51,532 bases of DNA from Candidatus Levybacteria bacterium RIFCSPHIGHO2_01_FULL_41_15 (lineage in GTDB: Bacteria > Patescibacteriota > Microgenomatia > Levybacterales > UBA12049): positions 1 to 51,532 of the forward strand of contig MFNV01000010.1 of assembly GCA_001782165.1 (NCBI GenBank). The letters run 5' to 3'. Within the stretch, counting starts at the first letter, position 1; the number at the start of each line of letters is the position of its first letter. The notes under the pieces were generated by a model, which was given only the letters and a program-made list of their open reading frames with translations, was not told the origin of the DNA and did no database searches. Positions 1 to 51,532 of the stretch are shown here, one piece after another. The position numbers and the translations under genes are program-made.

Positions 1-3000
1 GTTGGCTACCAGGCCCTCTACTCAAACACGACAGGCGCCAACAACACCGCCGTTGGCTACCGGGCCCTCTACTCAAACACAACAGGCGACTACAACACCG
101 CCGTTGGCTACAGTGCTCTCTCCTTAAACACAACAGGCGCCAGCAACACCGCTCTTGGCTACGACGCAGGTCGTACAAACAGCGGACAGTATTACAACCA
201 GACAGGAAGCAATAATGTATATCTTGGGTACAATGCAGGACCATGGACTCAGAATGCATCTTTTAATAACTCAACTGCCATAGGAGCGTATTCTCTGGTT
301 AATGCAAGCAATTCTCTGGTTCTCGGAGGAACAGCATTCTATGCAGTAAATGTAGGTATCGGCACCGCAACCCCATCAGCTGTACTTGATATCCAGGGAG
401 GACAAATGGGAGGAAATGCTGCTCTAATAGTAAACCAGACAGGAGTAAGTACAAATGATCTAATCACCGCCTCAGCATCAGGAACAACTAAATTTACTCT
501 TTCCAATGCCGGAGTAGCGTCCTTGGTAGGAGGCCAGACTGCAGATCTAACATCCCTTGGTAATGCAAATCTGACAATATCCGCAGGTGGTACAGGAGAC
601 CTAAGGCTTCTTTCTGATTCAGATACAGATATTCTCCTTCCCTATTCTGACTTTACATCTGAGGACAACAGTGTTCTATACACAGGTGTTGGCGGAAAAC
701 TCTCAGCACTTACTACTACAACATCAGGTCTGTGTATAGTCTCTGCAGCTGCTGACAATGCTCCTACATGGGCTACATGTCCCGGAGGATCCGGAGGAAG
801 CTCTAACTGGACACTTGATACCACAAATGGGCTTCTTTTCCCAAATAATAATACGGTAGATTTACTGGTTGGCGGCAGGGCAACCTCCTCTGCCAAATTC
901 GCAGTCTTAAACATAAACTCCGGTACTCCAACAGCATCTGTTTCTGCAGGAACAGCAGGAGGAGCTTTCTTGACAGCTGATGGGTATCTTTCAAGTACAG
1001 CAAGACAAACATTAACAATCGGTAATTCCTCAACCTACAATACCACAGGAAATGTCCTTCTTAATCCAAATGGAACAGGAAAAGTAGGAATAGGTCTTAC
1101 CAACCCCAATAACAATATCCAAGTTCTTGACCTTATCAACTTTGATGCAACAACCTCAGGAACCTTCCTTGGCTATAGAACTGGTTATGCTAATTCAGGC
1201 ACTGGAAGTACATTTGTAGGCTATGAGGCTGGATTTAGGAATACCACAGGTGTAAATACAGCCGTAGGTTATCAAGCCTTAGATGCGAATACAACAGGGA
1301 CCGCAAATGTGGCGATTGGGAAGTTTGCCCTTGGGGCTAATACCTCTGCCAGCAGTAATACAGCGATTGGTAATCAAGCCTTACAATCGAATACAACAGG
1401 GATCAAGAATGTGGCGATTGGAAGTACTACACTCCTCTCAAACACCACGGCCAGCCATAACATGGCGATCGGCTTCCAAGCCCTAACACTCAATACAACA
1501 GGAGCCCAAAATGCGGCGATTGGAAGTAGTACACTCCTCTCAAACACAACAGGCGCCAACAACACCGCCATAGGATTTCAAGCAGGATATGGAGCACCGG
1601 GGACAGGATTGTATGCAAATACAACAGGAAGCAATAACACTTTCATAGGGTACAATGCATCTGCCTTTTCAGCAACCCAGAGAAACAATATGACAGCGAT
1701 TGGAGTTTTCTCTGTTGTTGATCAGGCTAACTCTTTGGTTTTGGGAGGACTTGGATTTTATGCTGTGAATGTAGGTATTGGTACAGCCACTCCATCTGCA
1801 GTCCTTGATATACAAGGAGGCCAAATGGGAGGAAATGCCGCTCTTATTGTGAACCAGACAGGAGCAAGCGCAAATGATCTATTTACAGCCTCTGCCTCGG
1901 GCGTTACCAAATTTACAATACAAAATGGGGGAACAGCCTCATCAGCGGGGAATTTTGTATTTGATACTACGGGAATTATATCAACCACCAAAAAACAGAC
2001 CTTAACCTTGGGCGATGCAAATACCGGGGAGATACATATTTATACCCCTGCCGGAGCTAAAACCGAATTATTATGCTCAAACGCGTCCCATGGCGATGCA
2101 CTGGCCTTAAGTGATGCGAGCATTGGAGATTGCTCCAATGCCGGTCAAGGGGATATTGCTGAATATTATGGTTCTTCCGGAGATTTAGAGCCCGGAGATT
2201 TAGTAGTTATGGACCAAAATAAGGCTCCCCAAGAAGTCCAGACTGATGTAGGTCATGGAAGTAAAGCTTGGGTAAAAAAATCCAGCTATCCATACGACAA
2301 TAAACTTATAGGAATAGTATCGACTAATCCTTCCCGCTTCTCATTATTATCTGATGGAGTCTTTGAAGAAGAAGAAATTTCCGTTCCCGTTGCCCTAGTT
2401 GGCCGAGTACCGGTTAAAGTTTCAACCGAAAACGGACCTATTAATATAGGAGATGTACTGACATCCTCTTCGGTTCCCGGAGTCGCGATGAAGTCTACCA
2501 GAGCAGGACAAGTTGTTGGAAAAGCTTTGCAATCCTTCGACGGAGCTCAGGACGACATTGGTCGGATAATTGCCTTTGTGAATGTTTCCTGGTCTGACCC
2601 ATCGGTTTATATTACTGCGGATGGAACCTTAGCAAATACCAATCCTTTGAGCTCAGAGGCGGCGGCGCTGGCGCTGGGGCTACCTTCGGTGCCCGAAGCG
2701 CCAACAATTATGTCTAACGATCCCGTATCGTCAGCCTCGTCATCATCTGGGAGTTTTGATTTGGCGAGTGATCAGAACTTTATAGATCTTAAGAACAGAG
2801 TGGCAAGTGTTGAAGCGCAAATTGAAAGTTTGCGCTCGGATATTATAAACAGTTCGACCCAGTCCGCATTCTTGCAAAGCGTTTTGGGCGACACGTCAAA
2901 CGTGCCTATCGCGTCTGACTCGGCAGAGTTTGTCTCAAATCTTCAAAACCTTGATATACAGTCGGCTACGATTTCGGGAAACCTTATGGTTTTGGGGAGA

Positions 3001-3492
3001 ACAACACTCTCGGATCTTGGAGTAACAGGAAATATAACGGCAGGGCTTCTCTCGATTCACGGTTTGGACAGTTCGGCTAACAACGGAGACGGGGGGGCGA
3101 CTATAAATAGCATTGGAGATCTCAACCTTCAAAACAATCAGTTGGGCGGAATAAATATACTTGCCGGCAAAGTTACAATTGATAATAAAGGAAACATTAA
3201 GACAGAGGGCGAGCTCACAGTTAAGAAAGTCAATATAGATACGGCCGCGTCAGACGCGGCATCGTTGGGTTCCGCAACCCTGCTCGCAGGACAGACCAGT
3301 GTCATAATTGAGACGACTGCGGTTACCAATAAGTCCAAAGTATTTATAACGCCTACAACCAAGACAGGGAACAGAAGCTTGATAGTTTCGCAAAAGAGCG
3401 CGGGGACAGGATTTACAGTCACAATCGAAACATCTTACACAAGCGATATTAAATTTGACTGGTGGATTGTGGACGAAGTCCACAATCCATAA
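1..3492 (+). CDS. Large repeat-containing surface/tail-fibre-like protein (5' end outside window): NTTG.NTAVGYQAL repeats, Peptidase_G2/IMC-like region, C-terminal coiled coil and beta region
   Basis: Frame 1 is open from base 1 (VGYQALYSNTTGANNTAVGYRALYSNTTG...) and in frame with ORF 406..3492, so 406 is an internal Met. GDLVVMDQ...GIVSTNPS...VALVGRVPVKV resembles Peptidase_G2-like domains. Confidence 0.85.
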   Translation, partial: VGYQALYSNTTGANNTAVGYRALYSNTTGDYNTAVGYSALSLNTTGASNTALGYDAGRTNSGQYYNQTGSNNVYLGYNAGPWTQNASFNNSTAIGAYSLVNASNSLVLGGTAFYAVNVGIGTATPSAVLDIQGGQMGGNAALIVNQTGVSTNDLITASASGTTKFTLSNAGVASLVGGQTADLTSLGNANLTISAGGTGDLRLLSDSDTDILLPYSDFTSEDNSVLYTGVGGKLSALTTTTSGLCIVSAAADNAPTWATCPGGSGGSSNWTLDTTNGLLFPNNNTVDLLVGGRATSSAKFAVLNINSGTPTASVSAGTAGGAFLTADGYLSSTARQTLTIGNSSTYNTTGNVLLNPNGTGKVGIGLTNPNNNIQVLDLINFDATTSGTFLGYRTGYANSGTGSTFVGYEAGFRNTTGVNTAVGYQALDANTTGTANVAIGKFALGANTSASSNTAIGNQALQSNTTGIKNVAIGSTTLLSNTTASHNMAIGFQALTLNTTGAQNAAIGSSTLLSNTTGANNTAIGFQAGYGAPGTGLYANTTGSNNTFIGYNASAFSATQRNNMTAIGVFSVVDQANSLVLGGLGFYAVNVGIGTATPSAVLDIQGGQMGGNAALIVNQTGASANDLFTASASGVTKFTIQNGGTASSAGNFVFDTTGIISTTKKQTLTLGDANTGEIHIYTPAGAKTELLCSNASHGDALALSDASIGDCSNAGQGDIAEYYGSSGDLEPGDLVVMDQNKAPQEVQTDVGHGSKAWVKKSSYPYDNKLIGIVSTNPSRFSLLSDGVFEEEEISVPVALVGRVPVKVSTENGPINIGDVLTSSSVPGVAMKSTRAGQVVGKALQSFDGAQDDIGRIIAFVNVSWSDPSVYITADGTLANTNPLSSEAAALALGLPSVPEAPTIMSNDPVSSASSSSGSFDLASDQNFIDLKNRVASVEAQIESLRSDIINSSTQSAFLQSVLGDTSNVPIASDSAEFVSNLQNLDIQSATISGNLMVLGRTTLSDLGVTGNITAGLLSIHGLDSSANNGDGGATINSIGDLNLQNNQLGGINILAGKVTIDNKGNIKTEGELTVKKVNIDTAASDAASLGSATLLAGQTSVIIETTAVTNKSKVFITPTTKTGNRSLIVSQKSAGTGFTVTIETSYTSDIKFDWWIVDEVHNP

Positions 3493-3521
3493 TTGTTAAA
3501 TTGTTCGATTGCTAAATTGCT

Positions 3522-3893
3522 ATGAAATATCTGGAGTTGAATGACATAACTTCTTATAAAAAAGCCTTCCTTCTGTCTAATTATGTTTGGGACATTATTT
3601 CCTCTTGGAAATTCTTTGAAAAAGAGACTGTAGGAATTCAATTTGTAAGATCAATAGATTCAATATCGGCTAACATCGCAGAGGGGTTTGGAAGATTTAA
3701 CAAGAAAGATAAAATTAAATTCTATTACTATTCATTGGGTTCTGTTCGGGAAAGTTTGGACTGGAATGAAAAGTCAAAAATTAGAAAACTTATAAGTGAA
3801 AGTCAATATAAGAAGATTTTTTCTGAGCTAGAATTTTTACCTAAAGAGATTCATCAGTTAATTAAATTTACTTTTAGTAAATTGAAGCAATAG
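3522..3893 (+). CDS. Four helix bundle protein (S23/IVP family)
   Basis: FVRSIDSISANIAEGFGRFNKKDKIKFYYYSLGSVRES is the classic 4HB (PF05635/TIGR02436) motif. Confidence 0.88.
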   Translation: MKYLELNDITSYKKAFLLSNYVWDIISSWKFFEKETVGIQFVRSIDSISANIAEGFGRFNKKDKIKFYYYSLGSVRESLDWNEKSKIRKLISESQYKKIFSELEFLPKEIHQLIKFTFSKLKQ

Positions 3894-3922
3894 AACAATA
3901 CAACAATCTAACAATTGTTAAT

Positions 3923-4267
3923 ATGAGTATAGAATTATCTCTTTACATCGAAAAAAGGATTTTAAATCTTCTGCTTTTTGCCTTGGAGCTTAAAAGGCAA
4001 CTGCCTGAAAGCTCTGATAATTTCATTTTATCCAATCAGATAGTAAGGATAATAAGACGCCTTGAGAGTATTTATGAGATGGCAAGGCAGGTAGGAGAAG
4101 GGGAGGAATTCGTTTCAGTGATGGTTGAAGCACAGAAAGAGGCGCGAGAAACGAAGTATTGGATTAGGGTTCTAAAAGAGTCAAATGCGCAACTACGTAT
4201 AATTTCGGAGCTTGAGGATGAAAGCGAGGAGCTAATTAAGATTTTCTCAAGAATTATCAGTATGTAG
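3923..4267 (+). CDS. Four helix bundle-like protein
   Basis: QIVRIIRRLESIYEMARQVGEG...EAQKEARETKYWIRVLKES matches the 4HB C-terminal motif EA.ET.YWL.LL. Confidence 0.65.
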   Translation: MSIELSLYIEKRILNLLLFALELKRQLPESSDNFILSNQIVRIIRRLESIYEMARQVGEGEEFVSVMVEAQKEARETKYWIRVLKESNAQLRIISELEDESEELIKIFSRIISM

Positions 4268-4302
4268 AATTAATTGCTAGATTGCTAAATTGCTAAATTG
4301 TT

Positions 4303-4896
4303 ATGAAATATCTGGAGTTGAAAATGAAAAATAAGAATTTAAAGACCAAGGCGGGATATGAATATCTGCTGGCTTATAAAATAACTGTACCAATTTATGA
4401 CTACACGGTTGAATTTGTAAAAAGATGGATTAACGGTCGCTCAAGAACCAAAGATCAAATGGAGCAGGCTGCCCGTTCGGGGATGACAAACATTGCAGAG
4501 GGAAATAAACAAAAGAGCCTGGAGCTTTATATAAAATTGGCTGGTATTTCGCGAGGAAGCCTTGAGGAGCTTTTGAAAGATTATTTATCTTTTGCTAGAC
4601 AAAACTCTATAGATATTTGGGATAAGCAAAGATGTGTAAGGGAAATAAGGGAGATAGGGCAGATATGGGAAATAATAAAGAAAAATCCTACTCTCCCGGA
4701 TTCCCCCAATTTCCCCAATCTCCCACATGATAAGGAGAAGGCAGTTAATTTAATGCTGACTCTAATAAACCAAGCAAACTATCTTTTAGATAAATTAGTC
4801 GAGGCCTTGCTAAAAAAGCATCAGGAGAAGGGCGGATTTTCAGAGAACCTTCTTAAAAGAAGAATTGAATACAGGAGCATTAAGCTAAAACAATAG
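4303..4896 (+). CDS. Four helix bundle suffix domain-type protein
   Basis: MEQAARSGMTNIAEGNKQKSLELYIKLAGISRGSLEELLKDYLSFAR. Confidence 0.8.
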   Translation: MKYLELKMKNKNLKTKAGYEYLLAYKITVPIYDYTVEFVKRWINGRSRTKDQMEQAARSGMTNIAEGNKQKSLELYIKLAGISRGSLEELLKDYLSFARQNSIDIWDKQRCVREIREIGQIWEIIKKNPTLPDSPNFPNLPHDKEKAVNLMLTLINQANYLLDKLVEALLKKHQEKGGFSENLLKRRIEYRSIKLKQ

Positions 4897-4977
4897 AATG
4901 AGCAATATAACAATAAAACAATTGAGCAATTCAAGGCATACTTGACAGACTAATCTAATCTGCTAGAATAAACTTGC

Positions 4978-7431
4978 ATGAGACGGTTTTTCAAAATATC
5001 GCCGACGCTTCAAAGTAAATTTTTTCCGCTTTTCTCAGCGCTTTTGTTAATTTTGCCTCCTTTTCTTTCGATGGTAGGACCGGTTTATTCACAAAGCACT
5101 GTTCTTGCCGTTGCCTTTGCTGCCGTCGAGCCCAGTCCCGAGATCTGCGACGGCATCGACAACGACCTCAACGGTCTGGTCGACGAGGGTTTCCCCGATA
5201 CCGACGGCGACACCATGGCCGACTGCGTGGACCCCGACGACGACAACGACGGCATCCCCGACGCCACCGACGCCTGCCCGCTCGACCCCGAAGACTTCGA
5301 CGGCTTCGAAGACTTCGACGGCTGTCCCGAGCCAGATCCAACTCCCACTCCCACTCCTACTCCAACCCCAACACCCTCTCCAACTCCCACTCCTACTCCA
5401 ACCCCAACACCCTCTCCAACTCCAACCCCCATTCCATGCGAGACTTTTGTAACAGTTCCCGACGCAGATCCTTCAACATTTACCGTAAACTCAACCTGCG
5501 ATGAGCCGGATGCAACTATCGGTGATGGATTTTGTGATGCAGGCTTAGTGACTAATAAATGTACCTTGCGCGCTGCTATTGCGGAAGCCAATTCCCATCC
5601 CAATACCAACCCTGCCACTCCTGACACAATAAACTTTAGTATGGGTTCAGGTACCCAAACAATCGCTCCGCTTTCTGCTCTTCCAACACTTATCGACCCG
5701 GTAATAATCGACGGCACAACCCAACCCGGATTTGCCGGAACGCCGATTGTTGAATTAAGCGGAGTGAATGTTAGCGGAGTCAATGGCCTTCATATCACAT
5801 CCGGCGACAGTACTGTACAGGGTCTTGTTATTAACCGATTTCCAACCGCCAGTACCTTTGGTATGGCTATAAGAATCGGAAACAATGGCAGAAATACCAT
5901 TAAAGGAAATTTCATTGGTACCGACGTTACCGGTAGCGTGGCGCAGGCAAATGGTTTTGGGATTTTAATAGAGAACGGGTCCAACAACAACACAATTGGT
6001 GGAACTTCCGCTGTTGATAGGAATATTATTTATCCCGGGAATACTTCTGGAGTTGAGATCTCGGGAGATGGCACAGATAACAATACAATTATTGGTAATT
6101 ACATTGGAGTCAGAACTGATGGTAGTGCAGTAATAGCTGGGGTACAAGGCAATAATGGTATACGAATATCAAATGGCAGTAAAAATAATGATATCGGCGG
6201 TAACTCTGCAAGCAGACGAAATATTATTTCCGGCAACAGTTTTGGAGTCAAAATTGATAATGCAGGATCTGAGAACAATCGAGTTATGGGAAATTACATT
6301 GGATCTGATAGCACTGGTACTGTAGCAATAGGAAACAGCGTAGGCGTTCGTCTTGGAAGCTCGTCCCAGCACAATAATATAGGCGGTCCCGGTAATGGAG
6401 ACGGTAATATAATATCAGGCAATCAGAACGGAATTGAGATTCACACAAGTGCAAAATTTAATTCTATTGAAGGCAACCAGATCGGATTAAAAGCTCCGCT
6501 CGGAGGTCCCCTTGCAAGAGAAAGCGGAATAAGAGCAGCAGAATCTGAAGCACTCCCGAATTCTGTAGGTATATATATACTTTTAGGCTCCCAAGATAAT
6601 ACAGTAGGGGGAGCAACTACGGAAGAGTTTAATACAATTGCTCATAATACGGGTGAGGGAATTCATGTTGACGGACAAGATACCACGGGCAATACTTTAA
6701 GCGCTAATTCTATTTATGATAATGGCACCGGGATTAATAATTCTAACGGCGGAAATGGAGAACTTGCGGCTCCTGTCGTGACCGAGACCGGTTCTGCGGG
6801 AGGCACTTCCTGCGCACTTTGCAAAATTGATATTTATTCGGATGATGGAAACCAAGGCCGGATTTATGAGGCTACAGTTTATGCAGATTCAGATGGCAAT
6901 TGGCACTACCCGGGCGCCGTTACCGGACCTAATGTCACCGCTATTGCAACAGACGGAACTGGTAACTCCTCTGAATTTTCCATTCCGGCAACTGTCCCGG
7001 CTGGATTTCACGATGTCAAGGTCAAAAAACTGGACAGTGGAGGTAAGGCTTTGGCGTTGGGCGGTGATGGCAAAGCCGACCGTGACGTCCATTTAGAGTT
7101 TCAGAATAAGAGCGCCCACACCGAGATTATCCGCGGAAGTCTTGAATTGGCCGGACTACCCGAAGGGTGCACTGCCACAAACCTCAAAACTGGGGCGCTA
7201 ATTGGTTCACCTGGGGGCTTACTGGTAGACGATACTTCAAGCTACTTGCAAAACCAGACTAAGAAATTTAACTTCAAGATGAGAATTATCTGTTCGCCAA
7301 TTCCTGCAAAAACTCCCATTACTTTTAAGGCAAGAGTAGATCATAACGCTGACGATGGCTTGGGTGCGGACAATGATGATTCCAATCCCGTAAACAACAT
7401 CCTTACTCGCTTCCACATCCTCAAAAAGTGA
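4978..7431 (+). CDS. Secreted surface protein: signal peptide, Asp-rich MopE/TSP3-like Ca-binding module, Pro-Thr linker, CSLREA-type domain, right-handed beta-helix repeats
   Basis: EICDGIDNDLNGLVDEGF, DTDGDTMADCVDPDDDNDGIPDATDACP, (PT)n, TFTVNSTCDEPDATIGDGFC...CTLRAAIAEAN, repeated NTIGG...NIISGN. Confidence 0.82.
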   Translation: MRRFFKISPTLQSKFFPLFSALLLILPPFLSMVGPVYSQSTVLAVAFAAVEPSPEICDGIDNDLNGLVDEGFPDTDGDTMADCVDPDDDNDGIPDATDACPLDPEDFDGFEDFDGCPEPDPTPTPTPTPTPTPSPTPTPTPTPTPSPTPTPIPCETFVTVPDADPSTFTVNSTCDEPDATIGDGFCDAGLVTNKCTLRAAIAEANSHPNTNPATPDTINFSMGSGTQTIAPLSALPTLIDPVIIDGTTQPGFAGTPIVELSGVNVSGVNGLHITSGDSTVQGLVINRFPTASTFGMAIRIGNNGRNTIKGNFIGTDVTGSVAQANGFGILIENGSNNNTIGGTSAVDRNIIYPGNTSGVEISGDGTDNNTIIGNYIGVRTDGSAVIAGVQGNNGIRISNGSKNNDIGGNSASRRNIISGNSFGVKIDNAGSENNRVMGNYIGSDSTGTVAIGNSVGVRLGSSSQHNNIGGPGNGDGNIISGNQNGIEIHTSAKFNSIEGNQIGLKAPLGGPLARESGIRAAESEALPNSVGIYILLGSQDNTVGGATTEEFNTIAHNTGEGIHVDGQDTTGNTLSANSIYDNGTGINNSNGGNGELAAPVVTETGSAGGTSCALCKIDIYSDDGNQGRIYEATVYADSDGNWHYPGAVTGPNVTAIATDGTGNSSEFSIPATVPAGFHDVKVKKLDSGGKALALGGDGKADRDVHLEFQNKSAHTEIIRGSLELAGLPEGCTATNLKTGALIGSPGGLLVDDTSSYLQNQTKKFNFKMRIICSPIPAKTPITFKARVDHNADDGLGADNDDSNPVNNILTRFHILKK

Positions 7432-7475
7432 ATTTGACGACGATTTGACGATCCCGTATCGTTATGTTTTCGTCA

Positions 7476-7898
7476 CTACTTGAGTTCAACCGTAGCTCCC
7501 GCGGTCGTTAGTTTTTCCTTGGCTTCTTCCGCTGTCTTTTTGTTGACCTGAGTCATAACCTCTTTTGGCGCAGCGTCCACCAAATCTTTTGCTTCCTTAA
7601 GTCCTAATGTTGGGACCAATTCTCTTAGAGCTTTAATGACTGAAATTTTATTTGCTCCGGAATTTGCAATTACAACATTAAAGACAGTTTGTTCTTCCAC
7701 TGGCTCCTGATCTCCCGCCGGTTGCGCTGCTCCGTTTGCCGGTATGGATGCAACCATTGCCTGAGCCGAAACTCCAAATTTCTCTTCAAGTGCTTTCACA
7801 AAATCAGAAAGCTCCAAAACTGTCATCTGTCCGACTGCTTTTATTAAATCGTCTGTTTTCGTCCCCGATTTAATCGGGGTCGTTTTTTTATCTGCCAT
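7476..7898 (-). CDS. rplL: Ribosomal protein bL12 (L7/L12)
   Basis: [21 protein letters not shown]...[31 protein letters not shown]; start taken at 7898 with GGAGGTG upstream rather than ORF-track 7925. Confidence 0.95.
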
Positions 7899-7924
7899 AT
7901 CTACACCTCCCTTCAAATTAGTCA

Positions 7925-8461
7925 CTAACCACTAGTTGCTAGTTGCTTTTTGTTTTGGACAACTTTTAAAGTTAAAACCAAATTATTAATATTCCATGAA
8001 AGAGTTCTATGAAGTCCATAAATAGGAGATTTTAATACGCTTATAACTTGAGAAAGCAATACTTCACGAGAGGGAAGCATGGCTAATTTTAGTACTTGAT
8101 CACCTGTAAGCGCTTGATTATCTAGAATGCCAAATTTAATCGTAGGAAGACCAAACATTTTAAGACTTTTTGCAAGTTGCTTTAAAGGGGGAATTGCATC
8201 GCCGTATGCAAAAAGGGTGGCGGTGGGACCGGTAGAATTTGAAATTTGATCCGCCGACTTGGCGGATGAAATTTGAAGCGCACGCGCAAGCAGGGTGTTT
8301 TTTGTAACCACCAGCTCTGCGTCTAACATTTTAAGAGATTTTTTCAGCTCTTCTAGTTGCTTGTGCTTAAGACCTTGGTAATTAACAAAGACCAAGCTTT
8401 TGGCGCGATCGACCTTTTCTTTGAGCCTTCCGACAATATCAATTTTTTTCTGACTTGGCAT
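7925..8461 (-). CDS. rplJ: Ribosomal protein uL10
   Basis: [40 protein letters not shown]...GPTATLF. Confidence 0.93.
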
Positions 8462-8964
8462 ATTTATCCTGAGAGGACCTGCTTGCTCGCCTCGACTTGC
8501 CTCGCGTCGAAGCGGGTTCGGCGAAGCGGGCCGGCAGGCTTTCGTTGGGTTTTTGGTTTAAAACTTCGACACTTCGACTTTGCTCAGTGCTCAGCTCCCA
8601 GCGGTCTTAGGATTTTGATATCTTACCAAACCTTCGGAAATTCGTCAAGGACATAAATTTCTTCTCCTTTTTCCGCAAAGGAACCCAAATCCTTTTTAAA
8701 TTTTTTCTTTTCTTGTGCCGACAAGAGAACCAGAAGCTCTCACCATGTCTCTCCTCATGCTTTCGAAGTTGATTTCGTTTGTCGGGTGATAATTTTCCAC
8801 GCTTGTCAAGCAAGCGAACTCCTTTCAGTCCGTTCCCTCCGAATTCACGGGTTCCCCCTGACGCACTCCATCAACTTCTCACGCATTCGAAATTCGAAAT
8901 GGCGATGTTTAATAATTCAACAATTTAACAAAGTATAACAATTTTGTCTATTGAGCCCACCCAA

Positions 8965-9007
8965 CTTACTTTTCACCTTTTCATCCGCCAGCTGGCGGAA
9001 CGGCTCA
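8965..9007. repeat. 43-bp direct repeat copy A (contains palindrome CCGCCAGCTGGCGG)
   Basis: cttacttttcaccttttcatccgccagctggcggaacggctca, identical to 12660..12702. Confidence 0.95.
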
Positions 9008-9150
9008 AAGAGCATTTATCGAGGGGTCTGCGGGGAAATTGAAAATTTCCCCTTGACAAAACTGTTATACTTTGTTACTTTATAGATAATTAACAAATAT
9101 AAAGTCCCGATTAAATAGGGAAAGATTCTCAAAATAGTAGTTTCGAGACT

Positions 9151-9357
9151 ATGACTAATCAAACGCTATCAATCAATAATCTTCCAGATCTTCTTACAGT
9201 ACGGGAAGTTGCACAAATTCTTCGAGTTTCACCTCTTACTATAAAAAGATGGGGCAAGAGAGGAAAGCTCCCCGCAATAAGAATTAACTCCCGGGGTGAT
9301 CGGCGCTACAAAAAAGAAGCAGTCCTCTGGCTTTTGGGAATACAGCAAAGAGGCTAA
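9151..9357 (+). CDS. Helix-turn-helix (excisionase/MerR-like) DNA-binding protein
   Basis: LTVREVAQILRVSPLTIKRWGKRGKLPAIRINSRGDRRYKKEAVLWLL. Confidence 0.85.
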   Translation: MTNQTLSINNLPDLLTVREVAQILRVSPLTIKRWGKRGKLPAIRINSRGDRRYKKEAVLWLLGIQQRG

Positions 9358-9484
9358 CCCGCATAAACTCCTTTCAGTCGTAATAAACCGATACTACAAA
9401 TACTGCCAATAAATACCAATTTCAAATAAATAAACATTGGTTGATTTAGAATTTGCTAATTTGTCGATTGGATTACTTGATAAT

Positions 9485-9715
9485 TTAAATTGTTTTCAGA
9501 AGTTTTAAATATTCTTTACGAGTTATGCCCGCAGTTTTGAGATTGCGAAGAATTATAAACTCTGGAGTTTCTCTATATATAGGAATTATAATTGGTCTAA
9601 TAATACCTTCTTTTTCATAAACCAAATGATCGCCTCGCGTCCGAACATATATAAATCCTTTTTTCTCAAACACCTTTGCTAGTTTTCTGTAGTGGACAGG
9701 CGTGATCCTGGGCAT
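9485..9715 (-). CDS. hicA: HicA-family mRNA interferase toxin
   Basis: KVFEKKGFIYVRTRGDHLVYEKEG...NLKTAGITRKEYLKLL; overlaps HicB-like ORF. Confidence 0.8.
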   Translation of the reverse strand: MPRITPVHYRKLAKVFEKKGFIYVRTRGDHLVYEKEGIIRPIIIPIYRETPEFIILRNLKTAGITRKEYLKLLKTI

Positions 9716-10005
9716 TATGTAAGTCTTATCTTGGGGAACAAAAAAGTCTCAAAAGTTACTCGGGGTGGAATTAGACGACCCTTTTTCTTTTGAAATCCTA
9801 GTTCCTCAAGAAGTTCTTTAAGTCTACCCTTTCTTTCAGCTTCCTCAAGAACTATTTCTATTGCTTCATGAAGATTTTGGCGAGCTTTATCTTCTGTGGG
9901 ACCGCAGGACGCAACATCAAGCTCCGGAGTATAAGCAACAAACGGTGCATCTTTAGATCTCTTGTCGATCATAATCTTTACTGTCATTGGAGCCGCTATT
10001 TTCAT
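9715..10005 (-). CDS. hicB: HicB-family antitoxin
   Basis: APFVAYTPELDVASCGPTEDKARQNLHEAIEIVLEEAERKG. Confidence 0.8.
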   Translation of the reverse strand: MKIAAPMTVKIMIDKRSKDAPFVAYTPELDVASCGPTEDKARQNLHEAIEIVLEEAERKGRLKELLEELGFQKKKGRLIPPRVTFETFLFPKIRLT

Positions 10006-10129
10006 ACAGACCCATTGTAGCAGTTATAAATAAAAAATCAACCCAAGATTCGATCCAATATTATTGGTTGATTTGGAATTTGTTAATTGGTTTATTGGAT
10101 TATTTACCTCTTTGTGCATATAATTAAGT

Positions 10130-10642
10130 ATGTTTATACCTTTGGCTGAGACCCCGGTTGAACTGCGCCCGGGAGGGGAAGAGAGAAATTGTTTTTATTT
10201 TTATGAGAGAGACCCCAATCTTCCTCTTGAAGTTAAGATAACAAGACTCCCGCCCCATTTTGATATGGATTTAAATTGGCATAGACATAAGTTTGTCGAA
10301 GAATTTTCAGTACCTCTCATCGGTGAAGTTCTAATTAAAGAAAAGAAAGATGCAGATGTCCTTAGGAAAAGAATTTCAGAGGCAATTTTAAAAAAAGGTG
10401 AGTGGGTTGTCGGAATAGAGTGTAAGAGCACAAAAAGCGTTAAACTTCTAATAGAGAAAGCTAGCGGAGGAAGAAGAAAAGTTGAGGTGATATTCATTCC
10501 TGAATACACAGAGGGAAAAGATTGGCATACTGTCGGAAACCCTACGGATGATCTTGTAGTTATGCTGACTCTTAAGAGAGTGCCTAGAAAGATTTTTAGG
10601 AAGGACCCAATGGTTTTCCAGGTAGATAGAGAAAAGAAATAA
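10130..10642 (+). CDS. Hypothetical protein, possible cupin-like fold
   Basis: Complete ORF; HRHKFVEEFSVPLIGEVLI resembles a cupin motif only weakly. Confidence 0.5.
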   Translation: MFIPLAETPVELRPGGEERNCFYFYERDPNLPLEVKITRLPPHFDMDLNWHRHKFVEEFSVPLIGEVLIKEKKDADVLRKRISEAILKKGEWVVGIECKSTKSVKLLIEKASGGRRKVEVIFIPEYTEGKDWHTVGNPTDDLVVMLTLKRVPRKIFRKDPMVFQVDREKK

Positions 10643-10904
10643 AAGACTATAAGTCTATAAACTTGATAATTTAACTTCACATCTCCCAATATATATCCTA
10701 TAGCTTGACAAAATCTTCAAAATTTAATATAATCCCTCATAGCTTTTACAGCAACCTTTCTGCAATTGCGCAGTCTGCTTTGTTTTAAAAGCGTACATTG
10801 ACAAAAACACACAGGAAAGGAGGAGCAACCGAATAAAAGGAAATTGGTCAGGAAAATGCACCAGTTTTCTTCTAAGCCGAATACCAGTTTGAAAGGAGCC
10901 AGAA

Positions 10905-11624
10905 ATGGCATCATGGATTACGGCTGCGGAGTGTGAAGAACGCTTCCCCGGCTGGCTTGCCGCACGTGGCGAGAATGGCTGGAGAGTGGATGTAGCAAAG
11001 CGCTGCATCAGCTCGCGTTTTGGATTCGCAGAAGTGCGGGTTCAGCTCAACCAGGACGGAACACCCGCTTTCGATCGAGTGGTCTGTGGAGAGGCACCGA
11101 ACATAAACGCGGTTGCGTACTACGTTAAGGACGGTGTCTGGTATATTGGTGTCACTTTTCAGGTGCGCCCGTTCGCAGACCTCGCCTATGGCGTACCCGC
11201 AGACCCGCCGATCAAATTCGCTCAGCCTGTGATGGGTTTTCGCGATAAGATCGTGGGTAAGGTTGCATCGGCAGTTTTCGAATCCGCCCCTGAGGGTGCG
11301 AAGAGAGAAGTGCTCGAAGAAGCCGGCGTCAACGATGTCATGTCAATCCAGAGCATGGGACAGCACTGGGGCAACCCGACTGGACCGCTCGTGACGCCAA
11401 CCGACCTTCTCGAGATCCAAGTCAATCCCGAGTCCATCGACACGAGCAAGCTGGATCGTGAAGAGCTCATCTACAAGTGTGAGTACCTTTCGACAAGCGA
11501 ACTCGTTTCGCGAATAGCTTCTGGTGAGCACGATGGCGTGAACTACCGTGCAAGCGTTGCGATGAACACGTTCTTCGTGTTTTTCGCTCGCCACCCTGAG
11601 GCGCTCGCGCAGGCGACTTCATAG
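10905..11624 (+). CDS. NUDIX-like hydrolase
   Basis: VASAVFESAPEGAKREVLEEAGVNDV resembles the Nudix box (REXXEEXG); preceded by aaaggagcc RBS. Confidence 0.65.
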   Translation: MASWITAAECEERFPGWLAARGENGWRVDVAKRCISSRFGFAEVRVQLNQDGTPAFDRVVCGEAPNINAVAYYVKDGVWYIGVTFQVRPFADLAYGVPADPPIKFAQPVMGFRDKIVGKVASAVFESAPEGAKREVLEEAGVNDVMSIQSMGQHWGNPTGPLVTPTDLLEIQVNPESIDTSKLDREELIYKCEYLSTSELVSRIASGEHDGVNYRASVAMNTFFVFFARHPEALAQATS

Positions 11625-11858
11625 ATCAATCTTCTCGGGGGGAATGTTGACGGAATTGGGCATAAGGCTTGATTTCAGGTCGGTTGAGCCGACTCTTTCC
11701 CTCTGCCCTTCGGGGTTTTCTTTTGCCCTTTGGGCGTACTAAGTATGAATTAAGCTTTGAATCTTAAGGCAAATTGCGCCTTAATTTTAAATTTTAAATT
11801 TTTAATTTTTAATTTTTCTTGGTATACCTGTGTGTTTTTTGTTTCAAAAATATATACT

Positions 11859-12620
11859 ATGAATACTGTGTTAGTTTCACCACTATACGATCCGGATGCC
11901 AGACTTGCGAAGCAAGTCTTAAATGTTGGCAAAAAGCTTTTTTCTATCTACTCTGGAAAAATTTTCGTTTCCATTTCTCACAATACATCAGAAGATACAG
12001 AAGGAGCCTTAAGAGAAGCGGGTATTCCATTTTCTGTAACAGCCGAGTCGATATCTTTGGGACAAAACTACAGAAGGGCGATAAAAGGAGGATTAAGACT
12101 TAATCCCACCCATATACATTTTGTTGATTTCGATAGGGCACTCCATTGGGTAGAAAGATTTTCCGAGGAGCTTTTGAAAGTAGATAAAGAAATAGAAAAG
12201 AGAAGAGGACTAGTATCTTTTGTGCGAACTAGAAGAGCATTTGAGTCACATCCTCTTATTCAAAGAACGACGGAAACCGCTGTCAACGCTATTGCGACTG
12301 AAATTGCAGGCATAGATGTAGATATTATGTCGGGGTCTTTTGGGTTTGATAAAAAAACGGCAGAGACTATCATAGGAAAATCTAAGAGAGATGATTTCGG
12401 CATTTATGCTGAATTTTTGCAAATTGCATTAAAGCACAAAATTAAAATAACCACGATTGAGGTAGAAGGTCTTGAATGGGAAACACCCGATCAGTTCCGG
12501 GAAAAGATAGAGAAGGAAGGATATCTAGCATGGCTCAATGAATTTGAGTCTTTGCCCGAGTGGAAAAAAAGAGTGAAATTAATAGAAGAATCTGCAGCAG
12601 TTCTTACTAAAAATAAGTAA
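11859..12620 (+). CDS. Hypothetical protein (possibly glycosyltransferase-like)
   Basis: ORF; ATG at 11859 is more plausible than 11757 because the upstream part is AT-rich low-complexity sequence. Confidence 0.5.
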   Translation: MNTVLVSPLYDPDARLAKQVLNVGKKLFSIYSGKIFVSISHNTSEDTEGALREAGIPFSVTAESISLGQNYRRAIKGGLRLNPTHIHFVDFDRALHWVERFSEELLKVDKEIEKRRGLVSFVRTRRAFESHPLIQRTTETAVNAIATEIAGIDVDIMSGSFGFDKKTAETIIGKSKRDDFGIYAEFLQIALKHKIKITTIEVEGLEWETPDQFREKIEKEGYLAWLNEFESLPEWKKRVKLIEESAAVLTKNK

Positions 12621-12659
12621 GTTAGATTTGGATTTTTATCCCCGGGGACCCCACAGAAG

Positions 12660-12702
12660 CTTACTTTTCACCTTTTCATCCGCCAGCTGGCGGAACGGCT
12701 CA
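12660..12702. repeat. 43-bp direct repeat copy B
   Basis: Identical to 8965..9007. Confidence 0.95.
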
Positions 12703-12734
12703 CGGAGCGCTTCGGCGGGGCAGGCATTGTAGAT

Positions 12735-13601
12735 TTATATATTAATTTTAATTGCCGGTGACATTGTACTTTTCAAGACTGCCTTCTGGATGTTTTCGGG
12801 TTTTATGGCCTCAATTATTGTATCTATATTTTCTTTGAGTTTTTTATCTCCAAAGGAAAACTTGCCTACAGTTAAATGAATAATGGGAGTTTTTGCCTCG
12901 TTTTTAAATGAAATTTGCCCTGCCTCAAATTTTTTGATCAGACTTTCTGGGTTAAGGGTAATAGTTCCATTCTTTGGATTTGGCATAAGGCCGCGAGGGC
13001 CCAGGATTTTCGCAACTTTTGCAAGTTTGGGCATCATGTCGGGAGTTGCAACAAGAATATCAAAATTTATTTTTCCTCCTTCAATTTCTTCAATTAATTC
13101 ATCGCTTGCTATGGCGATTTTTGTAGTTTTCCCTGTTCCGTGAGGGAGAGTAACGGTTCCCGAAACTCCTGTCCCGACAGTATTTAAATGAAGCTCAACA
13201 GTTTCATCAAACTTGGCTTTTTGAAATTTGGAAAGAAGCTCTAGAGCTTCAGAAAGCGGATAGATTTTTGACTTGTCTAAAACCTGAACTGAAGTCTGGT
13301 ATCGTTTGGAACGAACCCTTTTCTTTATGAATTTTTCTTTCTTGCCCTTCGACTCGGCCTTCGTAGCCATCGCGGTGGAGGAGGCAGTCTTGGCGAAGGA
13401 GGGTTCTTCCTTCCCCTCTTCAGTGGGTTTTGTTTCTAAAACTTTCTCAATTTCTTCCTCATTAGGCCCTACAGCAACTACCCGCTCTCCTCCATGAGCT
13501 CCTTTTGCCATCTTTTTGGCTTCTTTTTTTTCTTTTGTTTTTTTCTTTTCTTTTTCTTCTTCCTCCGGTAACCCGAAGGTTTTAACTCTTACTTTACCCA
13601 T
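12735..13601 (-). CDS. rplA: Ribosomal protein uL1 with Lys/Glu-rich N-terminal extension
   Basis: SKRYQTSVQVLDKSKIYPLSEALELL...LPHGTGKTTKIAI...MMPKLAKVAKILGPRGLMPNPKNGT. Confidence 0.95.
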   Translation of the reverse strand: MGKVRVKTFGLPEEEEKEKKKTKEKKEAKKMAKGAHGGERVVAVGPNEEEIEKVLETKPTEEGKEEPSFAKTASSTAMATKAESKGKKEKFIKKRVRSKRYQTSVQVLDKSKIYPLSEALELLSKFQKAKFDETVELHLNTVGTGVSGTVTLPHGTGKTTKIAIASDELIEEIEGGKINFDILVATPDMMPKLAKVAKILGPRGLMPNPKNGTITLNPESLIKKFEAGQISFKNEAKTPIIHLTVGKFSFGDKKLKENIDTIIEAIKPENIQKAVLKSTMSPAIKINI

Positions 13602-13739
13602 AAACTCCTTTTAGTCGTAAATCTCAAATCCAAAATTCAAAAATCTAAATAATTTCAAAATTCTAATTTTCTAAATCCAAAACTTTTTGTATTTTGATAT
13701 TAAGTTTTATTTGTGATTTGTGATTTTAAATTTTCAATT

Positions 13740-14162
13740 TTATTCTATTTGTACTCCCATTGATCTTGCTGTTCCCTCAACCACTTTCATTGCTTGCCCG
13801 ACGTCACCGGTATTTAAATCATCCATCTTAGCCTTGGCAATTTCTTCGACCTGCGTTTTTGTCAGAGTTCCTGCTGTTTCTCTTCCCGGCTTACCCGAAC
13901 CTTTTTCTTTTGCAAGAGCCTTTTTGATCATCTCTGCAACCGGAGGCTTTTTTGTTATAAAGGAAAAAGTGCGGTCCTCATAGACAGTAATGACAGCAGG
14001 GATAATTGTTCCTTTTTGATCTTCGGTCTTTTCATTAAACGCCCTTACAAACTCCATGATGGGAAGTCCATGCTGCCCCAGGGCAGGTCCCACAGGCGGA
14101 GCAGGAGTAGCTTCTCCTCCCGGAATATTTAGTTTTATAATTGTTTTAATTTTCTTTGCCAT
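13740..14162 (-). CDS. rplK: Ribosomal protein uL11
   Basis: [40 protein letters not shown]. Confidence 0.96.
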
Positions 14163-14222
14163 AATTCAGTTATGAGTTCAGGGTTCTTAGTTATGAGCAC
14201 CTTTTAGCGTATAAGTGTATAT

Positions 14223-14555
14223 TATATAGATTTTTTTAATTTACTCAACATCTTTGAAATAGTTATAATTTTTTCTAGCAAAGCATCCTTTTCGCTTTAA
14301 CTTATTAATTTTTGTTTAAATGACGTTTCTATTAAGGGTACACATTCGTGAGCAGATCCGCGGCTAATTGTTATAAAACGTTTAAACTCCAACCTTGTTC
14401 TACTAGCGCCTTCTGCTATGTTTAAGACAATCGACAAAAATGCTCTTCTTATTTGATCAGTGAGAGAAAAAGAATGTTCTCTTGGCCACTTTTTAGTTAT
14501 CTCATAAACTTCGTTACAGAAATCAAAGCTATTTGATAAACTTTAAGTTTTTCAA
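14223..14555 (-). pseudogene. Degenerate four helix bundle (S23/IVP) gene between nusG and rplK
   Basis: Minus-strand translation (one frameshift, one in-frame TAA): NFEKLKVYQIAL / DFCNEVYEITKKWPREHSFSLTDQIRRAFLSIVLNIAEGASRTRLEFKRFITISRGSAHECVPLIETSFKQKLIS*SEKDALLEKIITISKMLSKLKKSI. Confidence 0.85.
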
Positions 14556-14591
14556 AATTAAACTCATAACCCATAACTCATCACTCATCAC

Positions 14592-15176
14592 TCATAACTT
14601 AGCTACCTGTAGAAAATCTAACTCAACGGGTGTTTCGCGGCCAAAGATTGAAACTAAGACTTTAAGTCTTCCCTTGGTTTCATCAATCTCATCAATCGTT
14701 CCTAAGAAGTCTGCAAAAGGGCCATCGATTATTTTTACCGCTTCTCCTTTAACAAAAGCAGCCTTATAAAGAGGTTCCTCCATTACCATAAACTTCTGAA
14801 TTGCTTCAACTTCTTTCTCGGAAATCGGCGTTGGCTTGTTTCCCGTACCGATGAAGGAAGTTACCCCCTGTGTGGTTCTGACCAAGAGCCAGCTTTCATT
14901 ATCAAGAATCATCTTGACAAGTATGTATCCGGGAAAAATCTTTTCTTTTACAGATTCTTTTTTGCCTCCCGAGACTTTTATAGTGTTTCTCTTGGGGACT
15001 ATAATGTCAAAAATTCTGTCCTCAAATCCGAGACTCTGAAGCCTTTGTTTTAAGGTTTTGACCACGCGATCTTCATGCCCGGAGTAGGTATGGACGATGT
15101 ACCACTTGGCGCTTGAAGAGACATCAACCCGACCTTTCTCTTTTTTTGTTTCCGACTCTTTTATTTGAGTATCCAT
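14592..15176 (-). CDS. nusG: Transcription termination/antitermination protein NusG
   Basis: [22 protein letters not shown]...FPGYILVKM...[21 protein letters not shown]...[11 protein letters not shown]. Confidence 0.96.
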
Positions 15177-15340
15177 ATCATCAAAATTTCTAATTTCTAA
15201 TTCCTAATTATCTAAATAAATCCCCCCGCAAAGCGGGATCCCGCATTTGCGGTGACTAAATCCTAAATAAATCCCAAATTCAAAAAATTTCAAATATCAA
15301 GCTTAGGTTAATTAGATCAATTAGAGCAATTAGGTTAATT

Positions 15341-15523
15341 TTACTTTAATATTATTTCTGTTAACTTTGTCAGTATGAAATCTAGTCCTCCCAAGAAAAT
15401 TCCGACCACAACACTTACGAAAATAACCACAAAAGTGAGTCTTATGATCTCATCTCTAGTAGGCCAAACAACTTTTTTAAGTTCATCCTGAACCTCTTTT
15501 AAAAAAGAAACCGGTGTTGCCAT
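15341..15523 (-). CDS. secE: Preprotein translocase subunit SecE
   Basis: FLKEVQDELKKVVWPTRDEIIRLTFVVIFVSVVVGIFLGGLDFILTKL. Confidence 0.93.
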   Translation of the reverse strand: MATPVSFLKEVQDELKKVVWPTRDEIIRLTFVVIFVSVVVGIFLGGLDFILTKLTEIILK

Positions 15524-15739
15524 ACATTGGAAAATCCTAAATTCGAAATCATAAATCCTAAATAAATCTTAATTTTCAAATATCAAATTTCCAAAAGGTT
15601 TTGGATTTTGATTATTATGATTTTGATATTATTTAGGATTTAGATATTAGTGCTTAGAATTTACTTTTGTTATTCTAACAAAAGTTGGTTGACATGTAAA
15701 GATAGGGAAGGGTAAAATAGAGTTTATCACAGAATAATT

Positions 15740-16636
15740 ATGAGTAAGAAAATAAGGAAAGCGGTAATTCCGGCCGCAGGTTTTGGGACAAGATTTTTGC
15801 CTCAGACTAAAGCCATGCCTAAGGAAATGCTTCCGATTGTGGACAAACCTATTATCCAATATATAGTTGAAGAACTGGTAGGAGTCGGAATTGAGGACAT
15901 AATTATAGTAACAGGATATCACAAGAGGACAATTGAGGATCACTTCGATAGGCCAAGTCTTGAGCTTATTGAGAACTTAAGGAACGGAGGAGAAAATAAG
16001 CTGCCTTTGATTGAGCAGATCGAAAACATAGCCAATCTTGCCAACTTCATTTATGTCCGCCAAAAAGGCCCTTACGGCAATGGCACGCCTCTTCTTAATG
16101 TCCTGTCAATAATTGGAGATGAGCCTTTCATTTATACTTGGAGCGATGATTTTATAAAATCCGAACCTTCAAGGTTTAGGCAGCTTATAGATATCTATAA
16201 AGAATATCAGTGTACTGTGCTTGGGGGCATAAGAGTAAGACAAGAGGAAGATTTTGAGAAGTACGGATTTGCAGGAGGAAAAAAGATTAAAGACGGCCTT
16301 ATTGATGTTAGGACTTTAATCGAAAAGCCTGGCAAGAAAAATGCGCCTTCAGATCTTGCCACAGTCTCAGGATTTGTATTCACTCCTGACATTTTTGAAT
16401 ACATACAAAGAGCAAGAGAAAATCTGGGAGAAGGCGATGAACTTTACTACAACGATGCCTTAAAACTTATGCTGTCAGACGGAAGAAGGGTGGTTGCTAA
16501 AGAGATAAAGGGAGGAAAGTATTTCGACACAGGGAATAAACTTGAATACATGAAGACAATTGTTGAATTTGGTTTGGAACACGAAGATATAAAGGGAGAA
16601 TTCCGCGCTTTCCTCAAAGGTTTTAAGTTGGACTAA
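15740..16636 (+). CDS. galU: UTP--glucose-1-phosphate uridylyltransferase
   Basis: KAVIPAAGFGTRFLPQTKAMPKEMLPIVDKPIIQYIVEE. Confidence 0.95.
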   Translation: MSKKIRKAVIPAAGFGTRFLPQTKAMPKEMLPIVDKPIIQYIVEELVGVGIEDIIIVTGYHKRTIEDHFDRPSLELIENLRNGGENKLPLIEQIENIANLANFIYVRQKGPYGNGTPLLNVLSIIGDEPFIYTWSDDFIKSEPSRFRQLIDIYKEYQCTVLGGIRVRQEEDFEKYGFAGGKKIKDGLIDVRTLIEKPGKKNAPSDLATVSGFVFTPDIFEYIQRARENLGEGDELYYNDALKLMLSDGRRVVAKEIKGGKYFDTGNKLEYMKTIVEFGLEHEDIKGEFRAFLKGFKLD

Positions 16637-16712
16637 AATGGCAAAAACCATTTATTTCAGAGCAGGGATTTTTCCTGCAAAGCAGGATCCCGCTTTGCGG
16701 TGATAATTTTAA

Positions 16713-17372
16713 ATGAAAACTTCATCCATTCGAAAAACTCAGGACAAAAATTTTAAATTTCTAATTTTACTTTCGGGTTCAATAACATTAATTTTATTCC
16801 TTATTTTTTCAGTTCTCGCTTACATTGATCTTTTTACTAGTTTTGACTTTAATACGACTTTAAAACTTCAGGAAATAATTCCAAGAACATATGACACTCC
16901 CTTTTCTCTTTTTAGTCTTCTGGGATCTTTTGAAGTAACTGCCTTTATTCTTGTTTTCCTACTCTTTCTTCTGAAGAAAGCCAGAGGAGTTTATGTTTTA
17001 TGTTTATTTTTTCTTGCAATCGGCATAGAAGTTTTGGGGAAAACTCTTATAGATCATCCGGGACCTCCTCTTTTTTTTCTAAGATATAATTTCCCTTTTA
17101 ATTTCCCAAGCTCTGCTGTCGATACAGGATCCTCATTCCCTTCAGGGCATTCAACAAGAACAGCTTTTATAGGAGTTTTTGCATTGATTTTGATTTTGAA
17201 ATCTCAAAAATTATCAAGGAACCAAAGAATATTGATGTCATTTGTTATATTGCTTATAGTTTTGACTATGTTAGTAAGCCGTGTTTATCTTGGGGAACAC
17301 TGGGTATCAGATGTAATGGGAGGATTTCTTCTTGGGACCGGTTTTTCTCTTGTTGCCGGCCTTTTTCTCTAA
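16713..17372 (+). CDS. PAP2-family phosphatase
   Basis: GSSFPSGHSTRTAF...SRVYLGEHWVSDVMGG. Confidence 0.88.
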   Translation: MKTSSIRKTQDKNFKFLILLSGSITLILFLIFSVLAYIDLFTSFDFNTTLKLQEIIPRTYDTPFSLFSLLGSFEVTAFILVFLLFLLKKARGVYVLCLFFLAIGIEVLGKTLIDHPGPPLFFLRYNFPFNFPSSAVDTGSSFPSGHSTRTAFIGVFALILILKSQKLSRNQRILMSFVILLIVLTMLVSRVYLGEHWVSDVMGGFLLGTGFSLVAGLFL

Positions 17373-17409
17373 TTTGACTTCTTGGGACCTTTATGCTATA
17401 AGCTTATTC

Positions 17410-18084
17410 ATGACTCAAAGATCAGAACGTGGAGAAGTCACTGACGCCGAGCGCAGAATTATACAAGAGGTTACCAGGCAGTTTGGAGAAGTAGTGGGGG
17501 ATACTTCTTTGTCTGGTGATGAGTATAATGTGTTGGATGGGATAAAGCTTAAAGTAATTGTCAATAAAATTGCACAATACCAAGAGCTGGGAATAATGAG
17601 CGAGGATGATTTCAGGATGCTTTTTGATGAATTCTCATCAAGATATGAGGGCTCCATTTTACCAACAACCATAATGGGGCCGGATATAAAAGATGATCTT
17701 ACTGGATCTGATGGAGAAGGTTGGATTGTAAGCGCACACGCAAGCCGCTTGGAAAATCCAGAGGCAGCTTCTCATGCACACAGAGCTTTAAGAGCAATGC
17801 ATGCACTTGTTATGATAAGCTGGGCAGATATATCAAAGGAGAGAAGAGATGGTGCACTTCAAGAAAGCTTTAGGACAATTGGAGATCTTTATGGCTATAG
17901 GTATGACCAAAATATTGATAGGATCTATAGTGAGGGACGGGGGGACAGAGCAGCACAACTTGGAGCGTTAAGAACTAATGCAATGAATTTATTCAGAAGC
18001 GATACGGATTCATCACCCTTAAACCCCGGTGCATTAAACAAATTGTTTCATGTGTTTGAAATTGACTGTTCCCCGTTTCTCTAG
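17410..18084 (+). CDS. Hypothetical protein
   Basis: ORF; likely start MTQRSERGEV at 17410. Confidence 0.6.
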   Translation: MTQRSERGEVTDAERRIIQEVTRQFGEVVGDTSLSGDEYNVLDGIKLKVIVNKIAQYQELGIMSEDDFRMLFDEFSSRYEGSILPTTIMGPDIKDDLTGSDGEGWIVSAHASRLENPEAASHAHRALRAMHALVMISWADISKERRDGALQESFRTIGDLYGYRYDQNIDRIYSEGRGDRAAQLGALRTNAMNLFRSDTDSSPLNPGALNKLFHVFEIDCSPFL

Positions 18085-18560
18085 AACATTTTTACGAAGC
18101 CGATTTGAGGGAGAGTTTTGAATTTAAGTTTTTTATACAATCTGTGAGCTTTTGTATTACCTGTTGTTGAAACCAGAAATAAAGCATGGAATTTGTTTTT
18201 CTTTGAAATCTCCTCTATACATTTAATAAATTTACTTCCGATTCCTTGATTTCTATACTCAGGTTTTATATAAATCTCGTCGATCTCTCCATACATCCCG
18301 TCAAACTCGACACTGAATGCTTTATTATATATTGCATAGCCGATTATTTTCCCGTCTCTTTCAGCGACATAAAGCTCGACAAACTTTCTATCTGGCGCAT
18401 GAAGGAATAGTTGTTTTATTTTCCGCAAGTTAATAGGCATTTCCTGCGTGTCTTCTTTGTTGAGGGCGTACATGAGGATCTTTATAGAGTTGACATCACC
18501 TTTTTTAAACAGCCTGAATTTTACAGACGATCTGTTTTTTTTATTTTTTTTCACGCTCAA
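18081..18560 (-). CDS. GNAT N-acetyltransferase
   Basis: IDEIYIKPEYRNQGIGSKFIKCIEE...NTKAHRLYKKLKF. Confidence 0.85.
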   Translation of the reverse strand: MSVKKNKKNRSSVKFRLFKKGDVNSIKILMYALNKEDTQEMPINLRKIKQLFLHAPDRKFVELYVAERDGKIIGYAIYNKAFSVEFDGMYGEIDEIYIKPEYRNQGIGSKFIKCIEEISKKNKFHALFLVSTTGNTKAHRLYKKLKFKTLPQIGFVKMF

Positions 18561-18807
18561 CAGTGATCGTACATTCGGCTACAAGTGCTGCTATTGCTCC
18601 AACAGCCGCAAGGACCGGTGCCAGAAAAACTCCGACAACGCCTAAAGTTAGTGGAAACTGGATAAGCTCTTTCCCGCTTTTGTCTTTTATAATTACCCTT
18701 CTTACATTCCCCTCTTTAATAAGAACTTTTACTTTTTCCAAAAGCTCCTCGCCTCTCACCTGAAAAGTTTCTTCTGTAGTTTTCTTGGTTGTTTGTTTGA
18801 CCGTCAC
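18541..18807 (-). CDS. DUF4342-type small membrane protein
   Basis: GEELLEKVKVLIKEGNVRRVIIKDKSGKELIQFPLTLGVVGVFLAPVLAAVGAIAAL. Confidence 0.7.
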   Translation of the reverse strand: MTVKQTTKKTTEETFQVRGEELLEKVKVLIKEGNVRRVIIKDKSGKELIQFPLTLGVVGVFLAPVLAAVGAIAALVAECTITVEREKK

Positions 18808-18872
18808 AGCTTTATTATAGCAGATATTTTAGGCAAAAAGTCAAAGGGGAGTTTCTGCTCGGAATTAATCTT

Positions 18873-19526
18873 CTACTTGAGTCCATGGGTATCCATTCCT
18901 CTTGCGTTTTCTTGTATAAATCCTAAAGTTGCCGCTTCGTATGCCGGAATTATCCATGTTCTTATATGTTCAAGGGTTTTTGTTTTCTCCAGGAGCTCTT
19001 TTATGGCTTGGGGCATAAGGTCATAATGGTCTGTGAAGATGGTTGCCAGTGTTCTGTCAGGCTGGGGAAATTGAGGATCAGCCAGTCTTATTAGTTTTTG
19101 TTGGTGTTCAATTGTTATTGTTTCTTTTTCTTCATCCACTGATTTCTCCTGCGGTACAAAAGTGTTTCTAAACGACGCATTATACTCTCTAGTCATCTGG
19201 CTTATTGAAACAGCTCTTTCTACGATCGCTTGTTCAATATTTACCATACATATACCAAAAATTACCGCCGCAAAGTTTAGGATAAATCCTTTTCGTTCAC
19301 CCTCTGGCAATTCCAGATGAAAATCTTCTCTCTCAGTATTTACCCGGATTTTGGCAGAATCTAATCTGTCCTGAAGCTTAAGAAGTCCTTCTTGTCCCTT
19401 TCTCCAAAAAGTCGCAGCAACAATATAAACGGGAGATCTTGTTGGGTGTCCGCTCTCTTTTTCAGCCCTATCGGTTGCTTCTATATGTTCTTTTGCCCGA
19501 CCTCTTATCAATGTTTCAACTGACAT
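18873..19526 (-). CDS. Hypothetical protein
   Basis: ORF with codon usage similar to neighbours. Confidence 0.55.
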   Translation of the reverse strand: MSVETLIRGRAKEHIEATDRAEKESGHPTRSPVYIVAATFWRKGQEGLLKLQDRLDSAKIRVNTEREDFHLELPEGERKGFILNFAAVIFGICMVNIEQAIVERAVSISQMTREYNASFRNTFVPQEKSVDEEKETITIEHQQKLIRLADPQFPQPDRTLATIFTDHYDLMPQAIKELLEKTKTLEHIRTWIIPAYEAATLGFIQENARGMDTHGLK

Positions 19527-19886
19527 ATGCGAATATTGTTCCCAAAATTATAGTTCTTTTAAATTTGGGTGGCAAGGGGATGTTTCCTTCTTGACTTTTC
19601 ACAGAAAAGTTTCATATACTATTGTTGTTCTTTGATATTAGAGATAGTTGGGAATTTTCCTCTACAAAGTCACCAAATATGAGGTACCCCGCGTAGCCTT
19701 GGCAAAGTGGGGGACGAGGCGTTTTTCGCAATGGGTGCGCCCAGTGCGATAGCCTTCCTAATATCATATATGGGGAAGTGTCAACTACCCTCGATATCAA
19801 AGACCGAATTTATTCAGTCCTCTTTTGCCTCTTGTGCTTGAAAGGGTATTAATTTCTTTATCTTTTTGGTAAAATTACTGTTGGTT

Positions 19887-19921
19887 GCCGCCTTAGCTCA
19901 GTGGCAGAGCAACTGTTTTGT
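19887..19921 (+). pseudogene. Orphan 5' tRNA half (tRNA-Thr-like)
   Basis: gccgccttagctcagtggcagagcaactgttttgt resembles the 5' half of tRNA-Thr at 19989; no matching 3' half (AGGCGGC) found. Confidence 0.6.
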
Positions 19922-19988
19922 CCCAGCACTTTCTTGCCAAATTTGATAAAATCTGGTTTAGAAATGCGGGATCCAGTAAAATTGGCTT

Positions 19989-20060
19989 GCCGAGATGGCT
20001 CAGTGGCAGAGCAGCTGTTTTGTAAACAGCAGGTCCCGGGTTCGAATCCCGGTCTCGGCT
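19989..20060 (+). tRNA. tRNA-Thr(TGT)
   Basis: Acceptor GCCGAGA/TCTCGGC; anticodon arm GCTGT-TTTGTAA-ACAGC; T-arm GGGTTCGAATCCC. Confidence 0.95.
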
Positions 20061-20111
20061 CAAGCAAAACACGAATTTTCTGGGATAAACGTTTTTAAAA
20101 ATTGGCTCCGA

Positions 20112-20195
20112 GCTGGGGTGGCAGAGTAGCAATTGCACGTGGCTGTAGACCACGCGTCCTTACGGACTCCGGGGGTGCAATTCCCTCCTCCAGCA
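20112..20195 (+). tRNA. tRNA-Tyr(GTA)
   Basis: Acceptor GCTGGGG/CTCCAGC; anticodon arm CGTGG-CTGTAGA-CCACG; long variable arm GTCC-TTAC-GGAC. Confidence 0.9.
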
Positions 20196-20280
20196 CTAGA
20201 TAGTTTGGGGTTATGGGATTCAGAGCTATGAGTAATTGGATTTTTTCTCCAGACTCATAGCTAATATTTCATAATCACTC

Positions 20281-20315
20281 GCCGGCGTAGTTCAGGGTAG
20301 ACATGTCCGCCGCTC
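20281..20315 (+). pseudogene. Orphan 5' tRNA half
   Basis: gccggcgtagttcagggtagacatgtccgccgctc has tRNA-like acceptor and D-arm; no 3' half; abuts next tRNA. Confidence 0.5.
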
Positions 20316-20387
20316 GCCCAGGTAGTTCAGTGGCAGAACGCAATCTTGGTAAGATTGAAGTCGAGGGTTCGATTCCCTCTCTGGGCT
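20316..20387 (+). tRNA. tRNA-Thr(GGT)
   Basis: Acceptor GCCCAGG/TCTGGGC; anticodon arm CAATC-TTGGTAA-GATTG. Confidence 0.95.
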
Positions 20388-20526
20388 CACATTCACATTC
20401 GTTTAGTGTAAACAAAATAACCATTTCAATTATGATTTGGAAATTTCACAAGATAGAAGTTATAATGGTTTATCCTGAGGAAGGATAACAAAGGGAGGAA
20501 AAACTCGTACTGAGTTTAATCGAAGT

Positions 20527-20703
20527 ATGGCAAAAAAAGGAGAACACAGAATTATAGTCGGTTTGGTTTGCACTGTTTGCAAAAACAGAAATTACGTAAC
20601 GACAAGAAATAAGTTAAACACCGAAGAGAAATTAAAGCTTGTGAAATATTGCAGGCATTGCAGAAAAAAGACTGATCACAAGGAAACAGACAGACTAAAG
20701 TAG
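20527..20703 (+). CDS. rpmG: Ribosomal protein bL33 (missed by ORF track, 58 aa)
   Basis: MAKKGEHRIIVGLVCTVCKNRNYVTTRNKLNTEEKLKLVKYCRHCRKKTDHKETDRLK*. Confidence 0.93.
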   Translation: MAKKGEHRIIVGLVCTVCKNRNYVTTRNKLNTEEKLKLVKYCRHCRKKTDHKETDRLK

Positions 20704-20757
20704 TTATGGGTTATGAGTATAGCTATCAACTCATAACTCCGAACTCATAACTAAAAA
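20703..20757. repeat. ORF-less hairpin repeat (GTTATGAGT arms)
   Basis: tagttatgggttatgagt...actcataactccgaactcataacta inverted repeat. Confidence 0.75.
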
Positions 20758-20813
20758 CTAGTTTAGGGGTGTCGGTTAACGGCAAACCACCCGCCAAATC
20801 GGCGGGGACTGGA

Positions 20814-21067
20814 ATGTACTACGTTTACATCTTAAAAAGTGAGAAAGACGGCAAACTTTGTACCGGTAGTACCAGTGATTTAAAAAAAGAATTGATGATC
20901 ACCTTAAAGGCTCCTCAATAGCTACAAGAAACAGAAGACCTCTCAAATTGATTTATTACGAAGCTTACTCAAACAAATCTGATGCCTTGAGACGTAAAAA
21001 GTTTTTAAAAACTGGTAACGGTAGAGATTTGATTAAAAATCAGTTAAAATATACATTGAGAGTATAG
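20814..21067 (+). pseudogene. Frameshifted GIY-YIG domain protein
   Basis: MYYVYILKSEKDGKLCTGSTSDLKK then (+1 at A-run) IDDHLKGSSIATRNRRPLKLIYYEAYSNKSDALRRKKFLKTGNGRDLIKNQLKY. Confidence 0.85.
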
Positions 21068-21136
21068 GGACGTGGTGAAATGGTATCACAGCAGTCTCCA
21101 AAACTGCTTTTCTCAGTTCGAATCTGAGCGTCCCTG
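21066..21136 (+). tRNA. tRNA-Trp(CCA)
   Basis: Acceptor AGGGACG/CGTCCCT; anticodon arm GCAGT-CTCCAAA-ACTGC; followed by CCA. Confidence 0.95.
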
Positions 21137-21189
21137 CCAGTTAAAATTTGCTCCTTGAATTCTCAATATCTCGGTGATATTCTCTTAAT

Positions 21190-21492
21190 ATGCTTACAAA
21201 AACCGACTTAAGCCAAATTCGAAAAGTAGTTAGAGAAGAAGTAGAAAATGAAGCGCAATCAATAAAAGATGAGCTTGGAGCAGACATTACTACGTCTCGG
21301 ATGAGAATTCAAACCGAGATTAATGAACTTAAAGACAGAATAAAAAATCTAGAGATTAGAGTTTCTAAAATGCACAAGGAACTAAAGAAAGAAATAAAGA
21401 TGGTATCGAATTTTCTCGATAAAGAAAATTTACTGGTTGTAAAAAGAGTAGAGAAAATAGAAGAGCATCTCGGATTATCAAGCGCCCAGTAG
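21190..21492 (+). CDS. Hypothetical coiled-coil protein
   Basis: ORF with heptad-like pattern. Confidence 0.6.
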   Translation: MLTKTDLSQIRKVVREEVENEAQSIKDELGADITTSRMRIQTEINELKDRIKNLEIRVSKMHKELKKEIKMVSNFLDKENLLVVKRVEKIEEHLGLSSAQ

Positions 21493-21498
21493 TTCTAG

Positions 21499-22107
21499 CT
21501 AGGCTCTTCTTAGTTCTTTACTTACCACGTTTCCGTCAGTACCTACTTTATAAACAATTACTTCGCCGGTTGGGATTTCGAGATTTTCAACTTCAGTATC
21601 TGTTAACCCGTCTAAATATTTCACAAGAGCACGGAGACTATTTCCGTGAGCAGAAACTAAAACATTTTTGCCTTCTTTTAATTTAGGCAGAATCTCTTTC
21701 TCATAATAGGGAACTGTCCTGTTATAAACATCCTTTAAGGTTTCTCCGTTTGGGACAGGCACATCCCATCCTCTTCGCAGTTTTTTAAATCCTTCTTCCC
21801 CCAGCTCCTTTAAGATCGACCATTTGTTTTTGCCCGTATATGTTCCATAGTTTCTTTCCTTAAGGGCAGGAGATACGACAGCAAGAATTTGCTCTTTTAA
21901 CACATATCCAATCTGTTTGAGAGTTTGCTGGGCGCGAAGAAGGTCTGAGGTGAAAGCCAGATCAAATTTAATGTCCTTGAGTTTTTTTCCTGCCTTCCTT
22001 GATTCTTCAATTCCCCTAATAGAAAGCGGAGGGTCCTGCCAGCCGGTCCATACACCCTTTGCATTCCAAGTAGATTCACCGTGACGGACAAGAGCAAGAG
22101 TTGCCAT
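21499..22107 (-). CDS. gpmA: 2,3-bisphosphoglycerate-dependent phosphoglycerate mutase
   Basis: LALVRHGESTWNAKGVWTGWQDPPLSIRGIEESRKAG...ERNYGTYTGKNK...SAHGNSLRALVKYLDGL. Confidence 0.92.
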   Translation of the reverse strand: MATLALVRHGESTWNAKGVWTGWQDPPLSIRGIEESRKAGKKLKDIKFDLAFTSDLLRAQQTLKQIGYVLKEQILAVVSPALKERNYGTYTGKNKWSILKELGEEGFKKLRRGWDVPVPNGETLKDVYNRTVPYYEKEILPKLKEGKNVLVSAHGNSLRALVKYLDGLTDTEVENLEIPTGEVIVYKVGTDGNVVSKELRRA

Positions 22108-22158
22108 ATTAGCTAATAGTAACTAGCCACTAGTAACTAGTTACTTTAAAAAATTATA

Positions 22159-22815
22159 TCAGATTCCTAGGAGTTTTTCGGCGAATGTAAGAACTGAAAA
22201 TATAAATTGACCCAATGAAAATCCGCCGATAGGAAAGACCAGAAGGAAAAATATTATAAAAATCCCAATTCCGGAGATGGACATATAAGCGTTTGCCTCC
22301 TTTTCAGGCAGAAGAAGAGCAAAAATTTTGGATCCGTCAAGAGGAGGAATAGGAAGAAGATTAAAAACGGCAAGGAGAAGATTTAATCTTGCAATCATAT
22401 GAAGAATAAAATAAACAGATGGCAAGAAGGAATTCTCAGAGAGAAAAAGCGGGCCATTAATAAGAAACATAATTTTAATGATAAGACTTACGACAACTGC
22501 GATAAAAATATTTGTCAGTGGTCCGGAAAGTGAAACAAGGGCAAGATCTTTTCGGCCTTCTCTTAAATTGAATGGGTCAACAGGGACGGGTTTTGCAGCT
22601 CCGAAAATAACAGGGGACCCTGAGACTATTAAAATAAGTGGAAGAAGAATGCTCATAAATGGGTCAATGTGTTTTCTGGGGTCAAGTGTAAGCCTTCCCG
22701 CAAGTCTTGCAGTGGGATCTCCAAGTCTTTCTGCCACAAATCCGTGCGCTATTTCATGCAGGATTGCCGAAAAAATTAAAATAACTAATATTATCAGCCC
22801 CGATGTCAAATCCAT
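22159..22815 (-). CDS. Site-2 protease family (M50) membrane metalloprotease
   Basis: IFSAILHEIAHGFVAERLGDPTARLAGRLTLDPRKHIDP...NLLPIPPLDGS. Confidence 0.92.
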   Translation of the reverse strand: MDLTSGLIILVILIFSAILHEIAHGFVAERLGDPTARLAGRLTLDPRKHIDPFMSILLPLILIVSGSPVIFGAAKPVPVDPFNLREGRKDLALVSLSGPLTNIFIAVVVSLIIKIMFLINGPLFLSENSFLPSVYFILHMIARLNLLLAVFNLLPIPPLDGSKIFALLLPEKEANAYMSISGIGIFIIFFLLVFPIGGFSLGQFIFSVLTFAEKLLGI

Positions 22816-23041
22816 AAGCTCCTTTCAGGATAAATTCGAAGTTCCAAATCCGAAATTCTGCCTGCCGGCAGGCAGGTCTAAATAAGTTTCAAAATTCAAA
22901 ACTCAAAATTTAGGATTTATAATAGAATAACCTATTATTGTTTTGTGGGCAAGTTTTTGATAGACTACAGACTACGGTCCACAGACTACAGTTTTAAAAT
23001 GCCGTAGACAGTAGACTGTAGGCAGAGAGCGATTTCTATTT

Positions 23042-23314
23042 ATGATAAGCGGAAATAAATGCCAGAATTGCGGTAAGGGAATAATGTACGGACACAATGT
23101 GTCCCATTCCAAAAGAAGGACAAGGAGAATTTTCAAACCAAATCTTCATGTGGTGCGTGTTGAAGTTGGTGGCGTAACAAAAAGAATGAAGCTTTGCAGC
23201 AAGTGCTTAAGGCTTCTGAAAGGCAAAAGCACAAGAGATCTTAAAAAGAAAGAAAAAATTTCAAAAAATCCGGAAGTTCAATCTTCTCAGGAGGCAATTT
23301 CCGTAACAGCCTAG
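23042..23314 (+). CDS. rpmB: Ribosomal protein bL28
   Basis: [35 protein letters not shown]. Confidence 0.93.
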
Positions 23315-23371
23315 GTTTTAATTTCTAATTTTTATTTTTCAATTTTCATTGAAAACTTTAAATTTCAAATT

Positions 23372-24220
23372 TTAAATTAATTTTAGTTTAACTAAAATTT
23401 CTTTCCCCTCTTTGTATCCATTCACAAAATCCTTGTAGCTCATTGGATTTTTTCCTTCAACCTGGATTTTGCTATCAGGAAGAAGTTTGATAATCTTTTT
23501 TTTGGATTCAAGGTATGCCACTAAAAAAACTCCTGGCCATGGAAAGTATGCCCTTATCATTCTTTTTATTTTATCGGCTGAAGGAGGATTATTTAAGTCA
23601 ATATATCCATCTTTTTTCTCTAAAATTTTTGTAAAGGTCGCTTGTGGGTCATCTTGGGGAATAGGTTTTAGATCACCCTTTATATATTGCTGTATAGTTT
23701 GATATAGGTTATCTGCACCAATTTTAAAAAGCCTTTTATAAAGGCTATCCGCAGTGTCTTTGTCAGTTATTTTTCCTTCTTGTTGAAAAAGAACCGATCC
23801 ATGATCTACCTTTTCATCGAGTTTTATCAACGTCACTCCCGTAACTTCCTCCCCGTTTAAAAGCACAGTTTGAACAGGAGTGGGACCCCGATGTTTGGGA
23901 AGAAGAGAAGGATGAATGTTTATGATTCCCTTTGGGAAAAACTTCAAAACTTTTTTGGGAATTATCAAGCCAAAATCAGCGAGAACGGCAAAAGACGCAT
24001 GAGCGTCTTTAGTTGTTTGCATTATTAAATTATTAAATTGTTGAGCGGAAATAGAAGGAATTTTGTTTTTAAGACAATAAGAGGGGACTGGATCAAATAG
24101 ATTTTGTTCGGTAGTTATGACAAGAGAGAGATTAAAGTTTTTTTTAATGACTTCAATTACGGGAATAACATACTTGGAGCTTCCGAAAAAAACCAGTTTT
24201 ATATTGTCAGATTGTTTCAT
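23372..24220 (-). CDS. fmt: Methionyl-tRNA formyltransferase
   Basis: KGIINIHPSLLPKHRGPTPVQTVLLNGEEVTGVTLIKLDEKVDHG. Confidence 0.9.
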   Translation of the reverse strand: MKQSDNIKLVFFGSSKYVIPVIEVIKKNFNLSLVITTEQNLFDPVPSYCLKNKIPSISAQQFNNLIMQTTKDAHASFAVLADFGLIIPKKVLKFFPKGIINIHPSLLPKHRGPTPVQTVLLNGEEVTGVTLIKLDEKVDHGSVLFQQEGKITDKDTADSLYKRLFKIGADNLYQTIQQYIKGDLKPIPQDDPQATFTKILEKKDGYIDLNNPPSADKIKRMIRAYFPWPGVFLVAYLESKKKIIKLLPDSKIQVEGKNPMSYKDFVNGYKEGKEILVKLKLI

Positions 24221-24259
24221 TCAAAATAATCAATTATAAATAATAAATAGTCAATTTGC

Positions 24260-24796
24260 TCAAATTTCCAGTTCTTCAAAGACGGCCTCGCCTTTTTTGT
24301 CTTTGTGAGATTTATAAAGAATTCCGTTTTGTTCAAGAACCCTTTCTGTAAAAAGGATTCCATTGAGGTGATCCATCTCATGTTGAATAATTGTGGCCAA
24401 GAATCCTTTAAATTCTTTTGTATGGAGCTTACCTTTTTCATCAGAAAAGGAGAGAGTTATAAAATTTTTCCTCTTTACCTCTCCCCAAATATTCGGAAGA
24501 GAAAGGCATCCTTCAAGCCGCTTGCGGGGACTCTTTCTTGTTTCCATTTTCGAAACTTCACCACCCTCATCTGATATTTGAGGATTTATAAAAACCCTAA
24601 TAGAGGATTTTGGAGCCGGTTTTATTATGAAAATCGACTGCGGAATTTCGACCTGAGGTGCGGCAAGACCCACGCCCTCAGGATCTTTGGCTGAAAGTAA
24701 AGTTTTTTTCATCCCCTCAAGAAGCTTCTTGTCTGTCTTCTTGACAGGTTTTGCTTTTTGAGAAAGGATGGAATTCGGCGCTATAATAATTTTCAT
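24260..24796 (-). CDS. def: Peptide deformylase
   Basis: PEGVGLAAPQVEIPQSIF...EGCLSLPNIWGEV...QHEMDHLNGILFTERV. Confidence 0.95.
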   Translation of the reverse strand: MKIIIAPNSILSQKAKPVKKTDKKLLEGMKKTLLSAKDPEGVGLAAPQVEIPQSIFIIKPAPKSSIRVFINPQISDEGGEVSKMETRKSPRKRLEGCLSLPNIWGEVKRKNFITLSFSDEKGKLHTKEFKGFLATIIQHEMDHLNGILFTERVLEQNGILYKSHKDKKGEAVFEELEI

Positions 24797-24837
24797 TCAA
24801 GAAATTATAGCACGCAGGGGTTCAAAATAGAAGGCAA

Positions 24838-25536
24838 TCAATTTGTAAATGAGAGGGTATCAACTATTTGTTCAAACAATTGTTTTTCTTCTGCAAAATA
24901 ATCCTTTAAAGTTATGAGTTCTACCATATACTCCTTTTCACCATTTCGAACTACATAGGCGAATAATTTGCGGTCACCTGCTAAATCGTATCCGCCTGAA
25001 ATAGTTGCCGTGATTGCGATCGTAGGTTGTCCTGCAATATTTCTTCCTTCTCCTAGTATTTCTGATTCTCCGACTCGATCTGGAATTGAATTTGCTGCTT
25101 CTTGGGCGTAGTCATTAAGAGGTCGGTTAGGGGTGGTTCTGTCTCTTACTGTAACATATGTGTAATGATTTAAAAATAAAAATTTTCTAAATCTTGCAGC
25201 ATCAAGATCTTCGTATGAGTCGTCATACTCAAAGTCCTGCGGAAGATTCATTGACCAGCCTTCAACTGATTTTTGTTTTTTCCATCCCTCCTGAGGTTCG
25301 GGGCCGGGTTCTGTTTGGGGAGGGGTTTCTGCTGGTGTTTGAGCCGGAGGATTTGTCGGGGGCTCATTTTGACCGGGGTTAGTCGGGGTTCCATTCCCTC
25401 GATTTAAGATGGGATTTGAGACGGTTACTCCTGGTTTCTTTTCCGAAGCGCATCCGACCGTGGCAGCTGCTACAAATCCGCCAAACGCCATTATAAGTTG
25501 TCTTCTTCCGATTCTATTCTCTCTAGGATTATTCAT
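24838..25536 (-). CDS. PsbP-like lipoprotein
   Basis: RRQLIMAFGGFVAAATVGCASEKK lipobox; proline-rich linker; WSMNLPQDFEYDDSYED... Confidence 0.65.
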   Translation of the reverse strand: MNNPRENRIGRRQLIMAFGGFVAAATVGCASEKKPGVTVSNPILNRGNGTPTNPGQNEPPTNPPAQTPAETPPQTEPGPEPQEGWKKQKSVEGWSMNLPQDFEYDDSYEDLDAARFRKFLFLNHYTYVTVRDRTTPNRPLNDYAQEAANSIPDRVGESEILGEGRNIAGQPTIAITATISGGYDLAGDRKLFAYVVRNGEKEYMVELITLKDYFAEEKQLFEQIVDTLSFTN

Positions 25537-25581
25537 GTTTCTGGAATATAACAAAAGCAAATTTAAAAATCAATAGGCATT

Positions 25582-26196
25582 TCAATCGGTAAATCTAAAT
25601 GAATCTACCATTTTCTGGAAAACAGGAAGCAGGTCTTGAAAATCGGTTTGTGGTGCCGAGAATGTAATGCTCCAAGCTTCTCCGCCTTTTATAAAAACAT
25701 AATAGAATTTTTCATTTTTGGTGCCATCGAAATCAAATTTATGGCGGAATGTCCATGCGGGGACTCCGTCAACTTCAGCTCCTTGGGACTCATAGACTTT
25801 TGCAGAAGGGTCATCTGACTTTTTAATAGTTTTTTCAATTTTATCAACGACTTGGTTTTTGTACTGCTCTAAAGTCATTCCAAAATCAATAGGAGTTACC
25901 CTTATAAGAACTTGACCGCTTCCGATAAATTCATCGTAATTATCTGCATTTTTTTCGATTGTGGAAATATGTAGGGCCTGCCAATCGGAAGGATAAGAGA
26001 TTTGGTAAGGGTAGTCATCTGATCTAAAGTTCGTCCATCGAGAGGTCTGAATTTCGGTTTCGATCGGGGTATTTACCCCATTTGTATTTGAATCATTGCC
26101 ACATCCCAAAAAAACTGCTGTAAGTAGTCCGCCTCCAAGTTTTGCCCCATTAAATATAAGATTTCTCCGCGTTGATCTTCTTTCCAGAAAAGACAT
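25582..26196 (-). CDS. PsbP-like lipoprotein
   Basis: LLTAVFLGCGNDSN lipobox; WTNFRSDDYPYQISYPSDWQALHI. Confidence 0.7.
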   Translation of the reverse strand: MSFLERRSTRRNLIFNGAKLGGGLLTAVFLGCGNDSNTNGVNTPIETEIQTSRWTNFRSDDYPYQISYPSDWQALHISTIEKNADNYDEFIGSGQVLIRVTPIDFGMTLEQYKNQVVDKIEKTIKKSDDPSAKVYESQGAEVDGVPAWTFRHKFDFDGTKNEKFYYVFIKGGEAWSITFSAPQTDFQDLLPVFQKMVDSFRFTD

Positions 26197-26248
26197 CCTG
26201 CAAATATATCAGAAGGTATATCAAAAATCAATAACTTTGAAGATTTAT

Positions 26249-27613
26249 CTAATACACAGAGGTGATGGGAAGAAAAGAAGCAAACATTTGATCTATGTAC
26301 TCATCAAGCGATTCATCTTTCCCCACATAAGATAAATTAAAAATAACTCCATCTACTCTTACATAAACTATAAATTCTTTAATTCTGTATTCTTTGCTTG
26401 GTCCGATCCAGCCTTCAATAGTTTTTGCAGGGAAATAATCCCATACTTTTGTCTCACTTACTACAGAAACATTTGCGTCTCCTGCTTTTAAATTATTTAC
26501 CTCAAGATTTACATAGGAATCAAAGTCATCTATCGGCCTGTCAAGATGAACTCTTCCTACTTTAAATAAGTCATTTGTGTCCGAAGATTTTTTGTTGTCG
26601 AATTTATCATAATCAAATCCTTCAAAATCTTCACTTTCTGGCGGAGAAAATATATTTGAAGGATATTCTATATAGTAATATTTTTTATAAGTACTGTATT
26701 CTATCCATCCGGGGTCAAAGGGAGTTTCCAAAGGAGAAGCTTTTCCCTCAGTCGGGCAGCCGATGATAAGATTTTTCGAACCGCAAAGTTTTCCATCGGT
26801 AAATCTTGGGTCATTAATATTGGGATAGTATTCTCGGGGCCCGCTTATATCAAATCCGTCAATGGAAATGTCATTTTCATCAAAGATTCTAAAATGGACA
26901 TGAATCCATTCTGGTTGAGGATTTTTGTCTTCGTCTAAAACTCCGGTTGCGCCTGCCATTCCAATGAAATCTCCTCTTTTTACCTCCTCTGGTATCCCTC
27001 CGCAATCTGGCATGCCCTCCTTGATGGACTGAAGATGTCCGTAATAAGTATAAATTGTAATTTCTCTTACCATATGTTGTATCATAACCGCTTCTCCCTG
27101 TTTGTCTTCAGGATTTGCGCAAGCTTTTCCGTCTGCGGCAGCCAAAACAGGAAAAGTCTCCCAAGTGCTTGAATCATTCAGCTTGCCTTTTATAATATCC
27201 AATGCATGATGTGTCGGATTGGGACCTGTCCATGCTTGCTGAATCCTCATGTTGGGATCAGGAGGAAAAGGGAGATCAAGAAGATCTATGCTATGATCAA
27301 TTTCAGGATTTGAAATTCCAGGTGTTTCCAAAGGAGAATGTAGGGGATTTGGATTTTCTTGAGAACCTCCGTCCGGCTCGATTGGACATCCTGTAAATGC
27401 AATAGCGGCTATAAGAGGAGCAAGGGGGAGAATAGCTCTTTTGGGCAAACGGCCAAATATCCCATTGAGAAACCTTCCAAGACGGCTTTCTTTTCTGACA
27501 ACAACAAGGTCATCTCTTAAAACTTTATCAGCGTCGGGTAATGGCTTGAAATATTCAATTTCCTCGGGGGTTGGGCCTATGACTCCAGAATTCTCTGCCC
27601 TCTCATTTCTCAT
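26249..27613 (-). CDS. M23-type peptidase-like lipoprotein with PsbP-like C-terminus
   Basis: HHALDIIKGK...TIYTYYGHLQSIKEGMPDCGGIPEEVKRGDFIGMAGATGV...WIHVHFRIFDE. Confidence 0.75.
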   Translation of the reverse strand: MRNERAENSGVIGPTPEEIEYFKPLPDADKVLRDDLVVVRKESRLGRFLNGIFGRLPKRAILPLAPLIAAIAFTGCPIEPDGGSQENPNPLHSPLETPGISNPEIDHSIDLLDLPFPPDPNMRIQQAWTGPNPTHHALDIIKGKLNDSSTWETFPVLAAADGKACANPEDKQGEAVMIQHMVREITIYTYYGHLQSIKEGMPDCGGIPEEVKRGDFIGMAGATGVLDEDKNPQPEWIHVHFRIFDENDISIDGFDISGPREYYPNINDPRFTDGKLCGSKNLIIGCPTEGKASPLETPFDPGWIEYSTYKKYYYIEYPSNIFSPPESEDFEGFDYDKFDNKKSSDTNDLFKVGRVHLDRPIDDFDSYVNLEVNNLKAGDANVSVVSETKVWDYFPAKTIEGWIGPSKEYRIKEFIVYVRVDGVIFNLSYVGKDESLDEYIDQMFASFLPITSVY

Positions 27614-27621
27614 ACTTTAAA

Positions 27622-29994
27622 TTACTTTTTCTCGATGGTTTTGAGGGCTTCTTTTGCCTGGGCATCGGAAGATGAGATTTTATCTAAAATATAATTCATT
27701 TGATCTATTGATTTTTTAAGAAATTCTTTGTCGACAATATTCCCATTTTTGCCCTGCGCTTTTTGGTTATAAAAAAGCCCTAGGGCATATCGTGCGTCTC
27801 TGTAATCGGGTTTCATCCAGACTGTTCTCTCAAGCGCGGCGATGGCGCTGTCTATATTTCCGCTTTGTCCCTCAATAACGCCTAGGTTATAATTAATGCT
27901 TGCATCATTTGGAGAAAGGGCTTGTGCCTTTCTTGCCGCATCAAGAGCTTGAGGTAGCATAGAGGGATCAACCTGTGAAAGAGTGTAAAAAATTCTAATT
28001 CTAGTTTTTAAGAAGACAAAATTTTTAGGATACGAAGAGACCAAATTCGTATTTATTGAGATAGCTTCCTGGGAAAGATTTGAAGCAAGCTGGGCAGCTT
28101 GAGTTCCTGTCTGTGCATCTTTTTGGGAAAGAAGCGCAGCCGCATTCGCGGCGTTATTTATAGAATATTCGTCTCTAAAGACCGGCTCGCCCGGCCGAAG
28201 TGCCACAGCCTTTTGAAGATAGGGGAAAGCGTCCTGATAATATCCAACCCGGTCCAGGTTTGCTCCGTAAGCGTACGCCTTATCAGCATTCCAGTAAATT
28301 ATAAGATTGAAGATCAGGTAGAACGAAATTACTATGGTTACCAGAATTCCTGCCCATTGGAAAGGAGAAACCTGAAAATCTCTCAGGCTTTGAGGTTTTA
28401 GTCCCAACGTTTTAGGAATTTCAAAAACTTTTTGGTTGTCTATTAATTTCAAAAGAGAAAGAACAAAGGCGGGGATTAGGAAAAGATAAATATTTACTAT
28501 TACTACGGAAAAACCAAAGAAATTGGTTATTGAAATCGAGATATAAGAGGCAAGAAGACCCAGGACAATTAGGACATTTGACGATTGCCTTTGATCTATT
28601 AGGTTACGTATTGATATATAAAGGAAGTATCCAAGCATCAAAAGATAAGAGGAAAAACCAAGAACTCCCGAAGTCGCAAGGAGGTTTAGGAATTCATTGT
28701 GCGCTTTGTTGTAAAGAAAGTTCCATTCAGAAGTTAGATTGTGGGCCGGAAATTTATATTTATAATAGGCAAAAGCAAAGGTCTCAACTCCGGTTCCGAA
28801 GATCGGATTGTTTTTAAAGGCCTCAATCGCGCCTTTCCATACCAGAAGTCTTATCCTGGATGAATCCGTTCCGCCCAACTCTCCTAAGTGTTGGGGAGCA
28901 GGTTTGTTAACCTCTGTTTTGGCAGGAGGCGGAGGGGGAGAAAATTTTCCCCTTAAGCCATCATATGTCAGGGGTTTAAGAATTCCGAATGGCTGTCCTA
29001 TGAAAAAGGTGATGACAAAAATTATTATTAAAAAAACAGCCGGGATAGAAGACTGTATGCTTTTCCTTTGTAAATATAGGAAGGAAAGAAAGAGAAAGGC
29101 AAGAGTGATCCAAACAGCAAGAATTCCTGACCGAGATCTGGTATACAAAAGATCAATATAAAACAATATAAAAGATAAAAAATAAAAGGTAAAAATGGGT
29201 TTAACTTTTGATGGAACCGCGAATTTGTATTTTAAAATCCGAATTTGTTTGTTCAGATGGTCTTTTATTGAGATGACAAACATCGTAAGTGAGATCGGAA
29301 TAAGTATTGCAAGATAGGCAGAGAGCCAGTCGGGTTGTCCTAGGGTTGAGAAGATTCGAACTCTCGGCTGAAAATCTGCGGCCCAGCAGGAGACATCAAG
29401 ATTTCCGCGGAAAAGAAAACAGGTAGGATCATAGCCAAAGTGAGACGGAAGTCCCCAGAGCGAGACAATAAATCCGGTGATGAGACTGATATTTAAAACA
29501 CGTTTTACGGTGTGGGTGGCGGTATGACTGCTCGTATTGGTATCGTTTTCGTTTCTGTCGTACGTTTGACTACGACCCTTTACCATACCGGTTGCGAAAC
29601 CCTTTACCGATTGACCAAGCTGGGTGAAATTGTTGACAAATGCGTAATAGAGAAAAATATAAAGGATGGTTGAAAGAAGCCCGCCGTTGAAACGGGTGTA
29701 ATAGCCCCAAATCGAAACATGCCTGTCCCATGAGAAAATTGTCGATAGGATTTGAGAGGCAAAAAAAAGTAAAATCGGAATATCAAGGGGCGTTTTCTGA
29801 ATTTTAATTTGCCCCTCAAGAATAGATTTTATAGCCCACGAGGCAGCAATTACTATCCCAAGTCCGAAAGCCACCCACATTTTATTGAATTCAAAAAGCT
29901 CTGATGTGTCTCCGACTACTACAAGAGGGACAAGAAGGAAGAGAGCGTAGAAAGAAAACTCAATAATGCGACTGCAAATGTTGATTAACTTCAT
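27622..29994 (-). CDS. O-antigen ligase (Wzy/WaaL-like) membrane protein with C-terminal TPR repeats
   Basis: Multiple TM segments; GTGVETFAFAYYKYKFPAHNLTSEWNFLYNKAHNEFLNLLATSGVLG; TPR-like C-terminus. Confidence 0.85.
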   Translation of the reverse strand: MKLINICSRIIEFSFYALFLLVPLVVVGDTSELFEFNKMWVAFGLGIVIAASWAIKSILEGQIKIQKTPLDIPILLFFASQILSTIFSWDRHVSIWGYYTRFNGGLLSTILYIFLYYAFVNNFTQLGQSVKGFATGMVKGRSQTYDRNENDTNTSSHTATHTVKRVLNISLITGFIVSLWGLPSHFGYDPTCFLFRGNLDVSCWAADFQPRVRIFSTLGQPDWLSAYLAILIPISLTMFVISIKDHLNKQIRILKYKFAVPSKVKPIFTFYFLSFILFYIDLLYTRSRSGILAVWITLAFLFLSFLYLQRKSIQSSIPAVFLIIIFVITFFIGQPFGILKPLTYDGLRGKFSPPPPPAKTEVNKPAPQHLGELGGTDSSRIRLLVWKGAIEAFKNNPIFGTGVETFAFAYYKYKFPAHNLTSEWNFLYNKAHNEFLNLLATSGVLGFSSYLLMLGYFLYISIRNLIDQRQSSNVLIVLGLLASYISISITNFFGFSVVIVNIYLFLIPAFVLSLLKLIDNQKVFEIPKTLGLKPQSLRDFQVSPFQWAGILVTIVISFYLIFNLIIYWNADKAYAYGANLDRVGYYQDAFPYLQKAVALRPGEPVFRDEYSINNAANAAALLSQKDAQTGTQAAQLASNLSQEAISINTNLVSSYPKNFVFLKTRIRIFYTLSQVDPSMLPQALDAARKAQALSPNDASINYNLGVIEGQSGNIDSAIAALERTVWMKPDYRDARYALGLFYNQKAQGKNGNIVDKEFLKKSIDQMNYILDKISSSDAQAKEALKTIEKK

Positions 29995-30212
29995 TTTATG
30001 ATTTTAATAAATTCTAAGCTCAAAATCTCAAATTCCAAATAATATCTAAATTCAAATTTCTAAATTCAAAAACATTTTTTAGTGCTTGGGATTTATTTGT
30101 AATTTGTTATTTTGAATTTGTAATTTCTTTAGATTAGCATATCGGAAATCTTTGGGCAAGACCTGCCTTGCTCGCCTCGCTGCGAAGCGGGGCGGCATGC
30201 AGGGAGGAGTTT

Positions 30213-30470
30213 CTATTTATAAATCGAATGGGTTCCGACCGAATGAAACCATATAATGTCTTTCTCTGCAAATTCGAAAATAATTCTATGCTGATAATCT
30301 ATAGAAAATGAATAGTAATCTTTTAGTTTTCCCGTAAGCTTATGTGTTTTAAGTCTTGGATCGTGTGGGTTTTTGCGAAAAATTTTTTCTCTCTTCTCGG
30401 CGGCAAGTTTTATTTTAAGAGGTAATCGCTTATATTCCTTAGCAAATTTACTAGAATAGTAGATTTTCAT
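30213..30470 (-). CDS. RelE/YoeB-type toxin
   Basis: KIYYSSKFAKEYKRLPLKIKLAAEKREKIFRKNPHDPRLKTHKLTGKLKDYYSFSIDYQHRIIFEFAEKDIIWFHSVGTHSIY. Confidence 0.85.
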   Translation of the reverse strand: MKIYYSSKFAKEYKRLPLKIKLAAEKREKIFRKNPHDPRLKTHKLTGKLKDYYSFSIDYQHRIIFEFAEKDIIWFHSVGTHSIYK

Positions 30471-30478
30471 TCACTAAA

Positions 30479-30694
30479 TTAACGAAGAGAGGAAAGGGAT
30501 TTGAGAAGTTTTCCTTTGCCCATCTTAAGTTCTTGTCTGCTTTTTTCAAGTTCTTTTGCCAAATTTCCCTCATGCCAAAGACGGAGTAAATGTCTAAAAA
30601 ATTCACTTTTGCTAGCATATTTACCCTTGGCAACTTCATTTTCTACAATAGAAGTTAGTTGATGCGGTAATGAAATGTTTATAACAGTTCTCAT
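30479..30694 (-). CDS. Ribbon-helix-helix antitoxin
   Basis: MRTVINISLPHQLTSIVENEVAKGKYASKSEFFRHLLR. Confidence 0.82.
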   Translation of the reverse strand: MRTVINISLPHQLTSIVENEVAKGKYASKSEFFRHLLRLWHEGNLAKELEKSRQELKMGKGKLLKSLSSLR

Positions 30695-30712
30695 GTAACA
30701 CATTGTATTACA
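30694..30712. promoter_or_regulatory. Near-palindromic operator overlapping antitoxin start codon
   Basis: TGTAACACA-T-TGTATTACA, 8/9 symmetric. Confidence 0.55.
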
Positions 30713-31019
30713 GGTTTATGTTTTTTGTCAAGTGCACTCTTATACTAGTATATTGGTAAACATGGGGAATAAGAAGTTTTAAAAGCAGAAGATAAAAATA
30801 TCAGACTAAAGAAGTATCGAACGAAAGTTGGGAAGGGCAAGAAGAATAAAGCTATTTGAGGGCATCTTCGAGGTTCAACCTTGATAAGGTTTTTGAAAAG
30901 GTTAATTAACAGATTGGTGAAATTCTGTCTCGTACAGCATTACGCTATAGCGTAGGTTTGTAACAAGAACAAAACACATTTAATATGTTACTACTATATT
31001 TTGAGTCGAATCTCAAAAA

Positions 31020-32474
31020 TCAGGGGCGGGGAGGAAGGCTTTGTACAAAACTTCTCAATTTACCCATATGCTCAGTCTGCTCAACAACCCTTTGTACAGG
31101 AGTTTCCGAGGCAGCGACATTTTCCTGAATGACTTCCTGCACTCTTTCTGCCGTTTGAGGATCTGTCAGATCGAGATCTGATACTTCTCCAAAACCTTTT
31201 TCTTTTTCACCGAAATTAACCCACGAAATACCCCCATCCTTATTTGATACTGTAAAAGTTAATCTGCGTGTTGATCGTCCGTATCCCTCCGATTCGGGCC
31301 TAGAAAAAACAGGGTATGCAATTCTTTTAGAGATAACTTCTTTAAATCCACTTACGTCTCTGGGTCTTATTTCTTTTACTCCATCTCTTGTAAAGACAAG
31401 GAATCTTGATGCTTCCACTTCCCCTTCGAGGCTATAAGATTGGGGAAGGACAATAGCTCTTGTATCATCTGTTAATGCGCCATGCTTACTTTCTGATCCA
31501 AAAACTGCACCGATTCTTCGTTTCTCAAGATCATTCAAAAGCTTTAATCCCATTTCCAGTAATCCGTTATTTGCTTCCTCCAGAGTTTTTGGTTCTGACG
31601 ATTGAGTTTGGTCGCCTACGTCCATGGTTATCTCAGAAACTTCCGAAGGCAAACCTGTTTGATTATTAACATCATCCGATGGGGGAGCTACTCCGAGATC
31701 TTCCGGTTTTGGTACTTGTTCTTCTGCTTGCATAGCTACTTTTAATGTGTCAGAATTTTCCTCTCTTGTCAAGCCCAAATTTGAGTCTTGGCCGCCGTAT
31801 AATTGCTCGTCCTGTGCGTCTTGGATACTTGCTTTAATAACTTCGCCGACCAAATTGATATCAGGAGCTGCTTCTTCAACTTTTACTGTGTGGCCTTTTT
31901 CTCCCAGACGTATGAAACGCCCGTCATAGCCTGCATTTTGGGAAAATTTATCCGGGTTTCTTACGGCAGAAGCAATTGCATCTGTCATAATACTTGTGCC
32001 ATCATCTCTTAGAACTCTCGGTCCGTCTACTGTCAGCACAATCCATTCAACTTCACCGCTTCCATAGGATCCTTTTCCGGGAATGATATTTCTGTGTCTT
32101 AAGATCAAAGCTCTTAAGTCTTGTCCTGTTTCTCTGTTTTTTTGCCCAAATTTTGCAATTCCTGAAACACCTCCTAAGTCATCCAGGACGGATGACCAAT
32201 TCTGTTTTTCCGGAGGAGTTTGAGTTTGCGACTCTGTAAAAAGAGAACGAACTTGATCAAACTCCGAGAGAGGGCTTGTTATTTCTTCTGGTTTATCAGC
32301 AATATCTTCTTTGACTCCAATGGTTGCCTCCTGAAAAATCTTATCACCTTTATTACCTTTAAGTCTTGATGCTAAAGCCCTGAAAGGATTTGGAATCTTA
32401 ATTCTTGGTTTCTGCGGAACTGCAACTGCTTCTGCTGTTTGCGCAAATTCTGCCATACAGCTTAAATATCCCAC
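31020..32474 (-). CDS. Hypothetical protein
   Basis: Long ORF; start probably MAEFAQ at 32456. Confidence 0.6.
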   Translation of the reverse strand: MGYLSCMAEFAQTAEAVAVPQKPRIKIPNPFRALASRLKGNKGDKIFQEATIGVKEDIADKPEEITSPLSEFDQVRSLFTESQTQTPPEKQNWSSVLDDLGGVSGIAKFGQKNRETGQDLRALILRHRNIIPGKGSYGSGEVEWIVLTVDGPRVLRDDGTSIMTDAIASAVRNPDKFSQNAGYDGRFIRLGEKGHTVKVEEAAPDINLVGEVIKASIQDAQDEQLYGGQDSNLGLTREENSDTLKVAMQAEEQVPKPEDLGVAPPSDDVNNQTGLPSEVSEITMDVGDQTQSSEPKTLEEANNGLLEMGLKLLNDLEKRRIGAVFGSESKHGALTDDTRAIVLPQSYSLEGEVEASRFLVFTRDGVKEIRPRDVSGFKEVISKRIAYPVFSRPESEGYGRSTRRLTFTVSNKDGGISWVNFGEKEKGFGEVSDLDLTDPQTAERVQEVIQENVAASETPVQRVVEQTEHMGKLRSFVQSLPPRP

Positions 32475-32649
32475 ATAGAAAAATCTTTTTCAAGATGCTA
32501 TTATAAATTAACCTAATTTATAAAAATTACAAATTCAAAATTACAAATTTCAAATAATATTTAAATTCAAAACAGTTTTTGGATATTGAAATTTATAAAA
32601 TTGTAATTTATTTAGGATTTGATGCTTTGAATTTGTGATTTGAATATTT

Positions 32650-33786
32650 ATGTTTGATAAACTTTTCAGTCTTTTTTCATACGATATTGGGATAGATTTG
32701 GGTACTGCAAATACTCTTGTCTTTGTTAAGGGTAAGGGAATTGTTATAAGAGAGCCTTCGGTTGTTGCGATACATAAGAAGACAAAAAAAATAATATCGA
32801 TCGGGACAGAAGCCAAAAAAATGCTGGGTAAAACCCCTGCGACAATTCTGATAGTAAAACCTCTTCGGGGAGGAGTAATTGCCGACTTTGATGCTACAGC
32901 AAAAATGATATCATACTATATCCAATCAGTACATCAGGTTGGAAATATTCTGCCTGCCGCGTGGTCCAAGCCCAAGGTAGTAATAGGTATCCCCTCGGCT
33001 GTAACAGAAGTTCAAAGACGAGCGGTTTGGGAGGCGGCACTGTCTGCCGGCGCAAGGGAAGCGTTCCTTATCGAGGAACCTATGGCAGCGGCAATCGGGG
33101 AGGAGATTTCGGTTTTTTCTCCAACTGGATCAATGATAGTGGATATTGGAGGAGGGACGACCGAGATTGCTGTAATATCTCTTGGGGGAATTGTGTTGAG
33201 TAAATCTTTTCTTGCCGCAGGGGATGAGATGGACCGGGCAATATCGCACTATATAAGGCTAAGACACGGTTTGCTTTTGGGTGAAAAAACAACCGAGGAG
33301 GTAAAACTTAAGATCGGAAGCGCATCAGAGAGTAAATTCAAAATTCAAAAGGCAAAAATCAAAAGCGAAAATGAGAAAAACGAAGATGAAAGTCACGGCG
33401 AGAAGTTTAATCCTGTGCAACTTAGAGAGAAGGTTGCGGTTGTGAGAGGGAGAGATATAGAGACTGGATTTCCCAAGAGTCTTAAGGTTACAGAGGTTGA
33501 GGTAAGAGAAGCTCTTGCCCCGGTCGTCTCAGAGATTATAGAAGGGATTTCCGATGCTTTGGAAGATGCACCCCCTGAGCTTGTCTCGGATATACTCGAG
33601 CATGGGATACTCTTAACAGGAGGAGGATCACTTCTTCCGGGGATAGAAGATATTATAGCTGAGAGGACCCGTATTCCTGTTATAAAGTCAGAAGACCCTC
33701 TTACCAGTGTGGTGAAGGGTACCGGGAAAGTGCTTGAAGACGAATCGCTTCTTGAAAGAGTCAAAGTCATCGGCGGCCTGAAATAA
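32650..33786 (+). CDS. mreB: Rod shape-determining protein MreB (with internal insertion)
   Basis: YDIGIDLGTANTLVFVKGKGIVIREPSVVAI...IVDIGGGTTEIAVISLGGIV...LLTGGGSLLPGIEDII. Confidence 0.96.
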   Translation: MFDKLFSLFSYDIGIDLGTANTLVFVKGKGIVIREPSVVAIHKKTKKIISIGTEAKKMLGKTPATILIVKPLRGGVIADFDATAKMISYYIQSVHQVGNILPAAWSKPKVVIGIPSAVTEVQRRAVWEAALSAGAREAFLIEEPMAAAIGEEISVFSPTGSMIVDIGGGTTEIAVISLGGIVLSKSFLAAGDEMDRAISHYIRLRHGLLLGEKTTEEVKLKIGSASESKFKIQKAKIKSENEKNEDESHGEKFNPVQLREKVAVVRGRDIETGFPKSLKVTEVEVREALAPVVSEIIEGISDALEDAPPELVSDILEHGILLTGGGSLLPGIEDIIAERTRIPVIKSEDPLTSVVKGTGKVLEDESLLERVKVIGGLK

Positions 33787-34018
33787 TTCAGAATCTAGAA
33801 TTCAGAATTAAGAATTACGAATAGTAAGCTTCGAATTAACACCAAGAGCTGAAGTTAGCAATTAGCTATTAGCACTGATAATTAAGGTATTTATTAATGG
33901 CTGTTTGTACTAGCAAATACTAACGGTGTCTACTAATAATTAGCAGTTGATACAAGTGTCTGCTTTCGTGGGTTTTTTGTGGCTTGTTATCTTTTTCAAA
34001 AGAGACTAAAATCTTTTT

Positions 34019-34819
34019 ATGAAGAAAAAAAGTAATTTTATCCCCGTTTTTATAATTCTTCTCATTCTATCTTTTATAGTATTTTCTTTTTCAAAATCAG
34101 GATTTTTGGAGGGGTCTTTTTCTATCACGGAGAAAATCTTTTCACCCCTAAGAACTTTAAGCTTTGCTCCTTTTGGATTTTTTTCAAAGATATCCAGAGA
34201 TTCTGAGCTTCAAAAGCTGTCGGAGGAGAATAAAGATCTTATTAAAAGACTTGTGGAGCATGAAAGACTCAAAAAAGATAACTTGGCCTTGCGGGATCAG
34301 TTTCAAACCATAAGCCCCAAGAGTACATCTCTTATTCCCGCCAAAATCGTTGGAGCTCCCAGCTTCATCCCCGGGATCTTTGATCCTGTTAGTTTTATTA
34401 TCGACAAAGGAACAAAGGATGGGGTCGGGGAAGGTTTTGCAGTGATTTATAAAGATAATATTGTCGGAAAAGTAATCCAGGCCTCTTTCTATTTTTCAAA
34501 AGTTGACCTTGTCACCAAGCGTTCCTTAAGCCTTACAGTCAGAGATTTAGGAACTTCTGCTATGGGAGTTGTGAAAGGGGAGGGGGGTAGGGAAATGATC
34601 CTGGATAATGTAATTCAATCAGATGAAATAAGGCAAGGAGATATTATTGTCTCAAAGGGAGACCTGAGTTTGGATGGACGTGGGTATCCGCCCGATCTTG
34701 TAGTTGGAAAAGTAATTTCTTTAGAGAAAAATCCAAGCGAACTTTTCAAGAAAGGAAAGGTTTTGAGCCTTTTGGATTTCTCTAGTCTCGAAATGGTCTT
34801 TGTTGTACGCTTAGAATGA
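34019..34819 (+). CDS. mreC: Rod shape-determining protein MreC
   Basis: Position after mreB; PAKIVGAPSFIPGIFDPVSFIIDKGTKDGVGEGFAVI. Confidence 0.9.
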   Translation: MKKKSNFIPVFIILLILSFIVFSFSKSGFLEGSFSITEKIFSPLRTLSFAPFGFFSKISRDSELQKLSEENKDLIKRLVEHERLKKDNLALRDQFQTISPKSTSLIPAKIVGAPSFIPGIFDPVSFIIDKGTKDGVGEGFAVIYKDNIVGKVIQASFYFSKVDLVTKRSLSLTVRDLGTSAMGVVKGEGGREMILDNVIQSDEIRQGDIIVSKGDLSLDGRGYPPDLVVGKVISLEKNPSELFKKGKVLSLLDFSSLEMVFVVRLE

Positions 34820-34820
34820 A

Positions 34821-35255
34821 ATGATTATTTTAATAATACTTGCCTTATTTTTAGTTCTTCAAGTAGCTCTCACGACTATTCCTCTGGTTTTTATTTTCCA
34901 TCTTTTAAGCGCTGTTATCTTAAGAAAGCTCTGGGTTCTTGGGACGGCATTTTTTTCGGGAATTTTTCTTGACATTATGCTTCATAATCCTGTTGGAGGA
35001 ACAAGCATATTTTTTCTTATCTCTCTTATGATTGTTTTTGTTTATGACCGGAAATTCGATATTCAAACTTATCCTTTTGTTTTTGCCGTGACATTTTTGG
35101 GAGATTTTTTAAATTCCCTTCTTTTTGGCTACCAAAATCTCTTTGTACACTCACTATTCTCAGGTCTTATTGCCGTTTTCTTCCTTTTTATTCTTATCAA
35201 ACTTAACAGATTTGATTTGAGCCATAAATTTTCATCTCTTTCTTATGAAGGTTAA
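34821..35255 (+). CDS. mreD: Rod shape-determining protein MreD
   Basis: Hydrophobic ORF between mreC and PBP2; SGIFLDIMLHNPVGGTSIFFLISLMIV. Confidence 0.78.
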   Translation: MIILIILALFLVLQVALTTIPLVFIFHLLSAVILRKLWVLGTAFFSGIFLDIMLHNPVGGTSIFFLISLMIVFVYDRKFDIQTYPFVFAVTFLGDFLNSLLFGYQNLFVHSLFSGLIAVFFLFILIKLNRFDLSHKFSSLSYEG

Positions 35256-37029
35256 GCCCGGAGTTGCATTTCCCGATTTTATAAGTTCCGAAAAACAAAA
35301 AAAGAGAGGAGATTTGTACGAAAAATATCTTAGGACGAGAGAATTTTTTATACCTCTTTTTTTAATTATTATGGTCTTGGGTATTGTTGTTAAGCTTTTT
35401 TCTCTTCAGGTCCTTAAAGGATCGTATTATCAAGATCTTTCTGATACAAACAGAATAAAAACCATTACTATTTATGCCCCGAGAGGAATAATTCTTGACA
35501 GTAAAGGAAATCCTCTTACCTATAATGTTCCGGGATTTAGAGAAAATGTTGCCGGCAAAACGAGAGTTTTAGAAAAAGATGAGGCTCTATCTCTTATAGC
35601 AGGAGGCGAAAAAGATCTTGAAATTGATTCTCTCAGATCGTACCCGTATAAAGATGTTTTTTCCCATGTTTTAGGGTACATCGGGCAAATCTCAGAAGAT
35701 GAGCTTAAAAATCCCAAGTACGAAAGTTACAAAGCAGGCGATCTTATAGGAAAAATGGGAATTGAAGAAGCGTATCAATCTATCCTGAGGGGAATAGACG
35801 GAAAAGAGCTTATTGAAGTGAACAATCTTGGTGAAACAGTAAGAAGGCTGGGACAAACTGATCCAATTCCAGGGGAGGACATAGTTGTCACTCTGGACTT
35901 AAGACTTCAGAAGGTAGCGTTTGAGGCAATGAAAGAAGTCAAAAAAGGAGCTGCGATTGTATCAACTCCAAAAGGAGAAATCTTGGTTTTACTTTCTAAA
36001 CCGTCGTTTGACCCCAACCTTTTTACTTTAGGCAAAAGTTACAAGCCCTTTTCCTCCTCAAGCTATCGAAGTGTCGAAGAGGTTCTGTCCGATACTGTAA
36101 ATCAATCGCTTCTCAACAGGGCAATATCAGGAGTTTATCCGCCCGGCTCAACCTTCAAACTGGTTGTCGCAGCCTCGGGTCTTGAAAATAAAATCATAAA
36201 TCAGAATTTTGAAATTGTGGACACCGGAGTAATAAATGTGGGCGCATTCTCTTTTTCGAACTGGTACTTTACCCAGTATGGGAAAACAGACGGAGAGGTA
36301 AATATTGTGAAAGGAATAAAAAGATCAAACGACGTCTTTTTCTACAAACTTGGGGAAAAAATAGGTGTTGATAAAATCTCAGAAATGGCAGAGCATTTTG
36401 GGCTTGGGAAAAAACTTGGAATAGATCTTTCAGGAGAAGAAGAAGGATTAATCCCAAGCCCATCATGGAAAAAAAGTTACATAGGAGAACCTTGGTATCT
36501 TGGAGACACTTATAATTACAGTATCGGGCAGGGATATATTCTGACAACACCTCTTCAGGTAAATTACTGGACACAGGTTTTCTCAAATGGAGGAGATTTT
36601 TACAGACCTCATCTTATTAAAGGCAGTTTTGCTCCTTCTAAAAAAAATTTAATAGGAACAGAGGCTTTAAATCTTATAAGAGAGGGGATGAGGCAGTCTT
36701 GCTCACCCGGAGGAGTTGCCTGGCCGCTGTTCGAATTTAGAGTTCAGAATTCAAAATTAAGAATTGATGGAAAGAACTTTCTAGAAGTTCCGGAGGCTAC
36801 AACTTCGGCAAACTTTGAAGACTACAGAAAAGTAAGTGTTGCCTGTAAAACCGGGACTGCCCAGCATGGAGGAGAGGGAACTCTTCCTCATGCATGGATT
36901 ACTCTTTTTGCACCTGCCTACGATCCTGAGATAGTAGTTACTGTTCTTGTTGAGGAGTCAGGAGAAGGGTCAAATATCGCAGCACCGATTGCCAAGAAAA
37001 TTCTTGAGGCATACTTTCAGGGAAAATAA
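35245..37029 (+). CDS. mrdA: Penicillin-binding protein 2
   Basis: APRGIILDSKGNPLTYN...YPPGSTFKLVVAASGLE...SNDVFFYKLGEKIG...CKTGTAQHGG. Confidence 0.93.
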   Translation: MKVKPGVAFPDFISSEKQKKRGDLYEKYLRTREFFIPLFLIIMVLGIVVKLFSLQVLKGSYYQDLSDTNRIKTITIYAPRGIILDSKGNPLTYNVPGFRENVAGKTRVLEKDEALSLIAGGEKDLEIDSLRSYPYKDVFSHVLGYIGQISEDELKNPKYESYKAGDLIGKMGIEEAYQSILRGIDGKELIEVNNLGETVRRLGQTDPIPGEDIVVTLDLRLQKVAFEAMKEVKKGAAIVSTPKGEILVLLSKPSFDPNLFTLGKSYKPFSSSSYRSVEEVLSDTVNQSLLNRAISGVYPPGSTFKLVVAASGLENKIINQNFEIVDTGVINVGAFSFSNWYFTQYGKTDGEVNIVKGIKRSNDVFFYKLGEKIGVDKISEMAEHFGLGKKLGIDLSGEEEGLIPSPSWKKSYIGEPWYLGDTYNYSIGQGYILTTPLQVNYWTQVFSNGGDFYRPHLIKGSFAPSKKNLIGTEALNLIREGMRQSCSPGGVAWPLFEFRVQNSKLRIDGKNFLEVPEATTSANFEDYRKVSVACKTGTAQHGGEGTLPHAWITLFAPAYDPEIVVTVLVEESGEGSNIAAPIAKKILEAYFQGK

Positions 37030-37064
37030 TTAACTGTGGGATGATTATTAAAAGCGCCTTATGT

Positions 37065-37517
37065 CTATTTTTGCTGCGCCTCGTATTCTCTTACCACTCT
37101 CGCAAGACGGCTGAGCTGATCTTTTTGATGTAACTTGCCAATCGTTTTCCAAGAAGTAATATCCCTTACGACAGTAAGACTTAAGCCGTTTGGTAGAGTT
37201 GGATCAAAAAACAGATGAGAAACGGACCCGGTTTTCGGATCTATAAAAGGAGTAGCAGGTCCAACAAAAACTAATTCAGAGGTACTCTTTCCATTATCAT
37301 CAGGATGAGATTCTCTACTTAACCTAATTATATCTCCTATTACGACAAAACCCTTTACCGAAGCATTATGGAGGTCATAATTACTGATGCCGTTTTCTCT
37401 CCCTTTCCTAAACCACTTTTTTGCCCAGGGAAAAGTTACCTCTTCAGGCTTACGGGTACATAAAGGTGAGCGGCTGGTTTCAGATAAGCGCCTGCTTAGA
37501 ATTTCCGAAAGTCTCAT
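37065..37517 (-). CDS. Hypothetical protein
   Basis: ORF. Confidence 0.5.
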   Translation of the reverse strand: MRLSEILSRRLSETSRSPLCTRKPEEVTFPWAKKWFRKGRENGISNYDLHNASVKGFVVIGDIIRLSRESHPDDNGKSTSELVFVGPATPFIDPKTGSVSHLFFDPTLPNGLSLTVVRDITSWKTIGKLHQKDQLSRLARVVREYEAQQK

Positions 37518-37591
37518 GTTATGTATTTAAATCTTGAAATAAGTCTAGATAATAGCACTTTACTATTTAATTTTCAACTCCTATTATTAAA

Positions 37592-38695
37592 TTGATTATG
37601 AAAGATGAAAGGTTTTACTGGCTGTCATTTTCGCTTTTTCCGGGGATAGGACCTTTGAAGTTTAAAAAACTACTTAATGAGTTTGGAACGGCAGAGAAAG
37701 CGTGGAAAGCGCCTTTGGATTCTTTGAAAAAGGTTATCGGGGATATAACTTCAGAAAAATTTGATAATTTTCGTAAAGATTTTTCCGTCGAAAATTATCT
37801 TCTCAAACTTAAAAAGGCAGATGTTTGGTTTATAACTTCAAATGACCCATTTTATCCTTCCTCTCTTTTGCAGATTAAGAATCCGCCTTTTGTTCTGTTT
37901 GGCCGAGGATTAAAGTTTGACAAACTTAAAAATGAGCTTGAAAGAACTATTGCGATCGTCGGTACGCGAAAACTCACAAACTATGGAAGAGAAGTTACCG
38001 AAATATTCACGAGGGATCTTTCAGCCTCCGGATTTACGATAGTATCGGGTCTTGCTCTTGGTATTGACTCTGTCTCTCATCAAACCGCTTTGGAATCCGG
38101 CGGAAAGACAATAGCGGTTTTAGGTTGCGGCGTTGACTGCTGTACGCCAACAACTAATCAAGGTTTATACGATAAGATTATAAAGGGAAATGGTGCAATA
38201 ATCTCGGAAGTCCCCTTATCATATATGCCCTCAAAGGGTCTTTTCCCATCTCGAAACAGGATAATTTCAGGTTTGTCTTTGGGCGTTTTGGTTACAGAAG
38301 GCGCAGAGGATTCAGGCTCTTTGATAACAGGTAATCTTGCCTTTTCTCAAAACAGGAAGGTTTTTGCAGTGCCCGGACCAATAACATCCGATTTCTCTAA
38401 AGGCCCATATAAACTTATCGAAAAGGGAGCAAAGCTTGTAACCTCGGCAGAAGATATATTAAAAGACTTAGGACTTAAGACTTCGGACTTAAGATTAAAA
38501 AAATCAAAAGTAATAAAAGGGGAAACAAGGGAGGAGGGGAAGATTTTGACAATTCTTCAGAATGAGCCGTTATATTTTGATGAAATAGTGAAACGGTCCA
38601 AGCTTGATTCTTCCAAAGTCGGAAGTTTACTTTCCATAATGGAGATAAAGGGACTTATAAAAAACTCCGGAAGTTTTTATTCAATAAACAATTAG
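37592..38695 (+). CDS. dprA: DNA processing protein DprA
   Basis: AIVGTRKLTNYGREVTEIFTRDLSASGFTIVSGLALGIDSVSHQTAL...EDSGSLITGNLAFSQNRKVFAVPGPI. Confidence 0.95.
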   Translation: MIMKDERFYWLSFSLFPGIGPLKFKKLLNEFGTAEKAWKAPLDSLKKVIGDITSEKFDNFRKDFSVENYLLKLKKADVWFITSNDPFYPSSLLQIKNPPFVLFGRGLKFDKLKNELERTIAIVGTRKLTNYGREVTEIFTRDLSASGFTIVSGLALGIDSVSHQTALESGGKTIAVLGCGVDCCTPTTNQGLYDKIIKGNGAIISEVPLSYMPSKGLFPSRNRIISGLSLGVLVTEGAEDSGSLITGNLAFSQNRKVFAVPGPITSDFSKGPYKLIEKGAKLVTSAEDILKDLGLKTSDLRLKKSKVIKGETREEGKILTILQNEPLYFDEIVKRSKLDSSKVGSLLSIMEIKGLIKNSGSFYSINN

Positions 38696-38716
38696 GGGTG
38701 AGATTCGTCTGAATAG

Positions 38717-39130
38717 TCATCCTCGGATCCCAGTCCGCGGCCTGCCTCTTTCACGTGATTGCATTGATGCAATGTCATCTTCATCCCACCAGTTTTTCCT
38801 AAAGGGCTTGTCCGAAAACTCAGCTTCTCTTCTCTGTTCAGTTTTCCAATCTCGGTAAATCTGTTCTGCCCGCTTTTTTGCATCTTCTTTATATTTTGTC
38901 GGAGGCCCTTCAGTTGCTTTTAATAAATCAAATTGAGCAAGGACTATTGCCTCATATCTTGGGAAGAGTTTTCCGAGACTATCTCTTAGACTTGTTTTTT
39001 CTTGAGTCTTCGGGTTTAGAAAGCTAATTCCTGCAAGTTGATCTTTGACAAACAAATGTTCGGGAGAATCTTGCGGTTCAGGATTTTTCTGAGACTCGTG
39101 TCCTTCCTTGGGCGTCAGGTTTGGTTCCAT
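38717..39130 (-). CDS. Hypothetical protein
   Basis: ORF. Confidence 0.5.
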   Translation of the reverse strand: MEPNLTPKEGHESQKNPEPQDSPEHLFVKDQLAGISFLNPKTQEKTSLRDSLGKLFPRYEAIVLAQFDLLKATEGPPTKYKEDAKKRAEQIYRDWKTEQRREAEFSDKPFRKNWWDEDDIASMQSRERGRPRTGIRG

Positions 39131-39252
39131 AAAAATAGATTAACTTATATATATATATATATTCTGTCAATAGGAGAATTACCAGTCTTTAGCTTCGCGT
39201 TTGCGGATTATTAATTTTTTTGCTCTTTTTGTCATCGTGATATAATTTCCTC

Positions 39253-39474
39253 ATGCCTATTGTATTCTCGGAACATGCAAAGAGACAATTAGAAAGACGA
39301 AAAATTTCTCAAAAATTAGCAAAAAATGTAGTGATAAACCCGGATGAAATAAATTCAAGTTTCCGAGACAGAAAATTGCGCAGTAAGAAAATTCGTGGTA
39401 GACTAATTGAGATAGTTACAAAAACAGAAGGCTCAAAAATAACAATAATTACAGGATATTTTATTAAGGAGTAG
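39253..39474 (+). CDS. DUF4258-type (toxin-like) protein
   Basis: VFSEHAKRQLERRKISQKLAKNVVINPDEI...IEIVTKTEGSKITIITGY. Confidence 0.7.
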   Translation: MPIVFSEHAKRQLERRKISQKLAKNVVINPDEINSSFRDRKLRSKKIRGRLIEIVTKTEGSKITIITGYFIKE

Positions 39475-39475
39475 T

Positions 39476-39682
39476 ATGAAATTTAAATACGATACCAAAG
39501 TAGATGCAGTTTATATTGAATTTGCAAAAGGGAAATACGACAGTACGCGTAAAATCTCTGATGCTATTTTAGTAGACGAAGATAAAGAAGGAAAAATCTT
39601 GGGAATTGAGATTTTAGATGCGAGTAGAAATATTAATGCATTTAACCCAAAGAACCCCAAATTTTCAATAACATCTTCTTAG
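39476..39682 (+). CDS. DUF2283-type (antitoxin-like) protein
   Basis: MKFKYDTKVDAVYIEFAKGKYDSTRKISDAILVDEDKEGKILGIEILDASRNI. Confidence 0.78.
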   Translation: MKFKYDTKVDAVYIEFAKGKYDSTRKISDAILVDEDKEGKILGIEILDASRNINAFNPKNPKFSITSS

Positions 39683-39856
39683 CCCCTTCGGGGTAAAGTT
39701 TTAATTTTACCCCTTGACCACACCAATTTTAACATTCGGCTTTTCAGTATTATTCATACACGTCTCATGTTGCAATTTTGGTGGTCTTCGTCGCAAAAAA
39801 AAGTTTTTGCTCCTTGACAAGTATACTATCCTTTTAATTAAACTGGAAAAGTTATT

Positions 39857-41980
39857 ATGAAGAATTTAGTTATTGTTGAATCGCCGACAAAGGCAAGAAC
39901 AATAGGGCGATTTTTGGGCAAAGATTATGAGATAAAGGCTTCGATGGGGCATATTATGGATCTTCCCAAAAGTAAATTGGGAGTAAATGAAAAAACTTTT
40001 GAGCCTCAATATGAGCTGGTTTCCGAAAAGAGAATGGCAATTTCAGATCTTAAAGAAGGAAGTAGGAAGGCAGAGTCTATAATAATCGCAACTGATCCTG
40101 ATAGAGAAGGGGAAGCGATCGCTTCGCATATAAAACAGATATTAAGTGAAAAAGATACTAAGATATTAAGTAAAAAAAATAAAAATCTCTTAATATCTCA
40201 ATATCCTAATATCTCAAGCTCCAAGTTTAAGAGGATTGTTTTTCATGAGATTACTAAAGAAGCCATCGAGGAGGCTTTGAAAAACCCTAGAGACATAGAT
40301 CAGGCACTTGTTGATGCTCAAACTGCAAGAAGAGTTCTTGATAGATTAGTGGGTTATAAAATTTCTCCCGTGCTTTGGCAAAAAGTAAGAAGAGGATTGT
40401 CAGCAGGGAGAGTTCAGTCTGTTGCCCTAAGACTTATTGTAGAAAGGGAGCGGGAAATAGAAAAATTTAAAAAAGAAAAATACTACACCATCACTGCGGT
40501 AATGGTAAATCTCAAATCCCACGCCGCCGGCATAGCCTCTGGCGACGCACGGCAAATCACAAATAACAAAGAGGAGACGGAGTTTGAATTAATAGAGATA
40601 GACGGAGAAAAGGTTGAGTTTCAAGAGACTCTAAATCTTTATGACGGGCAGTATAAGATTACAAAAACAACCCTCGATAATTTAGGCAAAACGCAGAGAA
40701 TAGTCGAAGACTTGGAAAGAAAAAATTTTGAAGTTTTAGATATTCTTAAAAAAGAAATTAGAAGAAGTCCCTATCCGCCTTTTACTACATCAACACTTCA
40801 ACAGGAAGCATCAAGACGATTGTTTTTTTCGGGAAGACGAACTATGAGTTTGGCGCAAAAACTCTACGAAGAGGGATTTATAACTTATCACCGAACAGAT
40901 TCCGTAGTAATTTCGCAAAGCGCGACTTTTGCTTTGAGAAATTATGTAAAAAAAGAATTCGGAGATAAATATCTTCCGGAGAAACCGAGATTCTACAAAA
41001 CCAAACAAAAATTGGCACAAGAAGCGCATGAGGCGATCAGGCCAACCGGCTTGAACAATCAACCATCAACAATTAACAATCAACTGGGAAGAGACTACGG
41101 AAAATTGTATGAGTTGATTTGGAGAAGGGCATTGGCTTCTCAAATGAGCGATGCGATTATTGAACAAACAAATGTTCTTGTTGATTCAGGAGACAAAAAA
41201 TACAGACTTAAAGCGAATGGGTCAGTTCTGCTATTTGATGGTTTTCTTAAGATTACACCGCAGGCTTTAAACGATATAATACTCCCGGATTTTAAAGTAA
41301 ACGAGGAAATAAATTTCAAAGAAATTCTTTGGAAAGAGCACGAGACTACCCCTCCTTCAAGATACAATGACGCTTCTTTGGTTGCAACTTTGGAAGAAAA
41401 GGGAATTGGAAGACCATCTACCTACGCAACAATTATTTCAACTATTGAATCTCGAAGATATATAGAAAGACAGGAGGGAAGATTTGTCCCAACGTATGTG
41501 GGGATTGCAGTTTCGGATTTTTTGGTAGAAAACTTTTCTTCAATAGATGATATTCCTTTTACTGCTTCAATGGAGGATGAGCTGGATGCAATAGCAAATG
41601 AGAAGAAAGAATGGGTTCCTGTTATAGAAAAATTTTATAGTGAGCTTGCGCAGAAACTTGAAGGTGTTAAGGGTGCACAGAGGGTCAAGATAGAAACAGA
41701 AGAAACAGATGAGCGTTGTCCTAAGTGCGGTTCAAAACTTGTAATTAGGATTGGAAGATTTGGCAAGTTTTTATCGTGTAGTACATTTCCAAAGTGCGAT
41801 TTTACAAAACCTTATCTTGAAGAAGTGGGAATTCCCTGTCCAAAGTGCGGAAAAGACAAAGGAGGACAGGTTATATCAAGAAAAACGAGAAAAGGCCGCA
41901 AATTCTATGGATGTTCAAATTACCCAAATTGTAACTTTGCCGCGTGGAAGTTGGAGGATATTAAGAAAAATAAGAAGTAA
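39857..41980 (+). CDS. topA: DNA topoisomerase I with C-terminal zinc ribbons
   Basis: KNLVIVESPTKARTIGRFLGKDYEIKASMGHIMDLPK...ITYHRTDSV...CPKCGSKLVIRIGRFGKFLSCS. Confidence 0.96.
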   Translation: MKNLVIVESPTKARTIGRFLGKDYEIKASMGHIMDLPKSKLGVNEKTFEPQYELVSEKRMAISDLKEGSRKAESIIIATDPDREGEAIASHIKQILSEKDTKILSKKNKNLLISQYPNISSSKFKRIVFHEITKEAIEEALKNPRDIDQALVDAQTARRVLDRLVGYKISPVLWQKVRRGLSAGRVQSVALRLIVEREREIEKFKKEKYYTITAVMVNLKSHAAGIASGDARQITNNKEETEFELIEIDGEKVEFQETLNLYDGQYKITKTTLDNLGKTQRIVEDLERKNFEVLDILKKEIRRSPYPPFTTSTLQQEASRRLFFSGRRTMSLAQKLYEEGFITYHRTDSVVISQSATFALRNYVKKEFGDKYLPEKPRFYKTKQKLAQEAHEAIRPTGLNNQPSTINNQLGRDYGKLYELIWRRALASQMSDAIIEQTNVLVDSGDKKYRLKANGSVLLFDGFLKITPQALNDIILPDFKVNEEINFKEILWKEHETTPPSRYNDASLVATLEEKGIGRPSTYATIISTIESRRYIERQEGRFVPTYVGIAVSDFLVENFSSIDDIPFTASMEDELDAIANEKKEWVPVIEKFYSELAQKLEGVKGAQRVKIETEETDERCPKCGSKLVIRIGRFGKFLSCSTFPKCDFTKPYLEEVGIPCPKCGKDKGGQVISRKTRKGRKFYGCSNYPNCNFAAWKLEDIKKNKK

Positions 41981-41984
41981 AATT

Positions 41985-42740
41985 TTACTGCGCCGGGCAG
42001 GATGCGAATTCGCAGTCTGGTCCTTCTCTCCCCACATATGATCCATCCGGACACAGTTTTACCTCTTGAGTACATGCTACTGGTTCAGTCGAATCGAGGA
42101 ATTTGAAAGTGGGAATTATTTTTTCTAGAACATTTTTCGCAGATTCCTCTGTTTCTTTCGACGCCGAGGAACCTATTTGATACGTGGTTGCCATAAGGAT
42201 AAAGGTTTTATCGCCCTTTACGAACTCTTTATAGGTAAAGGGTGTATAGTTTTTCTGCCACTGCGGGGCAATTTTTGCTGTTTCGAATATATGAACGGAG
42301 ATAAGAGCAGGTTTTTCACCGACTGGTGTTTTGGTATCAGAAAATGTTAAAATACTCTCTTCCTCTATGATTCTCCAATCGGAAGGATACTTTAATGAGA
42401 ACCCATATGTAGAATCTTCATATGTTTTCCAATTTGCGGTTTCATCGGCTGAGGTTCCCGCCTTCGCTGAAGCTTCGGTGGGTAAGGGAGTTGGAGTAAC
42501 TTTAGAAGCTTGTTTACTTTTGGAATTTAGGGCAAGATATGTACCGCCGGCGGCAAGGATTAAAATTAAGAAAACTAAAGCTAGGATCAGTCCTTTTGGC
42601 AGAAAAGATTTTTTGGAAACTGAAGCTGTTGGAGGAGTAAAATTTGTTGGAGCTTGAGGAATTTGTGCAGAGACGTTATTTTGAGAACTATTATCCAAGG
42701 CATTATTTTGTATGTTTGGTTTTACACTTTGATTTTCCAC
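41985..42740 (-). CDS. PsbP-like membrane-anchored protein with C-terminal Cys-rich motif
   Basis: N-terminal TM; WKTYEDSTYGFSLKYPSDWRIIEE; CTQEVKLCPDGSYVGREGPDCEFASCP. Confidence 0.7.
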   Translation of the reverse strand: MENQSVKPNIQNNALDNSSQNNVSAQIPQAPTNFTPPTASVSKKSFLPKGLILALVFLILILAAGGTYLALNSKSKQASKVTPTPLPTEASAKAGTSADETANWKTYEDSTYGFSLKYPSDWRIIEEESILTFSDTKTPVGEKPALISVHIFETAKIAPQWQKNYTPFTYKEFVKGDKTFILMATTYQIGSSASKETEESAKNVLEKIIPTFKFLDSTEPVACTQEVKLCPDGSYVGREGPDCEFASCPAQ

Positions 42741-42785
42741 CCAATCAGTATTTCATTGTGAGCAACTGTTGTCAAGCAACACTTC

Positions 42786-42813
42786 ATTACTAATATACTA
42801 GTATAATAGTAAT
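42786..42813. promoter_or_regulatory. Near-perfect palindrome, candidate TrpR-family operator
   Basis: ATTACTAATATACTAGTATAATAGTAAT, one mismatched pair in 14. Confidence 0.7.
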
Positions 42814-42819
42814 TGGTGA

Positions 42820-43251
42820 TTAATCCCAATTCCCAGAGGCAAACTTTGCCCTTGCTTTCATATTTGTTTTTGATTTTAGAGCAAGATCAACTGGTTTTAA
42901 TATTTTTCCTATCTTCTTGAAAAAATTGATTACATTTTCTCTTTTCAAAAGCTTTTCTATGGTTTGGTGAAAAGAAGAGTTTTTGTATTTGAGCTGGTTC
43001 TGGTACGTTCGGACAGTTTCATAGCTAACATGAAGAGCAGATTGAATAGAGTCAGGAAGGAAGCCTCTTTTAAGCATCATAAAAAGAACCAACCGCTTTG
43101 TTAACATGATTTTTTCCTCTTTTGTCAGAAATTCCTCAAAAAAATTTTCAATCTCATTCGCATTGGTTAAAGATGATACAAGGAAAGCAAAATGCTCTTT
43201 TATTTCTTGAAGTTGATTTTGACTAAGATGAAATTTAGAAATTCTGGTCAT
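42820..43251 (-). CDS. TrpR/YerC-YecD family transcriptional regulator
   Basis: LTKEEKIMLTKRLVLFMMLKRGFLPDSIQSALHVSYETVRTYQNQLKY. Confidence 0.85.
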   Translation of the reverse strand: MTRISKFHLSQNQLQEIKEHFAFLVSSLTNANEIENFFEEFLTKEEKIMLTKRLVLFMMLKRGFLPDSIQSALHVSYETVRTYQNQLKYKNSSFHQTIEKLLKRENVINFFKKIGKILKPVDLALKSKTNMKARAKFASGNWD

Positions 43252-43284
43252 AAATACTAATATACTAGTATATTAGTATTTATG
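43249..43284. promoter_or_regulatory. Perfect 36-bp palindrome over the regulator start codon (candidate operator)
   Basis: CATAAATACTAATATACTAGTATATTAGTATTTATG is its own reverse complement. Confidence 0.85.
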
Positions 43285-43344
43285 TCAATAGTGCAGTCAT
43301 TATTCGTGTATTACTTAATGATGTAGTTTCTGTAATTACAGAAT

Positions 43345-43785
43345 TTAAAATATTTTTGCGAGGAGAACAAGGAGGGCAAGGATGGCGACTTGGTTTATTA
43401 TTCCCCAAGGTGCAGGCATCCTATTATCAAACATTTTCTGAAATTTATAAAAGACCTTAAAAGGTTTAATGCCAAAAAAATACCAGGGGGCTGTCAGCCA
43501 GTCTAATAACTGGGAAGTAACTATTATCAAAAATGCATACAAAATATTAGTTTGAGGAAACAAAAGAAAAATTAATAGATATGAAAGAGCAAATCCAAGA
43601 ATAACATCGATTAGGGCCTCCTTGATTATTCTTTCTTTGCTTTTTGTCTTTCCGTTGGTACCTTCGTCCCAATGAGGAAATAAATCTCCTATTATATGGG
43701 AGATAAAGGCAAGGGGAATTGCGAGGGCTGGATTTCCGATTTTTGTTGCTATTACCGTTCCAATTATAGCGTGTCCTGTTGCAGT
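43345..43785 (-). CDS. Membrane protein, YdjM-like/metal-dependent hydrolase-like
   Basis: MTATGHAIIGTVIATKIGNPALAIPLAFISHIIGDLFPHWDEG. Confidence 0.65.
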   Translation of the reverse strand, partial: TATGHAIIGTVIATKIGNPALAIPLAFISHIIGDLFPHWDEGTNGKTKSKERIIKEALIDVILGFALSYLLIFLLFPQTNILYAFLIIVTSQLLDWLTAPWYFFGIKPFKVFYKFQKMFDNRMPAPWGIINQVAILALLVLLAKIF

Positions 43786-43940
43786 CATGGTTCGAATACC
43801 CCTCTCGGCCATGAACTCGAGGCCGAATGGTCACCATGACACTGAACTTCTGTCGAATGGGTCATCTTAAAAGTATAAAGTATTAGATATAAAGTATCAA
43901 CCGACTTGACAACCTTTAAAACTTCTGATCATAATAAGCT

Positions 43941-44891
43941 GTGGGAAGAAAAATTGCATTTTTTCCTGTAGCGTTTCTTAGTTTTATTCTGGTTTCGGCA
44001 ACTCCGGTTTATGCCTACCATCAAAAGCAGGTTTTGGGGGTGTCGGTTTCTTCTGAAGCTCCACAAATACCTCCCACCGCAGAAGGTCCGGGTCTTATTC
44101 TTCCGGACAGCCCCTTATTTTTCTTAGACAAACTTAAGCAAAATGTGAGATTGCTTTTTGCTTTTACTCCTGAAGGGAAAACTAGGATTTACAATGCTAT
44201 TGCAGGGGAAAGGCTTGCAGAGCTTAGATTCATGCTTTTAGAGAATAATCGGGAAGGGATCGAAATTGCTATCGAAGGAGTTGCTCGAAATCTTGAAAAG
44301 GCCTCTGACCATCTGGAAGCTGCGAGATTTAGAGGCAAGGACGTTTCAGAGCTGGCAAAAACAATTAACGAGGATATTAAAAGAAAACAAGATGCCATGG
44401 ATATCCTTGAGGAGGAATCAACGGGAGAACTTTATGCAATGGTTCTTGGAGCACAAACTTCAATCTTAAAATCAAAAGTTAAGGTAGAGGATAATCTGCC
44501 AAAACACATGATTGAAAATGAAATAAGAGATAATCTTACAAGACAAATCAATAAAAAAATAAAGATTGCTTCTTCCTCGTCACAAGAACTGCTTTATCAG
44601 ATTGAGGAGCTTAGAAGGGAGGCAAGCGAGGCAAGCAGAAGATCTCTTAGGAATCGGGAAGAAGCCTTAAGAAAAGCGATAGAAAAAAAGAATGAGATTT
44701 TAAGAAAAAACAACCAGAGACTTTTTGAGCTTGAGAAGAAAAAGCAGGAAAGACTTCTTCAGCTTCAGGACCGAGCCTTAGAGAACGTAAGAGAGATAGT
44801 AAAAAAAGCTCAGGAAACAGCCTCTAATTATGAACAAATAAAGGAGGTAGAAAAAACAGGAATCAATATTAATACTCAAACTTCCCAATAG
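43941..44891 (+). CDS. DUF5667-type secreted protein
   Basis: PGLILPDSPLFFLDKLKQNVRLLFAFTPEGKTRIYNAIAGERLAELRFML; long coiled coil. Confidence 0.8.
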   Translation: MGRKIAFFPVAFLSFILVSATPVYAYHQKQVLGVSVSSEAPQIPPTAEGPGLILPDSPLFFLDKLKQNVRLLFAFTPEGKTRIYNAIAGERLAELRFMLLENNREGIEIAIEGVARNLEKASDHLEAARFRGKDVSELAKTINEDIKRKQDAMDILEEESTGELYAMVLGAQTSILKSKVKVEDNLPKHMIENEIRDNLTRQINKKIKIASSSSQELLYQIEELRREASEASRRSLRNREEALRKAIEKKNEILRKNNQRLFELEKKKQERLLQLQDRALENVREIVKKAQETASNYEQIKEVEKTGININTQTSQ

Positions 44892-44924
44892 CTCTGCCAT
44901 CCTTTCTTTAGTATAATTATCTCC

Positions 44925-45530
44925 ATGGTAAACCCTGCGCCAACAAAGAGAGACGAGTCATCGATTGTACTGCCGCATGATTCGTGGTGCGGGGTAAAGC
45001 TTGCGGCAAGAGAACTTAGGATATGTTTTCCGACAAGTGAGGATCTAAAAAAAATTAAGAAAAAGCCGATTTATATAATTGTTGATAATGTCTTAGATAC
45101 TTACAATGTCGGCGGCATTTTTCGTCTTGCGGATGCTGTTGCGGCAAAAAAAATTTTTCTTTGCGGGCAAACAGAAACACCGCCTCATACCCGCATAAAA
45201 AAAGCGTCTATAAATACGACAGAATGGGTGAGCTGGCAGTATTTGCCTTCGGCGAAGTCTGCCATTGACCATTTACGATCGACAATTGACAATTTACAGG
45301 TTATTGCGATTGAGCAGAGTAAAAAAAGCGTTCCATATAATAAAGTAGATTATAAATTTCCTATTGCTCTTATTGTTGGTCACGAATCAGAAGGGGTTTC
45401 AAAAGAAGTTCTCAAAACGGCAGATTACATCGCAGAGATTCCAATGTGGGGAGTCAATAAATCCTTAAATGTCATCGTATCCTTGGGGATAGTTTTATAT
45501 GAAACAATAGGGAAGGTTTCGATTAAATAA
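44925..45530 (+). CDS. TrmH/SpoU-family RNA methyltransferase
   Basis: IIVDNVLDTYNVGGIFRLADAVAAKKIFLCG...ALIVGHESEGVSKEVL...IPMWGVNKSLNVIVSLGIVLYE. Confidence 0.92.
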   Translation: MVNPAPTKRDESSIVLPHDSWCGVKLAARELRICFPTSEDLKKIKKKPIYIIVDNVLDTYNVGGIFRLADAVAAKKIFLCGQTETPPHTRIKKASINTTEWVSWQYLPSAKSAIDHLRSTIDNLQVIAIEQSKKSVPYNKVDYKFPIALIVGHESEGVSKEVLKTADYIAEIPMWGVNKSLNVIVSLGIVLYETIGKVSIK

Positions 45531-45534
45531 TATC

Positions 45535-46128
45535 ATGGAGTTTACAAGTAATTACAAAAAGCATACAAGTAAGAACCTAATCCAAAAGTTTTTGATAAAT
45601 AATTTTTATAATAATTTTATCTCCTTAATTAAAAACCTTGATATTAAATCTATTTTGGATGTGGGATGTGGAGAGGGGTTTACCCTAAACAAATTTTATG
45701 AGAATAAAATCGGAGAAAAACTTGAAGGCATTGATTTTCAGAAAAATTCAATTGAAATTGGCAAAAAACTGCATCCATATTTGGCTCTGAAACAAGGAAA
45801 TATATACAACTTAGAATACAAAAATGATTCATTCGATTTGGTAATAGCTACAGAGGTCTTAGAGCATTTAGGAGATCCGAGAAGAGGTTTAAAAGAGCTT
45901 GTTCGTGTCTCAAAAAAATATCTTCTTCTATCAGTTCCCAATGAACCGTTTTTCATGATTGCAAATTTCTCACGTGGCAAAAATTTAAGCCGGTGGGGTA
46001 ATGATATCGAACATATTCAGCACTGGAGCGCAAAAGGATTTGCGCAATTTATAATTCATAATTCAGAATTAAGAATTAAAACAAAACGCCATCCTTTCCC
46101 CTGGACAATCCTATTTTTGGAGAAATGA
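45535..46128 (+). CDS. Class I SAM-dependent methyltransferase
   Basis: ILDVGCGEGFTLNKF...SFDLVIATEVLEHLGDPRRGLKELVRVSKKYLLLSVPNEP. Confidence 0.9.
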   Translation: MEFTSNYKKHTSKNLIQKFLINNFYNNFISLIKNLDIKSILDVGCGEGFTLNKFYENKIGEKLEGIDFQKNSIEIGKKLHPYLALKQGNIYNLEYKNDSFDLVIATEVLEHLGDPRRGLKELVRVSKKYLLLSVPNEPFFMIANFSRGKNLSRWGNDIEHIQHWSAKGFAQFIIHNSELRIKTKRHPFPWTILFLEK

Positions 46129-46175
46129 ATAAAGATCTCTTGACTTTTGCTACTTATAATAAGTAGAATTTTATT

Positions 46176-48314
46176 ATGGACGAAGAACTGGAAAATAAAG
46201 AAAATTTTATTTCCTCGCTTGATCCCAGGAAAAATCATACAAACTTTTTTTTGTTTCTTTTTGTTGCAATACTTATTATTGGAGGGATTGGGGTTTCAAT
46301 AAATACAGTCCAAAAAACAGCTAAGCAGAATGAAAATACAAGTACAACCAAAAGTTCCCCCGCTTTTACAAGCATTGCTCCAAGAACTTTAGTATATGGG
46401 TACGGGACAGATAAAAATTCCTATATCGAAGCTGTGGATCTTAATTCCGGTAAAGTTTATGCTTTAGCAACCCTAGATTTAAATATCAAAAAAGTAACAG
46501 TAACCTCTTCGGAATCTATGATTTTTATAAATAAAACTGATGCAAGAGATTACGGAAGAGAGATTTCCACTTTTAATTTTGGGAATAAATCTGTTTCTTC
46601 TACTGTTTTGGCGGACACAAATTATGGAATTGACGATTATGTCGTCTCTCCTAATAAGAGATATATTGCAACATGGGAAATAAGTGTTCCAGAGAATTCC
46701 CAGGGGCTAATTGGAGGAAAGTCAAGAGTTTATGCCGTTGATATCAACAGCCCGCAAAGAAAAAATATTATTTATGATGAGCCGATCAGCAATGGGTCAT
46801 TTATGCATTATCCTCTGGCAATAACAGACAGAGGCGAAATTTATATGGATAAATTTGAAGCAAATAGTCAGGCAGGATGGGCAAACGGAATAAGCGTTTC
46901 AGATTTTTCGGGAACTGTCAAAGAAGAAATTCCTTCTATGTCTTCGGGAACCCTTTCATCTCAGCCAATTTTGTCTCCCGACGGTAAGAAACTTGTCTTT
47001 GCCGGATATGATGGAAGCAAGGGTCCTGGAAATGTTTCCCTTGCGGATAGAGAAGGATTCAGGCAAGCTCTTCTTAATCCTAATACTATAGAAATTTTTG
47101 ATACTTTGGGTAGACAAAGAACAAAACTTACGGGTATCCTGAATACTAACCGGTATCCTTTTGTTTCGTGGGATTCTTACAGTGGAAAAATAATTTATTT
47201 CACTTTATCAAAAAGCTTGGAACAGAATGGTTTTTATCTTTACGATCCCATAACTTCGTCGACACAAAAGTTAAGGGGCGAAATTGCAACATCGCAAGAT
47301 TCTGTGCTTTCTACATTGGGGGACAATAATATTTTGGTGGGAGTAAACAATACATCAGTCTCAACTGTTGGAAATCTTGGAGAAAAATATAGCCAGACTC
47401 TAAATGAAATAGGAATATATAATACAAACACAAAAGAAAGAGCTAGGGTTAATATAGGAAAAAATCCGATTCAGTACATTGGTCTTTTGCCTTCCGCTTT
47501 TTTTAATGACTCTCAAGCTACGGGAAATCTTGGATCAAGTAGCAAAGAAAACGTAAGCACACTTCAGCTTAAAACAATTACTCTTAAATCCGAACTGGGG
47601 CCAAAGAGGATAACCCAACAAAGTAAGCCGGCATGTAAAAACATTGCTACTGAACAATGCAATTCTATGTTGGGAACAAACTTTAGTCCAGATCAAAGGA
47701 GCAGCACGCCCAATTCTGAATATAATTCCTGCTTTAAAACACAATTTGCGCTTGCCAGAACGGATGGCGTATGTATGGATAGCCCTTTATATCTTTACGG
47801 AAAACCCGGTACATATATAAAAATTAAGATAGGTACGCAAATTTATGGATCTAATGCTCCCTACAAGGGTGGTTCTTATGAGGGTTTTTTAACTGGGGAC
47901 GGGGGATTAAAAGTTGAAAATCAGCTGTATTCCAATATAAATTTTAACTATACTTCTGCTCTAAGGAAATTACCTCAACTTAATTATGGTAAAACAGTCA
48001 AATCCGAAGAAGTACCAAAAACCCTTGAAGAGTACGGGAAAAAGTTAGGGTTGAATTTAGTTGAAATAAAAGACTTAATAGCTTCGATAGGAAAATTCTC
48101 CTCCTCTTATGTTTTTGTTTCATTTTTTGATAATGAAACCTCTAAAGCCATTCTTCCTATTTCCTTTAATCCCATTCCCGATACATATAGAAATATAGTT
48201 TTCTACTTAAAGCCTCTCGAAGATCCAATTGTTTCTAGTTCTTCGAAGTTTCCGGGAATTCCTCAAAGAAAAGGCTTAGCTGCTATTGAAGTTAGCTACA
48301 TCATAGACGAGTAA
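46176..48314 (+). CDS. Hypothetical membrane-anchored protein with beta-propeller-like region
   Basis: N-terminal TM (FFLFLFVAILIIGGIGVSI); ILSPDGKKLVFAGYDGS TolB-like repeat. Confidence 0.6.
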   Translation: MDEELENKENFISSLDPRKNHTNFFLFLFVAILIIGGIGVSINTVQKTAKQNENTSTTKSSPAFTSIAPRTLVYGYGTDKNSYIEAVDLNSGKVYALATLDLNIKKVTVTSSESMIFINKTDARDYGREISTFNFGNKSVSSTVLADTNYGIDDYVVSPNKRYIATWEISVPENSQGLIGGKSRVYAVDINSPQRKNIIYDEPISNGSFMHYPLAITDRGEIYMDKFEANSQAGWANGISVSDFSGTVKEEIPSMSSGTLSSQPILSPDGKKLVFAGYDGSKGPGNVSLADREGFRQALLNPNTIEIFDTLGRQRTKLTGILNTNRYPFVSWDSYSGKIIYFTLSKSLEQNGFYLYDPITSSTQKLRGEIATSQDSVLSTLGDNNILVGVNNTSVSTVGNLGEKYSQTLNEIGIYNTNTKERARVNIGKNPIQYIGLLPSAFFNDSQATGNLGSSSKENVSTLQLKTITLKSELGPKRITQQSKPACKNIATEQCNSMLGTNFSPDQRSSTPNSEYNSCFKTQFALARTDGVCMDSPLYLYGKPGTYIKIKIGTQIYGSNAPYKGGSYEGFLTGDGGLKVENQLYSNINFNYTSALRKLPQLNYGKTVKSEEVPKTLEEYGKKLGLNLVEIKDLIASIGKFSSSYVFVSFFDNETSKAILPISFNPIPDTYRNIVFYLKPLEDPIVSSSSKFPGIPQRKGLAAIEVSYIIDE

Positions 48315-48394
48315 TTGTTATTTATTCTTCTTCCCTGGACACTGCTTCTTTTGGAAAAGACGGTTTAGCCTCTGTTGTGTTATAATTCGCTCCT

Positions 48395-49597
48395 ATGGTG
48401 GAAAGAGAAAAAACCAGAGAAGAGCTTCATGCCCAAAGGCAAGATTTTATTCAAAAGGCTATTCAAGAAAGAGCTCATGAAAAACGGCCGGAAGATATTT
48501 CTCAACACCATTGGGAAAGGGCGGTGAACATTGGCGTTGCTTATAATTTTGGAGATGAATATTTGGAGGTACTGGGGCTTCAGTACGAAAGAACAAAGGA
48601 AATAGCATCAAAAGCCGTGAGAAAATTTATAGAAGGTTTATTGGGTAATTCATCTGAAGGATTGCGATTCTCCCATCCTCTTGAAGATCTTTTGTCAAAG
48701 AGACCCGAGTCCGAAATCATTGGAGAAAGAAGATCACAGGCAATGGGAGGGATAAGTTTGAGAGTAAGAGAGCAAGTTCGTAAAGGAGCAAAAGACGTAG
48801 AAGAAATACAAAGAAATACCGGGATTTCAGAAAGTTCAATACGGAAATCTTTAGGCGTAATTAGGAGATGGGGTATTGATGTAAGTCGTTTTATCCCGTC
48901 TCATGAAGATCAAGAAAAAATAGAACAGCTTACAAAAGAGGAAGATGATAAAAAGATACAACAAATACTGGATGAATTACCACCTAATATTATTTTAGCA
49001 AACTTAGTTAAACGGAAACTTGGGTATAATGCAAAAAGAGATGGGCTTTTTATTACAGTTGGAGATTTAACATCGGGGGTCTTCCATTATAGCTCTGAAG
49101 CAACGCGTCTTTTTTTCGATAGTCTTCGTTTATCCGGGATTTCTAGTAGACCGGTAGAATGCAGAGTACCAAAAACAGGGGAAGTTCAGGTGCATTATTA
49201 CGTTTTGCTTGAGAGACACAGGGAGAGAGCCTTAGGTGTTTTGGATGAAGATCCGAGTCTTCAAAAATATAAAGAAAATCCGGTCAAAATAATCTGCGGA
49301 AAAGGCAATGATCCTATACCAAGCACACACCAGTTGCAACACAGCGGAGATTTTAGAAGTGTAGAAAGTTTATTTAAAGAGATGAAAGTGCTTATTAGTA
49401 AGAGAAGATCGGGATTCCATTACTCCGATTTTTTGACACCTGAATGTAGAGTACCAGTTTATCAATATCAACATGGTTCCAGAATAAACTATTATTTTCC
49501 AGAAAAGTATGCCGCTGCACTAAAAAATTTTTTAACAAATAGATATGCAGCGCTTTTTAGAACACGGGTTATTGATGTGTCATTTGAATCTGTATGA
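48395..49597 (+). CDS. Hypothetical protein, paralog of 49730..50464, with internal HTH-like segment
   Basis: MVEREKTREELHAQRQDFIQKAIQE...RAVNIGVAYNFG; VEEIQRNTGISESSIRKSLGVIRRW. Confidence 0.7.
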   Translation: MVEREKTREELHAQRQDFIQKAIQERAHEKRPEDISQHHWERAVNIGVAYNFGDEYLEVLGLQYERTKEIASKAVRKFIEGLLGNSSEGLRFSHPLEDLLSKRPESEIIGERRSQAMGGISLRVREQVRKGAKDVEEIQRNTGISESSIRKSLGVIRRWGIDVSRFIPSHEDQEKIEQLTKEEDDKKIQQILDELPPNIILANLVKRKLGYNAKRDGLFITVGDLTSGVFHYSSEATRLFFDSLRLSGISSRPVECRVPKTGEVQVHYYVLLERHRERALGVLDEDPSLQKYKENPVKIICGKGNDPIPSTHQLQHSGDFRSVESLFKEMKVLISKRRSGFHYSDFLTPECRVPVYQYQHGSRINYYFPEKYAAALKNFLTNRYAALFRTRVIDVSFESV

Positions 49598-49729
49598 ATT
49601 GGCTTAAAAGACATGGCTTTAAAATTTATTAAGTTGATTTCTCTACTAAATTTTCCCCTGGACAATGCTTCTCTTGGAAAAATAAGAATGGGATGATTTG
49701 TGAGAAACAATTTGGTATAATTCCTGTTT

Positions 49730-50464
49730 ATGGTAGAAAGACAGAGAACGCTTCAGGAACTTCATGCAAGAAGACAGGCATTTGTTGTAAAAGCCATAGA
49801 GCAAGGTGCTTATCTTAGAAAACCGGAGGGAGTTAGTCAAAGAGTTTGGGACAGAAGTGTAAACATCGGGGTTGCACGCAATTTAGGCCTCTCTACTTTT
49901 GAAAGACTTGGGAGTTCATATGATAAAACATGGCAATTGGCAAGACTCGACAACATACGTTTTCTTTCGACAATCTGGGAAAGTGCTCCTCAAGCTGTTC
50001 AAGAGGAATATCCGCTCTCGGAATTTCTCAGCCCTAAACCGCGAGCCAAAAAAGAAAGAGCGTGCAGAAGTAAGCTTAAAGTGGAAAGGTTTCTCAAGGT
50101 TATAGAAGAGATGGATAACGATCACAAAGTTCAGGAGGAATTCGATCACCTTTCTAACAGAGCAATCATTAGATATTGTTCAACATATCCCAAAAATTCA
50201 GACCGGCCAAATCGCATAACTGTTTTAAAAGATGTAATAATGCAAGGATTTCGATATTCTCCTCGCTATGCCCATCTTTTCGCAGATTCAATTGGAAGAC
50301 ATGGAATTCCAATAAAAAAGGCGAGAAGGTCGTTAAGCAATCCTAAAATACCCGTCCAGAATTATTATTATCTTTTAGCACGGGATTCTCAAAGGGCATT
50401 AAATGCGCTTGAGACAGATGAAGCTTTGACCCCTTTTAAAATTCTTAGCTTAGAAGCTGCGTAG
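49730..50464 (+). CDS. Hypothetical protein, shorter paralog lacking the HTH-like segment
   Basis: MVERQRTLQELHARRQAFVVKAIEQ...RSVNIGVARNLG. Confidence 0.7.
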   Translation: MVERQRTLQELHARRQAFVVKAIEQGAYLRKPEGVSQRVWDRSVNIGVARNLGLSTFERLGSSYDKTWQLARLDNIRFLSTIWESAPQAVQEEYPLSEFLSPKPRAKKERACRSKLKVERFLKVIEEMDNDHKVQEEFDHLSNRAIIRYCSTYPKNSDRPNRITVLKDVIMQGFRYSPRYAHLFADSIGRHGIPIKKARRSLSNPKIPVQNYYYLLARDSQRALNALETDEALTPFKILSLEAA

Positions 50465-50480
50465 TTATTAACTTTGATTC

Positions 50481-50508
50481 TTGACAAAGGTTTTTATTCA
50501 ACTATAAT
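50481..50508 (+). promoter_or_regulatory. Consensus sigma70-type promoter for rRNA operon
   Basis: TTGACA-16 bp-TATAAT. Confidence 0.85.
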
Positions 50509-50568
50509 AGATTTTGGTATGTAAGACTTTCGCCAAAAGTTTGGTCTCGTTTCAAACGAGAGTTGTGA

Positions 50569-50589
50569 CCCGCCTTTGGCGGGATTTTT
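50569..50589 (+). terminator. Terminator-like hairpin in rRNA leader (possible attenuator)
   Basis: CCCGCC-TTT-GGCGGG-A-TTTTT. Confidence 0.6.
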
Positions 50590-50809
50590 GGTCTTAATAT
50601 CTTAAAATAGCACATTAACAAGTGAATCAGCAACATTTTGGATACACTTCTTTAAGCTAAATTCAAGGAGGTCATCCGCTCGATCTTACTTTTCGCCTTA
50701 CCTACTATTCGTAGCGCGGCTCAAAGAGCGATCTTTGGCGGATTGTCCATCTTTGATGGCCAAGAAGTGGTAGGAATGTTTTGACAAAGTCATTTGGACT
50801 TCGTCAAAT

Positions 50810-51532
50810 TTTTTTGAGGATTTGATCCTGGTCCAGGATGAACGCTGGCGGCGTGCCTTAGGCATGCAAGTCGTTCGGTCCGTAGGACCGAACAGTTAAC
50901 AGTTGACCAATTGACCGTTAACAATTTAACATAAAAGAGTGAGAACTTTTAGATTTCTAGAACTCCCAGTCTATAAAGATGGAAAGTCTTTTTATCGAAA
51001 ATGTTTATTTCTAACTAAGAATTTGAATAAACAGTATTGGGAATTAGGTGACCAGTTAAGAAGGGCAGCATTATCGGTTTGTCTTAATATTGCAGAGGGA
51101 TCTGCAAAGTATTCTGATAAAGATTTTAAAAGATTTCTTGAAAATTCACTGGGATCTATTAATGAAGCCATCGCTTGTTTAGATATAGCTTATGATAACT
51201 CGCTAATAAAGAAGGCAACATACGAGGATTTAAAAGTTTTGGCAGAAAGTATAACAAAACAACTTGAAGGATTGGCTAAGAAACTTCGAAGCTCTTAATT
51301 TGTTAGTTTGTTAATTGGTCGAAAGTTAATTGTTGAAAGTTCTGTCCTACGGACAGAGGCGGACGGGTGAGTAACGCGTAGGAATCTACCTCTGGGTGGA
51401 ACATAGCTCATCGAAAGATGGGGTAATATTCCATAGCCTCAAGGTGGTACCTTGAGAAAATCCTAAGCACAAAATTACAAATTCTAAATAATATCAAAAT
51501 CACAATAACCAAAATACAAAACAGTTTGGGAT
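50810..51532 (+). rRNA. rrs: 16S rRNA gene, 5' part, interrupted by two insertions; continues beyond window
   Basis: gatttgatcctggtccaggatgaacgctggcggcgtgcc...catgcaagtcg (50810..~50893); gaggcggacgggtgagtaacgcgtaggaatctacc...ctcaaggtggtaccttgagaaa (~51339..~51459). Confidence 0.95.
50939..51298 (+). CDS. Four helix bundle (IVP/S23) protein encoded inside the 16S rRNA gene (GTG start)
   Basis: YWELGDQLRRAALSVCLNIAEGSAKYSDKDFKRFLENSLGSINEAIACLDIA. Confidence 0.92.
   Translation: MRTFRFLELPVYKDGKSFYRKCLFLTKNLNKQYWELGDQLRRAALSVCLNIAEGSAKYSDKDFKRFLENSLGSINEAIACLDIAYDNSLIKKATYEDLKVLAESITKQLEGLAKKLRSS

What the first reader, a model, noticed from the sequence alone, without database searches (positions are those of the whole stretch)
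3491..3920. Intergenic 4HB gene flanked by complementary arms, same architecture as the 16S IVS
The left arm aattgttaaattgttcgattgctaaattgct (3491..3521) and the right arm agcaatagaacaatacaacaatctaacaatt (~3887..3917) are complementary at about 25 of 31 positions and hug the 4HB ORF 3522..3893. This suggests that the 'IVS' is a mobile stem-ORF-stem element not restricted to rRNA genes.
Basis: partly seen in the sequence, partly recalled or inferred. Interest (0 to 1): 0.75.

Follow-up and report, generated by a model that had tools for sequence, protein, structure and literature searches.

The report
Mobile stem-gene-stem elements, IVS-like, intergenic
A small gene flanked by two matching, oppositely oriented repeat arms turns out to belong to a large family of mobile DNA elements, found across several bacterial phyla and mostly between genes, of which the long-known insertions inside ribosomal RNA genes appear to be a special case.

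Summary
Confirmed and extended. The arms are real (25 of 31 pairs; 3491-3521 / 3886-3916) and frame a PF05635/TIGR02436 four-helix-bundle (4HB) gene. A second 4HB gene 400 bp away (4303-4896) has the same kind of arms. In 31 genomes of the family, 82 of 105 PF05635 genes have complementary arms, against 36 of 692 control genes (odds ratio 65). Arms are degenerate 7-8-nt word repeats. Each 4HB subfamily has its own word, and left and right arm of one copy match each other rather than those of other copies. Relatives of ORF1 (60-73% identical) occur in Patescibacteria, Bacteroidota (including Pedobacter isolates), Chlorobiota/Ignavibacteria and Planctomycetota; 71 of the best 80 keep arms, largely with the same word. 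Empty sites exist in 16S helix 6, nusG-rplK and a Pedobacter locus. Arms-only versions exist, one at the very 16S site that holds a 4HB element in the window's genome. Genomes with the ORF1 subfamily carry many dispersed arms of its word. The protein is under purifying selection and folds like the S23 pentamers and Avd. So the 'IVS' is one habitat of a general stem-ORF-stem element. No transposase was found: how it moves is inferred, not shown.

The parts
3491..3521 (+). left arm of element 1 (period-8 word ATTGYTNN)
   Evidence: 25/31 complementary to 3886-3916; pattern hits
3522..3893 (+). ORF1, 4HB protein of the KYLxLNDI subfamily, 123 aa, net charge +7
   Evidence: PF05635 1.5e-21, TIGR02436 1e-22; AF2 pLDDT 95.5, four helices; fold 2GSC/2RLD/Avd
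3886..3916 (+). right arm of element 1 (overlaps ORF1 stop)
3923..4267 (+). ORF2, divergent 4HB protein without an element of its own; conserved neighbour in G003 and G008
   Evidence: TIGR02436 37 bits, PF05635 28 bits (below its cut-off); net charge -4; orthologues at the same place
4272..4302 (+). left arm of element 3, same word as element 1
4302..4322 (+). 21 nt identical to the start of ORF1 (TATGAAATATCTGGAGTTGAA, 3521-3541), absent from the G003 orthologue
   Evidence: sequence against L013
4303..4896 (+). ORF3, 4HB with suffix domain (TIGR04258), net charge +13, apparently captured between ORF1-type arms
   Evidence: orthologue G003:C9 has no arms
4901..4931 (+). right arm of element 3; also pairs with the left arm of element 1
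14163..14591 (-). stem-ORF-stem element with a broken 4HB gene (TAA inside) in the nusG-rplK spacer; arms of the word AGTTATG
50875..51357 (+). 16S helix-6 IVS: word arms about 50893-50935 and 51299-51342, 4HB ORF 50939-51298, a helix-6 copy on each side

Best explanation
The feature is a copy of a mobile element whose unit is arm + 4HB gene + arm. The arms are a few copies of a 7-8-nt word in inverted orientation, and the word is specific to the 4HB subfamily. Shown: arms and gene form one unit that recurs in unrelated genomic contexts and phyla, is absent from orthologous sites, and has arms-only derivatives; rRNA IVSs with this gene are copies that landed in an rRNA helix. Inferred: the basic 4HB protein forms a pentameric ring, as its solved relatives do, and binds the repeated words of its own arms (about one word per subunit) as single-stranded DNA or RNA, which makes it the element's specificity and mobility factor. 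Cutting, joining or reverse transcription would be done by an enzyme acting in trans, because neither the protein nor the element carries a recognisable catalytic domain. Arms-only hairpins would be non-autonomous derivatives mobilised in trans, as MITEs and REPs are. In rRNA the copies are tolerated because RNase III is known to cut IVS stems out.
For: Unit and specificity: 82/105 PF05635 genes against 36/692 control genes have complementary arms. Own arm pairs score 31.9 against 18.4 for arms of different copies; 0/2000 permutations. Protein similarity predicts arm words across unrelated flanks (Mantel r 0.34, 0/2000). ORF1 relatives in several phyla: 71/80 with arms; left-arm word 2.8 per 70 nt against background 0.085. 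Similarity between copies in unrelated contexts fades to background about 60 bp left and 100 bp right of the ORF. Sites: 16S helix 6 empty in G001, G002, G005, G007, G022, G023, filled in G000 and G003, arms-only in G019; nusG-rplK; Pedobacter; ORF1 absent or replaced at its own site in G003 and G008. Word-specific dispersal: ATTGYT arm pattern 5-58 hits in genomes with the ORF1 subfamily against 0-11 without (at least 85% complete, p 0.0003), and 0-2 in the seven genomes without any PF05635. Protein: dN/dS 0.04-0.13; fold of 2GSC and 2RLD (five chains each) and of Avd. A 30/31-identical left arm sits in an ORF-less hairpin at G000:C8:33555.
Against: No catalytic domain, no transposition seen, and no near-identical copies in one genome; the best same-genome pairs in different contexts are 78-83% identical. 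ORF-less hairpins of other words occur in genomes without PF05635 (G007, G035), and overall hairpin density does not follow 4HB number (small samples). G015, G017 and G034 carry many ATTGYT arms without a detected ORF1-type gene, although these genomes are incomplete. Subfamily-word agreement could reflect joint inheritance rather than binding. Pentamer-word binding is untested.
Confidence: 0.7

Rival explanations
1. Hairpins first: AT-rich word hairpins are a separate class of intergenic repeats, and 4HB genes are passengers that tend to sit in their loops.
For: ORF-less word hairpins are common in the family, flank housekeeping genes too, and occur in genomes without PF05635. ORF3 looks like a gene captured between ORF1-type arms.
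Against: Arms across a gene are about 15 times commoner for 4HB than for other genes. The word follows the 4HB subfamily across phyla, and the ATTGYT word is dispersed mainly where its 4HB subfamily is present; G032 and G033, with other 4HB subfamilies only, have 0 hits.
Confidence: 0.2
2. RNA-mobilised element: the 4HB protein acts as an Avd-like partner of a reverse transcriptase supplied in trans, and the element spreads by retrotransposition.
For: The fold matches Avd and the Avd subunits of the DGR ribonucleoprotein. The window's genome has an RT beside an Avd-like 4HB at C9:73-74 kb. IVSs are transcribed as part of rRNA.
Against: RT is found in only 8 of 31 genomes; G003 (98% complete) and G010 (92%) hold 8 and 9 PF05635 hits and no RVT_1 hit. 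Arm mismatches show no G-U excess (66 against 69 of A-C type), so there is no sign of selection for RNA pairing.
Confidence: 0.15
3. Arms are REPs of RAYT (Y1/HUH) transposases, and the 4HB genes are carried by that system.
For: Y1_Tnp genes occur in 19 of 31 genomes and correlate weakly with 4HB number.
Against: Y1 genes in the same genomes are flanked by GC-rich palindromes, not AT-rich word arms. G017, G018 and G032 hold PF05635 genes with no Y1 hit. ATTGYT arm counts do not follow Y1 number (p 0.16).
Confidence: 0.05
4. Arms are transcription terminators or mRNA-stability hairpins that arose by slippage around small AT-rich genes; no mobility.
For: Arms lie at ORF edges and are made of short repeats; many intergenic hairpins exist.
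Against: The left and right arm pair across the gene better than either pairs with itself in 56 of 82 cases. The same word is kept across phyla and contexts. Empty sites exist.
Confidence: 0.04

Closest known systems
rRNA intervening sequences (IVS) with the S23/23S-IVP ORF, e.g. Coxiella helix 45 (PMC4990558) and Leptospira (Ralph and McClelland 1993, as cited there)
   Same: 4HB ORF of PF05635 between complementary terminal sequences, about 430 bp; sporadic, horizontally spread
   Different: Described inside rRNA genes. Here the unit is mostly intergenic, arms are 7-8-nt word repeats specific to the 4HB subfamily, arms-only forms occur, and the ORF is under purifying selection (the Coxiella paper suggests that the protein is not made there)
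RAYT-REP system (PMC2817692)
   Same: Gene flanked by inverted copies of a repeat that is also dispersed without the gene; repeat type goes with protein type
   Different: No HUH/Y1 transposase; AT-rich repeated words instead of GC-rich palindromes with a GT(A/G)G head; both systems coexist in these genomes and look different
Avd of diversity-generating retroelements
   Same: Same fold, and homology of PF05635 with Avd noted in the literature (PMC10053308)
   Different: Avd sits beside RT and template repeat. ORF1 does not; the genome's own Avd-like 4HB (C9:74128) has no arms
CPR rRNA insertion sequences (PMC11270868)
   Same: Insertions in CPR 16S/23S genes
   Different: That survey centres on group I/II introns and LAGLIDADG enzymes; searches of its text for four-helix and IVP proteins found none

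Membership tests
rRNA IVS (23S/16S IVS with S23 protein) | ORF of PF05635/TIGR02436 | tested here: met
rRNA IVS (23S/16S IVS with S23 protein) | complementary terminal sequences around the ORF | tested here: met
rRNA IVS (23S/16S IVS with S23 protein) | inserted in an rRNA gene helix | tested here: not met
   the element at 3491-3916 is intergenic; another copy at 50875-51357 is in 16S helix 6
rRNA IVS (23S/16S IVS with S23 protein) | excised by RNase III without ligation | not testable with these tools
   needs RNA work
RAYT-REP | Y1/HUH transposase encoded in the element | tested here: not met
   ORF1 matches only PF05635/4HB families and folds
RAYT-REP | gene flanked by inverted copies of the repeat | tested here: met
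RAYT-REP | repeat dispersed in the genome without the gene | tested here: met
   ATTGYT hits at many other places of G000; ORF-less hairpins at C8:33555 and C7:79284
RAYT-REP | GC-rich palindrome with GT(A/G)G head | tested here: not met
   AT-rich 7-8-nt words
DGR accessory protein (Avd) | RT and template/variable repeats adjacent | tested here: not met
   the only RVT_1 hit of the genome is on another contig beside another 4HB gene
insertion sequence / DDE transposon | transposase and short target duplication | tested here: inconclusive
   no transposase; in 16S each side has a helix-6 copy where empty sites have one, which may be a duplication, but the sequence is palindromic

The most novel reading that the evidence does not exclude
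A previously undescribed class of mobile element without a transposase: a pentameric four-helix-bundle ring reads a repeated 7-8-nt word in inverted arms and spreads both its own gene and word-only hairpins between genes and phyla. rRNA IVSs are one of its habitats, and Avd of DGRs may be a relative of its mobility protein.
Probability: 0.35. Interest if true: 0.92.

Novelty: new variant of a known kind. Interest (0 to 1): 0.8.

Why it matters
Whether rRNA IVSs are mobile, and what their conserved ORF is for, has been open since about 1990-1993 (PMC4990558). If the IVS is one landing place of a widespread stem-ORF-stem element with a subfamily-specific arm word, the question becomes testable in culturable bacteria such as Pedobacter, the many 'four helix bundle protein' annotations gain a probable role, and a REP-like repeat system without a known nuclease comes into view.

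Tried and rejected
RNA folding of the whole element: not clearly better than shuffles (z -1.24 and -1.49). G-U test for RNA-level selection on the arms: no excess. Overall hairpin density against 4HB number over 21 genomes: not significant (small stretches); only the word-specific test was positive. RT as required partner: not supported. RAYT as owner of the arms: not supported. Plasmids: only distant 4HB relatives (32-33% identity) on four cyanobacterial plasmids; phages: none. The pair L253/L257 (95.6% identical) looked like a recent jump, but its outer flanks proved related, so it was dropped. Long-loop arm pairs around ribosomal genes in G000 lie beside complete hairpins and were not counted as elements.

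Full report
OBSERVATION. The left arm 3491-3521 and the right arm 3886-3916 are complementary at 25 of 31 positions; no shuffle of the two flanks reaches the score. They frame ORF1 (3522-3893), a PF05635/TIGR02436 four-helix-bundle (4HB) protein. A second stem-ORF-stem unit follows: arms 4272-4302 and 4901-4931 around ORF3 (4303-4896, with the 4helix_suffix domain TIGR04258). Its left arm has the same word, and 21 nt around its start codon are identical to those of ORF1. ORF2 between them is a divergent 4HB gene; the arms beside it belong to its neighbours. The window also holds a 16S IVS with a 4HB gene (about 50875-51357) and a broken 4HB element between nusG and rplK (14163-14591).

ARMS GO WITH 4HB GENES. 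PF05635 has 11 hits in the window's genome (728 kb, 98.6% complete) and occurs in 24 of 31 genomes of the family. For 105 of these genes the left flank was aligned with the reverse complement of the right flank. Own pairs score 31.9 on average, flanks from different copies 18.4; 37 of 105 have their own partner as best of all (about 1 expected), and none of 2000 permutations comes near. With the same measure 82 of 105 4HB genes but only 36 of 692 other genes reach 25 (odds ratio 65, p 3e-61). Several armless cases are informative: the G008 orthologue of ORF2, the Avd-like 4HB beside the RT, and several suffix-domain proteins in other genomes. The control genes were called by a simple ORF rule and many lie in tight operons, which lowers their chance of having arms; the permutation among 4HB flanks does not have that weakness.

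ARM ANATOMY. Arms are about 32 nt long and 85% complementary, with a repeat period of 7 nt (8 in the ORF1 subfamily). Mismatches of the G-U kind (66) are no commoner than those of the A-C kind (69), so nothing points to selection for pairing as RNA. Subfamilies tend to have their own words: ATTGTTA for ORF1-like proteins, GTTATCAGTT for IKDVTDLEVYN, AAACAAATA for DIHERIYQFV, GATAGAAGGTAGAA for IKSFRDLEVYQEAY. Protein similarity predicts word similarity among copies with unrelated flanks (Mantel r 0.34, 0/2000).

ONE UNIT ACROSS PHYLA. A genome scan with ORF1 gives at least 508 relatives. The best 80 (60-73% identical) come from Patescibacteria, Bacteroidota including Pedobacter, Solitalea and Pontibacter isolates, Chlorobiota/Ignavibacteria and a Planctomycetota MAG. 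They were chosen by protein alone, yet 71 of 80 have arms, and the left-arm word occurs 2.8 times per 70 nt against 0.085 in background. Between copies with unrelated flanks, similarity fades to background about 60 bp left and 100 bp right of the ORF. MAG contamination cannot explain the isolates.

EMPTY AND ALTERNATIVE SITES. 16S helix 6: empty in G001, G002, G005, G007, G022 and G023 (65-71 nt between fixed points), filled by a 4HB element in G000 and G003 (526 nt), and filled by an arms-only version with the same kind of arms in G019 (181 nt). Filled sites have a helix-6-like hairpin on both sides, empty sites one. nusG-rplK: about 430 bp with 4HB and arms in G000; 13-29 bp in G002, G004, G008 and G022; ORF-less word hairpins with other words in several others. 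ORF1's own site: in G003 the upstream gene is followed directly by an armless ORF3 orthologue and then ORF2; in G008 a different 4HB with different arms lies there. A Pedobacter locus upstream of a dxr-like gene (gene name from the protein start, not tested): the element is present in more than 15 of the 30 loci fetched, G189 has a 50-bp spacer, and G050 has only the right arm left. Flank identity is about 75-85%, so base-exact ends and target duplications cannot be read safely.

ARMS WITHOUT A GENE. The window's genome has ORF-less hairpins of the ORF1 word, e.g. C8:33555 between prs- and recR-like genes, whose left arm is 30/31 identical to that of element 1, and C7:79284. The pattern ATTGYTNNATTGYTNNATTGYT has 32 hits in this genome and none in the reversed control. 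Among genomes at least 85% complete, those with the ORF1 subfamily have 5-58 hits and the others 0-11 (p 0.0003). G032 and G033, each with 8 PF05635 hits of other subfamilies, have none; the seven genomes without PF05635 have 0-2. The element's own arms add at most a few hits per copy, which does not change the ranking. G015, G017 and G034 have many hits without a detected ORF1-type gene; they are 56-84% complete. Overall hairpin density did not follow 4HB number in small samples.

PROTEIN. ORF1 is basic (+7). dN/dS between related copies is 0.04-0.13, so the protein is used. The AlphaFold model (pLDDT 95.5) matches 2GSC and 2RLD, S23-family structures with five chains each, and then Avd and the Avd subunits of the DGR ribonucleoprotein. 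The literature describes 2GSC as an assembly of five four-helix bundles and notes the homology of PF05635 with Avd.

MECHANISM. The simplest reading is an element of arm + gene + arm in which the ring-forming 4HB protein reads the repeated words of its own arms. The match of four to five words per arm with five subunits is suggestive only. No catalytic domain is present, so an enzyme in trans is needed. RT is found in only 8 of 31 genomes and was not found in G003 and G010, which are rich in 4HB. Y1/RAYT genes have their own GC-rich palindromes in the same genomes (15 of 20 positive, which also shows that the method finds a known system), quite unlike the 4HB arms. ORF3 suggests that such arms can come to enclose another gene.

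NOVELTY. IVSs, their complementary ends and the idea that they might be mobile are known (PMC4990558). The 2024 survey of CPR rRNA insertions does not mention 4HB proteins in its text. Eight literature searches found no description of intergenic 4HB stem elements, their words, or their arms-only forms, but the library holds open-licence papers only.

VERDICT. Observation confirmed; interpretation supported and generalised. Open: proof of movement, the enzyme, and what the 4HB protein binds.

Noticed in passing
window 51470-51532: A second insertion in the same 16S gene begins here (caaaattacaaattctaaataatatcaaaatcacaataaccaaaatacaaaac), resembling an ORF-less hairpin family that also lies between genes of this genome (L107 13900-14039, 17000-17127).
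   Followed up: partly
G000:C9:73245-74430 (L036): A reverse transcriptase beside an Avd-like 4HB gene with no arms, preceded by an ACAGG tandem repeat: probably a diversity-generating retroelement.
   Followed up: partly
window 1-3492: Large repetitive surface-type protein with a K1-lyase C-terminal domain just upstream of the 4HB cluster; related genes stand at the same place in G003, G008 and G001.
   Followed up: partly
L366-L385: RAYT-like Y1 genes with GC-rich REP palindromes are common in this CPR family (19 of 31 genomes).
   Followed up: partly
L119 7422-7928 (G000:C9) and window 42788-43284: A small regulator-like gene (ORF 7457-7897) framed by a near-perfect 30-bp inverted repeat (AAGTCTAATAATCTAAATCATTAGACTT); a similar arrangement with another sequence frames window 42820-43251.
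   Followed up: no
L121 14411-14512, L190 16330-16414, L202 16142-16240: ORF-less hairpin family with a similar centre (TCAAATCTAAATGTTTTAAA) shared across genera.
   Followed up: no
L359, L361-L364 (Pedobacter): Other palindromic repeats (CGGTTCGTGTCCTCACGAAACGAAAT...) occupy the same intergenic site where some species have the 4HB element.
   Followed up: no
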